This document shows, piece by piece, positions 1 to 64,000 of a stretch of 64,000 bases of DNA (position 1 is the first letter of the stretch; each line of letters begins with the position of its first letter). Under the pieces are notes generated by a model that worked only from the letters and a program-made list of their open reading frames with translations, searched no databases and was not told the DNA's origin. A program made the position numbers and the translations under genes. Origin of the DNA: Klebsiella pneumoniae (GTDB lineage: Bacteria; Pseudomonadota; Gammaproteobacteria; Pseudomonadales; Pseudohongiellaceae); contig CAMDML010000005.1 of NCBI GenBank assembly GCA_945902215.1, positions 1 through 64,000 of the forward strand. The letters are read 5' to 3'.

Positions 1-787
1 TGGCAAAAACTGGTATTGGTTCAAAAAACAACAACTCACCAACAACCCCTTCACATGCTGCCGCCACGCAAATGGATGTCCGCATTTCATAAGCGCCCTG
101 ACCTGCAACTGCATAGGTTGGCGCGTCGCGATAAGACAGCAGCGCCTCCTTCCGGGTATTCAGGATTTGGTCGATAAACTCTTTGTCCCAATCAAGGTTT
201 ATCTTTCCTGTATCCGGGGTGCAGGGCCAGTGAGAAGTACCGCCGGTACTGACAAGCGCAATCTTTTCAGGTGCTTTATCAATGGCGCGTCTAAGCGCCT
301 TGCCGAATTCCCATACACGATGCAAAGGTGTAAGCGGCGGCGCCTGACAATTGATGTTGACCGGAATGACCGGCAGGTCATAGTCAGGTACAAGAAGATG
401 CAATGGCACTGACAGACCATGATCAAATTTCCATTCCTGGGCATACCCTACATCCACGGTCTGCATGACTTCTTCGATAATACGAGTCGACAGCGCGGGA
501 TTGGCAGGAATGCTGCGGCGGGGAATTCGCAGCCATTGTGGATCTTCGATAGGCCCCTCATAGCTGTCTGCCATGCCAATTGAAAAGGCAGGCATATTGT
601 TCATGAAGAAGTTGGCGAAATGCTCGGAAGACACCATCATTATCGCGTCCGCACCGGCTTGCTTTATTGCCTGCCGCTGCTGGTCAAAACCGGCAAGCAG
701 ACTCGCGTACAGTGCAGGATCTGCCAACTCGCTGCGTGCTGTTATTCCGGGGGCATGGCAGCAAATGCCTGCATAAACCAGACTCAT
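1..787 (-). CDS. LigB-type extradiol ring-cleavage dioxygenase, 3' end cut by window
   Basis: The reading frame starts at ATG 787 (GGAG about 10 bases upstream) and runs off the left edge, giving 262 visible residues. It matches the class III extradiol dioxygenase LigB fold, non-heme Fe(II) enzymes that open catechol-type rings. Visible landmarks are His11 (ICCHAPGIT) and His56 (VSSEHF) as metal ligands, the KFDHGLSVPLHLL segment near 120-132, the catalytic-type His186 in GGTSHWP, and Glu234 in GAYEMRT as the probable third metal ligand. The substrate cannot be read from sequence; protocatechuate-, gallate- or homoprotocatechuate-like rings are options. A GST lies 63 bp upstream on the same strand and a LigA-type small subunit is just beyond it on the other strand, so the active enzyme may be a LigAB-like heteromer. 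Family assignment is firm, substrate is not. Confidence 0.85.
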   Translation of the reverse strand, partial: MSLVYAGICCHAPGITARSELADPALYASLLAGFDQQRQAIKQAGADAIMMVSSEHFANFFMNNMPAFSIGMADSYEGPIEDPQWLRIPRRSIPANPALSTRIIEEVMQTVDVGYAQEWKFDHGLSVPLHLLVPDYDLPVIPVNINCQAPPLTPLHRVWEFGKALRRAIDKAPEKIALVSTGGTSHWPCTPDTGKINLDWDKEFIDQILNTRKEALLSYRDAPTYAVAGQGAYEMRTSICVAAACEGVVGELLFFEPIPVFA

Positions 788-850
788 ATGTGTAATTCTC
801 CAGGCGCAGCAGCTGTACTCAGGATTGTCCGTTCATTGGCATGCTCAGGA

Positions 851-1519
851 TTACAACCAGTGCTGTGGCACCGGGAAATTGCGAAACCGCCTTTCAAACC
901 CAACTACCCGTTTTACAGCGGGCCGCTGCCAGATGCTTTCAGCGATGCGATCCCAGTTGGGGCGTTCTGGCACAGAGGCTATGCGCTCATCAGTGGTCCA
1001 TAAATACATCACAAAAAGATAGGCATCGACGACAGAAAAATGGTCCCCTAGCGCCCACGTTTTCCCAGCCAGTTTGTCGTCAACAACCCGCGCAATTTTC
1101 GCGAGATTGATCACGGCCTGACTTCTTACAACGGCGTTTGCATGCTCATCATCACCTGCATAAGCTGAAGATCGAAAAATCGCACGTATATAGGTATGTA
1201 CACTGCTCGACAATAAATTCATCCATTCGTGCGCCCGATATCTGTTGAAATCGCCAACTTTCGGCAGCAGCCCCCTTTCAGGAACCAGGTCGCCGATGAA
1301 GGTCAATATGGCATGGGTTTCAGTCAATACTTGATTGCCGATGGCAAGTGCCGGCACTGCACCTTTTGGATTCAGCGCGAGATAATCAGCAGTGAAATTT
1401 GCCCGGGATTTGAGATCTACCAAGTGCCGCTCATAGGTAAGGCCGGCCTCTTCCAAAGCTATGTGTACAGCAAGGGAACAGGCCCTTGGATAGTAGAACA
1501 ACATCAGCTTTTGATTCAT
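851..1519 (-). CDS. Glutathione S-transferase, beta-class-like
   Basis: This 222-residue protein has a thioredoxin-fold N-terminal half (LMLFYYPRACSLAVHIALEEAG) with a cysteine at position 14, where beta-class bacterial GSTs carry their active-site Cys. The cis-Pro segment GAVPAL and the glutathione-binding ETHAIL motif (usually ES-A-IL) follow. The all-alpha C-terminal half contains the N-capping box SVVDAYLFV. Cytosolic GSTs conjugate or remove glutathione. GSTs near ring-cleavage genes often act on aryl ethers, maleylpyruvate-type ring-fission products or halogenated intermediates. The start is ATG 1519 with only a weak AAGAAA upstream. It lies between a LigB-like gene (same strand) and a LigA-like gene (divergent), so a role in the same aromatic pathway is an inference from context. 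Confidence 0.85.
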   Translation of the reverse strand: MNQKLMLFYYPRACSLAVHIALEEAGLTYERHLVDLKSRANFTADYLALNPKGAVPALAIGNQVLTETHAILTFIGDLVPERGLLPKVGDFNRYRAHEWMNLLSSSVHTYIRAIFRSSAYAGDDEHANAVVRSQAVINLAKIARVVDDKLAGKTWALGDHFSVVDAYLFVMYLWTTDERIASVPERPNWDRIAESIWQRPAVKRVVGFERRFRNFPVPQHWL

Positions 1520-1541
1520 GTCAGATTTCTTTGTCGAAAGC

Positions 1542-1569
1542 GTTACCCGTCCAATTTCATTCGGGTAAC
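1542..1569. promoter_or_regulatory. 8-12-8 inverted repeat in the GST/LigA divergent spacer
   Basis: GTTACCCG at 1542-1549 and CGGGTAAC at 1562-1569 form a perfect inverted repeat around a 12-base centre, in the only spacer between the divergently read GST (start 1519) and LigA-like gene (start 1659). The position fits a dimeric regulator binding both promoters. No regulator gene is visible in the window and no clear -35/-10 pair was recognised. Confidence 0.4.
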
Positions 1570-1658
1570 ATGTGCCAATCCCGTTTTAGAATCATCCCTT
1601 GTCTTGCTGTGCCCAACACCAGAAACTGATCAGCAACTTTGACAGCGAACATGCCAAC

Positions 1659-1997
1659 ATGAGCCTTTACTTTGTCCAGAAGCTTATCTATCAGCTGAAC
1701 CGTGACCCACATGTTCGCAAGCGCTTTGAGAGCAGCTTCGATGAATTGCTCAGCGAGTATCAACTCAGCGACGAAGAAATCCAGGCGTTGCAAGAGCGCA
1801 ATATTGGCCTGCTTTACGTTCATGGAGTAAATGGCCAACTGCTGATGCACTATGCTGCTTTGCTTGGTATTGGCTGGGCTGATTATCTGGAGGCCATGCG
1901 CGAAGGAGTTCGCAAATATGGACCTGTGCGAAGCGGAGTTTACGCAATGACAGGGGATGGCAAGGACTTCATGATGGCAAACAGACAACAAAACTGA
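1659..1997 (+). CDS. LigA-type small subunit of an extradiol dioxygenase
   Basis: This 112-residue, all-helical protein resembles the LigA alpha subunit that caps the LigB catalytic subunit in protocatechuate 4,5-dioxygenase. The pattern LIYQLNRDPHVRKRF, then ELLSEYQLSDEEIQAL, then the NIGLLYVHGVNGQLLMHYA segment is typical: a short helical domain ending in a motif that packs over the active site. I chose ATG 1659 because the family begins near this point; a TTG at 1599 would add 20 unrelated residues. The ribosome site is weak. The natural partner would be the LigB-like protein at 1-787, but here the two subunits are on opposite strands with a GST between them, unlike the usual adjacent or fused arrangement. 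Confidence 0.75.
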   Translation: MSLYFVQKLIYQLNRDPHVRKRFESSFDELLSEYQLSDEEIQALQERNIGLLYVHGVNGQLLMHYAALLGIGWADYLEAMREGVRKYGPVRSGVYAMTGDGKDFMMANRQQN

Positions 1998-2023
1998 AAG
2001 CTGTCCGGTCTGAAATTTGTTCG

Positions 2024-3310
2024 CTACCATGCTTTTGCCACATGGCCACCAGCCATGACAAAAGGCACATGCTGCAATGTACTTATGTCTTCCAGTGGAT
2101 TGCCTTCCACAGCAATAATGTCAGCAAAATAGCCAACACCAAGTTGCCCTACCAAGTTTGTCCACCCTATCATTTCGGCAGCTGATGTAGTCGCTGTTTC
2201 GATAGCCTGCATTGGCGTCATTCCCAATTCAACGTATTTGATGATCTCGTTGGCGTTCTGTCCGTGGGGCATGATGCCGGCATCTGTTCCCATGGCAATC
2301 CGTACACCTTCCTCCATTGCACGACCAAGCATCGGGTGCATCAGCGCCACATTGTCGCGCCGACTCTCCTGTGCTGCCTCAGGGATGTTGGGTCTGGCCA
2401 GAAAATAGTCCTGCAGGTATGCGGTAGGAACAAGCCAGGCAGGTTGCATTTTTAACTGAGCAATTATGGCCGGATCAATCCAGCTACCGTGCTCGATTGA
2501 ATCTACCTTGGCATTCAGTGCGGCGACTATACCTGCCGTGCCGTGCGCATGCGCCGCGACACGCAGGTTCAGAGCATGCGCAGTTTCAACTATTGCGACC
2601 AGCTCGTCATCGAACATTTCCGGCAAGGAGTCCCTGCGCCCATTCGGGTCCGCCCCTCCTCCGGTGGCATTCAGCTTGATTGTATCCGCACCAAGCTTGT
2701 AGAGATCGCGGACAGCGCGCCTGCAGTCATCAGCGCCATCGCAAACCGCGCTGGAAAGTGTCAATGCAGCGATATCGCTGCGTAAACCACGGAGATCTCC
2801 GTGACCGCCGGTTGCCGAAATGCTCTGACCCGCCGCTATAATGCGCGGTCCTGGAACTACTCCGCGATTTATCGCATCACGAACTGCCAGAATTGCTTCC
2901 GTGCTGGCAGAGCCCAGATCACGCACTGTGGTAAATCCAGCCATCAGGGTGATCTGCGCATTCTCCGTGGCCCTCATGGCCAGATCAGCCTGGGAATCAC
3001 GGGCAAATTCACCAAGAGCATCAGGTGCAAGAGTAAGGTGAACGTGCATGTCCAACAAACCTGGCAACACATAAGCGTGTTTCAGATCAATGATGTTGAC
3101 ATCGTCTTGCGGGAAAGCACTGGCGTCCAGATAGCCTGATACGACATCCCGTATGCGATCTCCCACAATGACAACTGTATGTTCAAGCGCTGGAGTGGTG
3201 CCAGGCTCTACCAGCAGCCACCCCGCGTGAAGAAGCGTGATTTTTTCTTGGGCCACTGCTGTCAGAGGCAGCAAGGCTGCCAGTGTAATTACACTGGTAA
3301 ATCTCTTCAC
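2024..3310 (-). CDS. Secreted amidohydrolase-family protein
   Basis: A 428-residue metal-dependent hydrolase of the imidazolonepropionase/Xaa-Pro-dipeptidase-like amidohydrolase group. A signal peptide (VKRFTSVITLAALLPLTAVAQ) sends it to the periplasm. The TIM-barrel metal motifs are visible: HVH in LLDMHVHLTLAP, the bridging Lys in ADTIKLNATGG, His in RVAAHAHGT, His in DSIEHGSW and the catalytic Asp in MGTDAGIMPHGQ. The start is taken as GTG 3310, placed behind TGAGG; a TTG at 3325 is also open. Family members cleave peptides, lactams or carbamate-like amides; the substrate is unknown. It reads in the same direction as the downstream DUF6152 and transporter genes and lies 33 bp from the preceding gene's stop. 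Confidence 0.85.
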   Translation of the reverse strand: MKRFTSVITLAALLPLTAVAQEKITLLHAGWLLVEPGTTPALEHTVVIVGDRIRDVVSGYLDASAFPQDDVNIIDLKHAYVLPGLLDMHVHLTLAPDALGEFARDSQADLAMRATENAQITLMAGFTTVRDLGSASTEAILAVRDAINRGVVPGPRIIAAGQSISATGGHGDLRGLRSDIAALTLSSAVCDGADDCRRAVRDLYKLGADTIKLNATGGGADPNGRRDSLPEMFDDELVAIVETAHALNLRVAAHAHGTAGIVAALNAKVDSIEHGSWIDPAIIAQLKMQPAWLVPTAYLQDYFLARPNIPEAAQESRRDNVALMHPMLGRAMEEGVRIAMGTDAGIMPHGQNANEIIKYVELGMTPMQAIETATTSAAEMIGWTNLVGQLGVGYFADIIAVEGNPLEDISTLQHVPFVMAGGHVAKAW

Positions 3311-3343
3311 ACGCACCTCACGCAAAGCCTTGCCTGAACGCTC

Positions 3344-4570
3344 TCATCTAGTCATCCCGGGGAGCTGAAAATTGTCTTCATAAATACAATTAGCTTCCTT
3401 GACATCGGTTCCTAAAACACGATCACGAAATTTCACATGCTTCCACTCTCCGACCCAATATTCCGGGTCGGTAAAGGTATAGTCACTGACCATGGTGTTG
3501 CCGTCATTGATCAGGCTTATACGCTCTACAATTTTTAGCTGCTCGCCAGATGGAACCCCGGCCTGAATCAGCCGATTAGTCCCAATGAATCCGCTTGTTT
3601 CAACGACAAGAGTATCGCCTTCCCAGTGGCCTATGGATTCGCCCTGCCAATTGCGGTCAATCTCATTACCAGTAACAGGTTCTCTGCCATCGAGAAAAAT
3701 CACGCGATAATCATTGCTCAGGCGCGACACCATGAAAATTGCCGTGGGGTACTGCATCATCATCAAGGCGCCATAGCGTGTCATGAAACGTGGCATACCT
3801 GGTGGATAACACAGAACGGTTGGATCATCAAAACGCTCACCTCTTTCTGATGCGGCAATATATGCCGCATGATTAGCCTCACCTTTCGGGGTCAACTGGG
3901 GCGTTGGCTTGAATTCAAATGAACCATAATTGGCGCGATATTCGTCTTCGCCACGGAACTGCCACAGACCTGTCAAATCAAAAGGGGCCGCTGGGCGGGG
4001 CATGGCAAGGTTATCCGGATCAAGAGCCCCAGCTCTGTTACCTGCTCCCGGGCTATCTCCTGGTGCAAGACCACGGGAAATGATCGGCAGTTCTGAAGGG
4101 CGGGTTTTTCTTTCACGCATTTCCCAAGTCTCGCCAACCGGCGGCGGCTCATACGGCATCAATGCCGGATATACCTGAGTCACAGATCTTTCGGGCGGAG
4201 GATCCATATTGTAGGCCCTGCCGTCAGCACCACGCAGGCCCAGCACCAAACCACCGGGTTCGCCTGACTTCATCGGGTTCAACCTGACAGTAATGGTGTC
4301 TCCCACTTTGATCGACCCACGATCAAAACCCATGACCTGCATCTCACCAATTCCTTGGCCCTCCAGTTTCCATAACTCGGCTTCACCGTTTGAATTTTTA
4401 ACTTCAATACTTAGCAGCAAATGCGGATTGCGCAATGTAAACAAAGTGACAGTACCCGTTTTTTCAAGGGTATTGGTGGTGTCAAACACCACGGCAGAGT
4501 GATGCGCCATGGCATTGCAGGCCAACAAAACATATGAAGCAAAAACCAGCCCAATCTTTCCAAGTCTCAT
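3344..4570 (-). CDS. Secreted DUF6152 domain fused to a GHWEGDTLVVET-type domain
   Basis: This 408-residue exported protein starts at ATG 4570 behind GGAGG. After a signal peptide ending NAMA, the mature protein would begin HHSAVVFD. Residues ~25-125 are a DUF6152 module (NPHLLLSIEV, GQGIGEMQVMGF, KVGDTITVRLNP), probably an OB-like beta fold. After a proline-rich linker comes the second domain: DLTGLWQF near 200, a central YPPGMPRFMTRYG stretch, VIFLDGREP, then SIGHWEGDTLVVETSGF and a C-terminal EANCIYEDN. In the second gene block (54-61 kb) the same two modules occur as separate proteins, so this is a natural fusion that implies they work together. No biochemical function is known to me. A perfect 16-bp palindrome lies 28 bp upstream of the start. 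Confidence 0.7.
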   Translation of the reverse strand: MRLGKIGLVFASYVLLACNAMAHHSAVVFDTTNTLEKTGTVTLFTLRNPHLLLSIEVKNSNGEAELWKLEGQGIGEMQVMGFDRGSIKVGDTITVRLNPMKSGEPGGLVLGLRGADGRAYNMDPPPERSVTQVYPALMPYEPPPVGETWEMRERKTRPSELPIISRGLAPGDSPGAGNRAGALDPDNLAMPRPAAPFDLTGLWQFRGEDEYRANYGSFEFKPTPQLTPKGEANHAAYIAASERGERFDDPTVLCYPPGMPRFMTRYGALMMMQYPTAIFMVSRLSNDYRVIFLDGREPVTGNEIDRNWQGESIGHWEGDTLVVETSGFIGTNRLIQAGVPSGEQLKIVERISLINDGNTMVSDYTFTDPEYWVGEWKHVKFRDRVLGTDVKEANCIYEDNFQLPGMTR

Positions 4571-4597
4571 GCGGTCCTCCAAGTAAGCTAATTGAAC

Positions 4598-4613
4598 AGG
4601 CCTGTACAGGCCT
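4598..4613. promoter_or_regulatory. Perfect 16-bp palindrome upstream of the DUF6152 fusion gene
   Basis: AGGCCTGTACAGGCCT is fully self-complementary and sits 28-43 bases upstream of the ATG at 4570, where an operator overlapping a promoter would lie. The DNA beyond it is A+T-rich. It is a good candidate for a dimeric repressor or activator site, but neither the protein nor the promoter hexamers were identified. Confidence 0.4.
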
Positions 4614-5013
4614 TGATGATTTACTGCAATTTATGACCAGTGAATAAACGCTTTGGGGTAATTTAAAAGCTTGTAATAGTTTGGATGGTAATTCATCAAG
4701 ACAACCAAAATCAATTCATAAAGCCTGCGCGCACTCCAGTTGTAGAAAATTCAATAAAGTGCCATTTTCTCGTATATTTAATGAACTTCTATAGGCATTC
4801 ACCCATTCAATGTATATATATATTTGTATTGTTTGGGGGCATTTTTAGCTGGCATTGTTTTCCATTGTCAGCAAAAAATAATTATCCAAGCTTCAAATTA
4901 TTTAGCCAAATAACCGCTTGGTAGAATTGCAGAATAGACGTCGGGTAGCTCTGTTTCACTGGACATTTGGTAATTGCAATCACTGGCTCGCGCATCGATA
5001 TGGTATATACGCT
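4614..5013. other. A+T-rich intergenic stretch, no gene recognised
   Basis: About 400 bases separate the DUF6152 fusion gene (reading leftward) from the 3' end of the GNAT gene. The composition is clearly richer in A and T than the flanking genes. A 79-codon plus-strand frame here (4685-4924) has no family resemblance, no ribosome site and low-complexity content, so I do not call it. The segment next to 4598 presumably holds the promoter for the leftward gene. Confidence 0.5.
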
Positions 5014-5532
5014 TCACCCGGCCACCACGACATAGCGCACACCGCAAAGCTCAAACATAGTCACTTCTTGCAAACCCATTGCAATATGAGCCTTGCGCGA
5101 AGAATGGTTGTCTTCACGAATGAATGACATGACCGGAGCCTGCTGCATGTACACGCGCTGAGCACGGAACATCGCGGATGCAATGCCACGGCCGCGAAAC
5201 TCCTGTGCGACACAAATAGGACCATGCAAATAGGCCCCTGGATTAGAGCAGACTTTCAACATGGCCTGAATGATGGGCACATGGGCCTGCGCTTCGCGGG
5301 AAGTAAAGGCTACATACCCGATAACACTCTTGGCGCTTCGTGCCACGATTAGTGATTTACTGTTGATGGCCTGCTTGAACCACTCCGGGGTGAAGCGTGC
5401 GGAAAGGCTGCCACCCTGCTCCGGCTGATTCTCTTCCTGTACGTCAAGGATGCCCTCGATATCCTCAGCGCTTGCCAAACCAACATCGAGGTCTTCCAAA
5501 ACCATGTGGCTATTGCAGTTAACGTCCTTCAT
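5014..5532 (-). CDS. GNAT-family N-acetyltransferase
   Basis: A 172-residue protein with the acetyl-CoA-binding signature QEFRGRGIASAMFRA (motif A, Q/R-x-x-G-x-G/A) near residue 118. It is preceded by the beta-strand segments SLIVARSAKSVIGYVAF and YLHGPICV and followed by FIREDNHSSRKAHIAMGL. GNATs move an acetyl group from acetyl-CoA to an amine; the acceptor is unknown. I place the start at ATG 5532, behind a strong GGAGGGAG, rather than at an upstream GTG, because the longer frame would run into the 3' end of the next gene. It is the last gene visible in the leftward run 7062-6634-5532, 31 bp after the preceding stop. Confidence 0.8.
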   Translation of the reverse strand: MKDVNCNSHMVLEDLDVGLASAEDIEGILDVQEENQPEQGGSLSARFTPEWFKQAINSKSLIVARSAKSVIGYVAFTSREAQAHVPIIQAMLKVCSNPGAYLHGPICVAQEFRGRGIASAMFRAQRVYMQQAPVMSFIREDNHSSRKAHIAMGLQEVTMFELCGVRYVVVAG

Positions 5533-5563
5533 TCTTGCAGCTCCCTCCCGCAGGATGCGCAGC

Positions 5564-6634
5564 TTACTGACGCCAGTTTGCAGCTCGCTCAAAATACTCG
5601 GGCAAGTCTCCAGAAACATCAAGGATTCTGTAAGACGCATGTGGATCGCACTCATAGGATTCAGTTACAACAGATTCGCGTCGGGTCAAGGTCCCGTTAT
5701 TGGTGAGGGGGCGTGTGTAATATTTGGGGTCATGAAAACTGTATTCCCGTGCCAGGGAATTATCCGAAGTGAGCCACATTCGTTCCGTTAGAGTGGCCTC
5801 AGGTGAGACGGGGGCACCGTTCGAATTGTAATACATGGGTCTAAATCCCCGGGTTTCAACTACCAACACATCACCTTCCCAATGACCGATTGAATAACCC
5901 ATGAACGTGGGGTTAATGGTTTCGGGAAATTCACGCCCATCCAGGAAAATATAACGCTGCGCATTTCCAATATCATTTGGGAAATCCATTTTCAGCACCT
6001 GGTTTTCGTAAAATAAATCCACAGGTGAGCCGCCTCGAACGCGCAATGTTCTTAGTAAGCCTGGATTCACACAACGATTGATCGGGTCATCCATGTCCTT
6101 GTAATTATCCAGCACCATTTGTCCTTCTGGCGTATAGGAAGTCACAGCTTTTTTAATGCCACGCGTTCCAACACTCCAGAAACCTGTGAAGAGTTCCGGA
6201 TTTGGAGGAGCCGTTGAATCAGACACATATGGTGTATATGGCGTAGCCTCCCAATTTACTGGATCACCTTTAACCCCCGGTACGCCTGTATCTTCGGCAA
6301 CGTACTTTCCCACAATTTTTCCATCAATAAATTCACCACTGAAATCGTCAAGGCGTAACGCATCACCACCATCATAAGCATCCAGGGTGAATGCAATAGT
6401 GCGGTCTTGGATATTGCCAACTACAGAACTACCATCCACAAATATTTGCATCTTTTGCTCGTTTTGTTCAATAGCCATCAGGAATTTGGTGACCGGATTG
6501 GTCATTAGCTCCACTTGCCATACACCGATAAAATCAAGTTGAGCAGCCTGCACAAAAGTGGCCGATGAACTTGCAAGAAAGGTAACGATCACGCGCATGG
6601 ACATTAGGCAAACAATCTTCAGGGGGTTGGGCAT
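5564..6634 (-). CDS. Secreted GHWEGDTLVVET-family protein
   Basis: A 356-residue protein with an N-terminal signal peptide (LASSSATFVQAAQ). The first ~115 residues resemble a lipocalin-like beta sheet domain starting DFIGVWQVEL. The C-terminal ~200 residues carry the shared family motifs: FTGFWSVG, CVNPGLLRTL, RYIFLDGREFPE, SIGHWEGDVLVVETRGF and TERMWLT. The start is ATG 6634 with GGAG eight bases upstream. It lies between a DUF6152 gene (6667-7062) and the GNAT gene in a compact leftward run. Function is unknown; co-occurrence with DUF6152 and transport genes suggests a periplasmic role linked to substrate handling, which is only an inference. Confidence 0.65.
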   Translation of the reverse strand: MPNPLKIVCLMSMRVIVTFLASSSATFVQAAQLDFIGVWQVELMTNPVTKFLMAIEQNEQKMQIFVDGSSVVGNIQDRTIAFTLDAYDGGDALRLDDFSGEFIDGKIVGKYVAEDTGVPGVKGDPVNWEATPYTPYVSDSTAPPNPELFTGFWSVGTRGIKKAVTSYTPEGQMVLDNYKDMDDPINRCVNPGLLRTLRVRGGSPVDLFYENQVLKMDFPNDIGNAQRYIFLDGREFPETINPTFMGYSIGHWEGDVLVVETRGFRPMYYNSNGAPVSPEATLTERMWLTSDNSLAREYSFHDPKYYTRPLTNNGTLTRRESVVTESYECDPHASYRILDVSGDLPEYFERAANWRQ

Positions 6635-6666
6635 TTATTGACTCCGCTTATTTTATTCGCGATAAA

Positions 6667-7062
6667 TTATTGCAAAGGTCCGGCAGAACCAAGATCCAGC
6701 ACAGTGCCGTCTGCCTTGGTGACTGTTTGCGGCCAAATCAATGGTCTCTCGTCTCTTCCAAGCCTGCCATAAACTGTTACTTTGTCACCAACTTGAAGAG
6801 TACTTTTTGTCCAGCCAATTCTGCTCATTGCACCAAGGTTCATTGTCACAATTGCCCAGTTGACATTGATTCCATCTTCACTCGTTATCCGCATGATGTA
6901 TTGCGCGTGAGGATTTGCAAAGTAAACCTCCACAATTTCACCCGAGACAGTGCCATATTTGTCAGGATCAAAATCAGTACTGTAGGCGTGATGGGCCAAT
7001 GCACTTTTCCCTGGCAGTAGCAACACGAAAAAAACGACAAGAAAGGCGGCTCTGAAAATCAT
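6667..7062 (-). CDS. Secreted DUF6152-family protein
   Basis: A 131-residue small exported protein. The start ATG 7062 has GGAG eight bases upstream; a longer upstream frame is not supported. The signal peptide (MIFRAAFLVVFFVLLLPGKSALA) would be cut to leave HHAYSTDFDPDKYG. The rest shows the DUF6152 pattern: GTVSGEIVEVYFANPHAQYIM, a central NWAIVTMNLGAMSRIGW, and LQVGDKVTVYGRLGRD. The family is an all-beta, OB-like exported domain without an assigned function that I know of. It stands directly upstream of the GHWEGDV protein at 5564-6634, the same pairing seen at 55-56 kb and 60.4-61.6 kb. Confidence 0.75.
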   Translation of the reverse strand: MIFRAAFLVVFFVLLLPGKSALAHHAYSTDFDPDKYGTVSGEIVEVYFANPHAQYIMRITSEDGINVNWAIVTMNLGAMSRIGWTKSTLQVGDKVTVYGRLGRDERPLIWPQTVTKADGTVLDLGSAGPLQ

Positions 7063-7156
7063 GTTAGTTGCTCCAGTCATGTGAAAGGCTTTTGGTTGTG
7101 TCCAGTAAATGACTGCAGATTGCAGTGTGGCTGGCTTTTTCCACGAGAGCCACGTG

Positions 7157-8479
7157 CTACTTTGCCGCCGATGAATTCTGGGCATTACTCAGTGGCAGGA
7201 AGAACAACACAACAGCCCCGATCAAAGAGCCCATTGCCATGGTCAAGGCAACATTGGCCAAGGTAGTCCCGCTTTCCAACAAGTAACCTGCGATCATCGG
7301 TGACAATACTGAACCACCCCTGCCGATACCAATCACGAAACCGGTGCCAGTGGCGCGGACATGGGTGGGGAAAACATAGGCAACAATGGAGTAGAAGGCA
7401 GAAACACCCGCATTGCCAAAGAACCCTGCCAGAGCCGCCATCATACTGAGAGATTCAACATTGGCTGCCGAACGACCAAACCAGGCTACTCCTATGGCGG
7501 AAAGTAGTACCACACTTATAGTGAGGGGTTTGAGTCCGAAGCGCAGGCTGGCCAATCCGAACGCAGCGCCACCAAGTGCTCCTCCTATGTTTGCCCAGGT
7601 GAGTACGCCGGACGCAGCAGAGGCGTCGATACCCATCTGAACAACCAAAGTTGGAGTCCATTTAAGGATGTAGTAGAAAGTAATGATGTGAAAAAAGTAA
7701 CCCGCTGTAACGATGACGGTGATTAAAGCCAGGGCAGGAGAGAAAATATCGAACACCGTTTTCCTGCGGGCTTCTGCTGTAATTTCTGGCAGGGAGGAGA
7801 CAATGTTCTTACCAAGTTTTAGCAATGCTGCATTGACCCTTTCAAGGGCATTATTCGGCTGCTTGCGACTCAGCCAATGAACAGACTCTGGCACCATAAA
7901 GTACACAACAGGTAGCAGCGAGGCGGAGAGAAAAAACCCCGCATAGAACATGGTGCGCCAGTTGCTGCCATCAGCCAAAAGCATGGTTTTGCCAATTTCG
8001 CCACAGGCTATGCCGCCAAGCGGATAACCTATTGTCATCATGGCAATACACATGGCACGCCGTCTGCTATTGGAGAATTCAGCTACTACCGCATTGGTTG
8101 TGGATAACATGCCGCCAATCCCAATGCCGGTAAATATGCGCCAGATACTCAAGGTGGTTGGGCTCGTCGCAGTAGTAGCCATAAACATGCCGCCGGCCAT
8201 CACCATCAAACAGCCAAGCAGCATTGAGCGCCGACCATATTTGTCGGCAACGCCACCAAGCAGAATCGAGCCAAAGGCCATTCCTATCAGTTCCATTGAC
8301 AGGATTACACCTAGTTGCGCACGATTGATGCCCCATTCAGCCAAAATGCCTGGAGCGGATACGCTGATTGCAAGTACATCGAAGCCATCCATCGCGTTCA
8401 GCATGACAGTGATCGCAATGACAACAATCTGCATGGTTGTCATTGAGGCTTTATCAATCATCTCACGTGGATCTGTCAT
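7157..8479 (-). CDS. MFS transporter, aromatic acid:H+ symporter (AAHS)-like
   Basis: A 440-residue inner-membrane carrier with about 12 hydrophobic segments. Segment 1 contains LNAMDGFDVLAISVSAPGI, matching the DG-D motif of AAHS carriers such as PcaK and MhpT. The MFS loop motif GGVADKYGRRSML follows segment 2, and RIFTGIGIGGMLSTTNAVVAEFSNSRRR matches the AAHS signature after segment 4. The known family members import 4-hydroxybenzoate, protocatechuate or phenylpropionates with protons. With a LigAB-type dioxygenase pair six kilobases away, uptake of an aromatic acid is the natural inference. The start is ATG 8479. It lies 94 bp upstream of the DUF6152 gene and reads the same way. Confidence 0.8.
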   Translation of the reverse strand: MTDPREMIDKASMTTMQIVVIAITVMLNAMDGFDVLAISVSAPGILAEWGINRAQLGVILSMELIGMAFGSILLGGVADKYGRRSMLLGCLMVMAGGMFMATTATSPTTLSIWRIFTGIGIGGMLSTTNAVVAEFSNSRRRAMCIAMMTIGYPLGGIACGEIGKTMLLADGSNWRTMFYAGFFLSASLLPVVYFMVPESVHWLSRKQPNNALERVNAALLKLGKNIVSSLPEITAEARRKTVFDIFSPALALITVIVTAGYFFHIITFYYILKWTPTLVVQMGIDASAASGVLTWANIGGALGGAAFGLASLRFGLKPLTISVVLLSAIGVAWFGRSAANVESLSMMAALAGFFGNAGVSAFYSIVAYVFPTHVRATGTGFVIGIGRGGSVLSPMIAGYLLESGTTLANVALTMAMGSLIGAVVLFFLPLSNAQNSSAAK

Positions 8480-8584
8480 GACTTAGGTCTCCCCTGCGGC
8501 GACTCTGTTCCAGAATTTATGGTTTCCCTGGCGAGCGAAGGTGTATTGGTGTCGCGATCAACTTGTGGCTTGACCTTCACAGGA

Positions 8585-10120
8585 TCAGGGCGGTGGCGGT
8601 ACCGGTCCGATCAGGGCTTCAATAGCAAGTCCAAGAGCGAGGATCCGCGCGTCACTTCCAGGCAATCCGTCGAGCTCGATGCCTACCGGCATACCGGTAT
8701 GATGACCCAGGCCGCCTGGAATGGAAAGTCCAGGTAACCCGGCATGACTTGCAGGTTCCGTGTTGCGAACGAAGACCAGAAATATGTCTCGCGTGTTACC
8801 TTCTGGCCCTTGTGTTACGGCCACCCAGGGAGTGGTCGGAAAAATGATTGCTTCGATCTCGTAGCGTTCGAAAATTTCCTGATAGTAGCGAGCCAGTCTG
8901 GCGCGAACTTCGAGGAGGGCCGCCCTCACAGCATCGGGGTCCTCCTTGTTGACGCCATCAAGGGCAGGCAATTCTGGCAGTGGCATGGGCGACAGGCGGC
9001 TTGCAAAGGAGTTGCGAAGGCTTTCATCGGAAATCTGTTGCTGGATATCGGCAAGATCGAGTCCCACCTGATAGCGATCCAGATATTCGCTCAAGCTGTT
9101 GCGGGTGAGATAGCGACCCGCTGCACCCGCTGCGTCTGCCAACGCTTGCAAGTCCGGCATGTCCACATCTACGAGCTCAACGCCGGCAGCAGCAAGCAGA
9201 GCGAGCGTGGTGTCGGCCACTTGGCGTGTGTCCGCGTCCAGATCAGCATAACGCGAAGCGAGAATTCCCAGGCGAACCCCTTGCAATGGAGCAGGAGTAA
9301 CGATTTCAGTTCCTGTGATCACGGCATCGAGCAGAGCGACATCAACCACGGTTCGCGCCATAGGGCCTGCTGTGTCACGCGCCGAATCGAGTGGGGTTAT
9401 CCCGTTCGCAGCATATCGACCAAAGGTAGGGCGCAATCCGGCACCTCCTGTTAGTGCTGCAGGGATACGTACTGATCCGCCGGTATCGGTACCGAGCCCG
9501 CCAGGAACAATGCCCGCTGCAATGGCGGCGGCGGTCCCGCTGGAGCTACCTCCCGCAAAGCGGGTCGTGTCATAAGGGTTGCGAACACCGGCCGGAAGCT
9601 GGGTTACAAACGCTTCGTTGTAACCGCTGATGCCCATGGCAAGTTCATGCATATTCGCCTTGGCAAGTATGATCGCTCCCGCGTCGACCAGTGCTTGCAC
9701 TATCGGTGCGTGTTGCGCGGGAGTAAAGTTGCGCAACGCTGGAGTGCCCGCCGAGTTGGGCAAATTGGCAACATGGATATTGTCCTTGATTACCAGTGGC
9801 ACCCCATGCAGTGGGCCCCGGATGATTCCGGCAGCGAAGTCCGCATCTGCGGCAGCGGATGCTTTCAGTGCAGAATCGGCTGCCAGTGTGATCAACGCAT
9901 TGAGATCAGGATTGCGTTCCGCCTGTGCTATCGAGGCCTGAATCAGTTGTGTGCTGGTAATGCGGCCTTCACGGATGAGACTTGCAGCCTCTGCTACACC
10001 AAGTTGCATCGGATCTGATAGCGCCAGAACGAGTTCGGGACTTTCTGGTTCGGAGGGTGAACAACCTTGCAGCAAAAAGGCAGTCATAAAAACCAGAATC
10101 AACGGGATTTGTTTATGCAT
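8585..10120 (-). CDS. Lipoprotein amidase, amidase-signature family
   Basis: A 511-residue enzyme with a lipoprotein signal (LVFMTAFLLQGC, Cys about 21). It therefore acts in the periplasm or on a membrane surface, unlike most cytosolic amidases. The Ser-cisSer-Lys centre is visible: Lys in GVPLVIKDNIHV (~112), the cis-Ser in AGGSSSGTAAAIAAG (~190), and the nucleophile Ser in GLGTDTGGSVRIPAAL (~215). The C-terminal part has EAIIFPTTP and GLPGLSIPGG, as in GatA-like amidases. It hydrolyses an amide to an acid and ammonia or amine; the substrate is unknown. The start is uncertain between ATG 10120 and GTG 10129, which differ by three residues. It follows the TonB receptor in the same direction. 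Confidence 0.85.
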   Translation of the reverse strand: MHKQIPLILVFMTAFLLQGCSPSEPESPELVLALSDPMQLGVAEAASLIREGRITSTQLIQASIAQAERNPDLNALITLAADSALKASAAADADFAAGIIRGPLHGVPLVIKDNIHVANLPNSAGTPALRNFTPAQHAPIVQALVDAGAIILAKANMHELAMGISGYNEAFVTQLPAGVRNPYDTTRFAGGSSSGTAAAIAAGIVPGGLGTDTGGSVRIPAALTGGAGLRPTFGRYAANGITPLDSARDTAGPMARTVVDVALLDAVITGTEIVTPAPLQGVRLGILASRYADLDADTRQVADTTLALLAAAGVELVDVDMPDLQALADAAGAAGRYLTRNSLSEYLDRYQVGLDLADIQQQISDESLRNSFASRLSPMPLPELPALDGVNKEDPDAVRAALLEVRARLARYYQEIFERYEIEAIIFPTTPWVAVTQGPEGNTRDIFLVFVRNTEPASHAGLPGLSIPGGLGHHTGMPVGIELDGLPGSDARILALGLAIEALIGPVPPPP

Positions 10121-10252
10121 ATGCCTCACGTCTTAATATCTGCGGATATTGTAACTACGCTATCACATATTTCCCGATAGAATTTCGCCAATCAGCCCCC
10201 GTCGGTCGAGCTTCGTCAAGGTCAGCCTGGAAAATAGGTAGCCGCAAAAAAA

Positions 10253-10283
10253 AGCAGGAAAAAAAAGCTGGCCGAAGCCAGCT
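10253..10283 (-). terminator. Rho-independent terminator after the TonB-receptor gene
   Basis: Read on the minus strand, AGCTGGC (10283-10277) and GCCAGCT pair around a UUCG tetraloop, followed at once by a run of eight T residues (10266-10259). It lies 25 bases past the stop of the receptor gene at 10308, so it separates this gene from the downstream amidase gene. Confidence 0.85.
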
Positions 10284-10307
10284 ATAAGCAACTGCAGGGG
10301 AAAAAAC

Positions 10308-12737
10308 TTAGAAGCGTGCGTCAATAGTCACGCCAATACTGCGTGGCTGACTGGGGGTTACCCGGTTTTCCTGCTGGAAGGTATTGAAGAAGCTGAGATA
10401 AGCAACTTCATCCGTTACGTTTTTCACGTAAAGGGCAACATCATATTTACCCATGTTTGCACCTAATCTCAAATTGCCCATGGCGTAAGCCGGGTTCTCG
10501 ATATTGCGGTCGACACGCATCTGGTTTACATCAACCTCACCCTGATAGACGATATCTGCACGCACAAATGCCGCGATGTTGTTCCAGTTGAAATCAACAT
10601 TCATAAAAGCACTGCCGGAGTTATCCGGAACGCCAGCCAGTTTTTGACCATCGAAGCCGCCTAACGGATCAGAAAGTGTTGCAACCAGTTTGGCTGTCAG
10701 ACAGGACGATGGATTGACTTCCCAACGCGCCAGCATGCCGGTGTAATTGGCGCCGAGAGTCACATTCTCATTCGCCTGCCAGGTAAACTCTACTTCCCAG
10801 CCATTGGAACTGGCGGGATCATCAAGCTCGGTACAATTGACCATGCCATTGAACTGCCCGGTAAATGGTGCGCCCAGTTGCAGGTCATGCCAGACGATGT
10901 TGTAAACCGAGAAATTGGCGTAAAGGCTGTTGTCAAACCAGGCAGTCTTGACACCGATCTCGTGACTGGATGTGGTATCTGGCTCATAGAACAAAGGTAT
11001 GATCGGAGTAATCTGGGCGTTGATCCCGCCAGGCCTGAAACCTTCAGCAAACTGGTAATAGATCTGGCCATCATCGCTGTAGTGCCACACGCCTTCCAGT
11101 TTCACCGTGACATCGTCAAACGACCTCGGGGAACTCAATTGGGGGCCAGGGACACCACCGATTGGCACCGATTTGACAAACGGGGTTATCAAAACTCCTG
11201 TCTGGTTCCGTTCCATGTCAAACCAGCGCAAGCCACCTATCAACTCCAGGGAATCTGTCAGATCGAAGTAAAGTTCCCCAAACACTGCTTTGGAAGTCTG
11301 TTCGCCTTCTGAAGTACGTTCAAGCAACAGCTCTGTGGAGGGAAGCCGCAATCCAGTTGAGGCGCTCACTTGCGGTACATAGCTGTAAAGCGAATTTTCA
11401 AGCGTCTGGTAATAGGCGCCAGCAACAAAAGTGGTGCGATCATTTAGCTGACCTGACAACCGGCCTTCGGCAGTGAACTGTTCCGTACCCATATCCTGCA
11501 TGCTGCTAACCCGGTCCTGCGCAGAAACGGTGGCTCCGGCCCAAGGGCCAAGCGGAGTCAGCTTGAAACGGCGATGCAAGCGCGATGGACTCGAAGAGTC
11601 ACGTGCATCAAATATTTCGCGTTCAAACCAAGAGGCTGCCAACACCATATCCAGATCCCCGAAATTGCGCTCATATTCGAATGCAAATATTTCGGTTTTG
11701 TCAGTATGGGGCTCTTCGCTTCTGACATTGGTTTGTAACTCTCCCGCTTTAGGTGTGAAAAAGCGGTTGCTGCCGACAACAGAAGGCGGACCAGTTATAT
11801 AAGTGGAGTCATACGGATTGGAAGCAGTACGTCCTTCCATATCCACATCCTGGTAAAAATATTGCAACAATAGTGAGGAATCTGCATCAATATCCCAGCC
11901 AAGCTGCGCGCGCACACCACTCATGTCAAAGCTGTTCACGTCTTCCTGACCGGATGACACAGAACCGTCAAGACAGCCAGCGCCAGTCCTGATCGACACT
12001 TCAGGAATATTGACGGCTAAATTGCCGGGATTGGGCAGGCCGGGCTGATAGCAAGATGCAGCTTTTCCAAGCACGACATTGTCGATGAACCCGCCGAACT
12101 TGGTCTGGTAACCAACAAGACGCAGCGCAAGCTTATTATCAACCAAGGGGATGTTTGCCATGCCGCGAAATGAAGTATTGGGTGAGCCGTGGCTGACTAC
12201 AGCGTGATCCAGCTGGATTCGAGAATCGAATTCAGCGGCATCGGGTTTGTTGGTGATTGAGCGCACGACTCCACTCATGGAATTCTGCCCGTAAAGCGTG
12301 CCTTGCGGACCACGCAGAACCTCAACGCGCTCCATGTCGAAGGCTCCCAGATCCGGCTGGTTGCCACCGGCCAACAATGCATCCGCGCCGCTACCGATCA
12401 TCGGAATGTTGTCGACGTAAACGCCGACGGTAGATTCTCCTGGACCGGTTATTCCACGCATGAGGTAGGTTTTTTGGCCAGGCCCGAGATCGATCACATT
12501 CAACCCGGGTACCGAACGGGAGAAATCAGTAAATTCCTGCACGCCCATGCGCTCCAGCGTATCCTGGGTAATGGCTTTGATACTGGAACTGAGATTCTGC
12601 GCTGATGCTTCACCGGTTTTAGTTGCAGTAACCAAAACCTCTTCGATGGCTGTTGGCTGGGCGGAAACCGCACCTGATACCAAGATCAATGAGATATAAA
12701 CCGGAAGACGTTTTAGTTTGAATTCGTGATGCTGCAT
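10308..12737 (-). CDS. TonB-dependent outer-membrane receptor
   Basis: An 809-residue receptor. A signal peptide (YISLILVSGAVSAQ) is followed by a TonB-box-like IEEVLVTATK. The plug domain covers ~45-165 (LERMGVQEFTDF, VPGLNVI, VYVDNIPM, MERVEVLRGPQGTLYGQNSMSGVV), then a beta-barrel ending in GVTIDARF with a terminal aromatic residue as the outer-membrane signal. This receptor subtype (plug motif VLRGPQGTLYG) is often used for carbon substrates rather than iron. Its position with an amidase, an amidohydrolase and an aromatic-acid carrier fits import of an organic substrate. The start is ATG 12737 with GGAG six bases upstream. A clear terminator follows at 10253-10283. Confidence 0.85.
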   Translation of the reverse strand: MQHHEFKLKRLPVYISLILVSGAVSAQPTAIEEVLVTATKTGEASAQNLSSSIKAITQDTLERMGVQEFTDFSRSVPGLNVIDLGPGQKTYLMRGITGPGESTVGVYVDNIPMIGSGADALLAGGNQPDLGAFDMERVEVLRGPQGTLYGQNSMSGVVRSITNKPDAAEFDSRIQLDHAVVSHGSPNTSFRGMANIPLVDNKLALRLVGYQTKFGGFIDNVVLGKAASCYQPGLPNPGNLAVNIPEVSIRTGAGCLDGSVSSGQEDVNSFDMSGVRAQLGWDIDADSSLLLQYFYQDVDMEGRTASNPYDSTYITGPPSVVGSNRFFTPKAGELQTNVRSEEPHTDKTEIFAFEYERNFGDLDMVLAASWFEREIFDARDSSSPSRLHRRFKLTPLGPWAGATVSAQDRVSSMQDMGTEQFTAEGRLSGQLNDRTTFVAGAYYQTLENSLYSYVPQVSASTGLRLPSTELLLERTSEGEQTSKAVFGELYFDLTDSLELIGGLRWFDMERNQTGVLITPFVKSVPIGGVPGPQLSSPRSFDDVTVKLEGVWHYSDDGQIYYQFAEGFRPGGINAQITPIIPLFYEPDTTSSHEIGVKTAWFDNSLYANFSVYNIVWHDLQLGAPFTGQFNGMVNCTELDDPASSNGWEVEFTWQANENVTLGANYTGMLARWEVNPSSCLTAKLVATLSDPLGGFDGQKLAGVPDNSGSAFMNVDFNWNNIAAFVRADIVYQGEVDVNQMRVDRNIENPAYAMGNLRLGANMGKYDVALYVKNVTDEVAYLSFFNTFQQENRVTPSQPRSIGVTIDARF

Positions 12738-13111
12738 TGAGTGCTCCACTTTTTGTGATAATTATTTGATTGTGAATTGCGCAGTTTTTGCTTCTTACAC
12801 CCAGCTACTCCCAAGGTCACCTGCAGCAGCTTGCAGAAGTGTTTGCGACCGTACAGTATTTTTTCCTTAGGTATAATACAGCGGTATTTATATTTAAGAT
12901 AAGCGTTTACCTATCATATAGCGCATTTCCACGACCAAAAATGACAACACTCACATGTTCGATTTTATCTTTATTGGCTCCGACCGCTGGATGGCGCAAT
13001 GCAAAGCATCACGCTCCATGATAAAATCAAGTCGCGCACAAATGTCAGTGACTGATTATTTTGGTGCGCAAGGTGAGACTCTTCTTCTTCAACCAAAAGG
13101 TATGGTTAGCC
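12738..13111. other. A+T-rich divergent spacer between TonB receptor and DJ-1 genes
   Basis: The 370-base spacer separates the leftward receptor gene from the rightward DJ-1/PfpI gene, so both promoters should lie here. A TATAAT box at 12872-12877 on the plus strand and a small inverted repeat AATAC-N4-GTATT at 12875-12888 are visible, but no matching -35 at normal spacing was found. No gene is recognised. Confidence 0.4.
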
Positions 13112-13924
13112 ATGCAGCGTCGCGACTTTAATTCGTTGGTTCTTTCATCAATGCTTATTGCTGAAGTACTCAGCCGAAAAGCATTGGCTCAACCATCGAA
13201 TTCAACATCTACTACCCCTGCCGCTACACAACCTGGCGATATGCCGCTGCATGTGCTGGCCTTTGTACACAATGATATTGTGATGATGGACCTGATAGCG
13301 CCAATGACTGTTTTTAACCTGATGGGCGCTCGCATCGATTTTGTCGCAGCAACTGAAGCGCCGGTTCGTACCGATTTGGGAATGCCTGTTGTTCCAACTT
13401 TTTCTATACAAAATGCGCCAATATCCTGTGACATCCTGTTTGTCCCTGGCGGGTTGAAGGGCTCGGTGGAGGCGATGGATCATCGGCAAAGCTTGGATTA
13501 TTTGGCGGCTGTTGGGGCGCAAAGTCGATATGTGACAAGCGTCTGTACCGGTTCTTTATTGCTCGGCGCAGCAGGATTGCTCCGTGGATTCAAAGCCACA
13601 TCACATTGGTATGTACGCGATCTGCTCGGATTGTTCGGTGCTGAATCCACATACTCGCGTGTAGTAATGGATGGCAATCGAATCACGGGAGGCGGGGTCA
13701 CGGCTGGCATGGATTTCGGTTTGAGTGTCGCCGCCCAATTGCGCGGTGAGCAGGTCGCCAAAACCATTCAGCTTGTTTTGGAATACGACCCTGAGCCAGC
13801 GTTTCAGGCAGGAACGCCTGAAACAGCGGGCGCTGAGTTGACTCAAAGTGTTTTGCAGCGTCGCTCGCCTTTAATCGAAGCCGCTCGCGAAAAAGCCACG
13901 CGGATTGGCAAGGCTTGGATATAG
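13112..13924 (+). CDS. DJ-1/PfpI-family protein with a twin-arginine-like leader
   Basis: A 270-residue protein. The N terminus MQRRDFNSLVLSSML resembles a Tat signal (RRDF), followed by a Thr/Pro/Ala-rich linker and a DJ-1/PfpI domain from ~45. The nucleophile elbow is SVCTGSLLLGAAGLL with Cys near 145. The segments CDILFVPGG, KATSHWYVRDLLGLFGA and RITGGGVTAGMDFGL match the isonitrile-hydratase/transcription-regulator-like branch (GATase1, AraC N-terminal type), without any DNA-binding domain. Isonitrile hydratase adds water to isonitriles; here export and substrate are unproven. The start is ATG 13112 in the frame that carries the RR motif; AAAAGG lies ~11 bases upstream. Confidence 0.7.
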   Translation: MQRRDFNSLVLSSMLIAEVLSRKALAQPSNSTSTTPAATQPGDMPLHVLAFVHNDIVMMDLIAPMTVFNLMGARIDFVAATEAPVRTDLGMPVVPTFSIQNAPISCDILFVPGGLKGSVEAMDHRQSLDYLAAVGAQSRYVTSVCTGSLLLGAAGLLRGFKATSHWYVRDLLGLFGAESTYSRVVMDGNRITGGGVTAGMDFGLSVAAQLRGEQVAKTIQLVLEYDPEPAFQAGTPETAGAELTQSVLQRRSPLIEAAREKATRIGKAWI

Positions 13925-14161
13925 CAGCATCACATTAGATAATCCCAGATGTACCAATACAGGCACCTGTTGCGGGTGGTTGGGCTACTGCTGGTTGCCG
14001 CGCCTGGCATTACCCGCAACTTTTTTGTAGCGCGGTGCTGTACTTGTACTTCGGAGCATTGCTCATTACGATGCTGTCTTTGGCGTCTGCTTCAAAAGCT
14101 TATGCGCATTACGTAGAGCCATTTGACTCTGACTCCACTCATTTTCTCCAGAGAGCACATT
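13925..14161 (+). other. Spacer with possible remnant of a small membrane protein
   Basis: No intact gene is recognised. One plus-strand frame starting near 13949 encodes a hydrophobic stretch (HLLRVVGLLLVAAPGI). A second frame from about 14035 gives another hydrophobic stretch (LYLYFGALLITMLSLASA). Together they look like two transmembrane segments separated by a frame break, but the evidence is thin. The region also marks the switch from lower to higher G+C. Confidence 0.25.
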
Positions 14162-14644
14162 ATGACAATTCAAGTTGGCGACAAAATTCCGGCCTGCACC
14201 ACCCTCAAAGTGATGGGGTCCAAAGGACCGCAGGGCATCACGACAGCGGAACTTTTCGATGGTAAAAAGGTGGTGATGTTCGCAGTGCCCGGCGCCTTCA
14301 CGCCTGGTTGTTCACTGACACATCTGCCTGGTTATGTGGTGAAAGCCGATGAGATCAAGGCCAAAGGTGTGGACAGCATCATTTGCCTGTCCGTTAACGA
14401 TGCCTTCGTCATGGGTGCCTGGGGCAAGAACCAGAACGCCGAACATTTGATCATGCTGGCCGACGGCAACGCCGACTTCACCAAAGCAATGGGGCTGGAA
14501 ATGGACGGCACCGGTTTCGGCATGGGCATCCGCTGCAAGCGCATGGCGATGATTATCGACAAAGGCGTGGTCACACATTTCGCCATCGAACCGCCCGGCG
14601 GCATCGTCGTCAGCGCGGCGGATGCGATTCTGAAACTACTCTGA
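14162..14644 (+). CDS. Peroxiredoxin, Prx5 type
   Basis: A 160-residue thiol peroxidase. The peroxidatic site is VPGAFTPGCSLTHLPGY with Cys near 49, the P-x3-T-x2-C pattern typical of Prx5. The upstream KVVMFAVPG and the downstream NDAFVMGAWGKNQ match the family. These enzymes reduce hydrogen peroxide and alkyl hydroperoxides, taking electrons from glutaredoxin/glutathione or thioredoxin. Only one further Cys (GIRCKRMAMII) is present, so the resolving thiol may come from glutathione. The start is ATG 14162 with AGAG about eight bases upstream; the longer frame from 14123 is not supported. The protein has no signal peptide and is cytosolic. Confidence 0.88.
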   Translation: MTIQVGDKIPACTTLKVMGSKGPQGITTAELFDGKKVVMFAVPGAFTPGCSLTHLPGYVVKADEIKAKGVDSIICLSVNDAFVMGAWGKNQNAEHLIMLADGNADFTKAMGLEMDGTGFGMGIRCKRMAMIIDKGVVTHFAIEPPGGIVVSAADAILKLL

Positions 14645-14726
14645 ATATTTTTGTAACCTTCGTGGTTAGAGCTGCACCCCCCGGCCCCGTCCTCGTGTAC
14701 TGAAGCTAAAAGTGGGTGTCCCGAAT

Positions 14727-14748
14727 TTAGCGAAATTAGCGAAATTAG
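14727..14748. repeat. Short tandem repeat, 9-base unit
   Basis: TTAGCGAAA is repeated twice and followed by TTAG, between the convergent peroxiredoxin and SET-domain genes. It has no evident function. Confidence 0.6.
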
Positions 14749-14750
14749 AC

Positions 14751-15218
14751 TCAAAGAATCGCCAACAATTGCTCTGTCGACTTGCGCAGATTCTCTTCCC
14801 ACGTGTACCCGATGATCTTCTTGCCGGTTTCGTTGTCAAGCCATGGCATCACTTCGTTGTCGTTGAGAACGTAGCGGTAGTCCACGGTCACCTCAGCGCC
14901 TGCCTTCATGTCTTTAAGCGCAAACACAAAACCCAAATGCCACAAACCACTCGGATTGAAGGAATGATTCACATAGCAGTCATCGGGCCAGTCGGTGCTG
15001 ACGGTGTGAAAAGTCTCGAACCAGCGGACACAAGCCTCGTCTTCAGGTGAGCCCGGCACCAGCGCCGCACGTTCTTCGTGGTTGTATAGCTTGTTGATCG
15101 CATCAGGTGCCAGCAACACCTGCCCGCGCTTGACGCTTTGTTTCAGAAAAACGCCTTTGCCCTCAGCATGCTTGGCACTAAGGATTTCATAAGCTGGTAC
15201 GATCATCCGGAAACTCAC
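14751..15218 (-). CDS. SET-domain protein (putative protein-lysine methyltransferase)
   Basis: A 155-residue protein covering a minimal SET fold. Visible motifs are GKGVFLKQSVKRGQVLL near the N terminus, then CYVNHSFNPSGLWHLGF, which matches the NHS-x-x-PN S-adenosylmethionine/substrate motif, and KAGAEVTVDYRY, which matches the GEELTYDY motif with its catalytic tyrosine. There is no post-SET zinc site. The start is GTG 15218 or ATG 15206; neither has a strong ribosome site. Bacterial SET proteins of this size are seen sporadically and their targets are mostly unknown. It is convergent with the peroxiredoxin gene. Confidence 0.75.
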   Translation of the reverse strand: MSFRMIVPAYEILSAKHAEGKGVFLKQSVKRGQVLLAPDAINKLYNHEERAALVPGSPEDEACVRWFETFHTVSTDWPDDCYVNHSFNPSGLWHLGFVFALKDMKAGAEVTVDYRYVLNDNEVMPWLDNETGKKIIGYTWEENLRKSTEQLLAIL

Positions 15219-15328
15219 TCACAAATGCTAAAAAGTGGCCGCAGCATAGGCAGGCAAATCGGCTTTGTCCATTCCCCTTCGCCCTGCGGGCTCCGGCGGA
15301 ACAAGCCCGCTCAGTTCGTGGAAAGGGA

Positions 15329-15445
15329 GGGACACTCGATGTCAAGGCTGAAGAGGGGGCGACTGGGTGGTTCCGGCGAGGAGCGTAAGCGAGCGAGCGG
15401 AGACTACCCAGGCGATCCCGAGCGCGGATGCCAAACGAGTGTCCC
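15329..15445. repeat. Palindromic multi-stem element B
   Basis: GGGACACTCG at 15329-15338 pairs with CGAGTGTCCC at 15436-15445. Inside, CTGGGTGGT at 15363-15371 pairs with ACTACCCAG at 15403-15411, allowing one G-U. A further copy of the right arm, CGAGTGTCCC, lies at 15474-15483. The element fills most of the spacer between the divergently read SET-domain and auxin-efflux genes. No protein-coding frame here looks real. It could be a mobile palindromic repeat or a regulatory structure; only one copy is in the window. Confidence 0.5.
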
Positions 15446-15525
15446 GGAACTGCGACATGCGCCGTTGCGACAACGAGTGTCCCTGAGACTGTTAGAATGC
15501 CACGATCAAGTCGCCACGGTTCCCT

Positions 15526-16458
15526 ATGCCAGTTTTCCAAGCCCTGTTCCCCGTCATCGCCATCGCCGCACTGGGTTATCTGGCGCGCCGCCGTGAATGG
15601 CTGTCTGCTGCTGAAGCGGATGCCATTGAGCGCATCGCCTTCTGGTTTTTGATTCCTTGCCTGTTGTTTTACGGTACCGCCACGGCGGACTTCCCTGCCG
15701 CAATCAACTGGCAGTATCTGCTCGCATTTTATCTGACAGTACTGGCGGTGTACGCCGCTGGCATGGCGCTGGGCAAGATTGTTTTCGGTTACAACCTGCG
15801 CGGGCTAAGCGTGTTTGGCATGGCTGGCGCCTATTCGAATGTCACGGTGCTCGGTATCCCCATTGCGGTCGAGATCCTGGGGCAGAGCGCGTTCGTGCCG
15901 ATGTTGTTGATCATCACCTTCCACAACATCGTGCTGTACACCACGGGCACTGTGTTGGCCGGTTGGAGCGCCAATGCCGGTGCCAACCTGGGCCTGCAAC
16001 TGCGCAACATCGGTCGGGAAATGCTGCTCAATCCGATCAGCAGCAGCCTGTTGGCCGGCGCCGCGTGGAACTTGCTGGAACTGCCGACGCCTGCGCCACT
16101 CGTCGCAACGCTGGAATTGCTGACACGCGCGGCAGTACCAGGCGCGATCTTCGCATTGGGCGCAGCGTTGACCCGGTATCACATCCGCGGCGAAATTCCG
16201 GCGGCCCTGCTGATTGTCTTCATCAAGATGCTGGTACTGCCACTGGCGATGTGGGGGATGATGACACTGTTGTTCGACATCGACGAAGAATGGATGCAGG
16301 CAGCCGTGCTGCTGTCCTGCATGCCAGTGGGGATCAGCGTGTATGTGTTCTCACGCCGCTATGAAAGTTGCGAAACCGCAGTCGCAGCCGCCATTGTCAT
16401 CACGGCGCTGGCCACTCCGCTGACGCTGAGTCTGGTGGCAGCACTGATTCTGCGTTAG
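15526..16458 (+). CDS. Auxin-efflux-carrier (AEC) family transporter
   Basis: A 310-residue membrane protein with about ten hydrophobic segments, in the usual arrangement of two five-helix halves. Segment 1 is VFQALFPVIAIAALGYLARR. The first half has IAFWFLIPCLLFYGTA and GAYSNVTVLGIPIA, the conserved N-x-G/V-x-x-G-P-like segment. The second half has PGAIFALGAALTRYHI and LLSCMPVGISVYVFSRRYE. AEC proteins (PF03547) move small organic acids such as malate or malonate or other anions across the inner membrane; this substrate is unknown. The stop codon overlaps that of the convergent EAL gene by four bases. Confidence 0.85.
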   Translation: MPVFQALFPVIAIAALGYLARRREWLSAAEADAIERIAFWFLIPCLLFYGTATADFPAAINWQYLLAFYLTVLAVYAAGMALGKIVFGYNLRGLSVFGMAGAYSNVTVLGIPIAVEILGQSAFVPMLLIITFHNIVLYTTGTVLAGWSANAGANLGLQLRNIGREMLLNPISSSLLAGAAWNLLELPTPAPLVATLELLTRAAVPGAIFALGAALTRYHIRGEIPAALLIVFIKMLVLPLAMWGMMTLLFDIDEEWMQAAVLLSCMPVGISVYVFSRRYESCETAVAAAIVITALATPLTLSLVAALILR

Positions 16459-18371
16459 CCGCGGGTTGGCCAGTTGCGCGCCAGTGTCAACGCTGCATCG
16501 AAGGGCAGGGCGGCACTGCTGTTGAACCCCTGGCAGGCATCGCAACCATGGTCGCGCAGAAAATCCAGTTGTGCCTGATGCTCCACACCCTCGGCAATCA
16601 CCCTCATACCCAAGCCGGAGGCAAGCGTGATCATCGACCTGACCAATGCTGCGCTGTTCTTGTCTTGGGGTAGTTTGTCGATAAAGCGTTTGTCGATCTT
16701 GATGGCCTGCGCCGGAAAATCGAGCAGGCGACCGAGGTTGGAATAGCCGGTGCCAAAATCGTCAATCGTCAGTGGCATGCCGATCTGCTGCATGCGTGCG
16801 AGGTTACGCGCCACCTGCTCGTCGACAATCAGTGCATCTTTTTCGGTCAGTTCTATCGCAATAGCGCTGGGTGCCACACCGGTACCCCCGAGAATGCGTT
16901 CCATCCAGGGCAGCGTATCCGGGTTGCCCAGTTCGCCGACCGTCATGTTCAAATGTACGTGCGCCGCGGCCTGCTGACCCTGCTGTTGCAGCGCGCGGAT
17001 AAAACGGGCGCTGGCCTGCAACATGATGCGGGTCAGATCCGGCATATGGCGGGAAACGCGCGCGATGGTCAGAAACTCAGGTGGCAGCAACTGCCCGTGC
17101 TCAGGATGTTCCCAGCGCGCGAGCACTTCCCAGCCGCTGAGCGCTTGCGTCCGGCACTCGATAATGGGTTGGAACCAGGCCTGGATCTGGCCATTGACGA
17201 GTGCCTGCTGGAAGGCGCGGACCAGATCCCGGCGGTTGGTCAGAGACAAAGACAAGGGGGCGCCCTCGTCGTTCAGGCTTTGCAGGTTGGTGCGCGCGTG
17301 TTCGATTAGCGTGTCCAGTTCGCGGATGCTGCCCTTGATCCAGACTTGGCGCATACCGATGGCGAGTGTCTGGCCGCCACTGTCGAAAGGGATGTTCTCC
17401 AGCGCAGCCAGCATGGGCAGCAATTCCTGGGGATTGGTTTCGGGACGCAGATCCACCAGCAGAAACTCGGCGCCGCCGAGTCGGGCAATACCCAGCATGC
17501 CGCGCGAGGCGTCGGTCAGGCGCAAGGCAATGTCAGCCAGCACGCTGTCTGCCACGCTGGCGCCATACAGGGTATTGAGTTCCGCGAAGCCAATGACATT
17601 GCCCAGCACAATCAGTGCTTGCGGATTTTCCTCAAGCCGCGCGGGCTGTTCGCTGATCCAGTTTTCCAAACCGGCGCGGTTGAGCAAGCCGGTGAGCGGG
17701 TCATGTTGTTTCAGGGTGCGTACCAGAGCGACGGCCTGCGCCGCCTGATTGACTGACGCGCGGACGCGATCAACCTGCATTTGGAAGAGGGTCTTGTGCA
17801 GCATTGTCATCACGGCGATGTAGACGGCCGTCATCGTGAAGAGTTCGAGACGTGGCAGGGGGCCCAGCAGAATGCCGGCCAGGACCAGCAGGCCGGCCGG
17901 GATCATTGCGGCTACGAACACGACTTGCGTCGTAGACAGGATCAGGGCCAATGAGGCGAGTGCAGCCAATACAATTACCATGCTGAACCAGCTGGCCTCG
18001 ACACTGCCCCAGAGCGCGCAAACCAGAGGCAGACAGCCCCAGACGCTGCCGACACACAGATACACCATCGTGTTGCGCTTGGTGAAATCCGGAATGGGAG
18101 TAATAACAGTCAGCAGTGTGCTGCGGTTGCGCTGGGCGTTAACTACTGACGCCAGCGACACCAGGCAGATGGCCACACACCAGAGCACCAGTGGCAGATG
18201 CGCCACCTGCTGCCAGAGACCCACAGCCGCCATCAGGATGACAGGATAAACGCCCCATTGAATGGAGGCAGACATGGCAATTTGTTGCAACTGCAATTCG
18301 CGACGCAGGTTGTCGGCCAGATTTAACCCGGGAAAATTCGAGGGCCTGCCAAGGTTACCGGGCGGCGTCAT
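16455..18371 (-). CDS. Membrane GGDEF(degenerate)-EAL protein
   Basis: A 638-residue cyclic-di-GMP signalling protein. About six hydrophobic segments cover ~40-190 (WGVYPVILMAAVGLW to LFTMTAVYIAVMTML). A GGDEF domain follows (~215-370), whose active-site loop reads LGGAEF instead of GGDEF, so cyclase activity is doubtful. The EAL domain (~385-630) keeps the catalytic set: EVLAR in place of EALLR, the Asn of HLNMTV, ELTE, DDFGTGYSNL, KIDKRFI and AEGVE. It is therefore probably a phosphodiesterase. The start ATG 18371 overlaps the lnt stop as TGATG, which implies translational coupling and makes it the last gene of the miaB-lnt operon. Confidence 0.85.
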   Translation of the reverse strand: MTPPGNLGRPSNFPGLNLADNLRRELQLQQIAMSASIQWGVYPVILMAAVGLWQQVAHLPLVLWCVAICLVSLASVVNAQRNRSTLLTVITPIPDFTKRNTMVYLCVGSVWGCLPLVCALWGSVEASWFSMVIVLAALASLALILSTTQVVFVAAMIPAGLLVLAGILLGPLPRLELFTMTAVYIAVMTMLHKTLFQMQVDRVRASVNQAAQAVALVRTLKQHDPLTGLLNRAGLENWISEQPARLEENPQALIVLGNVIGFAELNTLYGASVADSVLADIALRLTDASRGMLGIARLGGAEFLLVDLRPETNPQELLPMLAALENIPFDSGGQTLAIGMRQVWIKGSIRELDTLIEHARTNLQSLNDEGAPLSLSLTNRRDLVRAFQQALVNGQIQAWFQPIIECRTQALSGWEVLARWEHPEHGQLLPPEFLTIARVSRHMPDLTRIMLQASARFIRALQQQGQQAAAHVHLNMTVGELGNPDTLPWMERILGGTGVAPSAIAIELTEKDALIVDEQVARNLARMQQIGMPLTIDDFGTGYSNLGRLLDFPAQAIKIDKRFIDKLPQDKNSAALVRSMITLASGLGMRVIAEGVEHQAQLDFLRDHGCDACQGFNSSAALPFDAALTLARNWPTRG

Positions 18372-19912
18372 CAACTCTTGCCGGTGGTCAGTGAAGGTGA
18401 GCGTATCTGATAGAAATTCGCGAGCAAAAGCAACCAACACAACACGAGCAGCGGCCAGTTGCCCCAGCGTGACCACGGCGTGTGTCCGGTGAAGAGTTGT
18501 ACGGTGCCGCTCAGCGTCGCAGCTTCGAATTGCGGTGCGCGCGCGACAATGTGGCCGCGTTCATCAATGAGTGCGGAAATGCCGTTGTTGGTCGCACGCA
18601 CCATGTAACGCCCGTTTTCCAGTGCCCGCATTGCCGCCATCTGCAGATGTTGCGGAGGACCCCATGAAGCGCCGAACCAAGTGTCGTTGCTGACCGTCAC
18701 CAGCAGGTCGGCGTTCTGCGCGTAACGGCGCACAAACTCCGGATAGACCACTTCATAGCAAATGAAGGGCGCAATTCTCACCGAGCCTGCAGCCGTCAAG
18801 AGTTCCTGCCTGGCAGGGCCGGGAACCAGTGAGGACATCGGTAGCGCGAACAGTTCCAGCATGGGACCGAGCAGTCCGCGCAGTGGCGTGTACTCGCCGA
18901 AGGGCACCAGTTTCTGTTTGTGCCAGAGGCCGGAACCGTTGCCGAGTACGGCGAGACTGTTGTGTAGACCGGCATCGGTGCGCGCGAAGATGCCCGTGAG
19001 CAGTGTTGAATCATGGCCATTAACCACAGCGGCGACTTCATTGAGCAGTGGCGAGTCTGTGGCATAAACCAGCGGCAATGCTGTTTCGGACCACACCACC
19101 AGATCGTGGTTCCACAAGGGTTCGCTCAGTTCCATTTGCGTTCGGAAATTGTTCTCCAGCGCGTCGTCAGCGAATTTCAGTTCCTGCGGTATGTTGGCCT
19201 GTACCAGCGCGACATCCAGCGTACCCTCCAGCACGGGTGTTACCCAGTTGACGCGACCAGAGAGCGCGGACAGTGTCCAGAGCACGAGCAGGCACAGTGA
19301 TTGTTGCCAGCCGCGCAGTGCTTGATGCAACGGGGGTTTACTCCGGTCACGGTATTGGAACTGGCGCCATCCCTCGACCAGCAGCGCACTGCTTAGTGCG
19401 AGCACGAAACTGATGCCGAAGACCCCGAACAGGGGGGCGAGTCCCGCAAACAATGTTGTGACGTGCGCATAGCCCAGGTATAGCCATGGGAAGCCGGTCA
19501 GTAACCACGACCGCAACCATTCACCGAGCAACCAGGTGGCAGCAAAGCCCGCAACCGGATAGCGCGCAGCACCGAATTTCCGGAACCCCCAGCCTTGTAA
19601 TGCGAACAGGGTTGCAAGTCCGGCGACAAACAGGAGAGTCAAGAAGCCAGCGAGGAGTGGGGGCGCGTTGCCGTAATCGTGGATGCTGACATAGACCCAC
19701 GATGCACCGGTGCCGAAAAAGCCGAAGCCGAAACACCAGCTGGTCAAGGCCGCACGTTTTGGCGTGGTGTTGTCCAGAAGAAAATACAGCAGGGCAAGCG
19801 CCAGCAGTGCCAACGGCCACAGATTGAGCGGACTGAAACTAAGCGGAGCCAGCGCGCCGGCTGCGAAAGCCAGGGGCAGGCGTAGCCGATTGAAGGTGTC
19901 AGAGTAAAACAT
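18371..19912 (-). CDS. lnt: Apolipoprotein N-acyltransferase
   Basis: A 513-residue inner-membrane enzyme that adds the third acyl chain to the N-terminal cysteine of lipoproteins. Several N-terminal transmembrane segments (ALAPLSFSPLNLWPLALLAL and others) are followed by a periplasmic nitrilase-like domain. The Glu-Lys-Cys triad is visible: VVWSETALPL (~276), LWHKQKLVPFGEY (~332) and PFICYEVVYPE (~385). A C-terminal transmembrane helix follows. The start is ATG 19912 behind GAGGG. It follows corC by 37 bp in the conserved order and overlaps the EAL gene downstream. Confidence 0.95.
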   Translation of the reverse strand: MFYSDTFNRLRLPLAFAAGALAPLSFSPLNLWPLALLALALLYFLLDNTTPKRAALTSWCFGFGFFGTGASWVYVSIHDYGNAPPLLAGFLTLLFVAGLATLFALQGWGFRKFGAARYPVAGFAATWLLGEWLRSWLLTGFPWLYLGYAHVTTLFAGLAPLFGVFGISFVLALSSALLVEGWRQFQYRDRSKPPLHQALRGWQQSLCLLVLWTLSALSGRVNWVTPVLEGTLDVALVQANIPQELKFADDALENNFRTQMELSEPLWNHDLVVWSETALPLVYATDSPLLNEVAAVVNGHDSTLLTGIFARTDAGLHNSLAVLGNGSGLWHKQKLVPFGEYTPLRGLLGPMLELFALPMSSLVPGPARQELLTAAGSVRIAPFICYEVVYPEFVRRYAQNADLLVTVSNDTWFGASWGPPQHLQMAAMRALENGRYMVRATNNGISALIDERGHIVARAPQFEAATLSGTVQLFTGHTPWSRWGNWPLLVLCWLLLLANFYQIRSPSLTTGKS

Positions 19913-19949
19913 CAACTACCCTCGCCGGAGTCAACCGGAATGTGCGCTT

Positions 19950-20813
19950 TTACTTTGACACTGGTGTTGCCAGTTCGCCGCGCGACGCATGCAGCAGCCG
20001 GATCTGGCGGTTATCGGCGTTGAGCACCTTGAACAAGAAGCCGTTGATGCGCACGGTTTCCTCACGCACTGGAATGCGGCCGAACTCGCTAAGCACCAGG
20101 CCGCCGATGGTGTCGAAATCTTCTTCCGGGAATTCAGTGGCGAAGAACTCGTTGAAATCCGCGATCGGTGTCAGTGCCTTCACGGTGAAATTGTTGCCGT
20201 CATGCGTCTTGATGAAGATTTCGTCGTCGGTGTCGTGCTCGTCTTCGATTTCGCCCACGATCTGTTCCAGCACGTCTTCGATAGTGCAGAGCCCGGCAAG
20301 GTCGCCGTACTCGTCAATGACAATCGCCATGTGGTTGCGATTCTCGCGGAATTCCTTCAGCAGCACGTTCAGGCGCTTGGATTCAGGAATGAAAATAGCG
20401 GGGCGCAGCAGGTCTTTGATATCAATTTTTTTGTTGTTGCTATCAAGCGCGAGTTTTAACAGGTCTTTCGCCAACAGGATGCCCAGCACTTCATCGAGAC
20501 TGTCACCGATGACCGGAAAGCGTGAATGCTGCGCTTCGATAACGATGGGCAGGATGTCCTGGGGATTGGCGCTGGCCAGTACGGTCACCACTTGCGAGCG
20601 CGGAATCATGATGTCGCGCACCTGCATGTCGGCCACCGAGAGAGCGCCTTCGATGATGCTGAGACATTCGGTGTCGATAACCTTGTTGCGCTGTGCCTTG
20701 CGCAACACCTGCACCAGATCTTCCGTGTCGTCCACGGTGTCGGTGAATATTTCCCTGATTCTGTCGAGCCAGGAAAGGCGTCCGGGATCGCTGTTGGTCT
20801 GATCGTTGCTCAT
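19950..20813 (-). CDS. corC: CorC/HlyC-family CBS-domain protein
   Basis: A 287-residue soluble protein with two CBS domains (VRDIMIPRSQVVTVLA to VLGILLAKDLL, ~65-130; AIFIPESKRLNVLLKEF to LCTIEDVLEQIVGEI, ~135-200). A C-terminal CorC_HlyC domain (NFTVKALTPIADFNEFF to IGGLVLSEFGRIP) completes it. In Enterobacteria the orthologue YbeX/CorC was linked to magnesium/cobalt efflux and, more recently, to ribosome metabolism. It lies between ybeY (24 bp) and lnt (37 bp), the typical location. The start is ATG 20813. Confidence 0.9.
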   Translation of the reverse strand: MSNDQTNSDPGRLSWLDRIREIFTDTVDDTEDLVQVLRKAQRNKVIDTECLSIIEGALSVADMQVRDIMIPRSQVVTVLASANPQDILPIVIEAQHSRFPVIGDSLDEVLGILLAKDLLKLALDSNNKKIDIKDLLRPAIFIPESKRLNVLLKEFRENRNHMAIVIDEYGDLAGLCTIEDVLEQIVGEIEDEHDTDDEIFIKTHDGNNFTVKALTPIADFNEFFATEFPEEDFDTIGGLVLSEFGRIPVREETVRINGFLFKVLNADNRQIRLLHASRGELATPVSK

Positions 20814-20837
20814 GGGTATTTTGTTATTGGCTTCATA

Positions 20838-21290
20838 TTACAGATAAGGATCTTGGTAACCGAGCTGGTCGAGAATCTGTTTTTCCAGTGCTTCCATCGT
20901 GTCTGCTGCTGTGGGCTCTTCGTGATCGTAGCCTTTCAGGTGCAGTACGCCGTGTACTGTCAGGTGCGCCCAATGCGCATCCAGACTCTTCTTTTGTTCA
21001 GCGGCCTCGCGCACCACGACGGCGGCACAAATCGCGAGATCACCCATCAGTGCGTCCGGCAGGCCTTCCGGTACCGGAAACGACAGAATGTTCGTCGCTC
21101 CCTGTTTGTGCCGGTATTGCGCATTCAGTGCGGCCGATTCGGCTTCGTCAACGATACGGATACTCAGCCGACTCCGCGGATGGTCCGGCGCCAAGTGCTG
21201 CAGCGCAGCCGATGCCCAGCGCTTGAACTCCCGGCGCAACGGTACGGTGCGAACGCCACTGGCGTTCTGCAAATCAATTGTCACGCTCAT
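20838..21290 (-). CDS. ybeY: Endoribonuclease YbeY
   Basis: A 150-residue metal-dependent RNase needed for 16S rRNA 3'-end maturation and ribosome quality control. The zinc motif HGVLHLKGYDH has His113, His117 and His123. The conserved TNILSFP stretch precedes it. The start ATG 21290 lies inside the 3' end of phoH (17-base overlap), which suggests coupled translation. Confidence 0.95.
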   Translation of the reverse strand: MSVTIDLQNASGVRTVPLRREFKRWASAALQHLAPDHPRSRLSIRIVDEAESAALNAQYRHKQGATNILSFPVPEGLPDALMGDLAICAAVVVREAAEQKKSLDAHWAHLTVHGVLHLKGYDHEEPTAADTMEALEKQILDQLGYQDPYL

Positions 21291-22320
21291 GCAAGCGCTC
21301 TTTGTCTGTGCTCCCCTTATCGTTATTCAGGGCTGGTATGTTTTGTCTGTCGTATTCATCGTAAGCATCCACGATGCGCTGCACGATCGGGTGGCGCACC
21401 ACATCCTTCGAGGTGAACCAGGTGAAACTGATACCTTTCACTTTGCGCAGCACACTGGAGACCTGCACCAGACCCGAGCGCGTGCCTTTCGGCAAATCGA
21501 TCTGGGTCACATCGCCGGTGATCACCGCTGTGGAGCCGAAGCCGATGCGCGTGAGGAACATTTTCATCTGCGTGGTCGTGGTGTTCTGGCTTTCGTCGAG
21601 AATGATGAAAGCGTTGTTCAGCGTGCGGCCGCGCATATAGGCCAGCGGGGCAATCTCAATGACGTTGCGTTCCATCAATTTCGCGACACGCTCGACGCCG
21701 AGCATGTCATTCAGTGCGTCGTAGAGTGGACGCAGGTAGGGATCTACTTTCTGGTTCATGTCGCCGGGCAGGAAGCCGAGTTTCTCACCGGCTTCTACTG
21801 CGGGGCGTACCAACAGGATGCGTTCGACATGCTCACCCACCAACGCTTCCACCGCACAGGCCACCGCGAGATAAGTCTTGCCGGTGCCGGCCGGGCCGAT
21901 ACCGAAGTTGATGTCGTGTTTGAAAATGGCTTGCACGTACAGGTTCTGGTGCGGGGTGCGCGGCTTCACTGACATCTTTGGCGTGCGCAATACCAACTCG
22001 TGGCTCAGTTCGAAGGGTTCATCCTCCCCGGTATCGGTGTCTGGTTGCGGGGGAAACTCGGCCAGGGCCAGATGGATCAATTCGGGGTTGAGGGGTGCGG
22101 CGGCTGTCTGCCGGTAGAGGTCCTCCAGCAAGGCAGCACCCAAAGCCATGGCCTCGGGCGGACCACTCAACTGGAAAGCGTTGCCGCGGTGGCTGATCTG
22201 AAGACCCAGACGCTCTTCGATCTGGTGGAGGTGTTCGTTATGGCGCCCGCACAAGGAGGCGAGACGCTTGGGGTGGTCGGGCTGCAATTCCAGCCGCAGG
22301 GAAGCTTGGTCACTGATCAT
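21274..22320 (-). CDS. ybeZ: PhoH-like ATPase (YbeZ)
   Basis: A 348-residue P-loop NTPase. Walker A is GPAGTGKTYLA, Walker B is NAFIILDESQNTT, and the PhoH signatures RPAVEAGEKLGFLPGD, YMRGRTLN and VITGDVTQIDLP are intact. The N-terminal ~90 residues form a small KH-like region (LGLQISHRGNAFQLSGP). It works with YbeY in RNA metabolism. I chose ATG 22320 because the alignment with E. coli YbeZ starts there (ISDQASLRLEL); a TTG at 22404 would add 28 atypical residues. No clear ribosome site precedes either start. Confidence 0.92.
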   Translation of the reverse strand: MISDQASLRLELQPDHPKRLASLCGRHNEHLHQIEERLGLQISHRGNAFQLSGPPEAMALGAALLEDLYRQTAAAPLNPELIHLALAEFPPQPDTDTGEDEPFELSHELVLRTPKMSVKPRTPHQNLYVQAIFKHDINFGIGPAGTGKTYLAVACAVEALVGEHVERILLVRPAVEAGEKLGFLPGDMNQKVDPYLRPLYDALNDMLGVERVAKLMERNVIEIAPLAYMRGRTLNNAFIILDESQNTTTTQMKMFLTRIGFGSTAVITGDVTQIDLPKGTRSGLVQVSSVLRKVKGISFTWFTSKDVVRHPIVQRIVDAYDEYDRQNIPALNNDKGSTDKERLHERDN

Positions 22321-22436
22321 GAAAGGAAGGAGGAAAACCCCCGGAGCCAAAGTGGCCGGCAGTATAGCAAGGCAGGGTGAAGGCGGGGTTAATTTTTCCG
22401 GCAAGGCAGGAGAATATCAACAAATATTTATATTTA

Positions 22437-23849
22437 TCAATCAGTTGAAATAATTTCGCCTTGGAGGGAAGCCCCCTGCGCGGCCACGATCCTGAGGCTG
22501 ACGATACGGCCGGCCAGGGTGGAATCATTGCTGCGGAAGAACACCGACCGATTGTTTTCGGTACGGCCATGGAGCTGGCCCGGATCCTGACGGGAGGGGC
22601 CGATAACGAGGGTGTTCTCGAGGTTGCCGATCATGCCCTGCGTAATGCTGTCGGTATGCTGCAGGATGCGGGCCTGCAAGAGCGCGAGCCTTTGCTTCTT
22701 GACCGCTTCCGGCGTGGTATCCGCCAGTTCTGCCGCCGGGGTGCCGGGTCTCTGGCTGTAGATGAAACTGTAGGAGTGGTCAAAGCCGATCTCGGCAATC
22801 AGGTTCATCGTCGCCTCGAAGTCCTGTTCAGTCTCGCCGGGGAAGCCGACGATGAAGTCGCTGGAGATATTCATGCCGGGACGGATCTTGCGCAGCTTGC
22901 GGATGATCGATTTGTATTCGAGCACGGTGTGGTTGCGCTTCATCATCGCCAGCACGCGGTCGGAACCAGCCTGCACCGGCAGGTGCACTTGGCTGACAAG
23001 CTTGGGCACTGTGGCATAGCAGTCGATCAGGCTCTGCGAAAATTCGAGCGGGTGCGATGTGGTGAAGCGGATGCGTTCGATGCTGTCGATGGCCGCGATC
23101 AACGTGATCAGTGTCGCGAGGTCTGCAATCTTGCCGTCGTGCGTCGGGCCGCGATAACCATTTACGTTCTGGCCCAGCAGGGTGATTTCGCTGACACCAT
23201 TCTCAGCCAGATGCACGGCTTCGGCGAGCACATCGTCCAGCGGCCGGCTCACTTCTTCGCCGCGTGTGTAGGGCACCACGCAGAATGAGCAGTATTTGCT
23301 GCAGCCTTCCTGGATGGTTAGAAAGGCCTGGCAGGAATCAACGTGTGGCTCGGGCAAGCGATCAAATTTCTCAATCTCGGGGAAGCTGATGTCCATCACT
23401 GGACCGATGCGATTGGTGGTGCCGCTGGCATCGCTGTGGGGGGAGTCGGAGGCATCCAGTAATTCGGGAAGACGGTGCAGGGTTTGTGGTCCAAACACCA
23501 CATCGACATAAGGTGCGCGTTTGCCGATTGCCGCGCCTTCCTGGCTGGCCACGCAACCGCCGACAGCGATCTTCAAACCAGGCTTGAGCTTTTTCAGCTG
23601 ATTCCAGCGGCCAAGTTGATGAAAGACTTTTTCCTGGGCTTTTTCCCGAATGGAGCAGGTGTTTAGCAGGAGCACATCAGCGTCCTCGGCCTTGTCGACC
23701 TGCACCATGCCGCGTTGCGCGCGCAGCAGATCCAGCATGCGCGACGAGTCATACTCGTTCATCTGGCAGCCGTGGGTTTCGATGAAGACGGTCTTGGGCG
23801 CCTTCTTGGTGAGTTTTTCGGATGGTTTTTCGGACGGTTGTTCGGACAT
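22437..23849 (-). CDS. miaB: tRNA-2-methylthio-N6-dimethylallyladenosine synthase
   Basis: A 470-residue radical-SAM methylthiotransferase that modifies A37 of tRNAs reading UNN codons. The UPF0004 domain has three cluster cysteines (Cys28 in [11 protein letters not shown], Cys65 in [10 protein letters not shown], Cys99 in [10 protein letters not shown]). The radical-SAM CxxxCxxC is Cys183-Cys187-Cys190 ([17 protein letters not shown]). A C-terminal TRAM domain (~400-465) binds tRNA. The start ATG 23849 has GCAGGA upstream. It is the first gene of the miaB-phoH-ybeY-corC-lnt-EAL operon; 116 bp separate it from phoH. Confidence 0.96.
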
Positions 23850-23969
23850 AGTCCTGCTCGTTAGGGTTATTTACCGGGAGCGGGGCGGAACTGGCGGTAA
23901 TGGCGCGGATTGTACTTGAATTTTACCCCTCCCGGCCCGATATTGTCCCCGTCACCCAGCAGGTATCCA

Positions 23970-24320
23970 ATGAACAACGATAACCGCAGAAACACGTCCC
24001 CGTACCTCTTCCGCATTACCTTCCTCAACAAGGGGCAGGTGTACGAGGTGTATTGCCGCGAGGTGTTTCAGAGTGATCTCTACGGCTTCATCGAGATTGA
24101 GGATTTCGTGTTCGGTGAGCGCAGCCAGATGGTGGTTGATCCTGCCGAAGAAAAACTGAAAACGGAGTTCTCCGGCGTCAAACGCAGTTTCATCCCGCTC
24201 CAGGCCATCATCCGCATCGACGAAGTCGAAAAGGAAGGCGTGGCCAGCATCAGCAAAGGCGACAATATCGCGCCGTTCCCGTTGCAGATTATTCCGCGTG
24301 GGAACAAGCAGCAGGAATAG
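23970..24320 (+). CDS. DUF1820-family protein
   Basis: A 116-residue soluble protein with the DUF1820 pattern: YLFRITFLNKGQVYEVYCREV, then LYGFIEIEDFVFGER, and EEKLKTEFSGVKRSFIPLQAIIRIDEVEKEG. The family is common in Gammaproteobacteria and has no known function. The start is ATG 23970 with AGG seven bases upstream. It is divergent from miaB, and a copy of element A begins 20 bases past its stop. Confidence 0.85.
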   Translation: MNNDNRRNTSPYLFRITFLNKGQVYEVYCREVFQSDLYGFIEIEDFVFGERSQMVVDPAEEKLKTEFSGVKRSFIPLQAIIRIDEVEKEGVASISKGDNIAPFPLQIIPRGNKQQE

Positions 24321-24339
24321 GGTTTCTTCTTTTTCTGGA

Positions 24340-24506
24340 TGCCCACCTTTGGCTTCAGCGGAAAGGGCCGGGACAGGGCAGTGCATTGCCGGGGCCGTAG
24401 ACGCACTTCCCTGTGCACTTCGACTCGGGCCATCCATGGCCCTCACACGTCCCTGCAACGCACTGCCCTGTCCCAGCCCTACCAGGCATTTGCTCAGGTG
24501 GGTGTC
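24340..24506 (+). repeat. Palindromic element A, copy 1
   Basis: One of three full copies. The ends are ATGCCCACCT (24340-24349) and AGGTGGGTGT (24497-24506). The main 21-bp stem pairs 24365-24385 with 24461-24481 with a single mismatch; its variable part is GGGCAGTGC against GCACTGCCC. The interior holds GGGGC/GTCCC, a GCAC/GTGC hairpin and the hairpin GGGCCAT-CC-ATGGCCC. It lies between the DUF1820 and YgiQ genes. See the findings for the compensatory changes between copies. Confidence 0.85.
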
Positions 24507-24636
24507 AGCCCAAATGAGCATCCAGAACCCGCAGTCGACCCTGTGCACTGAAGTACGAACCAACAACGAGACTAGTGGGTCCAGCATTTGGACCATTTCA
24601 CATTACCGCAGTAACTTCCTCAGGTAGAATTGCCAA

Positions 24637-26808
24637 ATGTCTGAAATCCCTGCAAAACATCTCCTGCGCTCTGACCAGAGCGGCGCCTTGTTTGCGTACC
24701 CCAAATATTGGGCCGAATGCTATGGCACTGCCCCGTACCTACCGATGTCCCGTGCCGAGATGGACGTACTCGGTTGGGACTCGTGCGACATCATCATCGT
24801 TTCGGGCGATGCCTATGTAGACCATCCGAGTTTCGGCATGGCCGTGATTGGCCGTTTCCTGGAAGCGCAGGGTTTTCGGGTAGGCATCATTGCCCAGCCG
24901 CGCTGGCAGAACACCACCGACTTCATGGCGCTCGGCAAGCCGAATCTGTTTTTCGGCATCACCGCCGGCAATATGGACTCCATGATCAACCGCTACACCG
25001 CCGACCTGCGCATGCGCAGCGACGATGCTTACACCCCGAATGACGAAGGCGGCAAACGGCCGGATCGTGCGGTGATTGTGTACAGCCAGTTGTGCAAGCA
25101 GGCATACAAGGATGTGCCGCTCGTCATCGGTGGCATCGAAGCGAGTCTGCGCCGGATAGCCCAGTACGATTACTGGAGTGACAGTATCCGCAGATCCGTG
25201 CTGATCGACTCCGGGGCCGACATTCTGCTGTACGGCAATGCCGAGCGCGCCATTGCCGAAGTCGCGCACGCGCTGGGGCAGGGCAGAAAGCTCAATGAAA
25301 TGACTGATATCCGTGGCACCACGATCATACGCGATCACGTGCCAGGTGGTTGGACCGAAATCGACTCCACGCGCGTGGACTGGCCTGGCAAGATTGACAA
25401 GTTTCTGAGTCCCTACGAATACGTCATTGACCAGCAAGACAAGACGGTGCCGACTGCCGACACCACCGCAGCGGTCAAGATTATTCCGCTGCCGCTGCAG
25501 CACAAGCATGAACTCGATCTCGACACCACGTATGTAAGAATACCTTCCTTTGAAAAAGTTACCGGTGATCCGGTGCTGTATGCGCATGCCTCACGCGTGC
25601 TGCACCAGGAAGCGAGTCCTTTCAATGGCCGGGTTCTGGTGCAGAAACACGGCACCAAGGAAATCTGGGTGAACCGGCCGCCGCTGCCGCTGGAAACCGC
25701 GGAGATCGACGGTGTGTTTGATCTACAGTACCAGCGTCGCCCGCATCCGCAGTACGGTAACGCGGTGATTCCCGCGTACGACATGATCAAGACTTCGGTG
25801 AACATCATGCGCGGCTGTTTTGGCGGCTGTACTTTCTGCTCGATCACAGAGCATGAGGGGCGCGTGATCCAGAGTCGTTCTGAACAATCGATTCTCAATG
25901 AAGTGGAAAAAATCCGCGATCAAGTCCCGGGCTTCACTGGCGTGATCTCCGATCTCGGCGGTCCTACGGCGAACATGTACGGGCTCGTCTGTACCGAGGC
26001 GCATTCGGAGATCGGGCAGAAATGCCGGCGGCTGTCCTGCGTCTATCCGACCATCTGCAAATATCTGAAGACCGACCATAGCCAGACCACGCAGCTGTAT
26101 CGCAAGACTCGCCAGCTCAAGGGCATCAAGAAAGTGCTGATCGCATCGGGCCTGCGTTACGACCTCGCACTGCGCGACCCCGAGTACATCAAGGAGCTGG
26201 TGACGCATCATGTGGGTGGTTATCTGAAGATCGCCCCGGAGCATAGTGAAGACGGCCCGCTGCAACAGATGATGAAGCCTTCGATCGCGCACTATGACGA
26301 TTTTAAAGCCTTGTTCGAAAAGTACTCGGCGGAAGCTGGCAAGAAACAGTACCTGATTCCGTACTTCATCGCGGCGCATCCGGGTTCACGCGACGAAGAC
26401 ATGCTGAGTCTTGCGCTGTGGCTGAAGAAGAACCGGTTTAAACCTGACCAGGTGCAAACTTTTTATCCCTCACCGATGGCGCTTGCCACCGCGATGTATT
26501 ATTCCGGTCGCAACCCGCTGAAGAAACTGCACTACAAGAGCGAGCGGATGGTGATTCCGAAGAAGCTGGAACAGCGCCGGCTGCAGAAAGCGTTTCTGCG
26601 TTATCACGACCCGGCCAACTGGCCGCAATTACGGGAATCCTTGTTGAAGATGGGTCGTGGCGATTTGATTGGCACTGGCGAAGAGCACCTGATTCCGCCG
26701 GAGCAGAAGGGCCAGTGGTCATCGCCGCGAGTACCGGTGAAAGACAAAATACGCAATGCGGGCAAGAGGCCGCTTACGCGTATGAAACGGCTGCCAACGA
26801 AAAAGTAA
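24637..26808 (+). CDS. YgiQ-family radical SAM protein
   Basis: A 723-residue protein of the UPF0313/YgiQ group. The N-terminal ~250 residues resemble a B12-binding-like region ([46 protein letters not shown]). The radical-SAM cluster motif is [16 protein letters not shown] near residue 395, followed by the DUF3362-type C-terminal region rich in Lys/Arg. The reaction is not established. The start is ATG 24637; AGG lies ~12 bases away, and a GGTAGAATT box ends six bases before the start codon. It is convergent with hemH. Confidence 0.9.
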
Positions 26809-26937
26809 GCAACGAGCAAAAGGGGGCGCTAAATGGCAGCGGCACGCTGTCGCGCACCAGTATCCAGATTGAATATACCGCAGAACTCGTTACCGCTTTG
26901 CTGAAACAGCAAAAGCTGCCTTTCCGCAAAACCCGGA

Positions 26938-27948
26938 TCAGGACGCTATCCAACTCACGAGCGTGGACACCCATTGCGGGTGTGCGTTAAGGCAGGGAAT
27001 AAGGGTCAGTTGGTCACCGCCTGCCGCTTTGAAAGTATCTGCCCCTTGAAGTTCGATTTCTTCCAAAGTTTCGAGACAGTCCGTCACAAAAGCCGGGCAC
27101 AACACCAGCAAAGTTTTGACGCCTTTGCCGGCCAGTTCCTTCAGCGTTTGTTCGGTGGAGGGCTCCAACCATTTGGCGCGGCCGAGTCGGGATTGAAAGG
27201 CCACCGAATACTGCTCTGGACGCAGGCCTGCAAGTTTGACGAACTCCTCCGTCGTACGCATGACCTGATGACGGTAGCAAGTAGCGTGCGCGGGTGAGGG
27301 AGTCTGACAGCAGTTCGCTACTTTCAGGCAGTGCTGCCCAGTAGGGTCGGCCTTGGTGATGTGTAGTTCGGGCAGGCCGTGATAACTGAACAGCACATGG
27401 TCGAAGGCTTGCGCCAGCGCGGGCCGTGCACTGTTGACCAGCGCTGCAATATAGTCAGGCTGGTCATAGAACGGTGCGGGTACTTTCAAGGTAAGGCCGA
27501 GCTTGTGCTCCGCAATGATGCGTTCAGCTTCTTTCACCGAGGTCAGCACGGTGCTTTCCGCATAGTGCGGGTACAACGGCAGGAACAGCACTTCGCTGAC
27601 ACCGGGCACGGCAGCGAGCCGGATCAATTCGCTTTCAATGGACGGGCTGCCGTAGCGCATCGCCATGCCGACCAGCAGCGTAGTCTGCTGTTGCACAGCT
27701 TTGAGCAGGTCCATTGACAGGGCGACTAATGGCGAGCCTTGCGGGGTCCAGATGCTTTGGTAAGCATGTGCAGAGCGTTTCGGCCGTGTTGGCAGCACGA
27801 ACAGACTGACAATCAGGCGCCGCAGCAGCCACGGCAACTGAATCACATACGGGTCCATCAAAAACTGGTTGAGGTAGCGCCGTACTTCAGGCACTTCCGG
27901 CTTGTCGGGGGAACCCAGGTTGGCGAACAGGACTGCGCGGTTGCTCAT
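26938..27948 (-). CDS. hemH: Ferrochelatase
   Basis: A 336-residue enzyme that inserts Fe(II) into protoporphyrin IX, the last step of protoheme synthesis. The N-terminal FANLGSPDKPEVPEVRRYL, the catalytic His of FSYHGLPELHI and the Glu-rich CLETLEEIELQGAD are conserved. A cysteine-rich insertion (HCLKVANCCQ to HATCYRHQ, ~200-225) resembles the region found in other gammaproteobacterial ferrochelatases; whether it holds an iron-sulfur cluster is not known. The start is ATG 27948. It is transcribed alone, convergent with YgiQ. The 129-base gap at 26809-26937 holds no recognised gene or terminator. Confidence 0.93.
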   Translation of the reverse strand: MSNRAVLFANLGSPDKPEVPEVRRYLNQFLMDPYVIQLPWLLRRLIVSLFVLPTRPKRSAHAYQSIWTPQGSPLVALSMDLLKAVQQQTTLLVGMAMRYGSPSIESELIRLAAVPGVSEVLFLPLYPHYAESTVLTSVKEAERIIAEHKLGLTLKVPAPFYDQPDYIAALVNSARPALAQAFDHVLFSYHGLPELHITKADPTGQHCLKVANCCQTPSPAHATCYRHQVMRTTEEFVKLAGLRPEQYSVAFQSRLGRAKWLEPSTEQTLKELAGKGVKTLLVLCPAFVTDCLETLEEIELQGADTFKAAGGDQLTLIPCLNAHPQWVSTLVSWIAS

Positions 27949-28044
27949 TTGAAATCTGCTTTGAGGAATATTGCGTAATGACGACTTTATAACATGAGGA
28001 CAGTACGTGGGGTATCTTGTGCTGGATTGGTTTTGTGTTTCCGG

Positions 28045-28213
28045 ACACCCAACCTAAGCAAATGCCATGGAGGGCCGGTACAGGGTGTGCGTTGTGGGGA
28101 CGTGTGAGGGCCATGGATGGCCCGAGTCGAAGTGCACACGGATGTGCGTTTACGGTCCCGGTAATGCACACCCTGTCCCGGCCCTTTGCGCCAGACTAAA
28201 AGAGTCGGTGCCC
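28045..28213 (-). repeat. Palindromic element A, copy 2 (inverted)
   Basis: Same element as at 24340, in opposite orientation. On the plus strand the main stem is 28071-28090 against 28166-28185, with the variable part GGGTGTGC/GCACACCC: one base pair shorter than in the other copies, and shortened on both arms. The ATGGCCC hairpin is at ~28108-28123. One end (ACACCCAACCT, 28045-28055) is well kept; the other (28186-28213) has drifted. It lies between hemH and the DUF523 gene, which diverge. Confidence 0.85.
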
Positions 28214-28262
28214 AGAATCCCGCTCCATCCCAACACCAGAGAAGCAGGTAGAATTCGTACCC

Positions 28263-29216
28263 ATGACAAGCACACGTATAAAAGTCGGTATCAGCAGCTG
28301 TTTGCTCGGCAATGAAGTGCGTTACAACGGCGGACACAAACTGTCCACATTGTGCACCAACGACCTGAGCCGCTATTTCGAGTTTGTGCCGACCTGTCCC
28401 GAGGCTGGCGCGGGGCTCGGTATTCCGCGTCCGCCAATCCGGCTGGTCGGCGATCCCCATGCGCCGCGCGCAGTGCGAGTGCAGGATGCCGGAGTTGATG
28501 TTACCGACAGTCTCAAGGCTTACAGTGCAACACGCCTGCCCGAACTGGGTGACCTGTGTGGTTACATTTTCATCAAGAACTCACCGAGCTGCGGCTTGTT
28601 CCGGGTGAAAGTGTATCGCGCCAACGGCATGCCGCATGACGAACCTGCGCGCGGCATCTTCGCTACCGAATTTACCCGCGCGTATCCGCTGCTCCCGGTC
28701 GAAGAAGATGGCCGCTTGCAAGACCCGGTGTTGCGCGAGAATTTCATTGCGCGCGTATTTGCCTGGCGCAATTGGCAGGAGATGAAAGCAAATGGACTCA
28801 GCGCTGCTGCCTTGATCGACTTTCATTCACGCTACAAATACACCCTGATGGCGCACAGCCCGCAGCAGTACCAGCAACTCGGGCGCATGCTGGCCGATGC
28901 CGGCAAGCATGATTCTTCTGTGCTGGGCGAGCGTTATTTCTCCGGGCTCATGCAAGCCCTGCAGCAGAAAGCCACGCGCAGAACCAACACCAATGTACTG
29001 ATGCACCTGCAGGGCTATCTGAAAAAGAAACTGCAGGCTGGTGAAAAACAGGGCATCGGTGCAATTATCGAACAATACCGCAAGGGCATTGTGCCACTGG
29101 TGGTGCCGGTTACCATGCTGCGCCACTATTTTCAGCAGCATCGCGACCCCTACATCGAGAAGCAGTCTTACCTGCAGCCCTATCCTGACGAACTGAGCCT
29201 GAGAAACGCGCTGTGA
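28263..29216 (+). CDS. DUF523-DUF1722 protein (YbgA/TudS-like)
   Basis: A 317-residue two-domain protein. The DUF523 half (~1-155) has three conserved cysteines (SSCLLG ~12, PTCPEAG ~46, NSPSCGLF ~117) that in the TudS desulfurases hold a [4Fe-4S] cluster acting on thiouracil. The DUF1722 half (~190-305) starts DFHSRYKYTLMAHSPQQYQQLG, as in E. coli YbgA. A desulfidase function is possible from the DUF523 family but not shown for this fusion. The start is ATG 28263. The stop overlaps the GTG of the photolyase gene (GTGA), so the two are co-translated, the same pairing as E. coli ybgA-phr. Confidence 0.87.
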   Translation: MTSTRIKVGISSCLLGNEVRYNGGHKLSTLCTNDLSRYFEFVPTCPEAGAGLGIPRPPIRLVGDPHAPRAVRVQDAGVDVTDSLKAYSATRLPELGDLCGYIFIKNSPSCGLFRVKVYRANGMPHDEPARGIFATEFTRAYPLLPVEEDGRLQDPVLRENFIARVFAWRNWQEMKANGLSAAALIDFHSRYKYTLMAHSPQQYQQLGRMLADAGKHDSSVLGERYFSGLMQALQQKATRRTNTNVLMHLQGYLKKKLQAGEKQGIGAIIEQYRKGIVPLVVPVTMLRHYFQQHRDPYIEKQSYLQPYPDELSLRNAL

Positions 29217-30622
29217 GTCTCGCCCTGCACTGGTTCCGCACCGACCTCAGGGTGCATGACAACCTTGCCTTGTCTGCAGCACAAGCTTCCGGCCCGGTTG
29301 CTGCCTTGTATATCGCCACGCCGAGCCAGTGGCGCGAACACGACGATGCGCCGATCAAACAGGATTACTGGAGGCGTAACCTGCAAATACTCGAAGCAGA
29401 GTTACGCGCACGGGGTATCCCGCTTTTGTATATGGAAGTTGCAACCTATCGCGATATCCCTGCACTGCTGGCGCGCGTGTTGCCTGCGTGGCAGGTGCGC
29501 GCGCTCCACTGCAACCGCGAATACCCCGTGAATGAACAGCTGCGCGACGCGGCCGTTCACACCGTGTGCAGTGAACTTGGGGTGATGATGCAGCTGCACG
29601 ACGACCAGATACTGGTCGCGCCCGAGCGCGTACTCAACAAAAGTGGTGAACCATACAAGGTGTTTACCCCGTATTCACGCGTGATGCGTGAACTGTTGCA
29701 GCAAGGTTTGCCCCACGCGTCTGTGTTGCAAAAACAGGCTTCTGCGCAAAAAAGACATATAGAACAGGTTCTTGTGCAACTGCCGGAACAACGCCAGTTG
29801 CACGAATTGGGTTGGCCTGCGATTGAACCTGGTTGGGAGCGCTATTGGCCGGCAGGTGAGGCGGCAGCGCAGAAACAACTCGATGCCTTCTGTGAAAGCC
29901 GCATCGATACATACAAGGCACAGCGCGATTTGCCTGCGGTAAGCGGTACCAGTCAGTTGTCACCGGCACTTGCAGCTGGCGTGCTCTCGATACGTGCATG
30001 CTGGCGGCGGGCAACACTGGGGCAGGACAGCGAAGGGGTTTTCACCTGGCAGAACGAACTGCTGTGGCGCGACTTCTACAAATACATCATGTGGCACTAC
30101 CCGCACGTCTGCAAAAAAATGGCGTGGCGTGATGATGTGGGGCACGTGCCGTGGCGGCATGACAAAAAGGACTTTGCCCTGTGGTGTGAAGGGCGTACCG
30201 GCATTCCGATTGTTGATGCGGCAATGCGCCAATTACTGGAGACCGGCTGGATGCACAACCGGCTGCGCATGCTCACCGCCATGTTTCTTACCAAACAATT
30301 GTTGATCGACTGGCGCTGGGGCGAGCGCTGGTTTATGCAGCATCTTGTTGATGGCGATTTCGCCGCAAACAACGGTGGCTGGCAGTGGAGCGCATCGACC
30401 GGGACGGACGCAGCACCGTACTTTCGCATCTTCAATCCGGTGACGCAGTCGCGCCGCTTTGATGCGGAAGGGAAATTTATTCGGCAGTTTGTGCCGATGC
30501 TGGCAGCACTGGACAATGCTGCGATTCATGAACCGGGGCTGTTACGTCCGAACAATTATCCAGCCCCGATGATAGATCTTGCGTTTGGCAGGGAGCGCGC
30601 GTTGAACGCGTTCAAGAAATAA
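29213..30622 (+). CDS. phrB: Deoxyribodipyrimidine photolyase
   Basis: A 469-residue class I photolyase/cryptochrome that repairs UV-induced cyclobutane pyrimidine dimers with blue light. The N-terminal antenna domain begins LALHWFRTDLRVHDNLAL. The FAD/DNA-binding domain has TGIPIVDAAMRQLLETGWMHNRLRM and NNGGWQWSASTGTDAAPYFRIFNP. The tryptophans of the electron-transfer chain appear in these segments. The start is GTG 29213 overlapping the DUF523 stop. The stop is immediately next to that of the convergent lipoprotein gene. Photolyases are members of the ChrR/ECF singlet-oxygen regulon in other bacteria, but I saw no TGATCC-type promoter here. Confidence 0.93.
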   Translation: MSLALHWFRTDLRVHDNLALSAAQASGPVAALYIATPSQWREHDDAPIKQDYWRRNLQILEAELRARGIPLLYMEVATYRDIPALLARVLPAWQVRALHCNREYPVNEQLRDAAVHTVCSELGVMMQLHDDQILVAPERVLNKSGEPYKVFTPYSRVMRELLQQGLPHASVLQKQASAQKRHIEQVLVQLPEQRQLHELGWPAIEPGWERYWPAGEAAAQKQLDAFCESRIDTYKAQRDLPAVSGTSQLSPALAAGVLSIRACWRRATLGQDSEGVFTWQNELLWRDFYKYIMWHYPHVCKKMAWRDDVGHVPWRHDKKDFALWCEGRTGIPIVDAAMRQLLETGWMHNRLRMLTAMFLTKQLLIDWRWGERWFMQHLVDGDFAANNGGWQWSASTGTDAAPYFRIFNPVTQSRRFDAEGKFIRQFVPMLAALDNAAIHEPGLLRPNNYPAPMIDLAFGRERALNAFKK

Positions 30623-31711
30623 CTATTCCATCGTCACATCGCGCATCTGATCCGACATGCCCTGTTCCCAGGTGCTCCAGCCGGAGTCCAGGCCATAGGG
30701 GCTGCGTTGCAGAATCGCTTCGATCTTGCGGATCTTGCCGTCTTCCACTTTGAACAGTTCGGCAATCTGCCAGGTCCAGGGTTGTACCGGGCCGGCGGTT
30801 ACGGTGCGGCCGTCGGGTACCTGGAAGGTGCGGGTGGCGCCGCCGGAATGGTCGAAGAAGACGAACGAGAACACGATGCCGCGCTCCTCATCCACCGCAA
30901 CGAAGCGACGGTCGCGAATGCGATTCACGAAATGGATCAGGCCTGATTGGAACTGCTCAAGACAGGACCACTGCGCGGAATAGCCGAGTGCGGTTTTGGG
31001 ATCAGGACGCGTCTGGCCTTCCGGAGTCGGTGCGTTCGTCGATTGACCGCCGTTTTCGATGCGGTCGCAGTCGTCAGCGAAGGGATAGTCGCCCTTGCCG
31101 TCGTTCTGCTGCATGCCGGTGAAATACTTGTTCGACTGTGAGATCAGGTCGGCACGCGACATGCGGCGTTCGGGCGGAATAATTTCCGAATAAACCGGAT
31201 GCGGCCCGGCCATGGCATCGACCCTGGCGGCTGACATTTCATTGCGCACAATGAGCTGTTCGACCTGCGTGATCATGAGGTTTTCCACTTTCAAGCGCAG
31301 TGCAATCAACGCCGCAGTGCCCAGCGCGGGGTCACGATGGTCTTCATAGATGGTGCCGAGGAACGTGACCTGGCCGGCTGGTACGTCGGTGACGAACAGA
31401 CGGTAGGCGCCTTTGTTCTTCATCGTGTTCCAGAGGCCGTCGCCAATCAGCAGGCGCTGGCCGTCTTCGGTAAAGATCACATCGGAAGCAAGCGGCAGTT
31501 GCGCGGGATCGTTGGCGCTCACCGCATCGAAGTAGCGGTCGACAAAATCTTCGAGGCAGGCGCGGGCGCAGGCTTGCACCACCGATGCTACAGGCACAGC
31601 TGTCGGAGCTGCTGTTGCAGCTGCTTCCGGCGTATCAGTAGCAGAGCCGCCGCAGCCCGCCAGCGCCAGTACTGCGGTCAGATGAGCTAGCTGCAGGTGT
31701 TTGGTGGTCAT
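30623..31711 (-). CDS. Lipoprotein of unknown function, NTF2-like
   Basis: A 362-residue lipoprotein (VLALAGCGG, Cys ~20) with an Ala/Pro/Thr-rich linker to ~45. Residues ~50-160 look like an NTF2/SnoaL-like cone (CLEDFVDRYFDAVSANDPAQLPLASDVIFTEDGQRL). A second copy-like region (~200-355) contains YFTGMQQNDGKGDYPF and ends IAELFKVEDGKIRKIEAILQRSPYGLDSGW, as in proteins labelled DUF8021. No catalytic site is assignable. The ATG 31711 follows AAGGAGAAC. It is 42 bp downstream of a GST gene on the same strand and probably co-transcribed with it. Confidence 0.6.
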   Translation of the reverse strand: MTTKHLQLAHLTAVLALAGCGGSATDTPEAAATAAPTAVPVASVVQACARACLEDFVDRYFDAVSANDPAQLPLASDVIFTEDGQRLLIGDGLWNTMKNKGAYRLFVTDVPAGQVTFLGTIYEDHRDPALGTAALIALRLKVENLMITQVEQLIVRNEMSAARVDAMAGPHPVYSEIIPPERRMSRADLISQSNKYFTGMQQNDGKGDYPFADDCDRIENGGQSTNAPTPEGQTRPDPKTALGYSAQWSCLEQFQSGLIHFVNRIRDRRFVAVDEERGIVFSFVFFDHSGGATRTFQVPDGRTVTAGPVQPWTWQIAELFKVEDGKIRKIEAILQRSPYGLDSGWSTWEQGMSDQMRDVTME

Positions 31712-31753
31712 GTTTGTTCTCCTTATTGTTGTGTTGTAGGAGTTGTTTGGGCA

Positions 31754-32530
31754 TTAAATCAGCGCACGCACTTCCGGCGCCAGCTCGCGTCCGGCGGCGA
31801 GGAAGCCGTCGAGCGGGGGCAGCCAGTCGGTAACGGCGGTCTTGAAGGAAGGGCGTGCCTGCACCGCCTTGTACCAGCGCGCAATATTGGGCAGGGTTTC
31901 GGCGATGAGCGCGTTCTGGCCAAGATGGTCGAGGCGCAGCACGTACGGCAGTACCGCGCAGTCAGCCAGAGAAAACATGGGGCCGGTAATCCAGCCTGAT
32001 CCTGTCAGCATGTCTTCCACCTCCTGCAAGACATGCATGTATTCCTGCAGCGCGTGGGTGAATACCGGTGTCTTGATGCCATCCTTCATCACGGCCCGGC
32101 GGTTTTCGCGCCGCACGGGATCAGGAATTTCGTTGAGCAGGGTTTCCAGTGCTTCAGGGCCCTTCTTGAGCATCGCCGGGCGTAGGCCGATAGCGTAGGT
32201 GATTACGCTGCAGGCGGGATGCTGGGTGTCGTCAATCTTGCGGATCAGTGCGCGCATCCGGAAGCGGGCAGCGGCAGTAGTCGGTTTCAGCGACACCTGT
32301 GGATAGGCATCGTCGAGATACTCGTTGATCAGCGAGGATTCGATATACACGCGGCCCTGATCTTCCAGGCTGGGCACAACCGCCTTCGGATTGATCTTGC
32401 GATACTCCGCGCTGAACTGGTCACCTGTCTGCAGATCCATCAGGATGCTTTCGAAGGTCAGGTGTTTTTCCGCGAGGACCAAGCGGACTTTCTGGGAACA
32501 GGTGGACAGGGCGTTGTGATAGAGCTTCAT
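31754..32530 (-). CDS. Glutathione S-transferase family protein
   Basis: A 258-residue GST-fold protein. The N-terminal thioredoxin-like half has YHNALSTCSQKVRLVLAEKHL, with an STCSQ motif as in omega/zeta-like GSTs, then KAVVPSLEDQGRVYIESSLINEYLDD, which includes the cis-Pro and the ES glutathione-binding pair. The helical half contains GPMFSLADCAVLPYVLRLDHLG with the N-capping S-x-x-D. The reaction is unknown; this group includes dehalogenase- and LigE/LigF-like enzymes. The start is ATG 32530 with a weak ribosome site. The upstream DNA is a gene remnant. Confidence 0.82.
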   Translation of the reverse strand: MKLYHNALSTCSQKVRLVLAEKHLTFESILMDLQTGDQFSAEYRKINPKAVVPSLEDQGRVYIESSLINEYLDDAYPQVSLKPTTAAARFRMRALIRKIDDTQHPACSVITYAIGLRPAMLKKGPEALETLLNEIPDPVRRENRRAVMKDGIKTPVFTHALQEYMHVLQEVEDMLTGSGWITGPMFSLADCAVLPYVLRLDHLGQNALIAETLPNIARWYKAVQARPSFKTAVTDWLPPLDGFLAAGRELAPEVRALI

Positions 32531-32537
32531 GACTGAA

Positions 32538-32793
32538 TTCCAGATACCAAGGTTCTGTGCTTTCGAAAGGAATGATTACTTCGCCGGGCACGTAGAGCAT
32601 TTTTCTTGTGGAGCTCTACCGGTGTGGTGTACATGACAGGACCGTTGGCCGTCATCAAGTATTGCATCTCACTGCAGTCTTGGATCGCGGTGAATTTTTC
32701 GGTGATCACTGATTCACTGCTTTGCGGGATGCCGGCCTGGTCGAAGAACGGCCAGCTGATGTGGGTGGTCGTTGCTACCAGTGTTGCGCCTTC
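32538..32793 (-). pseudogene. Truncated, frameshifted GHWEGDTLVVET-family gene
   Basis: On the minus strand the frame after a TAA at about 32796 reads EGATLVATTTHISWPFF, DQAGIPQ, VITEKF and GPVMYTTPVELHKK, which matches the C-terminal third of the secreted GHWEGDTLVVET family found five times elsewhere in this window. After an A-rich run near 32610 the match continues in the next frame (LYVPGEVIIPF, TEPWYLEF). The first two thirds, including the signal peptide, are missing: only about 40 bases remain before the anti-sigma gene. It is therefore a 5'-deleted, frameshifted remnant. Confidence 0.65.
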
Positions 32794-32832
32794 TTAAACA
32801 TCGCTGCTCAAAACTCTTTATCCAAAACTTTA

Positions 32833-33501
32833 TTAAAAGAATGGCGCCAGCAACCGGTAAAAGAGATTGCTGAGGATAAGGGGTTTTTCGAGGGTGGACA
32901 GGCACAGGCAGTCCTGATCTTGTGAGGCCACCGGCTGGTGCTTTTCGCCTGCGGTCCTGACGATGAAGTCCCCAACTCCGTATTTGTCATCTTGGTCAGA
33001 GAAGCTGCCCTTGATGATGACAGTGATCTCGTCGCCGGCATGGCGGTGATGCGGCACGCTACCGCCTGCCTTGATGTGCAGTAACGAGGTTTCGCGCTGG
33101 GGCGAACCCACCTTCAGCCGACTGTAACGAAACCCTTTGCCGATGCGGCGCCACTTCAGTGTCTCGATATTGCCACGTCCAAGTTTGTGCAGGGGACGCG
33201 GCAGCCCAGAAACGTTGTCTGTTGCGCTTGCGGTTGCTGATATTGGGGTAGTGGGCAAGCCGGAGATACGGGTCATCAACCGCCCGAAATCATCTGCGGC
33301 CACGTGTGCGGATTGCGCTGCAGCAGGCTCTGGCAAAAGTTGCATGAACAGCACTGAGCCGAGCTCAGTCAGTTCACGCACTTTCACGCGGCAAGTGGCG
33401 CAGTAATGCAAATGCGTGGCCACGCACAGGGCTTGTTCTTCGGGCAGACTGCCGGCGGTATAGTCGGACAGAAAGCGGGCTTCGGGATGGTATTTCACCA
33501 T
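32833..33501 (-). CDS. chrR: ChrR-type zinc-binding anti-sigma factor
   Basis: A 222-residue two-domain anti-sigma factor. The N-terminal zinc module has His5, His30, Cys34 and Cys37 (YHPEARFL and THLHYCATC), the same spacing as His6/His31/Cys35/Cys38 of Rhodobacter sphaeroides ChrR. The C-terminal cupin (~120-205) has VPHHRHAGDEITVIIKG and GEKHQPV, matching the second metal site (His, His, Glu, His). In Rhodobacter ChrR holds RpoE inactive until singlet oxygen appears. The start is GTG 33501 (GTG AAA TAC CAT) or close to it, 17 bp after the sigma gene stop, so the pair is one operon. Confidence 0.9.
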   Translation of the reverse strand: MVKYHPEARFLSDYTAGSLPEEQALCVATHLHYCATCRVKVRELTELGSVLFMQLLPEPAAAQSAHVAADDFGRLMTRISGLPTTPISATASATDNVSGLPRPLHKLGRGNIETLKWRRIGKGFRYSRLKVGSPQRETSLLHIKAGGSVPHHRHAGDEITVIIKGSFSDQDDKYGVGDFIVRTAGEKHQPVASQDQDCLCLSTLEKPLILSNLFYRLLAPFF

Positions 33502-33518
33502 AGGTTTACCAATGAGTC

Positions 33519-34175
33519 TCAGCGATCGACGAGCAGTTTAAGTTTGTTAAGAGCCAACCGCACACGCGATTTCACGGTGCCAAGCGGCAGACTCAGTTCT
33601 TGTGCTACTTCCGCATGCGATTTATCTTCCATATATACCTTGCGGAGGATGAAGGCCTGCTCTTCGGGCAGTGTCAGCAGTGACTCCTGGATCTGGCGGC
33701 GGCTGCGTTGCTGTGCCACATGATTGAATACGTCACTGTTTTCATCCACAAACCAGATGTCATCCATGTCGAGGTCGCCGTCTTCGTCTTCACCATGGAG
33801 CGATACACTGTTGACTACATGCCGGGCAAGCTTGCGCAACAAGTCGATACGCATGTTGCGTGCAATAGTGAAGACCCAGGTGGCGGGGCTGGCCAGTTTC
33901 GCGTCGAAGGATGCTGCGCGCGTCCATACCTTCAGCAACGTTTCCTGCACCAACTCGTCCGCGAACTGGTCGGGGTGATCGAGCGAGTTCACCTTGTAGG
34001 CAAACGCGCGGATCAACGGGGCGAAGTGGTTAAACAGTTCGTGAAACGCGCGCCTGTCACCCTCACGAGCCACGCGATTAAGGCAGTCAACCCAATGTGC
34101 GTTGCCCTCATCAGAGGTGGCTTCGGGTGCTTCAGTGCCGGAATGGGAATCCATGGTTAATGCAGTGCTCAACAT
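33519..34175 (-). CDS. ECF sigma factor, RpoE/ECF11-like partner of ChrR
   Basis: A 218-residue group IV sigma factor. Region 2 spans ~40-110 (NHFAPLIRAFAYKV, ADELVQETLLKVW, ATWVFTIARNMRIDLLRK) and region 4 ~160-215 (ESLLTLPEEQAFILRKVYMEDKSHAEVAQ and LPLGTVKSRVRLALNKL). An acidic stretch (GEDEDGDLDMDDIWFVDEN) links them. The start is ATG 34175 after GGGGT. The neighbour is a ChrR-type anti-sigma, and an ECF11-like promoter at 34212-34239 points into this gene, so positive autoregulation is likely. The expected signal is singlet oxygen or related photo-oxidative stress, by analogy with Rhodobacter. Confidence 0.92.
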   Translation of the reverse strand: MLSTALTMDSHSGTEAPEATSDEGNAHWVDCLNRVAREGDRRAFHELFNHFAPLIRAFAYKVNSLDHPDQFADELVQETLLKVWTRAASFDAKLASPATWVFTIARNMRIDLLRKLARHVVNSVSLHGEDEDGDLDMDDIWFVDENSDVFNHVAQQRSRRQIQESLLTLPEEQAFILRKVYMEDKSHAEVAQELSLPLGTVKSRVRLALNKLKLLVDR

Positions 34176-34211
34176 GGTTACCCCGTGGGCCGTGGTTCGG
34201 CGTTGGGGCTC

Positions 34212-34239
34212 TATACGCTGGAAAGTGGTCCTTGGATCA
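34212..34239 (-). promoter_or_regulatory. ECF11-type promoter for the sigma/anti-sigma operon
   Basis: On the minus strand the -35 element TGATCC (34239-34234) and the -10 element CGTATA (34217-34212) are separated by 16 bases, 36 bases before the sigma-factor ATG. This matches the TGATCC-N16/17-CGTA consensus described for RpoE/ChrR-type sigma factors. Confidence 0.75.
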
Positions 34240-34251
34240 GTGGTTTGGGAC

Positions 34252-34279
34252 TAATCCGGCAAGCCGTCGGCTCCGTATA
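34252..34279 (+). promoter_or_regulatory. ECF11-type promoter for the five-gene plus-strand operon
   Basis: TAATCC at 34252-34257 and CGTATA at 34274-34279 are again 16 bases apart, 40 bases before the ATG at 34320. It differs from the divergent promoter by one base in the -35. The -10 region reads CGTATAATG, so a TATAAT-type housekeeping promoter could overlap, but no TTGACA-like -35 is placed correctly. Confidence 0.7.
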
Positions 34280-34319
34280 ATGTAAATAGTTCAAAACGAC
34301 ACGTTCCGGAGCACTCCAG

Positions 34320-34787
34320 ATGGAAGCCAAATCCCTGTTAGCCCCCACGCGCGGCGGCGGCAATCCCGTAGTTCTGAAACTGAAACAGTTCTACGAAGAG
34401 TTCTCTTCCGGGACTATAGCCGGGCTGGACGACATTTACACGCAGGATGTCGAGTTTCGTGATCCGGTCCATACCATCAGCGGCAGCCTCGGTATGAAAA
34501 ACTATTTGCGCGGGATGGCGGGGAATCTGCGGTATTACCGCATACGTTATCTCGATGAAATACTGGGCGAAAACTCCGCCTACCTGACTTGGGAGATGGA
34601 CTATGCCCACCCGAGCCTGCAGCGCGGCCGTGTTCTCACGGTGCGCGGCATGACCAGAATCCAATTCACTTCGAAGGTATTTTATCACGAAGACTGCTAT
34701 GACATGGGCGCGCTGTTGTACGACCACGTGCCGGGCCTTGGCGCCGCCACCCGGCATCTGAAAAAACGGCTCGCGCAGCAGGCCTGA
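34320..34787 (+). CDS. NTF2/SnoaL-like protein, first gene of the ECF-controlled operon
   Basis: A 155-residue protein with an NTF2-like cone: VVLKLKQFYEEFSSGTIAGLDDIYTQDVEFRDPVHTISG, then YRIRYLDEILGENSAYLTWEMDY and a C-terminal FYHEDCYDMGALLYDHVPGLG. Such proteins are regularly found at the head of the ChrR/ECF-linked SDR-oxidoreductase-DUF1365-Cfa cluster. No catalytic residues are assigned. ATG 34320 lies 40 bases after the ECF-type -10 and is preceded by GGAG. The next gene starts two bases after its stop. Confidence 0.8.
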   Translation: MEAKSLLAPTRGGGNPVVLKLKQFYEEFSSGTIAGLDDIYTQDVEFRDPVHTISGSLGMKNYLRGMAGNLRYYRIRYLDEILGENSAYLTWEMDYAHPSLQRGRVLTVRGMTRIQFTSKVFYHEDCYDMGALLYDHVPGLGAATRHLKKRLAQQA

Positions 34788-34789
34788 AT

Positions 34790-35590
34790 ATGAGCAATGA
34801 TTTGCGCCAAAACTGGTGGATCACTGGAGCCAGTTCCGGCATTGGCCGCGAACTGGCCTTGTTGTTGGCGGAGCAAGGTCATCGGGTGTACATCAGCGCG
34901 CGCAATGCTACAGAACTGGCCACACTGGCGCTGCAGTATCCCGGCTTATTGCTGCCACTGCCCTGCGATGTCAGTGATGATAAGGCCATGGCGGGCTTGT
35001 TCGCCAATGTAGCTGATGTGCCACCCTGGCTCGATGGCGTGATCCTTAGCGCGGGTGTCTGCGAATATGTTGAACTTCCGGAACTTGAGCTTGCGGTATG
35101 CCGCCGTGTTTTCGCGGTCAATTACTTTGGCGTCGTAAATGCGTGCCGCGCTGCGTTACCGTTGCTGCAGGCGGGGCGCAAGCGGACTCCGCACCGCACA
35201 CCGCAACTCGTGGGTATCAGCAGCCTCAGCAGTCTGGTGGGATTTCCGCGTGCCGAAGCCTATGGCGCCTCAAAAGCCGCGATGACCTATTTCCTCGATT
35301 CCCTGCGTTGCGATGTGCAGCCGGCAATCGCCGTTACTGTGGTTAGCCCCGGGTTTGTGACCACGCCGATGTCAGTGCGCAACGATTTTGCGATGCCTTT
35401 TGTCTGGCCTGCGCGCAAGGCGGCAGAGTTTATCGTGGCGCGATTGGGTCAGAGCCGGAACGCCATCTATTTCCCCTGGCAATTGCATATGTTGCTGGCC
35501 TTGGCCGCACGGCTGCCAGGAATGTGGTACCGCTTCATCGTGCCGAAGTTGGCGCGCACCGGACGTCATTCGCCCGGAGCTGATGCATGA
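34790..35590 (+). CDS. Short-chain dehydrogenase/reductase
   Basis: A 266-residue SDR. The Rossmann motif is TGASSGIGRELALLLAEQG; the active-site Ser is in GISSLSSLVGF and the Y-x3-K is AYGASKAAMTYF. The conserved NADP-type NAG motif is replaced by LSAGVC. It oxidises or reduces an alcohol/carbonyl with NAD(P). The C-terminal ~40 residues (FPWQLHMLLALAARLPGMWYRFIV) are hydrophobic and may touch the membrane, as for lipid-acting SDRs. Its stop overlaps the next ATG (ATGA). Confidence 0.88.
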   Translation: MSNDLRQNWWITGASSGIGRELALLLAEQGHRVYISARNATELATLALQYPGLLLPLPCDVSDDKAMAGLFANVADVPPWLDGVILSAGVCEYVELPELELAVCRRVFAVNYFGVVNACRAALPLLQAGRKRTPHRTPQLVGISSLSSLVGFPRAEAYGASKAAMTYFLDSLRCDVQPAIAVTVVSPGFVTTPMSVRNDFAMPFVWPARKAAEFIVARLGQSRNAIYFPWQLHMLLALAARLPGMWYRFIVPKLARTGRHSPGADA

Positions 35591-36876
35591 AAATAGCAGT
35601 GGTCGGCAGTGGCATTTCCGGTTTGACGGCTGCCTGGCGCTTGGCCGGCGACAATGAAGTGCATGTCTATGAGGCCGCAGATCGTCTCGGCGGGCATACG
35701 GCTACCATCGATGTGCAGTACCGCGCCGAACAGCTCGCCATCGATACCGGCTTCATTGTTTTCAACGACTGGACCTACCCAAATTTCATTGCGTTGCTTA
35801 ACAAGCTTGGCGTGCGCAGTCGGCCGACCACCATGAGCTTCAGCGTGAGCGATGCTGCTTCAGGCGTCGAATATGCCGGCACCAATCTCAATACTCTGTT
35901 CGCGCAGCGCAAAAATCTGCTGTCGCCGAGCTTTCTGCGCATGGTGCGCGATATTCAGCGGTTCAACAGTGAGTCTGAACAGCATCTGTTGCATTATCCG
36001 GAGCTGGCCGATATTACGCTTGGTGAATATCTCCGGCGCTTTGCATATTCCGACTCCTTCCGGGACTGGTACCTGCTGCCGATGGGGGCAGCTATCTGGT
36101 CGTCAAACCAGCGCAGCATGGAGGCGTTCCCGCTGCAGCTTTTCGTGCGCTTCTTCCGCAACCACGGGCTGCTCAATTTGCGCAACCGGCCGCAGTGGCG
36201 CGTGATTGAAGGTGGTTCCAGATCCTACCTGGAACCATTGACGGCAGCTTATCGCGACAACATTCATCTCAGCACACCGATCAAGGAAGTGCGGCGTGTG
36301 CACACCAGTCAGGGCGCTCAAGTGTGTCTGACCAGCAAGCGTGGCCCCGAGTATTTCGACGAGGTCATCTTCGCCTGCCACAGCGATCAGGCACTGGCTT
36401 TGTTGGGCGATGCCACAGCTGCCGAGAAAGCGGTGCTGGCCGCGATACCGTATTCACATAACGAAGTTGTACTGCATACCGACACCACCATGTTGCCGCG
36501 CAATCAGCGCTGCTGGGCGAGCTGGAATGTCAGCCTGGGTCGCACACCCGCGGAACTACCGGCCCTTACCTACAATATGAACATCTTGCAGGGGCTGCAG
36601 AGTGAGCAGACCTGGTGTGTCACTCTCAACCAGACCAAACTGATCAAACCAGAGTGTATTGTGGACGTGTTCCATTATGAGCATCCGCAATTCACGCTCG
36701 ATGGCATGCGCGCGCAGCAGCGCTGGCATGAAATCAACGGGGTGCATCACACATGGTTCTGCGGTGCGTGGTGGCGCAATGGCTTCCATGAAGACGGCGT
36801 GTGGAGCGCGCAGCTCGTCGTCGATGCGCTCCAGGCCCGCAAGCGCCAGCGGCTCGCGCTACCGCTGGCGGGTTAA
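35587..36876 (+). CDS. FAD-dependent amine-oxidase-like oxidoreductase
   Basis: A 429-residue flavoprotein beginning with the dinucleotide-binding MKIAVVGSGISGLTAAWRLAG and the adjacent EAADRLGGHTATIDV. AIDTGFIVFNDWTYPNFIALL and the C-terminal WFCGAWWRNGFHEDGVWSAQ are characteristic of the group found beside DUF1365 and cyclopropane synthase genes. In Rhodobacter the homologous cluster is induced by singlet oxygen and helps form modified (furan or cyclopropane) fatty acids. The desaturating/oxidising role on a lipid is an inference from that context. It overlaps the SDR gene by four bases. Confidence 0.87.
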   Translation: MKIAVVGSGISGLTAAWRLAGDNEVHVYEAADRLGGHTATIDVQYRAEQLAIDTGFIVFNDWTYPNFIALLNKLGVRSRPTTMSFSVSDAASGVEYAGTNLNTLFAQRKNLLSPSFLRMVRDIQRFNSESEQHLLHYPELADITLGEYLRRFAYSDSFRDWYLLPMGAAIWSSNQRSMEAFPLQLFVRFFRNHGLLNLRNRPQWRVIEGGSRSYLEPLTAAYRDNIHLSTPIKEVRRVHTSQGAQVCLTSKRGPEYFDEVIFACHSDQALALLGDATAAEKAVLAAIPYSHNEVVLHTDTTMLPRNQRCWASWNVSLGRTPAELPALTYNMNILQGLQSEQTWCVTLNQTKLIKPECIVDVFHYEHPQFTLDGMRAQQRWHEINGVHHTWFCGAWWRNGFHEDGVWSAQLVVDALQARKRQRLALPLAG

Positions 36877-36885
36877 GGAGGCGAT

Positions 36886-37719
36886 GTGCTGATACCGCAG
36901 ATAAAAACCGGGCTTGACGCTACCCTGCACAGCGGGTTGTACGAGGGCATCGTTACGCACGCCAGATTACATCCCAGGGAGCACCGCTTCAGTTACAAGG
37001 TGTGCATGGTGTATCTCGATCTCGCAGAACTGAACGCCGTGTTCAGCCAAAGCAGTTTGTGGTCACGCGAGCGCTGGAACTTGGCCACGTTCCGCCGCGC
37101 TGATTATCTGGGTGACCCCGCGCTGCCACTGGACACTGCCGTCAGGGCGCGTATCCGGGAAGTTACCAGCCGTGAGCATGCAGGACCGATCCGCATGCTG
37201 AGCAACCTGCGCTACTTCGGTTATATCATCAACCCCATTACTTGCTATTACTGCTTTGATGCTGACGAACGTCTGCAGTTCATTGTTGCTGAAGTCACCA
37301 ACACTCCCTGGCGTGAACGCCATTCCTACGTGCTGGAACTGGACCCCAATTCCAGCAATGCCACAGTGCAGTTTCCGAAACAGTTGCATGTATCGCCGTT
37401 CATGGATATGGATGTTGCCTATAATTGGCGCAGTACCGTGCCGGCACAAAATCTGGTCATCCTGATGGAGAACGTGCAACGCGGCACTCGCATGTTCACC
37501 GCTGGCTTGCTGCTCAAGCGCCGCCCCCTGACTGCTGCGGCGATGCGCCGCCAGTTGTGGCGTTATCCACTGATGACTGCGCAAGTTGCGCTCGGCATTT
37601 ATTGGCAGGCCTGCAAATTGTGGTGGAAGGGAGTGCGCTTCGTGCCGCACCCGCGCCGCACCGCGCCGCCACCGCAAACCATTTACCTGGACCCAAAGAG
37701 CAGGAGTGCAGAACGTTGA
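36886..37719 (+). CDS. DUF1365-family protein
   Basis: A 277-residue protein with the family pattern [32 protein letters not shown], then [26 protein letters not shown] and VEVTNTPW-like [16 protein letters not shown]. The C-terminal part ([20 protein letters not shown]) is amphipathic or hydrophobic. Function is unknown; it is nearly always between an FAD oxidoreductase and a Cfa-type methyltransferase, as here. The start is GTG 36886 behind AAGGAGG. The stop overlaps the TTG start of the next gene. Confidence 0.88.
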
Positions 37720-38969
37720 GAATCACTGAAGTCAGTTCCGTAAAAACCGCAGCTGCTGGCACGCTTCTGGAAAACTGGGCACGCCGTATGGTGCATGCCT
37801 TGTTTGCCAAACTTGAGCATGGCAGTCTGGTACTCGAAGAGGGTGGGCAGGTGTATTGCTTCGGCGAAGACCGCCACCGTGCCCAGCTGTGCGCCAGCAT
37901 CCAGGTGAAGGATACCGCTGCGTATCTGGCGGTACTGCAAAACGGCTCGCTTGGTGCGGGCGAGGGCTATATGCACGGCTTGTGGGAATCACCTGATCTG
38001 CTTCAGGTGGTGCGGCTGTTTGTGCTCAACATGGGCACAGTCGATACCATGGAACGCCAGGGTTCGTGGTGGCAGAGGCTGGGGCGGCGTGCGTTTCATG
38101 TCCTGCGCCGCAATTCGCGTGATGGTGCCCGCCAGAACATCGCTGCGCATTACGACCTATCCAACGATTTTTTTGAACTGTTTCTCGATCCGACAATGGC
38201 TTACTCGGCAGGAATCTTCAAAGATCGTAATGCGACTCTGGAACAAGCCTCTCTGACAAAATTCCAGCACATCTGCGAACGTCTGCAGTTGCAACCTGGC
38301 GATCACTTGTTGGAAATCGGCACAGGCTGGGGCGGACTCGCAATTCACGCTGCGAAACACTTCGGCTGTCGCGTGACAACTACCACGCTGTCGCATGAGC
38401 AGTTTCAGTATGCAAAGGCATGGGTGGAACGCGAAGGGCTTGCCGGGCGCATCACTCTGTGTGAACAGGATTACCGTGAGCTTGAAGGCAAATACGACAA
38501 ATTGGTGTCGGTAGAAATGATCGAGGCAGTTGGCGCGGAATATTACAGCGCCTATTTCGCCAAATGCTCAGGCCTGCTCAAGCCACAAGGACTGATGCTG
38601 ATCCAGGCCATCACCATTTCTGACCAGCGCTACAAGCAGTCGCTGGGCAACACCGACTTCATCAAGCGTTACATCTTCCCCGGTGGCCAGTTGCCGTCAA
38701 ATGCAGTTATTGCGCAGCACATAGCGGAAGATACCGATATGCAACTGATCGGCATGGAAGACATCACACGCGATTATGCCCTGACGCTCAACGCCTGGCG
38801 TGAGCGCTTTCAGGACCGGCTCGCAGAAGTGCGCCAGCTTGGCTGCGATGAAGTTTTCATCCGCATGTGGCGCTACTATTTATGCTTCTGCGAGGGCGGG
38901 TTTCTGGAGCGCGTAATCCATACGGGCCAGTTTCTGCTGGCCAAGCCGGGATATCGCGAGACGATATGA
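37716..38969 (+). CDS. Cyclopropane-fatty-acid synthase-like methyltransferase
   Basis: A 417-residue Cfa-family enzyme. The N-terminal ~130 residues are the lipid-binding-like domain. The SAM site is [17 protein letters not shown] (~200), followed by [35 protein letters not shown] and [14 protein letters not shown], all typical. It transfers a methylene or methyl group to unsaturated phospholipid acyl chains at the inner membrane. I choose TTG 37716, which overlaps the DUF1365 stop (TTGA) and has AGGAG nine bases upstream. A longer open frame back to 37425 is only the shadow of DUF1365. It is the last gene of the operon. Confidence 0.88.
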
Positions 38970-39158
38970 CGGCAATACATGGTGGTATTCCAGGCGTGAC
39001 TTGGTGCAGATTGATATTGATCATGAAGCAAGGCCCCAAACAACACTGCCGCTAGGGACACGCTTCACAGTGATGGGCAATCCCGATATTGCTTCTGTCA
39101 GCTGGCGGCGCTGGATCTGGTTCGATGTGTTGCCGGCAACGACGCCGGCCTCGTGCAC

Positions 39159-42100
39159 TTATGCCAAAGGTGGGGCACCGGGCGTCAAGGCCAGCTTTTT
39201 GTCGGGTTCACTGCGAAACCACTTGCCAAAGCGGTGTGCTACGGCCAGCTGCATATCATCCAATAGTGTGTAAAACACCGGTACGATAAACAAGCTGACC
39301 ACTGTCGAGACGATCAGGCCGCCCAGCACGGCAACGCCGATGGGCGCACGGAAACTCGGATCGCCCGCCAGGCCCAGCGCCACCGGGAACATGCCGGCGC
39401 TCATCGCAATTGACGTCATCACAATTGGCCGCGCACGCTTGGCACACGAGTCCATCATCGCATCGACCTGCGACATACCGTGGTCGCGTTGCGCCATGAT
39501 GGCGTACTCCACCAGCAGGATCGAGTTCTTCGTCACGATCCCCATTAGCATCAGCAAACCAATCAGCGAGTTGATCGCGAGACCGTAGCCTGCGAGCAGC
39601 AACGCCACGATGGCGCCGGCAGCCGAAGGCGGTAGCGCGGACAGAATCGTAATCGGCTGCACAAACTTCTGGAACAGGATCACGAGCACTGAGTAGATCG
39701 CCAGAATGCCGATGAACATCGCGGTGGCGAAGCGGCTGAATATATCCGTGATGAAACGTGCGGTACCCGTGCGCATGAACTCCACGCCATCGGGCAGGTT
39801 CTGCATCGCCGGCGAGGCTTCCACGCGGTCGAGGATGTCACCCAAGGGCAATCCATTCAGGTTCGCACTCAACGTGATATTGCGGCTGCGGTTCACGCGC
39901 GAAATCTCGGCAGGACCGGAGCCGAGGCTGACACTCGCTACGTTGATCAACGGCACCGGGCCGCGGCTGCCGGGGACGTCGAGCAAACTGATACGTTCGA
40001 TGTCGCTGCGGGCGGCATCGTTCAAGCGCACCCGGATCGGGATCTGGCGGTTGTCGAGATTGAAACGGGCCAGACCTGTGCTGACATCGCCGGAAGTAGC
40101 AATGCGGGTCACCTGGCTCAGGGCATCGGTGGTCACGCCCAGCGCGGCAGCACGTTCGGGATCGGGGCGGATGACAATTTCGGGTTTTTGCAGCCCGGTG
40201 CTGCTGTTAACGGTACCCAGCCCTTCGATGGTGCGCAGTTCACGTTCGACAGAAGCAGCAGCTATCCGCAGGTTTTCAGAGTTGTCGCTTGCCAGGGTCA
40301 GTTCCAGGCGGTCGCCGCCGGGGCCGCCCCCGCCTCCGAAGTTCAGACGCGCGCCGGGAACCCCGCGCAAGGCTTCGGTGGCCTGACGTTCGAATTCTTG
40401 TTGCATGCCTTCCTTTTGCGAGGGATTGTCCAACTGGATTGTCAGTGTGGCGCTGCGCACCGCACCGGCAGAACCGCCGCTGCCGAAACCGTCGCCGCCG
40501 CTGCCGGCACCGATGGCTGTGTACACGCTGCGTACTTCCGGGAACTGTGCCACGAGGATATGGCGCGCTTCCTCGGCAGTGGCATGAGTTTCGCCGATGG
40601 TGGCACCAGGCGGTAGCTCAACAGTCAGCTGGGTAAAACCATTGTCCCCCGCTGGGGCGAAACCGGTGGGGAGGAGACTGAATAGCGACAGCATGGCGAG
40701 CATCGCCACGCTGGACACTACCACCACGATCATCCGGTGCTGCAGGCACCAGCGGATCTTGCTCAAGTACCACGTCAGCATCGGGCCAACACGTTCTACT
40801 TCCATATGCGGCTTGAGCATATAAGCCGCCATCATCGGCGTCAGCATGCGTGCTACCAGCAGTGAGAACAGCACGGCGATGGTCACTGTGAAACCAAAGG
40901 GGCGGAAGAATTCACCGGCGATGCTGCCCATGAAGGCCACCGGAATGAACACGGCGCAGATCGTCAGTGTGGTGGCTACTACTGCGAGTCCGATTTCGAT
41001 GGCGGCATCCATCGCGGCCTGACGCGGGGTCTTGCCCATGCGCAGATGGCGCACGATGTTTTCAACTTCGACGATCGCATCGTCCACCAGAATACCGACG
41101 ACTAGCGTGAGCGCGACCAGTGTCAGAATGTTCAGTGTGTAGCCAAAGGAGTAGATCACCCAGAAGGTGGGGATGATCGACAGTGGTAGCGCGGCGGCAG
41201 AAATGAGCGTTGCGCGCCAGTCGCGCAAAAAGATCCACACGACCAGTACGGCGAGCAGGGCACCTTCGATCAGCATTTCGATCGAGGCGTTGTAGGAGGT
41301 CTGGATGTATTCGACAGTGGAACTGGCTTCGGCGAAAGTGATATCCGGGTATTCAGTTTTAAGACGTTCAACTACCTCGCGTGCGTCTTTGGCAACATCG
41401 AGCGCACTGGCGCCCCAGGCGCGGACAATCTCGAAGCCGACCACTGGCGTGCCGTTGTACAAGGCAATCTGCCTTTGTTCGCTTGCCTGATCGCGCACGT
41501 CGGCCAAGGTATCGAGTCTGACGTTGCGGCCATCAGGCAGCAAGATCGGCAATGCTTTCAATTCTTCGACTGAGGACACCAAGCCTGTGGTACGCACAGT
41601 CTGTTCCTGGCCACCGAGACGCGCTTCACCGCCGGGGCTTTCCACCTGGATGCGGCGCAACTGGCGCGAAATGTCGGTGGCGGTGGTGCCAAGTGCTGCC
41701 ACACGGTCGGGATTGAGGTCGACCCGGATTTCGCGATTCACGCCACCAACCCGTGTGAAGCGGCCAACACCCGCAACAGTAGTCATCTCCCGCGCCAGTT
41801 CGAGATCAACAAACCAGGACAGCTCCGTGTCAGTCATTTTTTCCGAAGCAACACTCCAGGTGACGACCGGCAGCCCGGCGGTAGTTGTGCGTGAAACAAT
41901 GGGTTCGTTGGCATCCTGCGGCAGATCGGCGCGGATACGGGTCAGCGCGTCGCGTACTTCATCCATCATGCGGCTCATGTCGGTGCCGAATACGAACTGG
42001 ATGATGGTGGTGGAAGCACCTTCGCTTACTGTGGAGCGCAATTCTTCGATGCCTGCGAGGGTCGCTACGGCATCCTCAACGCGGCGGGTGATTTCCGATT

Positions 42101-42278
42101 CCATCTGCGACGGCGCCACACCGGCATAACCCACCGTGACAACGATGGCGGGGAACTCAATATCGGGCCGATCGAGCACCCCGAGTTTCGGAAAGCTCAC
42201 AAGGCCGGCGACCGTGAGCGCAATGAACAGCATGATGACCGGAACGGGATTGCGGATGGACCAGGTGACGAAGTTCAT
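39159..42278 (-). CDS. RND efflux pump inner-membrane subunit
   Basis: A 1039-residue HAE1-type RND permease. The N terminus is the usual WSIRNPVPVIMLFIALTVAGL. There are two periplasmic loops and 12 transmembrane segments; the proton-relay pair is in GILVDDAIVEVENIVRHL (TM4). GIVTKNSILLVEYA lies in the second half. This class expels drugs, detergents or metabolites using the proton gradient. It starts one base after the adaptor gene stop and so is co-translated with it. No outer-membrane channel gene is adjacent. The 189-base gap downstream (38970-39158) holds nothing recognised. Confidence 0.92.
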   Translation of the reverse strand: MNFVTWSIRNPVPVIMLFIALTVAGLVSFPKLGVLDRPDIEFPAIVVTVGYAGVAPSQMESEITRRVEDAVATLAGIEELRSTVSEGASTTIIQFVFGTDMSRMMDEVRDALTRIRADLPQDANEPIVSRTTTAGLPVVTWSVASEKMTDTELSWFVDLELAREMTTVAGVGRFTRVGGVNREIRVDLNPDRVAALGTTATDISRQLRRIQVESPGGEARLGGQEQTVRTTGLVSSVEELKALPILLPDGRNVRLDTLADVRDQASEQRQIALYNGTPVVGFEIVRAWGASALDVAKDAREVVERLKTEYPDITFAEASSTVEYIQTSYNASIEMLIEGALLAVLVVWIFLRDWRATLISAAALPLSIIPTFWVIYSFGYTLNILTLVALTLVVGILVDDAIVEVENIVRHLRMGKTPRQAAMDAAIEIGLAVVATTLTICAVFIPVAFMGSIAGEFFRPFGFTVTIAVLFSLLVARMLTPMMAAYMLKPHMEVERVGPMLTWYLSKIRWCLQHRMIVVVVSSVAMLAMLSLFSLLPTGFAPAGDNGFTQLTVELPPGATIGETHATAEEARHILVAQFPEVRSVYTAIGAGSGGDGFGSGGSAGAVRSATLTIQLDNPSQKEGMQQEFERQATEALRGVPGARLNFGGGGGPGGDRLELTLASDNSENLRIAAASVERELRTIEGLGTVNSSTGLQKPEIVIRPDPERAAALGVTTDALSQVTRIATSGDVSTGLARFNLDNRQIPIRVRLNDAARSDIERISLLDVPGSRGPVPLINVASVSLGSGPAEISRVNRSRNITLSANLNGLPLGDILDRVEASPAMQNLPDGVEFMRTGTARFITDIFSRFATAMFIGILAIYSVLVILFQKFVQPITILSALPPSAAGAIVALLLAGYGLAINSLIGLLMLMGIVTKNSILLVEYAIMAQRDHGMSQVDAMMDSCAKRARPIVMTSIAMSAGMFPVALGLAGDPSFRAPIGVAVLGGLIVSTVVSLFIVPVFYTLLDDMQLAVAHRFGKWFRSEPDKKLALTPGAPPLA

Positions 42279-42279
42279 G

Positions 42280-43434
42280 TCAGAGAGCTCCCGTCCGCGC
42301 TTGCACCACGTTGACGAGATCGCCGTCCTTCAGGAAGCCGGCGCCGGTGGTGACAATGTTCGCGCCCGGTTCAAGGCCACCAATGACTTCGATGTTCTCG
42401 CCCTGAATCGAACCGGTCTGGATCATTTGACGGCGCACGGTGCGATCGCTCTGTACGATGAATACATAGTTGTAGCCGTCGTTGCTGACAAGGCTTGCCA
42501 GTGGTACCAAGAGAGCTTCGCTTGCGGTGAATTCGATGCGGCCGCGTGCGAACATGCCGGGGCGCAGCGCGGTGTCGCCGGCGATGTCGACGTAAACGAG
42601 ACCGTTGTGTGTGATTGGGTCGACGGTGGGGGAGACCACGCGGATGGTACCGTCGTGTTCACGACCGTCAACACTGGTGATCGTTACGCGCTGGCCAACT
42701 TGCAGCGTAAGCAAGCTGGATTCCGGTACTTCACCGCGCCATTCCACGCGGCTCTGGCGCAACAGGCGCAACATTTCCGCGCCGGCCTGGGCGAGTTGGC
42801 CCACGGTGACATTGCGTGACGTGATTACGCCGGCATCGGGCGCGGTGACTTTGGCAAATTGCAGACGCACGCGCGCTGCTTCGAGATCAGCCTTTGCTGC
42901 ATCACGTGCGGCAGAGGCGGTCAGCGCCTCACTGTTGATGCGATCCAGATCAGCATCCGACAGCAGGTCGCGCGCGGCAATGGCCTCGGCGCGTTCAAAC
43001 GCCAGACGCGCATTCTCGGCCTGGGCTTCGCGCTGTTTCAACGCGGCTTCTCTTGAAGCGAAATCGGTTGCGAGGATCGCGGTGGATAAGCGCACCAGTT
43101 CCTGACCTTGTTCCACGTAGTCGCCTACATCCACCAGCACTTCCTCAACGCGATAGCCGCCGACTTCGGGCGCGATGATCACGTCCTGCCAAGCATTCAC
43201 CGTGCCGTTGAGACTCAGGAAGCGGGTGAAAGCGCCGGACTCAACCTTGCCGGCGTTCACGGTCAGGGTTGCGTTGCTGTCCAAGGGCGCGCTGGCCTGG
43301 GCTTCCTGGGCATTTGTCTGAGCAGGCAAGGACAGAAGAAAGCAGGGCAGCAAAAGGGCCGTTAACCGCACGCAGGCAAAACGAGGGGTCGTCCCGGCCT
43401 TGGCAGACCCGGACAGGGGATTAAAAGTACGCAT
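42280..43434 (-). CDS. RND efflux periplasmic adaptor
   Basis: A 384-residue membrane-fusion protein. A signal peptide (LTALLLPCFLLSLPAQTNAQ) is followed by the first half of a biotinyl-lipoyl domain (VIIAPEVGGYRVEEVLVDVGDYVEQGQELVRL). A coiled-coil hairpin runs ~115-195 (REAALKQREAQAENARLAFERAEAIAARD and onward). The second lipoyl half (TAPDAGVITSRNVTVGQLAQAG) and beta-barrel domains complete the protein. It bridges the RND pump to an outer-membrane channel. ATG 43434 follows GGAAG. A perfect 8-4-8 palindrome 17 bases upstream of the start is a likely repressor site. Confidence 0.9.
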   Translation of the reverse strand: MRTFNPLSGSAKAGTTPRFACVRLTALLLPCFLLSLPAQTNAQEAQASAPLDSNATLTVNAGKVESGAFTRFLSLNGTVNAWQDVIIAPEVGGYRVEEVLVDVGDYVEQGQELVRLSTAILATDFASREAALKQREAQAENARLAFERAEAIAARDLLSDADLDRINSEALTASAARDAAKADLEAARVRLQFAKVTAPDAGVITSRNVTVGQLAQAGAEMLRLLRQSRVEWRGEVPESSLLTLQVGQRVTITSVDGREHDGTIRVVSPTVDPITHNGLVYVDIAGDTALRPGMFARGRIEFTASEALLVPLASLVSNDGYNYVFIVQSDRTVRRQMIQTGSIQGENIEVIGGLEPGANIVTTGAGFLKDGDLVNVVQARTGAL

Positions 43435-43450
43435 TGGAAGCTTCCGAGAA

Positions 43451-43470
43451 TTATGACTTGCGAGTCATAA
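43451..43470. promoter_or_regulatory. Perfect 8-4-8 palindrome upstream of the RND operon
   Basis: TTATGACT-TGCG-AGTCATAA is a perfect inverted repeat 17-36 bases before the adaptor ATG. Such TGACT/AGTCA palindromes directly upstream of RND adaptor genes are typical of TetR-family operators. No tetR gene lies next to the pump, so the regulator is probably elsewhere. The TATTATGACT edge may also serve as part of the promoter. Confidence 0.6.
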
Positions 43471-43661
43471 TAGCAGATGGCCCCGGATCAGGCATAGAGA
43501 AACCGTGAAAGAACCGAGGAGATTTAATCTACGGAGTCTTGGCTACTGCCTCCTATAATGCCCGCACGTCCAGGCCGGAGAAACCGCATGCAGACAATAG
43601 CCTCCTTTCACCACGACTATCAGTTCGCCGCCGCTTGGGAAAACACCTTGGTCAAACCGAG

Positions 43662-44642
43662 GTGAGCGAGCATCCTTTTGCCACACTGTCACCAGACTGG
43701 ATCCTGAGCGCCGTTGAAAGCACCGGGCGTATTTGCGACGGGCGCATGCTGGCCTTGAACAGTTACGAGAATCGCGTGTATCAGGTTGGCATCGAAGACA
43801 GCGAGCCGGTGGTGGTTAAGTTCTACCGCCCGCAGCGCTGGAGCCGTGAACAGATTCTGGAAGAACACGCCTTTGTCCACGAACTTGAGCTGCACGAACT
43901 GCCCGTGGTCGCGCCGGTCACCGATGCGGAAGGGCGCACGTTGTATGAGTTCGAAGGTTTTCTGTTCGCGGTGTTTCCGCGCCGCGGCGGCCGCAGTCCC
44001 GACTTGAATCTCGACACACTGCAAATCATCGGACGCACGCTTGGCAAGTTGCACAGCATCGGTGCTACCGCGCGTTTCAAGCACCGCACGCAATTGAGTG
44101 TGTCTACCTTTGTTGAAGCGAGCAGTTCCTACCTGCTGGAACACGATTTCATCCCGGCCGAATTGCGCAATGCGTACTCTACGCTGGCGCAAGATCTGAT
44201 CCGCCGCGTGCAGCAGATTTTCAGCGAGCGCAAAAGCACAACAACGTTACGTATTCATGGCGATTGCCATCCCGGCAACATTCTTTGGCGCGAGGACATT
44301 CCGCATTTGGTCGACTTCGACGACGCGATGACCGGACCGGCGGTGCAGGACATGTGGATGTTGTTGTCCGGCCCGCGCGAACTGCAACTGGCGCAGTTGT
44401 CTGAACTCATCGACGGCTACGATACTTTTTATGAATTCAATCCAGCCGAGTTGGGCCTGATCGAAGCGCTGCGCACCATGCGCCTGATGCATTACAGCGC
44501 GTGGTTGGCGCGGCGTTGGGACGACCCCGCTTTTCCCCGCAGTTTTCCCTGGTTCAACACACCGCGTTATTGGTCGGGCCACATCCTTGAATTACGCGAA
44601 CAGATGGCCGCGCTTGACGAGCCTCCATTGGTAATTTATTGA
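43662..44642 (+). CDS. srkA: Stress-response serine/threonine kinase SrkA (YihE/RdoA)
   Basis: A 326-residue APH-like kinase close to E. coli SrkA in length and motifs: LNSYENRVYQVG, VVVKFYRPQRWSREQILEEHAF (ATP-binding Lys), HGDCHPGNILW (catalytic Asp/Asn) and LVDFDDAMTGPAVQDMWMLL (Mg-binding Asp). It phosphorylates proteins in the Cpx/envelope-stress context in E. coli. The start is GTG 43662 by comparison with the E. coli N terminus; the frame is open back to 43539. A 35-codon plus-strand frame (43558-43665) ends across this GTG, but I saw no ribosome site for it. Element A copy 3 begins 38 bases past the stop. Confidence 0.88.
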   Translation: MSEHPFATLSPDWILSAVESTGRICDGRMLALNSYENRVYQVGIEDSEPVVVKFYRPQRWSREQILEEHAFVHELELHELPVVAPVTDAEGRTLYEFEGFLFAVFPRRGGRSPDLNLDTLQIIGRTLGKLHSIGATARFKHRTQLSVSTFVEASSSYLLEHDFIPAELRNAYSTLAQDLIRRVQQIFSERKSTTTLRIHGDCHPGNILWREDIPHLVDFDDAMTGPAVQDMWMLLSGPRELQLAQLSELIDGYDTFYEFNPAELGLIEALRTMRLMHYSAWLARRWDDPAFPRSFPWFNTPRYWSGHILELREQMAALDEPPLVIY

Positions 44643-44679
44643 GCGGCTGGTAGTGGTGCGGTTGGCTTTTGTTTGCTGC

Positions 44680-44846
44680 ACACCCACCTATAGCTTCAGC
44701 GCACAGGGCCGGGACAGGGTAGTGCATTGCCGGGACCGTAGACGCACATCCGTGTGCACTTCGACTCGGGCCATCCATGGCCCTCACACGTCCCTGCAAC
44801 GCACTACCCTGTCCCGGTCCTACCAGGCATTTGTTCAGGTGGGTGT
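44680..44846 (+). repeat. Palindromic element A, copy 3
   Basis: The best-preserved copy. The terminal inverted repeat is perfect: ACACCCACCT (44680-44689) and AGGTGGGTGT (44837-44846). The main stem pairs 44705-44725 with 44801-44821 with one G-U; its variable part is GGGTAGTGC/GCACTACCC. Inside are GGGAC/GTCCC, the hairpin GCACA-TCCG-TGTGC and the hairpin GGGCCAT-CC-ATGGCCC. It lies between srkA and the M16 protease gene, next to element C. Confidence 0.88.
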
Positions 44847-44945
44847 CAATTCAACGTTAGACCATATACCACGTTGATTCATCTTCCTTTCTAAAGGAAC
44901 CCGCGCAAATCCAGACACTCACGGGAACATCAGCAATTCCTGAGA

Positions 44946-45087
44946 GGGAGGGCCGGGGATGTAAGTTTGCGCAGCCCGTCCGCGAGCGGCGCACTTTGCG
45001 GGGTTGCGTCCCCGCAAGGGTTAGTTGAGCACTGAAGTCGACCGCCAGGAGGGCGGAGCAAACTTACATCCCCGGCTAGGCCCTCCC
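44946..45087. repeat. Palindromic multi-stem element C
   Basis: Left arm 44946-44970 pairs with right arm 45058-45087 over 25 bp, interrupted only by five extra bases (45074-45078) on the right. The 87-base interior holds three hairpins: CCGC-GA-GCGG (44980-44989), TTGCGGGG-N6-CCCCGCAA (44996-45017) and CCGCC-N5-GGCGG (45042-45056). The result is a four-stem cloverleaf unrelated in sequence to element A, 100 bases from its copy 3. No coding frame here is convincing. Confidence 0.75.
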
Positions 45088-45236
45088 AACTGTAGCAACG
45101 CGCCAAGTTCAACCCGAGTGAGTGTCCGGCCCCAAGACCACAACAAATTCAAACACCAGCACTACCGAGCAGCTCCTATACTGACCAGTCACCCCCGGTG
45201 TGCTATGTTGCCGGCTCATCATTCAGGCTGTATTCC

Positions 45237-48173
45237 ATGATCCCTGCCTTGCTCCGCGCGCGTTTCCTGATTGCTTTTTCCTGCATTGCCGTCCTGCTCA
45301 GCGCCTGTGCCGGCGCACCGTATTTCTCCGCAGAAAGTACGGTTGTCGTAAAGAGCCCGAACGACACCCGCGAATATCGGGCGCTCGCACTCGGCAACGG
45401 CATGAAGGTGCTGCTGATCTCCGATCCGACTGCCGAAAAAGCCGCCGCCGCTGTGGACATCAACGCCGGTTCCAACAGCGACCCGCAAGATTTCGCCGGG
45501 CTCGCGCACTTTCTTGAACATATGCTGTTCCTCGGTACCGCGCTTTATCCTGAATCCGGTGAATACCAGGAATACATCAGCGCGCACGGTGGTAGTCATA
45601 ACGCCTACACCGGTTACGCAAACACCAACTACTATTTCGATATCGACAAAGACTATCTCGATCCTGCCCTCGACCGCTTTTCCCAGTTTTTCATCGCGCC
45701 GTTGTTCACGCCCGACTACGTGGACCGCGAACGCAACGCGGTGCACTCCGAATACCAGTCTGGTTTGCAGGACGATGGCCGCCGCAGCTACTCCGCGTTG
45801 AAGGCCGTGCTCAATCCCGCGCATCCGCTGACCGGTTTCGCCGTGGGCAGTCTCGATACCTTGCAGGATCACAATGGAGTCACCCTGCGTGACGCGCTGC
45901 TTGCGCATTACGACCAATATTATTCCGCCAACATGATGTCAGCAGCGCTCTTCGGTGCGCAGTCGCTCGACGAACTGGAAATACTGGCGCGCCGGTATTT
46001 CACCCCGATTGTTAATCGTGAACGCATGGCGCCCTTGTCTGCCGAGCCGGTTTTCATGGCGGGTTCGTTGCCTGCGCTGCTCGTCATCGAACCGGTGCGT
46101 GACAGTCGTGCGCTTACTTACACCTTTCCGATTCCGCAAATGCGGAAGTACTACAAAGAAAAGCCCCTGAATTATCTCGGCCACTTGCTTGGCCATGAAG
46201 GTGAGGGCAGTCTGTTGGCACTCTTGCGCAACAAAGGCTGGGCCAATGGGCTAAGTGCGGGCGGCGGTTTTTCCTATCCTGATGTTGCCACTTTCACCAT
46301 CTCGGTCGGCTTGACTGCAGCCGGTGTTGAGCACATCGATGACATCAGTGGCTTGTTGTTCCAGTTCATTGCACTAACTCGTCGCGACGGCATCCAGCCC
46401 TGGATCTATGACGAGTTACGCGTGATGGCCGACTTGGCCTTCCGCTATCAGGAACCCAACGACCCGCTGGGCTACGTCAGCAGCATGGCGCAGCGCCTGC
46501 AGGAATATCCGGCGGCAGAACTGATCACCGTGGGCTATACCTACGATAATTTTGCTCCCGCCTTGATTGCCAGCGTGCTTGATGCCCTGCGGCCGGAGAA
46601 TGTGCTGGTAACCTTTACCTCGCGCAGCGTCAGTGGTGAGCGCGTCGATCCCTTGTATGGCACACGCTACAGCTTCACGCCGCTCGCACCGGAACAGATT
46701 GCGCGCTGGGAGCAGTATCCGGTAGAAACGGCGCTGGCAGTGCCGGCGCCAAATCCCTTCTTGCCAGAACATCTTGCAATCAAGCCGTATGCAGGGTCGC
46801 CTGCTCCTGCCGATGTGCCGAGTGCAAAAGTGAAACCTGAAGTACTCGTCGACAGCGGTGGAGTACGCCTGTGGTTCAAACAGGACAACGAGTTCCTGAT
46901 TCCGCGCGCCAACTTTTCCGTCTATGCGCTAACGCCCCTGTTTGGCAACAACCTGCGCAACAATCTTCTGTCGAACTTTGCGGTCAGCCTGGTCAACGAC
47001 AAGCTCAGCGAATATGCCTACCCGGTGAATTTGGCCGGCGCCTATTTCGGTCTCGCGCACCGCGCACGTGGTTTCACCCTGTCGGTAGGTGGCTACACCG
47101 ACAAGCAGGCGCAGTTGTTGGCAACACTGTTGCAGACGCTGGTCGCGGCCGACTTCGAGCAGGAGCGTTTCGACATCATCAAGGCCGAACTGGTGCGCGG
47201 CTGGCAGAATGCAGAGCTGCAGACACCGTATGTGCGGCTGTTCCAGGAAGAGCAGGCATTGCTGATCAATCCGTACTGGTCGGAGGATGAGCGCATTGCA
47301 GCGGTACAGGACATCACGCTCGCTGATGTGCAGACCTTCGTACCACACATGCTGGAGCAACTCAGAATCGAAGCCCTCTACCACGGCAATGTGCTTGCAG
47401 CGGATGCAATGCAAATGCTGGACATCGTCACCACCTACCTGCATCCCGCAGCCGACGCACCCACGCCTGGCTTCGGCACGGTGGTGAATCTGCCCGAGGG
47501 CACGCGCATCGTGCAGGAACTGGAAATTCCGCATGACGATTCCGCTATTGTGATTTACCTGCAGGGTGAAGATGACAGTCTGAAGACCCGTGCCACGATC
47601 AACCTGCTCAGCACCATTCTGCGCACACCGTTTTACGACACGCTGCGCACCGAGCAACAGTTGGGCTACATCGTCAATGCCGGCACCATGCCGATTCTGA
47701 AAACCAACGGACTTGTGCTCTACATAGAATCGCCGGTAGCTGACCCGCTGCAACTGGAAACCAGCATTGATGCGTTCCTGACAGACTACGCCGGCGAACT
47801 GACGGCGATGGCGCAGCCCATGTTTGCCGACATCAAGGCCGGGCTTGTTACCGAGCTGCGCCAACCACCGCAGCGGCTCAATAGCCTGAACGCGCGCTAC
47901 TGGAGCGACATCCTGATCGAAGAATATACCGAGGACTCAACCTTGCAGATGGCTGACGCCATCGAGGCACTGACCCTGGATGACATCGTTGTCTGGTACA
48001 ACACAAGAGTCGTTTCTCCGGATGCGGGTCGTCTCGTGGCGCGTTCAGCCGGCCGGCCGCAATTGACGGACTACCTTGCCGCACGCGCAGAAGCCGCTGA
48101 CACCCTGATCATGGAAGATGGCAACGCCGATTATCGCCCTTTTAAGCAGGCGGCTGAGCAATTCGAGTTCTGA
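45237..48173 (+). CDS. M16-family (insulinase/pitrilysin) lipoprotein peptidase
   Basis: A 978-residue zinc peptidase with a lipoprotein signal (IAVLLSACAG, Cys ~22). The inverted zinc motif is HFLEH in FAGLAHFLEHMLFLGT (~95), and the third ligand Glu lies in NAVHSEYQSGLQDDGRR (~175). SHNAYTGYANTNYYFDI is the usual substrate loop. The four-domain length fits the pitrilysin/insulysin type, including TEQQLGYIVNAG near the C terminus. It degrades peptides inside its closed chamber, here in the periplasm. The start is ATG 45237; a longer frame from 45198 would hide the lipobox. The next gene follows one base after the stop. Confidence 0.92.
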   Translation: MIPALLRARFLIAFSCIAVLLSACAGAPYFSAESTVVVKSPNDTREYRALALGNGMKVLLISDPTAEKAAAAVDINAGSNSDPQDFAGLAHFLEHMLFLGTALYPESGEYQEYISAHGGSHNAYTGYANTNYYFDIDKDYLDPALDRFSQFFIAPLFTPDYVDRERNAVHSEYQSGLQDDGRRSYSALKAVLNPAHPLTGFAVGSLDTLQDHNGVTLRDALLAHYDQYYSANMMSAALFGAQSLDELEILARRYFTPIVNRERMAPLSAEPVFMAGSLPALLVIEPVRDSRALTYTFPIPQMRKYYKEKPLNYLGHLLGHEGEGSLLALLRNKGWANGLSAGGGFSYPDVATFTISVGLTAAGVEHIDDISGLLFQFIALTRRDGIQPWIYDELRVMADLAFRYQEPNDPLGYVSSMAQRLQEYPAAELITVGYTYDNFAPALIASVLDALRPENVLVTFTSRSVSGERVDPLYGTRYSFTPLAPEQIARWEQYPVETALAVPAPNPFLPEHLAIKPYAGSPAPADVPSAKVKPEVLVDSGGVRLWFKQDNEFLIPRANFSVYALTPLFGNNLRNNLLSNFAVSLVNDKLSEYAYPVNLAGAYFGLAHRARGFTLSVGGYTDKQAQLLATLLQTLVAADFEQERFDIIKAELVRGWQNAELQTPYVRLFQEEQALLINPYWSEDERIAAVQDITLADVQTFVPHMLEQLRIEALYHGNVLAADAMQMLDIVTTYLHPAADAPTPGFGTVVNLPEGTRIVQELEIPHDDSAIVIYLQGEDDSLKTRATINLLSTILRTPFYDTLRTEQQLGYIVNAGTMPILKTNGLVLYIESPVADPLQLETSIDAFLTDYAGELTAMAQPMFADIKAGLVTELRQPPQRLNSLNARYWSDILIEEYTEDSTLQMADAIEALTLDDIVVWYNTRVVSPDAGRLVARSAGRPQLTDYLAARAEAADTLIMEDGNADYRPFKQAAEQFEF

Positions 48174-48174
48174 C

Positions 48175-49095
48175 ATGCATCCACTCTACGGATTTTTCAT
48201 GTCGCTGCTGACCGCCTTGATGTGGGGCGTGTTACCGGTCGTATTCACGTTGTTGCGAGCTGACGCTGATCCGCTGGCAGTCACCTGGATCCGCTTTATG
48301 TTTTCCGCAGTGGTGGTGTTCCTCTTCCTGTGGCTGCGCGGCCAGTTACCAGTGCTCACGGTGTGGGGGCGTAAAGAATGGGTCTTTCTGTTTCTGGCAG
48401 TGGCCTTCCTGGCCGGCAATTTCGTGCTGTATCTGCTGGGTCTCGAACTGATCAGCCCGGAGGCTACGGCGGTACTCATTCAGTTGGCGCCCTTTATCCT
48501 GATGTTCGGCAGCGTGTATGTGTACGGCGAACGCTTCGCACCCATTGAGTGGATCGGCGCATCACTGCTGTTCGTCGGACTGGTGTTGTTCTTCAACGAC
48601 AAGCTGGCGCTGATTGTGCAGGCAATGACCGGGGAGACACTGGGCATCATCTACATTCTGCTGGCAGCCGTATCGTGGGGGCTCTACGGCCTGTTGCAGA
48701 AAAGTTTGTTGGGCAAGACGGGGTCGGTACAACTGACGCTGATGATGTATGGCGGCGGTGCGCTGTTGTTGCTGCCCTTCAGCAATCCGCTCAGCTTGCT
48801 GCGCTTGACTGCCCTGCAGAGTGGCGCAGTCTTCTTTGGCTGCCTGAACATGGTGATTGGCTACGGTGCCTTCACTGAAGCTTTGCGCGTGTGGCAAGGA
48901 GCGAAAGTAGGGGCTGTGATCGCGCTGGCTCCGGTGCTCACCATAATCTGCATGCACAGCGCCGTGGCGCTCTGGCCTACGCACTTTAGCAACAGTGGCT
49001 TGAATGTCTGGGCTTACGTGGGAGCTGCGCTGGTGGTAGCTGGGTCGATGCTGGCTGCATTGGGTAAGCAAAAAGCGGGTAAGCAGAAGAACTAG
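48175..49095 (+). CDS. DMT-superfamily EamA transporter
   Basis: A 306-residue membrane protein with ten hydrophobic segments in two EamA repeats (~5-135 and ~155-295). Segments FFMSLLTALMWGVLPVVF, EATAVLIQLAPFILMFGSVYVYGERF and IIYILLAAVSWGLYGLLQKSLLG are characteristic. EamA carriers export or import amino acids, nucleosides or other metabolites; the substrate is unknown. ATG 48175 starts one base after the protease stop, so the two are probably co-transcribed. It is convergent with the desaturase gene. Confidence 0.87.
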   Translation: MHPLYGFFMSLLTALMWGVLPVVFTLLRADADPLAVTWIRFMFSAVVVFLFLWLRGQLPVLTVWGRKEWVFLFLAVAFLAGNFVLYLLGLELISPEATAVLIQLAPFILMFGSVYVYGERFAPIEWIGASLLFVGLVLFFNDKLALIVQAMTGETLGIIYILLAAVSWGLYGLLQKSLLGKTGSVQLTLMMYGGGALLLLPFSNPLSLLRLTALQSGAVFFGCLNMVIGYGAFTEALRVWQGAKVGAVIALAPVLTIICMHSAVALWPTHFSNSGLNVWAYVGAALVVAGSMLAALGKQKAGKQKN

Positions 49096-49206
49096 GGCGC
49101 CACTCTTAACGCACTGGTTTGGCCGCCGGCTGGTTGATTCCGGCGTAAATCGGCAAGGCGCAGAGCTTCCTGTTCTCATCAGTACGGCCTGCCCCCTTTT
49201 CTGGAG

Positions 49207-50364
49207 TCAGGCCGGCTGAAATGGCAAGCGCCCGAAAGAGGTGTGAAACGCGTGCCATTTCGTGCGTTGCACCTGCAGTTGCGCTTTCAATTGCACATAA
49301 CTGGTTTTCAGCAGGTCAATGTCGTGGTGCAGTTCGTCGCTCAGCGCTTGTGAGCGGGCGTGGTACCACTTCTGTTGCACGTCCGACCAGGCATTGAGCG
49401 TGGCAACAAGCTGCTCGTACTCCTGTTCGAGACGGTCGCGCCAAGGTCCCTGTTCTAGCAGCAGCTCGCATTTGCCGAGCGCGCTATTGTACTGCACGCC
49501 GATGCGCGTCATTTCCACCCGGTAACTGGAGCAAAAGCGCAGGTCGCTGGCGAGCTTGAACCAGGAACAGGCCTTGATAAACCATTTGGTGGGATCGTAG
49601 TGGTACCACCTGACACCGTTGCGGTAATCCCATGCGAAGGTGTGATGGTAGTTGTGGTAGCCCTCACCGAAGGTAAAGAGCGCGATGAACCAGTTGTCGC
49701 GTGCGGTTTGCGCCGGATCGTAAGTGCGCTGGCCCCACATGTGCGCGGCGGAATTGATCAGATAGGTGAAATGCTGGCTGACCACGAGGCGCAGGAAACC
49801 GAGCATCAACACACCGCCCCAGATATCGCCATACAACCAGCCAACCAGCGCCGGCACGCCGATATTCATGATGAGCAACAGTACCGCGTAATGTTTGCGC
49901 TGCCAGACGAGGATGGGATCCTTCAGCAGGTCTTTCACGTTGGAGTAGTCTTCGCGGGTGCTGGGATAATCGCGGATCATCCAGCCAAAATGCGCGTACC
50001 AGAAACCGAGGTGCGCGGAGTAGGGGTCTTTTTCGTTGTCGTCGGCGTACAAATGATGACGGCGATGATCGGCAGCCCACGTAATGCAATCATTCTGCAG
50101 GGCGCAGGCGCCGCCAAGCGCGAACACGAACTTGAGAAGCGGATGGGCCTTGTACGCACCATGCGACCACAGGCGGTGGTAACCCGCCGTAATCGACATT
50201 TCGCAGAAGGTCAGCAGGCCGAAAAACCAGACCCACTCATACACCGCGTAGCCGTGGGTGAAACCGTACCAGGGAACCAGGGTGACAGCGACAAGCACCG
50301 GAATGCCAAGAACTGCGATATTGAGCCAGCGGAGCGGGGGTTTTTTGATGGGGGCTGTCGACAT
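49207..50364 (-). CDS. Acyl-CoA/acyl-lipid delta-9-type fatty acid desaturase
   Basis: A 385-residue membrane di-iron desaturase. The three histidine boxes are HRLWSH (~63), HRRHH (~100) and HNYHH (~240, GYHNYHHTFAWDYRNG). Hydrophobic pairs WLNIAVLGIPVLVAVTLVPW and WGVLMLGFLRLVV flank them. The C-terminal ~100 residues are a helical tail (ELLLEQGPWRDRLEQEYEQLV and onward) longer than in most bacterial desaturases. It introduces a cis double bond into saturated acyl chains, which would supply substrate for the Cfa-type enzyme at 37.7 kb. The start is ATG 50364. Confidence 0.9.
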   Translation of the reverse strand: MSTAPIKKPPLRWLNIAVLGIPVLVAVTLVPWYGFTHGYAVYEWVWFFGLLTFCEMSITAGYHRLWSHGAYKAHPLLKFVFALGGACALQNDCITWAADHRRHHLYADDNEKDPYSAHLGFWYAHFGWMIRDYPSTREDYSNVKDLLKDPILVWQRKHYAVLLLIMNIGVPALVGWLYGDIWGGVLMLGFLRLVVSQHFTYLINSAAHMWGQRTYDPAQTARDNWFIALFTFGEGYHNYHHTFAWDYRNGVRWYHYDPTKWFIKACSWFKLASDLRFCSSYRVEMTRIGVQYNSALGKCELLLEQGPWRDRLEQEYEQLVATLNAWSDVQQKWYHARSQALSDELHHDIDLLKTSYVQLKAQLQVQRTKWHAFHTSFGRLPFQPA

Positions 50365-50526
50365 CGGGTGAAAGGCCTGGTTGCGGGTAAGGGCGTCACC
50401 CTTGCCATCCTCTTGCGGGATGTCCGGGTGGGGGCATTTGCGAGGGAAGTTAGCATAGCCTTTTGATTACAGGCAAACTGCCTAAAGAATGTTAGTGGTT
50501 CAGTTTGAATTTGTTTTGGGTTCTGG

Positions 50527-50625
50527 CCCCCACCTATGGCTGCAGCGCAAAGGTCCGAGACAGGGTAGTGTATTGCCGGGACCGTAGACGCACATCCGTG
50601 TGCACTTCGACTCGGGCCATCAATG
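50527..50625 (+). repeat. Palindromic element A, half copy 4
   Basis: The left half of element A (from CCCCCACCT to the first arm of the GGGCCAT hairpin), matching copy 3 closely (GACAGGGTAGTG, GCACATCCGTGTGC). The right half is missing, replaced after ~50622 by unrelated DNA that includes a CATCCCCG/CGGGGTG inverted repeat at 50633-50657. It sits between the desaturase and the siderophore-receptor genes. Losing one arm removes the long stem, so this copy is probably inactive. Confidence 0.8.
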
Positions 50626-50763
50626 AATGGTGGCATCCCCGACAATAAATGCGGGGTGTAAGAAATGAGGAGAATCCTGCTGTGGAATTTTTTCCCTGTA
50701 AACGGGGTACCCGATTGGGTAGAATTTTCATTGCCATCAAGTAGATACCTTGCGAGATTCAAC

Positions 50764-52944
50764 ATGAAAACCAACCAGCTGGGCGCGTTGTTCGCCAGCC
50801 GCCAAAGTTCCGGTTTGCGTGTCGCGATTTCCCGGATTTTGGTGGGTGCCAGCACCTCCGTGTTGGCTGCGGCACCCTTGCTGGCAGCGGAAGTGGAAGA
50901 AATCGTGGTCGTGGAACGCAAGCCTGGCGCTTACACGATGGGCCAGAGCACTCTCACCAAATTCACTGAAGCCTTGCAGGACACCCCGCAGTCAATCAGC
51001 GTCCTGACAGAGGAGCTGCTGGACGACCGCGGCGTGATGTCGCTGAATGACGCCCTGCGCAATGTGCCGGGTATCACGCTCGGCGCTGGCGAGTTCACCT
51101 GGCAAGGCAACAATCCCACGATTCGTGGCTTCAATTCCCGCAACGACATGTTTCTGGATGGCATGCGTGATTACGGCAGTTACTCGCGCGACCCTTTCAA
51201 TCTGGAAGCGATAGAAGTCCTGCAGGGTCCTGCGTCCATGGTATTCGGACGCGGCTCCACCGGTGGTGTGATCAATCAAGCCAGCAAGCAGCCGCTGCCA
51301 GATGTCCTGCGCAAAGTGAGCGTGAATGTGGGCAACGCGGATACGCTGCGCATGGCCACGGATATCAACCAGCCGCTGGGTGAAGGAGCAGCATTGCGCT
51401 TCAATGCGGTCAGTCACGCAGCCGGAGTGCCTGAACGCAACGGTGCCGACAATGATTCCTATGGTCTGGCGCCCTCGCTGGCGTTGGAACTCGGCGATGC
51501 CACTGAACTGACGCTCAGCTACATGAAGCAAAGCAGCAACAGCCGCCCCGATTACGGTCTGCCCTGGATCTCCGGCACACCAGCCGCCGTGGAACGCGAT
51601 ACATGGTACGGATTTGAAGATGACTACATCGACACCGAAGCCGATATCGCCAATGTCAGCCTTGAACACCGTTTCGCTTTGGGTCTGCTAATCAATGCCC
51701 AGTTGCGGCACGCGGAATACTCGCGTTCCAGCCGGATTTCCGAACCCGGTGTGGCAGCAAGCGTCACTGCCAGCACTGCGCAAAATACCGTGGTGATAAA
51801 CCGGAACGTGTTCAGCGGCGCAAGCACCGAGGAGATGTTGCAAGGTCAGGTGAACCTGATTGCCAACCTTGAAACCGGCGCGGTCGGGCATGCATTGGTC
51901 GCTGGCATTGAGTTCGCGGAAGAGGCTTCTGCACCCCTGATGAATATCGCTGTAGGGGCGCTGCCAACCACTCTGCTGAATCCTGCTGCCGAAAATTTTT
52001 CTGCAACCCGCATGCAAGTGCGCGCGCGCGCCGAGACGAACAGCGACAGTCTGGCTGCGTTTGTTCTCGACACGATCAAGTTCAACGAGTCATGGCAGGT
52101 AATGGCTGGGGTGCGCTGGGATCATTTCGCCACGAACTACATGGCTGACCGTTTCGACGCGAACGGAGTCACTGCAGGCAAGGAGCAAGTGCTCAGAAAG
52201 GATGTGGAGTTCAATTACCGCGCGGCGCTCGTGTACAAACCCGTGGCGGAGGGGACCTTCTATCTCGGCTGGGGTACTTCGTTCAATCCATCGGCAGAAG
52301 GTCTTTCCTTCATCGCGAATGCCCGCAATTTCGGCATCGGCAATGCATTTCTGGAGCCGGAAAAAAACCGCAGTGTGGAATTTGGCAGCAAATGGGCGCT
52401 GCTGCAGTCACGTCTGATGGTGGAGGTGGCGCTGTTCGATACCGTCAAAACCAACTCACGCGTGCCCGACCCGGGGCGGCCCGGCTTCAACGTGCTGGCT
52501 GGCAAGCAGCAAGTAACGGGTTTCTCACTGAACCTGTCGGGCGCCCTGACCCCGCAATTGGCCCTTAGCGGTGGCTATGTGTATCTCGACAGCGAAGAAG
52601 CAAAAACCGGTTCGACTCTGGACAATCTCGGGCGGGCACTGCCCAATGTGGCGGAAAACACTTTTTCGCTGTGGCTCAACTATTCACTCGGTGCAAGGCT
52701 ACAATTGGGCGGTGGGGCGCGCTTCATTGATGAACGGCTGGCGCGCAATACGTTGCCGCTGCTGGTTGCACCACGGTATTGGGCGTTCGATGCAATGGCG
52801 AAATACGCCATCAACGCCAACCTGACCATCAAGGCCAATCTGACCAATGTCACAGACGAGCTGTATTATGATCAGTTGCATCCCTTTCATGTCGTGCCCG
52901 GCCCTGGTCTGGGCGCGGTGTTTGCGGTGAATTTCACTTATTAG
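50764..52944 (+). CDS. TonB-dependent siderophore receptor, Fiu/PiuA-like
   Basis: A 726-residue outer-membrane receptor. A long signal region (to PLLAAEVEEIVV) precedes the plug domain (TEALQDTPQSISVLT, LNDALRNVPGITLGAGE, IRGFNSRNDMFLDGMRDYG, IEVLQGPASMVFGRGSTGGVINQ). The barrel ends GAVFAVNFTY with a terminal aromatic residue. The plug matches catecholate-siderophore receptors such as Fiu and PiuA. It is directly followed by piuC, the usual partner. The start is ATG 50764 with GAGA eight bases upstream. I could not find a convincing Fur box in the 140 bases upstream. Confidence 0.9.
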   Translation: MKTNQLGALFASRQSSGLRVAISRILVGASTSVLAAAPLLAAEVEEIVVVERKPGAYTMGQSTLTKFTEALQDTPQSISVLTEELLDDRGVMSLNDALRNVPGITLGAGEFTWQGNNPTIRGFNSRNDMFLDGMRDYGSYSRDPFNLEAIEVLQGPASMVFGRGSTGGVINQASKQPLPDVLRKVSVNVGNADTLRMATDINQPLGEGAALRFNAVSHAAGVPERNGADNDSYGLAPSLALELGDATELTLSYMKQSSNSRPDYGLPWISGTPAAVERDTWYGFEDDYIDTEADIANVSLEHRFALGLLINAQLRHAEYSRSSRISEPGVAASVTASTAQNTVVINRNVFSGASTEEMLQGQVNLIANLETGAVGHALVAGIEFAEEASAPLMNIAVGALPTTLLNPAAENFSATRMQVRARAETNSDSLAAFVLDTIKFNESWQVMAGVRWDHFATNYMADRFDANGVTAGKEQVLRKDVEFNYRAALVYKPVAEGTFYLGWGTSFNPSAEGLSFIANARNFGIGNAFLEPEKNRSVEFGSKWALLQSRLMVEVALFDTVKTNSRVPDPGRPGFNVLAGKQQVTGFSLNLSGALTPQLALSGGYVYLDSEEAKTGSTLDNLGRALPNVAENTFSLWLNYSLGARLQLGGGARFIDERLARNTLPLLVAPRYWAFDAMAKYAINANLTIKANLTNVTDELYYDQLHPFHVVPGPGLGAVFAVNFTY

Positions 52945-52968
52945 AAGGCTCGCTTGGCAGGTTTACTG

Positions 52969-53643
52969 ATGCTGGTTGTTATTCCCAAAGTACTGGACGC
53001 AGCGCAGTTGCAGCTTTGCCGCGACGAACTGGCGCGTGTGGAGTGGGCCGACGGTCGCAACAGTGCCGGATATCTCGCGCGCCAGGTCAAGAATAACCAG
53101 CAACTGCCAGACGACCACCCGGTGGGGCGCAAGTTGGCAGAGGTGATTTTGCGTGCCTTGCAGGGCAACGAAGCTTTCACGGCTGCGGCATTGCCACTGA
53201 AATTCGTGCCGCCAATGTTCAATCGCTACGACCAGACCCAAACCTACGGTCGCCATGTGGATGGTGCGATCCGGCCTATCAATGGCATGCGTGTGCGCAC
53301 CGACCTGTCAGCGACGCTCTTTATCAGTGACCCGGCGGATTACGATGGCGGTGAGCTCATCATCGAAGACACGTTCGGACCGCGCAAGGTCAAGCTCGCC
53401 GCCGGCGACATGGTGCTGTACCCCGGCACCAGTGTGCACAGCGTAAGCCCGATTACGCGTGGTCAGCGTCTCGCTTCTTTTTTCTGGGTTCAGAGCATGG
53501 TGCGGGAGGACAGCAAGCGGGCTTTGTTGTTCGAACTGGATCGCGCCATTCAGAAAGTTGCCAAGGACGCGCCGGGGCCGGGTGCCACAACGGATCTGGC
53601 CGGGGTCTATCACAACCTGCTGCGCTTGTGGGCGGATGCCTGA
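52969..53643 (+). CDS. piuC: Fe(II)/2-oxoglutarate dioxygenase PiuC (PKHD-type hydroxylase)
   Basis: A 224-residue member of the YbiX/PiuC family. The metal motif H-x-D is in YGRHVDGAI (~104) with the distal His in YPGTSVHSVSP (~165); the 2-oxoglutarate-binding Arg is in TRGQRLASFFWVQS. RTDLSATLFISDPADYDGGELII is highly conserved. It probably hydroxylates a siderophore or related ligand during iron uptake. The start is ATG 52969, matching E. coli YbiX, with CAGG upstream. It is in one operon with the receptor (24-bp gap) and slyX (5-bp gap). Confidence 0.93.
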   Translation: MLVVIPKVLDAAQLQLCRDELARVEWADGRNSAGYLARQVKNNQQLPDDHPVGRKLAEVILRALQGNEAFTAAALPLKFVPPMFNRYDQTQTYGRHVDGAIRPINGMRVRTDLSATLFISDPADYDGGELIIEDTFGPRKVKLAAGDMVLYPGTSVHSVSPITRGQRLASFFWVQSMVREDSKRALLFELDRAIQKVAKDAPGPGATTDLAGVYHNLLRLWADA

Positions 53644-53648
53644 ACGCC

Positions 53649-53852
53649 ATGGCTGATGAACTGATTGAAGTACAAACGCAACTGGCCTTTCAGGACCAGA
53701 CCATTGCTGAGCTCAATGAGGTGTTGACCAGTCAGCAGAAGCAGATTGACCTGCTGCGCCGGGAAATCCAACTACTGAAAGAGAAACTCGGGATGCTGGA
53801 AGACCGGATTGAAACTGGTCCTCCGCAGGATGAAAAACCGCCGCACTATTGA
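53649..53852 (+). CDS. slyX: SlyX family protein
   Basis: A 67-residue coiled-coil protein: LIEVQTQLAFQDQTIAELNEVL followed by QQKQIDLLRREIQLLKEKL, with a Pro-rich tail ending PPHY, all typical of SlyX. Function is unknown. The start is ATG 53649, five bases after the piuC stop. Confidence 0.92.
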   Translation: MADELIEVQTQLAFQDQTIAELNEVLTSQQKQIDLLRREIQLLKEKLGMLEDRIETGPPQDEKPPHY

Positions 53853-53879
53853 TCAGGGATGAGAGCGGTAACTCGTTTG

Positions 53880-54767
53880 TTATTTCGCTTCCGCTGCTGT
53901 CGCCGCTTCTGTCAACTGCCGCGCCAGCGCCGCTTCGAACGTTCCTTCATATTCGGTCACGTGCGCCTGATAGCCTTCAGGATCATAGAACGGATTCGGA
54001 TCGCCTGCGCCCCGTGCCATCAGCTTTTCATATTTCGCATCCAGTCCATAGAACACGCCATGTGAACTCATCCATACCTCGGCCGGAATTTCGCGCGCTT
54101 TCTGGTAAGAAGCGCGGATCTCCTCGACGATGGTGGGATAAGCCTCGTTGTTGACGTACTGCAGGAATTGGCCGTTGAGACTGCACTCGATAAAACCATA
54201 ATACGTGCGCCCGTCTTCCACGAGCGGCAGACTCCATGCGACACAGCCTTTCGTGTGACCTGGCAACACGTGAGCGGTCAGCGTGGTGCCGCCAAGTGCT
54301 ACAGTCTCGCCGTCGTCAATAATGCGATCAATCGGTTGGATCTTGCCGCCCGGAGCGACGAAAGCCTGTACGTCAGGCACTTCCAGACGCCCCACTACCA
54401 CTTCGGCACCCGTCAGTTCCTTCACCAGAGCATCGCCTTCAATGTGGTCAGGATGCGCGTGGCCGCTGATCAGGATCTTGATGTCCTTGAAATCGAAACC
54501 CAGTTCCGCAACGTTTGCCTGAATGACAGGTACAGACGTTTCGTAGTTGCTGCTCATCAGAATGAGACCCTCAGGGGTCGTGATGAGATACGAGGACAGC
54601 ATCGACGTACCGACATAGTAGACGTTGTCCATCACCTTGTGCGGCGGGAACGGATCGTTCCAGCCCGGGGGTTGGGCAACTGTCGCGAGGGGCACCAGGG
54701 CAAATGCCAGCAGCGGCAGTTTTACCAGCAGGGCAAAGTACAAGCGTGAAACCGGTGTCAGAGGCAT
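53880..54767 (-). CDS. Subclass B3-like metallo-beta-lactamase-fold hydrolase
   Basis: A 295-residue exported protein (signal LLAFALVPLATVAQ). The zinc motif H-x-H-x-D-H reads SGHAHPDHIEGD (~103), the next His lies in LPGHTKGCVAWS (~171) and the last in SSHGVFYG (~234), the B3 arrangement. YYVGTSMLSSYLITTPEGLILM is the typical N-terminal strand region. Whether it hydrolyses beta-lactams or another ester, amide or lactone cannot be decided by sequence. ATG 54767 lies six bases after the DUF6152 gene stop, so it is part of the leftward run lipoprotein-DUF6152-hydrolase. Confidence 0.85.
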   Translation of the reverse strand: MPLTPVSRLYFALLVKLPLLAFALVPLATVAQPPGWNDPFPPHKVMDNVYYVGTSMLSSYLITTPEGLILMSSNYETSVPVIQANVAELGFDFKDIKILISGHAHPDHIEGDALVKELTGAEVVVGRLEVPDVQAFVAPGGKIQPIDRIIDDGETVALGGTTLTAHVLPGHTKGCVAWSLPLVEDGRTYYGFIECSLNGQFLQYVNNEAYPTIVEEIRASYQKAREIPAEVWMSSHGVFYGLDAKYEKLMARGAGDPNPFYDPEGYQAHVTEYEGTFEAALARQLTEAATAAEAK

Positions 54768-54773
54768 ATTATT

Positions 54774-55178
54774 TTAATTACGTTCGCGGTCACGATAGCT
54801 GCTGCCACCGGTTTCCAGCGTACGGCCGTCGGGGAACTCGATGCTGCGCGAGTTCGCGCGCAATGAGCCATCTTTCGCCTGGAAGCCGTTAATGACTACT
54901 TTGGTGCCCGGGGGCAGGGAATCGCGCGTCCAGCCGAGACGAAGCAGCACGGCGGGAGAGCCGCCTTCAACTTTCCATACTTCAGTCGCACCTGCGGCAT
55001 TCACGACTTCGATATGCAGCCAGGAATGCGGGTTCACCCACTCCATCTTGACCACGGCACCATCCAGCACGACTGTCTTGTTCTGATCGAACTCGGCTGA
55101 GAAAGAATGGTGGGCCACTGCGGGCACTGCCAGAGCCAGCAGGGCTGCCGCCACTGTCATCATCAATTGGTTTTTCAT
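54774..55178 (-). CDS. Secreted DUF6152-family protein
   Basis: A 134-residue protein starting at ATG 55178 (GAGG nine bases upstream). The signal peptide TVAAALLALAVPAVA is cut before HHSFSAEFDQNKTV. The DUF6152 signature follows: LDGAVVKMEWVNPHSWLHIEV, WKVEGGSPAVLLRLGW, LPPGTKVVINGFQAKDGS. It stands 31 bp after the GHWEGDT-type lipoprotein gene and just before the B3-like hydrolase. It is one of four DUF6152 modules in the window, all with HH at the predicted mature N terminus. Confidence 0.8.
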   Translation of the reverse strand: MKNQLMMTVAAALLALAVPAVAHHSFSAEFDQNKTVVLDGAVVKMEWVNPHSWLHIEVVNAAGATEVWKVEGGSPAVLLRLGWTRDSLPPGTKVVINGFQAKDGSLRANSRSIEFPDGRTLETGGSSYRDRERN

Positions 55179-55209
55179 GGTGTTAATCCTCACATTTCGC
55201 GAAGTGGGT

Positions 55210-56046
55210 TTATTCAAGTCCGAGCAGGTCGCTGTACAGCATTTTGTCGGCGAAGGGCACGCACTTGTGTTCAAGCAGTTGCGCGTTCTCATCAATCACG
55301 CGATACAAAGTCATGGCGATGGTCCAGGGTTCCGCATAGGTCAATGGATCTTCAAGCGTCGCTTCATATGACATATGGTCTGCGTCCAGCACATTAAAGC
55401 GTTCAGTCACTTTTAATTGGATGCTGTGATGGTTGCCGGCGCGATCCAGCCAGCTCTGGTCAACTTGGCCGGTAGTGGTTACTACCAGTGTGTCGCCTTC
55501 CCATACGCCATCGGATTTACCCATCCACGAATCAATCGGTGGCGGGGTAAAGTCAGTCATGTTGATCACCCGGTTCGCGGCTGCAAAGGGGTACACCATC
55601 AACAGGTCGCCGGCGTCGGCCTGAAAAATCTGGAAAGGCATGTTGTGGTAGGTATTGCGCGGAATGCCCAGCATGAAGCAGCTGGCTTCGGGATCGGCCT
55701 TGGGCCAGTTGGCGCGGTTCTCATCGCGTTTTGCCAGCGCTTCGGGCAGGTAGGGAATCGTACTGCTGCCACGGATGACGCTTGAGCCGGCGGGGATCGC
55801 GGCAATCGCACCCATTTGCCAGAAGTCATCGAGCGCCACGGCGCTGTGCGCTTCGATATCCCAATAAGCGGTGTTCAGGGTTTGCCAGATGCCGTTCAGA
55901 TTGGGATGGCCGCCAATGGTATTGTCGGTATTGACGCTGGCTTCTGGCTGAGCCGCTTGCATGGTCTCAGGTTGGCTACAGCCGGATAGCGCCAGCGCGG
56001 TAAGCAAGCACCCCACAAAAGTGCTGCCAATGAATCGGATTTGCAT
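55210..56046 (-). CDS. GHWEGDTLVVET-family lipoprotein
   Basis: A 278-residue lipoprotein (TALALSGCSQ, Cys ~23) starting at ATG 56046. The N-terminal motif HPNLNGIWQTLNTAYWDIE resembles the DLTGLW start of the family; the core reads SCFMLGIPRNTYHNMPFQIF, SWMGKSDGVWEGDTLVVTTTG and LKVTERFNVLDADHM. The Gly-His of GHWEGDT is Gly-Val here. Function is unknown. It is the first gene of a leftward operon with DUF6152 and the B3-like hydrolase. A divergent family member starts at 56234, so the 188-base spacer must contain both promoters. Confidence 0.65.
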   Translation of the reverse strand: MQIRFIGSTFVGCLLTALALSGCSQPETMQAAQPEASVNTDNTIGGHPNLNGIWQTLNTAYWDIEAHSAVALDDFWQMGAIAAIPAGSSVIRGSSTIPYLPEALAKRDENRANWPKADPEASCFMLGIPRNTYHNMPFQIFQADAGDLLMVYPFAAANRVINMTDFTPPPIDSWMGKSDGVWEGDTLVVTTTGQVDQSWLDRAGNHHSIQLKVTERFNVLDADHMSYEATLEDPLTYAEPWTIAMTLYRVIDENAQLLEHKCVPFADKMLYSDLLGLE

Positions 56047-56233
56047 TAACCCACCCCTAGTTTTCAATCAGTTTTCATTCTGTTTTAAATGCATCGTAGA
56101 TACTGATGGACTGCTTCAGCTTATCACGCCCTTTCGGTGCCTGTCAGCGCAGCAAACGGTTTGCACACAAGTTTCCGGGGCGAGTAAGATGGCCGGGCTT
56201 GCGATAATCCAAAATAATCAATGGGGGCAAAAG

Positions 56234-57220
56234 ATGCGTAAACAGATTCTGGTTTTGGGAGGCATTGGCCTGTCCCTGGTGCTGGTTCCGGCGCTGGGTG
56301 CGGAAGATGGTGCTGAAGCATACACACCACCCATGACCTCTTGGGGCGAACCCGACCTGCAAGGCATGTGGCCCCTCAACCATCTCATCAGTGTGCCGCT
56401 GCAGCGCAACCCCCAGTACGGCGATCGCTTCCTGATGAACGATGAAGAATTTGCCACCGCCCAAACCAATGTTGAAGCACGCGACGAACGTTTCCAGAGC
56501 GGGCCTGTTCCAGTAGCTGATGCCGCAGGCCAAGCCATGCGTCAGACCTCGCTGATCATTGAACCTGCCAATGGCCGTTTGCCCGAGCTCACTGCAGCCG
56601 GCATGGAAATGAAAACACGGATGCGCAGTTCCTACGATCCAGAGCAAACCGTGTTCGACACCATCGGCGACTTCAGCGCCTGGGATCGCTGCATTACCCG
56701 CGGCATGCCGGTGTCGATGATGCAGCGCAACTACAACAATGGTCTTCGCATTTTCCAGTCTCCGGGCTATGTCGTTATTTCACTGGAGATGGCGCATGAA
56801 GCGCGGGTGATCCCCACTACCGTCGCACCAGCGCTCAATGCCAACATCAAACAATGGATGGGCGAATCACGCGGTCACTGGGAAGGCAACACACTGGTCG
56901 TTGAAACCACCAACTTCGCGCACGGTCTCGATACCGGCATGACCAGCGGCGGCGTTCCGGGTGCCGGCGCGCCGTATCCTTCCAGCGATGCCATGAAAAT
57001 CACTGAGCGTTTCACCCGCACGGGTGCAGATTCGATGGATTTTGAGATGGTTGTTGAAGATCCGGTTGTCCTTGCCACCGGCTCGCTCAAAATCCAATAC
57101 CCGATGCTGCTCGACAACGACTACAAGATGTACGAGTACGCCTGTCACGAAGGCAACACGGCAGTGCGCTACTACATTGAAACCTCACGCTTCGAACGTG
57201 CGCAGGCGGCGCAGCAGTAA
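56234..57220 (+). CDS. Secreted GHWEGDTLVVET-family protein
   Basis: A 328-residue exported protein (signal VLGGIGLSLVLVPALGAED). The family core is clear: WGEPDLQGMWPLNHLISVP near the N terminus, AWDRCITRGMPVSMMQRNYNNGLRIFQSPGYVV in the middle, SRGHWEGNTLVVETTNFAHG (~215) and ITERFTRTGADSMDFEMVVEDP before a final YEYACHEGNTA. The start is ATG 56234 after GGGGGC; longer upstream frames only read through the spacer. It is divergent from the lipoprotein paralogue at 55210-56046. No enzymatic function is known to me. Confidence 0.68.
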   Translation: MRKQILVLGGIGLSLVLVPALGAEDGAEAYTPPMTSWGEPDLQGMWPLNHLISVPLQRNPQYGDRFLMNDEEFATAQTNVEARDERFQSGPVPVADAAGQAMRQTSLIIEPANGRLPELTAAGMEMKTRMRSSYDPEQTVFDTIGDFSAWDRCITRGMPVSMMQRNYNNGLRIFQSPGYVVISLEMAHEARVIPTTVAPALNANIKQWMGESRGHWEGNTLVVETTNFAHGLDTGMTSGGVPGAGAPYPSSDAMKITERFTRTGADSMDFEMVVEDPVVLATGSLKIQYPMLLDNDYKMYEYACHEGNTAVRYYIETSRFERAQAAQQ

Positions 57221-57258
57221 TTCAGAATTGCTTAAAATGCCAACAGAGAAAAATAATA

Positions 57259-57495
57259 ATGAAGCAGGGAATGCTCACAATACTGCTTGGTAGCGCGCTT
57301 TCGCTGCCGCTTCTCGCGTAGGACGATGCCACGCGTGTTGCTGCACTAAGGGAGCGCGTGGGCGCCATGGCTGAAACAACGGCCAGGGTCGAAGCCCAAG
57401 CCGAGGTCCAGCGTCTCGGCCGCGCCTGCCGTTCGGCCGGTTGTATCTGTGCATGCAATTGCAGCCGGGCAGGTGGCATGGCGTTCGGTCGTTGA
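57259..57495 (+). pseudogene. Small secreted-protein gene with in-frame amber stop
   Basis: From ATG 57259 a signal peptide (MLTILLGSALSLPLLA) runs into TAG at codon 21 (57319-57321). The frame continues with DDATRVAALRERVGAMAETTARVEAQAEVQRLGRA and ends at 57495. The sequence after the TAG resembles the N-terminal helix of exported SnoaL/NTF2-like proteins, but the expected fold after it is missing. It is probably a truncated remnant, 38 bp after the preceding gene. Sequencing error at the TAG cannot be excluded. Confidence 0.45.
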
Positions 57496-57496
57496 T

Positions 57497-59242
57497 TCAC
57501 TGCGCGTAGGAAATCCGGTACACCACATTGCCGCTGTCATCGCTAAGCAGCAGTGAACCATCCTGCGCGACCACAATGGCCACGGGACGGCCCCATGCGT
57601 TGCCCTCATCCGAAATAAAGCCCGTCATGAAGTCGATGTATTCGCCGGTGGGCACGCCATTTTCAATCGGTAAGCGCACAATCTTGTGGCCGGTGCGGAA
57701 AGCGCGGTTCCAGGAACCATGCAACACCGCGAAGCCGTCACCCGCGTATTCGGCAGGGAACGCCGAACTGCCGCTCGGAGTCAGCGGATAGAACTCGAGA
57801 TCCACTGACGCGGAATGCGCGGTGTAGGGCACATCCGGAATGATGGCCTTGCCCGCGAGGTCTGGACGTTTGCCGGCATGCCGCGGATCTTCATTGCTGC
57901 CCATGTAGTACCAGGGCCAGCCGTAGAAACCGTCTTCCTGCACACGTGTGGAGTAATCGGGCACCAAGTCGTCGCCGAGCATGTCGCGTTCGTTGGTAGT
58001 GCACCAGAGTTCACCGGTTTCAGGTTGCACCGTCATGCCCACGCAGTTGCGAATACCGGTAGCAAAGGTTTTTGGTTCAGCTGAACCCACCGCATACACC
58101 AGAACGCCGGCACGACTTTCTTCCTGACCCCATGCTGCACCAAGCCCATGTAAAGCTTCCCAGGCTTGAATCTCGGCCGGGGTTTTATCCGGTAGAGCGT
58201 TCTCGGCTACGTTGGATTGTGAACCCACTGACACGAACATGCGGGTGCCATCCTGCGAGAAAGCGATATCGCGGGTGTAGTGGCCACCGCCAACGGGGGA
58301 AAGCTGCGGCACCACCACTTCTGGCACACCGCGCGCAACCGTGTCACCGGTCTGATAGGGATAGCGCACCACACGATTGGTTTCGGCCACATAGACCCAC
58401 TCGGGATTGGCACCAGCCGGATAGAACGCAATGCCGAGCGGTTGCAACAGACCCTGTGCAAACACCTCGATCTGTTCTGCAGTGCTGCCATCAGCACTGG
58501 GGCGCATCACCTTCACGCGACCACTCTGGGTTTCAGCCAGGAAGATGTCGCCATTGGGTGCGAGCACCATCGCACGCGGTGCTCCCAAGCCGGTGGCAAA
58601 CGTTTCCACCTTGAAGCCTGCAGGCAGAGAAAGCTCCGCACCTTCAGGTTTGTCGATAAAGCGCGGGAAATTGTTGGCTGAAGCGGAAGCGTAAGGAGCC
58701 GGCAGTGTGGCCACATCAATTCTGTGCACACGACCGGGTTCGTCTTTTTTCCAGTCGGCTTCACCTACTGGCGGAGCCGACGGCGGTGGAGGCGTGAACC
58801 CGGGGCCGCCAGGGCCGCCAAAGCCACGCGGCGCTGGCTCACTGAAGGTGCCGTCACTCAGCGCGGCAAAATACGCAACCACATTGGCGCGGGCCATCGC
58901 ATCAGTTACGGGCACAACCATTGCGGAGCCGGGGACTACTGTCGTCGGTGCCGCGAGAAAACGCTCAAGCGTTGCCGCATCCCACGTGAGGTTGGCCATT
59001 TTTAACGCATCGGTATAGGAAAAACTCTCGCTGCTTGCGGCAGCGCGGCCAAACACGCCAATCAGTGAAGGACCTTGAGCGCCGCCGTTGTCATTGGCTT
59101 CGGCACTGTGGCAGAGGCCGCATTGCGCCTGAAATACCGCCTTGCCGGCATTGGCAGGGGCGAGGGGGGGTGCTTCAGCGGCAAGCACGGCATGGGCACA
59201 GGTGATGGCAGCGAAGGCCATTACGATTTTTCTGGCAAACAC
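57497..59242 (-). CDS. Cytochrome c / PQQ-type sugar dehydrogenase fusion
   Basis: A 581-residue periplasmic protein. The signal region is KIVMAFAAITCAHAVLAAE. A class I cytochrome c domain follows (~25-125) with heme motif CGLCHS and a distal Met in PGSAMVVPVTDAMARANVVAYFAAL. A Gly/Pro-rich linker (GGPGGPGFTPPPPSAPP) leads to a beta-propeller of the sorbosone/glucose dehydrogenase type (PAGFKVETFATGLGAPRAM, HYTRDIAFSQDGTRMFVSVGS, FATGIRNCVGMTV, DGFYGWPWYYMG, SWNRAFRTGHKIV). It would oxidise a sugar or alcohol with PQQ and pass electrons to the fused heme. The start is GTG 59242 behind TAGGAG. It is 56 bp downstream of the alpha/beta hydrolase gene. Confidence 0.85.
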   Translation of the reverse strand: MFARKIVMAFAAITCAHAVLAAEAPPLAPANAGKAVFQAQCGLCHSAEANDNGGAQGPSLIGVFGRAAASSESFSYTDALKMANLTWDAATLERFLAAPTTVVPGSAMVVPVTDAMARANVVAYFAALSDGTFSEPAPRGFGGPGGPGFTPPPPSAPPVGEADWKKDEPGRVHRIDVATLPAPYASASANNFPRFIDKPEGAELSLPAGFKVETFATGLGAPRAMVLAPNGDIFLAETQSGRVKVMRPSADGSTAEQIEVFAQGLLQPLGIAFYPAGANPEWVYVAETNRVVRYPYQTGDTVARGVPEVVVPQLSPVGGGHYTRDIAFSQDGTRMFVSVGSQSNVAENALPDKTPAEIQAWEALHGLGAAWGQEESRAGVLVYAVGSAEPKTFATGIRNCVGMTVQPETGELWCTTNERDMLGDDLVPDYSTRVQEDGFYGWPWYYMGSNEDPRHAGKRPDLAGKAIIPDVPYTAHSASVDLEFYPLTPSGSSAFPAEYAGDGFAVLHGSWNRAFRTGHKIVRLPIENGVPTGEYIDFMTGFISDEGNAWGRPVAIVVAQDGSLLLSDDSGNVVYRISYAQ

Positions 59243-59298
59243 AGGAACTCCTAAAACAGTGCGTGATTCAGTTGAGTGGATAAATAAACGCCCTTTAT

Positions 59299-60231
59299 TT
59301 ACAGACCTTTGGCAGCCGTTTCCCACAGCGGGTTGGTGCACAGGCTGCAATCAGCGCCAATAAACATCTTGCCCGCGTCGGTATCGCCCTTGAACTGGTA
59401 GCGAACCCAGTTGGACGCTACGTTGGCGAACTCGCCACCACCGGGGTGGTACATGGTGGCGGTATGCCCTGCATTGTCACGCGCGCCGTAAAACGCGGGG
59501 ACATGGGTGATCAGGTCGAAGTTGGCGCGTGACGGGCCGTACATGAAATCAACTTCACCACCGTTGATGAACAGCGCCGGCCCGTTCAGTTGTGCCAGCG
59601 AGTCCGTGGTCGCGAAGGCGCCGGCAGGTGCCTCAGCGACGGGAGCCGACACGCCGGAATTGAACACGCCGATGGTGCCAACCCGTGGATCAGTACCCAG
59701 ACCGACCGACAGGAAACCACCGCATGACTGACCCATCACCGCGACATGCGCCGTGTCGATCTTGCCTTGCAGTGGCGAACCGGCGCGGGCATTTTCAGTT
59801 TCTGCCCACGTGATGGCTGCCGCAAGATCGTCAGCAGATTGGCGGCGACCTTGCTCGTCGCCTGCAACCGACGTTGTTGTCAGTACCAGAATACCGTGGG
59901 AGGCGATCCCGCCCAGAAATTCGCCGTACTGTGGGTTGTTGATGGCACAGCCGCCGTTACCCCAGACCAACACGGGCAAGGTGTCTTGTGCGGGGAAAGC
60001 AGTCAGTTCGGCAGGGCGAAACAGGATATGGCGAGCGGATTCGAAAGCTCCCTCTGTCATCGTGGCATAGGCGCCGGGCTCAGCCAGCGGCGCGCCTTCC
60101 AGCGGCAACTGCCGGTTGATCATCTCCATCGTAACGCCGGGCGGTTGCGCCACGGCGAAACTGCTCAAAAGCAGCAGAGACAGACTGGTTCGGACAGCAG
60201 CGGTTTTCACAGCAGAAGATAGGTGGCGCAT
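59299..60231 (-). CDS. Secreted alpha/beta hydrolase
   Basis: A 310-residue exported protein (signal LSLLLLSSFAVAQ). LPVLVWGNGGCAINNPQYGEFLGGIASHGILVL resembles the oxyanion region, and the nucleophile elbow is VAVMGQSCGGFLSVG (G-x-S-x-G, Ser ~165). The acid may be in NGGEVDFMYGP and the His in HTATMYHPGGGEF. It resembles chlorophyllase/PET-hydrolase-like or dienelactone-hydrolase-like folds. It is likely an esterase; substrate unknown. The start is ATG 60231, GGGGA upstream. It reads toward the cytochrome/PQQ gene and diverges from the DUF6152 gene at 60396. Confidence 0.75.
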   Translation of the reverse strand: MRHLSSAVKTAAVRTSLSLLLLSSFAVAQPPGVTMEMINRQLPLEGAPLAEPGAYATMTEGAFESARHILFRPAELTAFPAQDTLPVLVWGNGGCAINNPQYGEFLGGIASHGILVLTTTSVAGDEQGRRQSADDLAAAITWAETENARAGSPLQGKIDTAHVAVMGQSCGGFLSVGLGTDPRVGTIGVFNSGVSAPVAEAPAGAFATTDSLAQLNGPALFINGGEVDFMYGPSRANFDLITHVPAFYGARDNAGHTATMYHPGGGEFANVASNWVRYQFKGDTDAGKMFIGADCSLCTNPLWETAAKGL

Positions 60232-60395
60232 GGTGATTCCCCGGGTTGATTCCAATTGGTTTACATCAGCCCCATTCTCCCATAAGTCACTTGCAAGGCA
60301 ACGATCGAAATTGACGGGTGCCATGCTTTCCCGGATGATTCCCCCACATTAAATGCATCCTCGTTAAGAGGAAATTCAGAGGAAGGGGCAATACC

Positions 60396-60797
60396 ATGAA
60401 ACACGCGCTCGTTATTTTATGTCTGGCCTTGCTGGTCAGTGGCCCGGTCGCCGCGCACCATTCGTTTGCCGCCGCCTATAACATGGAGATTCCGATATCC
60501 ATCGTAGGCAAGGTCGTTGAAGTCCGCCTCACCAATCCGCATTCGCATTTCTTTCTCGACGTTCCGGCAGAGAACGGTGCAAGCGTGCGCTGGAAATTTG
60601 AAGCCGGCACGCCCAGCGGCATGCTGCGCAACGGCTATTCACCGCAGGTCATCAAGCCTGGCGACACCGTTACCATCAATGGCTTTCAAGCGCGCGATGC
60701 GTCGAACAACGGCATGATGCGCGAACTGATCACGGCCGATGGCACGTTGTATGGGATGTTCGGGCCCCAGGATGGCGGCGCCGGTGGTACACGCTAA
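60396..60797 (+). CDS. Secreted DUF6152-family protein
   Basis: A 133-residue protein starting at ATG 60396 behind GGAAGGGG. The signal peptide LVILCLALLVSGPVAA is cut before HHSFAAAYNMEI. The family pattern follows: GKVVEVRLTNPHSHFFLDV, WKFEAGTPSGMLRNGY, IKPGDTVTINGFQARDAS. The stop overlaps the start of the next gene (TAATG), so DUF6152 and the GHWDGDT protein are translationally coupled. This is strong evidence that the two modules act together. Confidence 0.82.
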   Translation: MKHALVILCLALLVSGPVAAHHSFAAAYNMEIPISIVGKVVEVRLTNPHSHFFLDVPAENGASVRWKFEAGTPSGMLRNGYSPQVIKPGDTVTINGFQARDASNNGMMRELITADGTLYGMFGPQDGGAGGTR

Positions 60798-61597
60798 TGA
60801 AGAATACACAACACATGACACTTTCTCTGACTCTGACCAAACCCCGCCTTGCTTGCGCCACACTGCTTGCTACTCTTGCGCTCTGTAATCCTGTTTTCGC
60901 ACAAGAGCCCGCAGGCCCAACGCCACTTATGGCCGATGGCCATCCCGATCTGAGTGGCGTGTGGTGGACTGGCGGCGACCTCGGCAGTCCCGGCTACAAC
61001 AGCAGCAGAAAGGGTGCTCCACCAGTGCCCTCGTATACCGATTTGTATACACCCGAAGCCGCTGCGCGGATGGCGACGATGCGTGACAAGGACGATCCCA
61101 CCCTCGGCTGCAAATCAACCGCCTTTGGCACGCTGAACGTCCGCCTCTTTGATGTTGGCACCATTGGCCAGATTATCGCGACTCCTGGCATGGTTACTTT
61201 GCTGCAGGAAACCTTTCACGGTTACCAATTGATCCCGACTGACGGCCGCGAACATCGCGCGGTGCCGCCTTCGTACCGGGGTGATGCCGTAGGCCATTGG
61301 GATGGCGACACCTTCGTTGTCGAGGTCAAGAACTTTACGGACGACACGTGGATGTATGCAGAAGGCCGGGTGTCGTTCCACTCTGACCAGTTGCACATCG
61401 TCGAGCGCTACCAGCGTCCCGACGCGAATACCCTGCTCATCGATGCAACGATCACGGATGAAGGGGTGCTTACTGGGCCCTTGGTGGTGCCGACGCAAAC
61501 CCTGGTGCTCGCGCCCTTCGATCAGCTGTTTCCGCTGATCTGCACCGGCGTAGAAACCCAGGAGTTGATGGATGCCGCAGCGGAACTGGCGGAATAA
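60797..61597 (+). CDS. Secreted GHWEGDTLVVET-family protein
   Basis: A 266-residue exported protein (signal ACATLLATLALCNPVFAQ). The compact core reads ADGHPDLSGVWWTGG, TLGCKSTAFGTLNVRLFDVGTIGQI, AVGHWDGDTFVVEVKNFTDD and LHIVERYQRPDANTLLIDATITDEG. The start ATG 60797 overlaps the DUF6152 stop. It is the shortest family member here and may approach the minimal domain. Function is unknown. The 350-base stretch after it holds only a minus-strand remnant (61601-61830). Confidence 0.65.
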   Translation: MKNTQHMTLSLTLTKPRLACATLLATLALCNPVFAQEPAGPTPLMADGHPDLSGVWWTGGDLGSPGYNSSRKGAPPVPSYTDLYTPEAAARMATMRDKDDPTLGCKSTAFGTLNVRLFDVGTIGQIIATPGMVTLLQETFHGYQLIPTDGREHRAVPPSYRGDAVGHWDGDTFVVEVKNFTDDTWMYAEGRVSFHSDQLHIVERYQRPDANTLLIDATITDEGVLTGPLVVPTQTLVLAPFDQLFPLICTGVETQELMDAAAELAE

Positions 61598-61600
61598 TGT

Positions 61601-61830
61601 GATTTTTTGTTGATGCTGGATTTCACCATTGAGTTGATCAGGCTCTCGAAATCCCCACGGGTATTGATCACCGCATTTTCCGTGGGTTCCAGCAAAAACA
61701 CTGCCAGACCGGTTACCTTCCCGTCTCGGATGCAGGCAACTACCTGCACATGTTCGTCCTCTTCCATGATCCGGACAATGACCTGCCGTTCCTGGCAAGA
61801 GCGCTCAGCCGGTGCTGAAATGGGCGCTTC
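61601..61830 (-). pseudogene. Possible 3' remnant of a DUF4252-like gene
   Basis: On the minus strand a frame opens right after a TGA near 61847 and reads QVIVRIMEEDEHVQVVACIRDG, VTGLAVFLLEPTENAV and INTRGDFESLINSMVK. This beta-strand-rich pattern resembles the C-terminal half of DUF4252 domain proteins. No start codon with a ribosome site, no signal peptide and no N-terminal half are present. It is best seen as a truncated remnant; the family assignment is tentative. Confidence 0.35.
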
Positions 61831-61947
61831 GCTGTCTCAAACTGCCTGCGGATGATGTGTATTACGAAAGTGGGTTGGGAAAGTTAACAAGGCGGGATGA
61901 GAATAGTCAGCGCATTGCCAACATAACAATAAATCAAGGACTTACTC

Positions 61948-63252
61948 ATGAGCCTGGGCGCCGCCGACACTTCCTCAAGCGACCCGCTTCCCGCCGCCGA
62001 CCATCCTGCCGCTGGCGTGGATGCGCCCGATCTCCGGTGGTTCGTCTTTGCGCTCTTTTTCGTGTTCGGCGGCATCACCAGCCTGAACGACGTGATCATT
62101 CCGAAACTCAAGGATTTGTTCACGCTGAGCTATGCGCAGGCGATGCTGGTGCAGTCGGCATTTTTTGCGGCGTATTTCCTGGTCTCGCTGCCGGCATCAA
62201 TCATAGTGCGCCGCAACGGCTATATGCGCACCGCGGCGGTGGGTGTGGCAACGATGGCGGTGGGCTGCCTGCTGTTCATTCCGGCCTCGGCATCCGGAAT
62301 GTTTGGCGTGTTCCTGCTCGCGCTCTTCGTCTTGGCGGCGGGCATTACCACAGTGCAAGTCGTAGCGAATCCATTGATCTCTTTGCTTGGCAAACCGCAG
62401 ACTGCACATAGCCGACTGACCTTTGCGCAAGCCTTCAATTCGCTGGGCACCACGATTTTTCCTTACGTGGGTTCGATCCTCATTCTCGGGTCGTTGGCTA
62501 CCGTGGTACCGGAATCCTTGTCGGGTGCCGCGCTCGATGCGTATCGCACCCAGGAAACCCAGGTGGTGGTGCGCGCTTATCTGGGCTTGGCGGCCGCGTT
62601 GGTCATTCTCGCGGTGGTGATCTGGCTACGCCGGCATCGCTTGGTAGAAACACCTGCGAAGGAGATCAGTTTGTTTCAGGGCTTCACACTGTTGCGCCGT
62701 CGCCGCTTTGGTCTGGGTGCCTTGTGCATTTTTCTGTATGTCGGCGCCGAAGTGGCGATTGGTTCGTTGATCGTCAACTATCTTATGCAAGCCAGCACCA
62801 TGGGTTTGGCCGAGCAAGATGCCGGCAAGCATGTGCCGTTTTACTGGGGTGGTGCGCTGGTGGGCCGCTTTATCGGCGCGTATTTGCTGAGCAAAGTATC
62901 GCCCGGCAAACTATTGGCAGCGGTGGGCAGTGGTTCGATACTGCTGATCCTCATGGCGATCAACACCAGTGGCGCACCGTCCGGCTGGGCCTTGCTGGCC
63001 ATTGGCTTGTGCAACTCGATCATGTTTCCCACCATCTTCAGCCTGGCCTGCGAGGGGCTGGGCGCGCGCGCTGCTGAAGGATCAGGGGTTATCTGCGTGG
63101 CAATTGTCGGCGGCGCCATTGTGCCGCCGTTGACAGGTTATGTAGCGGATCTTGTTGGTCTGCGCCTGGCACTGTTGGTGCCGGCGCTGTGCTACGCAAT
63201 CATCGTTGCGTATGGCATTTATGCGCGCCAACCAGCTGTTTCGAGCCGCTGA
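61948..63252 (+). CDS. MFS sugar permease, FHS (FucP/GluP)-like
   Basis: A 434-residue inner-membrane carrier with about 12 hydrophobic segments. WFVFALFFVFGGITSLNDVIIPKLKDLFTLSYAQAMLVQSAFFAAYFLVSLPA is the characteristic first pair. VVANPLISLLG, TFAQAFNSLGTTIFPYVGS and the second-half GALVGRFIGAYLL match fucose/glucose-galactose:H+ symporters. The likely substrate is a monosaccharide. The start ATG 61948 follows AAGGA. Beside a sugar-dehydrogenase-type protein and an SMP-30-like protein, it suggests sugar or sugar-acid use in this block. Confidence 0.85.
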   Translation: MSLGAADTSSSDPLPAADHPAAGVDAPDLRWFVFALFFVFGGITSLNDVIIPKLKDLFTLSYAQAMLVQSAFFAAYFLVSLPASIIVRRNGYMRTAAVGVATMAVGCLLFIPASASGMFGVFLLALFVLAAGITTVQVVANPLISLLGKPQTAHSRLTFAQAFNSLGTTIFPYVGSILILGSLATVVPESLSGAALDAYRTQETQVVVRAYLGLAAALVILAVVIWLRRHRLVETPAKEISLFQGFTLLRRRRFGLGALCIFLYVGAEVAIGSLIVNYLMQASTMGLAEQDAGKHVPFYWGGALVGRFIGAYLLSKVSPGKLLAAVGSGSILLILMAINTSGAPSGWALLAIGLCNSIMFPTIFSLACEGLGARAAEGSGVICVAIVGGAIVPPLTGYVADLVGLRLALLVPALCYAIIVAYGIYARQPAVSSR

Positions 63253-63273
63253 CGCGCAGGGAAATGCGACTTT

Positions 63274-64000
63274 TTATTTCGCGCGGCCGAGGTAGCCTTG
63301 GGACAGTACATCAAGAGCTATAACCTGGTTGCGTGCTGTTACCGTGCCCCAGCCACCGTAAAACACAATGCCGAACAGCGTACGTTTGTCTGCGCCACCA
63401 AAGGCTACACCATGCAGGCCCGGCGGGCCGGGGATGATGCCCAGCACTTCGCCTGTCTCTGAAATGACATTCACCGCTGAACCGGCTGCCACATAGATAC
63501 GTCCTTCGCTGTCTACGGCAGAGCCGTCGCCGCCACCGCTTAGCGTGGCGAAATCACGTTGATTGGCCAGCGCTCCGTCTGCTAGCACATCAAAGGCCAC
63601 CAGAGCCGGACCGTTGGTGACATAAAGCACGTCTTCTTCCGGGCTGAGAATAATGCCGTTGGCCCCACTCACCGCTGTGCCGTATTGGGTGATCACACCG
63701 TTCTTGTCGGCATAGAACACGCCGCCACCGGACACCGCGATATAGACACCGCCTTTACTGTCGGCGGAAATGTCATTCACCACGCCACCGGCGCAATCAA
63801 AGGATTCACCGTTGAGCGTATCGGCGAACACTTTGCGTTCTGGTTCCAGTTGCATGATGCCGGTGTGCATGCCGCGCATGCCAAGAAAGAGCGCGCCGTT
63901 CTTGCTGCGTGACACCGCACCGCCGGTGTTGGTGTTGTCATGGATGATCTGTGCCAAGGCAGTGGCTGGATCCAGTTGCATCACGTTGCTGGCATCCTGG
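63274..64000 (-). CDS. SMP-30/gluconolactonase-like beta-propeller, 5' end cut by window
   Basis: The visible C-terminal 241 residues continue in frame to the window edge, so the N terminus is missing; an internal ATG near 63981 is not the start. Blades are visible as repeated motifs: ALFLGMRGMHTGIMQLEPE, VVNDISADSKGGVYIAVSGGGVFYADKNG, GANGIILSPEEDVLYVTNGPALVAFDV, GDGSAVDSEGRIYVAAGSAVNVISETGEVLGIIPGPPGLHGVAFGG. This is the SMP-30/gluconolaconase/LRE pattern with Asn/Asp-rich metal-binding turns. It may hydrolyse an aldonolactone produced by the neighbouring dehydrogenase. Confidence 0.78.
   Translation of the reverse strand, partial: QDASNVMQLDPATALAQIIHDNTNTGGAVSRSKNGALFLGMRGMHTGIMQLEPERKVFADTLNGESFDCAGGVVNDISADSKGGVYIAVSGGGVFYADKNGVITQYGTAVSGANGIILSPEEDVLYVTNGPALVAFDVLADGALANQRDFATLSGGGDGSAVDSEGRIYVAAGSAVNVISETGEVLGIIPGPPGLHGVAFGGADKRTLFGIVFYGGWGTVTARNQVIALDVLSQGYLGRAK

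Follow-up and report, generated by a model that had tools for sequence, protein, structure and literature searches.

A conserved divergent pair of ECF11-type promoters as the probable control point of an RpoE/ChrR circuit and a furan-fatty-acid-type lipid operon

The 64-kb stretch of DNA analyzed here (the window) carries two outward-facing promoter sequences of the ECF11 type between an rpoE-chrR gene pair and a divergent lipid operon (Table 1), and it is highly probable (roughly 0.9) that an auto-amplifying oxidative-stress circuit of the ECF11 (RpoE/ChrR) type is controlled from this region and drives both rpoE-chrR and the lipid operon. The sequence elements, the gene families, and the tight packing of the genes can be read directly from the DNA, and both promoters are conserved among relatives.

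Table 1. Features in and around the promoter pair, with positions in the window
Feature	Position	Strand	Details
Ferrochelatase (hemH)	26938-27948	-	Divergent to ybgA-photolyase
Probable, weak ybgA-photolyase promoter	27952-27979	+	AAATCT-N16-CGTAAT; 9.4 bits, recurrence in relatives
Possible, weak, uncertain ferrochelatase promoter	28002-28029	-	CAATCC-N16-CGTACT
DUF523-DUF1722 (YbgA-like) gene and photolyase	28263-30622	+	Likely regulon members
ChrR anti-sigma factor	32833-33501	-	TIGR02451, Cupin_7, zinc-ligand positions
ECF sigma factor, RpoE (ECF11) type	33519-34175	-	Start 34175 or 34154
Left ECF11 promoter of rpoE-chrR	34212-34239	-	-35 TGATCC 34239-34234, 16-base spacer, -10 CGTATA 34217-34212
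Inter-box segment	34240-34251	.	12 bases separating both -35 boxes; distance not conserved
Right ECF11 promoter of furan-fatty-acid-type operon	34252-34279	+	-35 TAATCC 34252-34257, 16-base spacer, -10 CGTATA 34274-34279
SnoaL_2 (NTF2-like) protein, operon gene 1	34320-34787	+	
Short-chain dehydrogenase/reductase (SDR)	34790-35590	+	
FAD amine-oxidase-like protein, UfaD-like	35587-36876	+	By family and position
DUF1365 protein, UfaO-like	36886-37719	+	
CMAS/Cfa-family methyltransferase, UfaM-like	37716-38969	+	TTG start 37716 chosen; ORF list start 37425

Results

The Sigma Factor and Its Neighbor Resemble an RpoE/ChrR Pair

The closest solved relative of the sigma factor is R. sphaeroides RpoE (2q1z_A, E 6e-31; next match 1.7e-12). 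The adjoining gene encodes a protein with a zinc anti-sigma domain and a cupin-like domain (Cupin_7 match), which aligns with 2z2s/2q1z and scores 164.3 bits against the ChrR model TIGR02451 (cut-off 124.5) and 102.9 against the narrower equivalog NF051881, below the cut-off of 300 for that model. In the alignment with 2z2s, H5, H30, C34, and C37 together with H152, H154, E158, and H188 coincide with the R. sphaeroides zinc ligands at all eight positions. The sigma gene is preceded by its own TGATCC-N16-CGTA sequence, and before the lipid operon, as the putative promoter of core regulon genes, stands the right site, which is one base off and recurs in relatives. These features support the assignment of the two proteins as an ECF11 (RpoE/ChrR) pair, with singlet oxygen or an organic hydroperoxide as the putative activating signal.

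The Promoter Pair Stands Out in the Window

A direct check of the sequence confirmed the boxes, positions, orientation, and 12-base gap of the original prediction, which had also described the two 16-base spacers as identical and both sites as matching the RpoE/ChrR consensus. The spacers are identical in length but differ in sequence, and the left site carries the published TGATCC, whereas TAATCC in the right site departs from it by one base; likewise, CGTA holds as the consensus of the -10 box, but the letters past it, given as part of CGTATA, vary among relatives. When scored with a matrix for which 54 promoters of relatives (window excluded) were used, the left and right sites reach 21.4 and 20.0 bits; they are the two best in the 64 kb, where the third best reaches 12.9 bits.

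The Downstream Genes Look Like a Furan-Fatty-Acid Operon

Neighboring genes of the lipid operon either overlap or are separated by 2 or 9 bases (with the CMAS start taken at 37716), and the five therefore probably form one operon. By family and gene order, the FAD, DUF1365, and CMAS genes look like ufaD, ufaO, and ufaM of the furan-fatty-acid pathway, which makes 9M5-FuFA from vaccenate; the original prediction does not draw this link: a CMAS methyltransferase, a desaturase-like FAD protein, and a DUF1365 protein are encoded together here, and genes of the UfaM, UfaD, and UfaO types are adjacent in relatives such as L063, L087, and L102. Published accounts of R. sphaeroides and R. palustris have UfaD, UfaO, and UfaM leading to methylated and furan fatty acids (PMC6852236, PMC7380195). 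A number of related stretches (L027, L028, L031-L033, L035, L037-L039, L065-L068, L070, and L071) hold no UfaD gene, the SDR gene (SnoaL in L066) being followed by DUF1365; these relatives may therefore not run the full furan pathway from the lipid operon.

Both Promoters Are Conserved in Divergent Loci

Relatives of the SnoaL protein were sought in 144 genomes, 89 of which matched; of these, 30 loci were taken first, 40 further genomes were added, and 19 were left out. Among the first 30 loci, the one from the window included, rpoE is divergent to the SnoaL gene in 29, and the remaining stretch (L034) is without rpoE; both promoters score at least 8/10 in all 29 divergent loci, the cases at 8/10 being the left site of L029 and the right site of L015. 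The enlarged set of 189 comprises 103 divergent pairs, 49 sigma genes without this neighbor, and 37 stretches without a sigma gene, 29 of which (L213-L241) are centered on UfaD, so that the sigma gene may lie outside. Since the window occurs twice among the 103 pairs (L010 and L212), exact duplicates were removed, leaving 92 distinct intergenic regions.

As the original prediction would have it, the boxes are conserved: sites of at least 9/10 are found in both directions in 78 of the 92 distinct divergent regions (window included), as compared with 0.05% of 1,840 dinucleotide shuffles, and sites of at least 8/10 in 90 of the 92, as compared with 9.4% of the shuffles, all of these conservation counts including related loci and being uncorrected for relatedness. 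The two regions without a promoter pair are L150 and L197. In each direction, 85 of 90 pairs have a 16-base spacer, a figure that leans toward 16 because lengths of 15 to 17 were searched with a half-point bonus for 16. Two further loci with a UfaM-like divergent neighbor (L145 and L147), counted among the 49 rather than the 92, have 10/10 sites both ways. In L191 and L203, rpoE, chrR, SnoaL, SDR, and UfaD genes lie on one strand, with no site of at least 9/10 before rpoE, and neither the divergent arrangement nor the promoter is therefore universal; judged by their gene order, these two loci are an alternative architecture.

An internal control is provided by 80 loci that differ in whether a lipid operon lies beside rpoE. 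A divergent site of at least 9/10 is present in 32 of the 38 named loci with the lipid operon and in 1 of the 42 without it, in groups that are uncorrected for relatedness and of unlike taxonomic makeup (Marinobacter, Rheinheimera, and Arsukibacterium account for many of the 42); the second promoter therefore goes with the lipid operon. At a threshold of 8/10, the corresponding counts are 38/38 and 18/42, i.e., chance sites are common at this level, and one locus (L136) listed among the 49 is divergent at the looser threshold used for the internal control. Sigma-directed sites of at least 9/10 occur in 38/38 and 26/42 loci, respectively. The 38 loci include records named Marinomonas, Variovorax, Rhodobacter, and Ancylobacter, which we take to span the gamma-, beta-, and alphaproteobacteria. 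Some rpoE-chrR loci of Marinobacter and Rheinheimera/Arsukibacterium (L076, L082, L106, L111, and L114) have no site of at least 9/10 upstream of rpoE, and such loci may therefore not autoregulate by an ECF11 promoter.

Consensus Match and Spacing of the Two Promoters

The two promoters differ in how closely they follow the consensus. The rpoE-directed site has the full consensus in 64 of the 92 regions and the lipid-directed site in 46; the rpoE side scores higher in 32 regions and the lipid side in 10, with 50 ties (uncorrected for relatedness). Of 90 pairs, 11 carry TAATCC in the lipid-directed site and none in the rpoE-directed one, and a locus without a lipid neighbor (L141) has TAATCC before rpoE. 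One could imagine that the divergent pair has been selected as an asymmetric switch, with the rpoE promoter at consensus and the lipid promoter kept weaker by TAATCC or another off-consensus -35 box, such that the sigma factor would amplify first and a lipid messenger that destroys ChrR would follow later, with mutual exclusion of the promoters in loci whose -35 boxes nearly touch; we regard this as unlikely.

A related proposal is that the tightness of the back-to-back arrangement is itself functional, i.e., that a pair of holoenzymes would compete or cooperate over these 12 bases, making the spacing a determinant of the sensor-to-effector balance. Two polymerases would presumably find little room in 12 bases, gaps as short as 1 and 2 bases exist (L087 and L189), and the gap values appeared to cluster at 12-13, 21-26, 34-36, and 46-49, as if the -35 boxes were helically phased. 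However, the gap ranges from 1 to 179 bases among relatives, and among 41 representatives, neither a 10.5-base period (p = 0.08 to 0.11) nor a period scan (0.08 to 0.14) was significant, leaving helical phasing unproven. The representatives were clustered at 62% global identity, a loose level that merged some unlike loci, and for L024 and L064, in which the automatically chosen site falls inside a coding region (gap 138), a gap of 13 was used in this test. Given the range of gaps and the lack of a significant period, tight geometry is not a conserved requirement, and a functional role for it strikes us as decidedly improbable.

A Housekeeping Promoter on the Right and Chance Matches Are Unlikely Explanations

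The -10 region of the right promoter overlaps a TATAAT (34276-34281), and its -35 box is off-consensus, which raises the question of whether the rpoE promoter is the sole genuine ECF11 promoter of the two, with the operon being read mainly by the housekeeping sigma factor from the TATAAT. A scan of positions 32480-39200 for sigma-70-type promoters yielded none that passes, and a housekeeping promoter at this TATAAT was rejected as a candidate. Moreover, of 101 pairs, only 4 have CGTATAAT on the lipid side, and the window itself accounts for two of these, whereas the right ECF11 site recurs in relatives. The genes of the corresponding S. maltophilia cluster are reported to rise 165- to 697-fold by RNA sequencing in a chrR mutant, with rpoEc up 45-fold, and the cluster to return to the wild-type level when rpoEc is missing (PMC11832516). 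We therefore consider transcription mainly from the TATAAT to be very unlikely.

That the two sites are chance matches in intergenic DNA is hardly conceivable: although a single TGATCC-N15..17-CGTA match, as found in the window, is unremarkable by itself (at least one occurs in 24 of 100 shuffled windows), the two TRATCC-N16-CGTA matches compare with 0.08 expected, were reached in 0 of 100 shuffles, and form a pair whose conservation in relatives already contradicts this reading.

Further Candidate Sites in the Window and the Genome

About 6 kb from the promoter pair, the ybgA-photolyase genes are probably a further, outlying target of the regulon. The site before them, AAATCT, scores 7/10 and thus falls below the 8/10 threshold, but is visible by matrix and alignment: eight of the nine genus loci (window included; the exception is L252) and both sister-genus loci have an xxATCY-N16-CGTA sequence directed toward ybgA, whose -35 box ends 0 to 4 bases ahead of the hemH start codon. 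When the eight genus loci are aligned, the TACG and GAT columns do not vary, and the site agrees with a ybgA-phrB promoter predicted in the published Shewanella work (PMC4336711). Whereas the main pair is back to back, the weak ybgA and ferrochelatase sites point toward one another. Taken as sequence motifs, the pair and the ybgA site suggest that the window harbors a small ECF11 island. In L242-L247, the two weak sites upstream of hemH flank a conserved TGTTATAAA, which is replaced by TGCTATAAA in L249 and absent in L248; this element may serve ferrochelatase as a housekeeping promoter of the extended -10 kind.

A scan for TGATCC-N16-CGTA upstream of other genes was proposed along with the original prediction. 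Across all 107 contigs of the genome (2.85 Mb), there are nine matches to TRATCC-N16-CGTA; apart from the pair, a simple ORF rule puts six of the seven remaining sites within ORFs of 200 aa or more and the seventh (L004) within shorter ones. One of the six, L007 (C41:26282-26307, TGATCC-N16-CGTA), is near the 5' end of its ORF, 62 bases before a gene called HlyD-like by eye (weak match to the HlyD protein of the window), and could be a genuine promoter; the match at the corresponding position of two close relatives (L273 and L274) is only 8/10. The wider pattern TRATCY-N15..17-CGTA gives 34 sites genome-wide, two of them the pair, versus 7 for the reversed pattern. Of the 32 others, 29 are available as loci (L009 and 28 more), and all of these but L061 were placed against ORFs; ORFs of 200 aa or more contain 23 of the 28 placed sites, the exceptions being L004, L045, L055, L057, and L060. 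L055 (TGATCT-N16-CGTA) lies 35 bases before a 275-aa ORF, and L045, with a 15-base spacer, lies 150 bases before a 192-aa ORF. With 23/28 sites inside such ORFs, a genome-wide regulon defined by the motif alone was rejected, and few candidates (L007, L045, and L055) are retained.

Discussion

The ECF11 circuit that we favor would operate as follows. In the resting state, the sigma factor would be held by ChrR; singlet oxygen or a related signal would inactivate ChrR, and the freed sigma factor would take RNA polymerase to the two outward-facing promoters. The left promoter would amplify rpoE-chrR, providing extra sigma factor as well as extra anti-sigma factor for shut-off, and the right promoter would switch on SnoaL-SDR-UfaD-UfaO-UfaM, leading to methylated and furan fatty acids. 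If the analogy with Rhodobacter holds, these products would be destroyed by singlet oxygen and would promote more ChrR turnover, closing a positive loop, and this lipid-to-ChrR half of the circuit is carried over from the Rhodobacter work. From the promoter boxes and gene families, we infer the transcription starts, the sigma dependence, the lipid product, and the signal. The original claim that the sigma factor drives its own operon and the lipid operon is supported by the RpoE/ChrR identity of the proteins, the recurrence of the pair, and the circuit seen by RNA sequencing in S. maltophilia; the added claim that it does so "at the same time" is safe as shared control, but simultaneous occupancy of one DNA molecule goes beyond the evidence.

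The arrangement is already known, because an equivalent divergent circuit has been published for Stenotrophomonas, and the pair in the window extends this circuit rather than being a new one. In the published description of the S. maltophilia locus, the sigma operon rpoEc-chrR-chrA is divergent to a lipid cluster (smlt2375-smlt2367) with CFA-synthase and FAD-oxidoreductase genes, and a putative sigma box precedes rpoEc and the cluster alike (PMC11832516). The S. maltophilia cluster differs in having nine genes, among them an acyl-CoA desaturase and two CFA synthases, whereas the operon in the window has five and begins with SnoaL-SDR; a chrA gene after chrR is a further difference from the window, and the regulon phenotype described is superoxide rather than singlet-oxygen tolerance (PMC11832516).

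The RpoE-ChrR core regulon of R. sphaeroides and the RSP1091-1087 operon resemble the window in its sigma, ChrR, UfaD-, UfaO-, and UfaM-type genes, but ufaM (RSP2144) lies outside RSP1087-1091, whereas the UfaM-like gene in the window is the last of the same operon; as reported there, the furan-fatty-acid genes are sigma targets and are needed for ChrR turnover under singlet oxygen, in a homeostatic loop (PMC6852236, PMC7380195). The ChIP-seq consensus described for P. syringae PSPTO_1043 is TGATCC-N16-CGTA, and the katG promoter, with TaATCt, is induced in spite of its off-consensus -35 box (PMC5507510). The RpoE2 promoters of S. oneidensis have the same boxes, with starts mapped for rpoE2 and pgpD (PMC4336711). 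P. syringae and S. oneidensis are like the window in having TGATCC-N16-CGTA on rpoE-chrR, photolyase, and cfa operons (PMC5507510, PMC4336711), but the P. syringae sigma operon lies at a different locus from the phrB-cfa operon (PMC5507510).

The internal control indicates that, in distantly related proteobacteria, an ECF11 sigma gene and a furan-fatty-acid-type operon are often joined by an outward-facing promoter pair. Because the sigma gene and the operon are joined in this way, the proposed loop in which a lipid messenger destroys ChrR becomes testable in non-photosynthetic bacteria.
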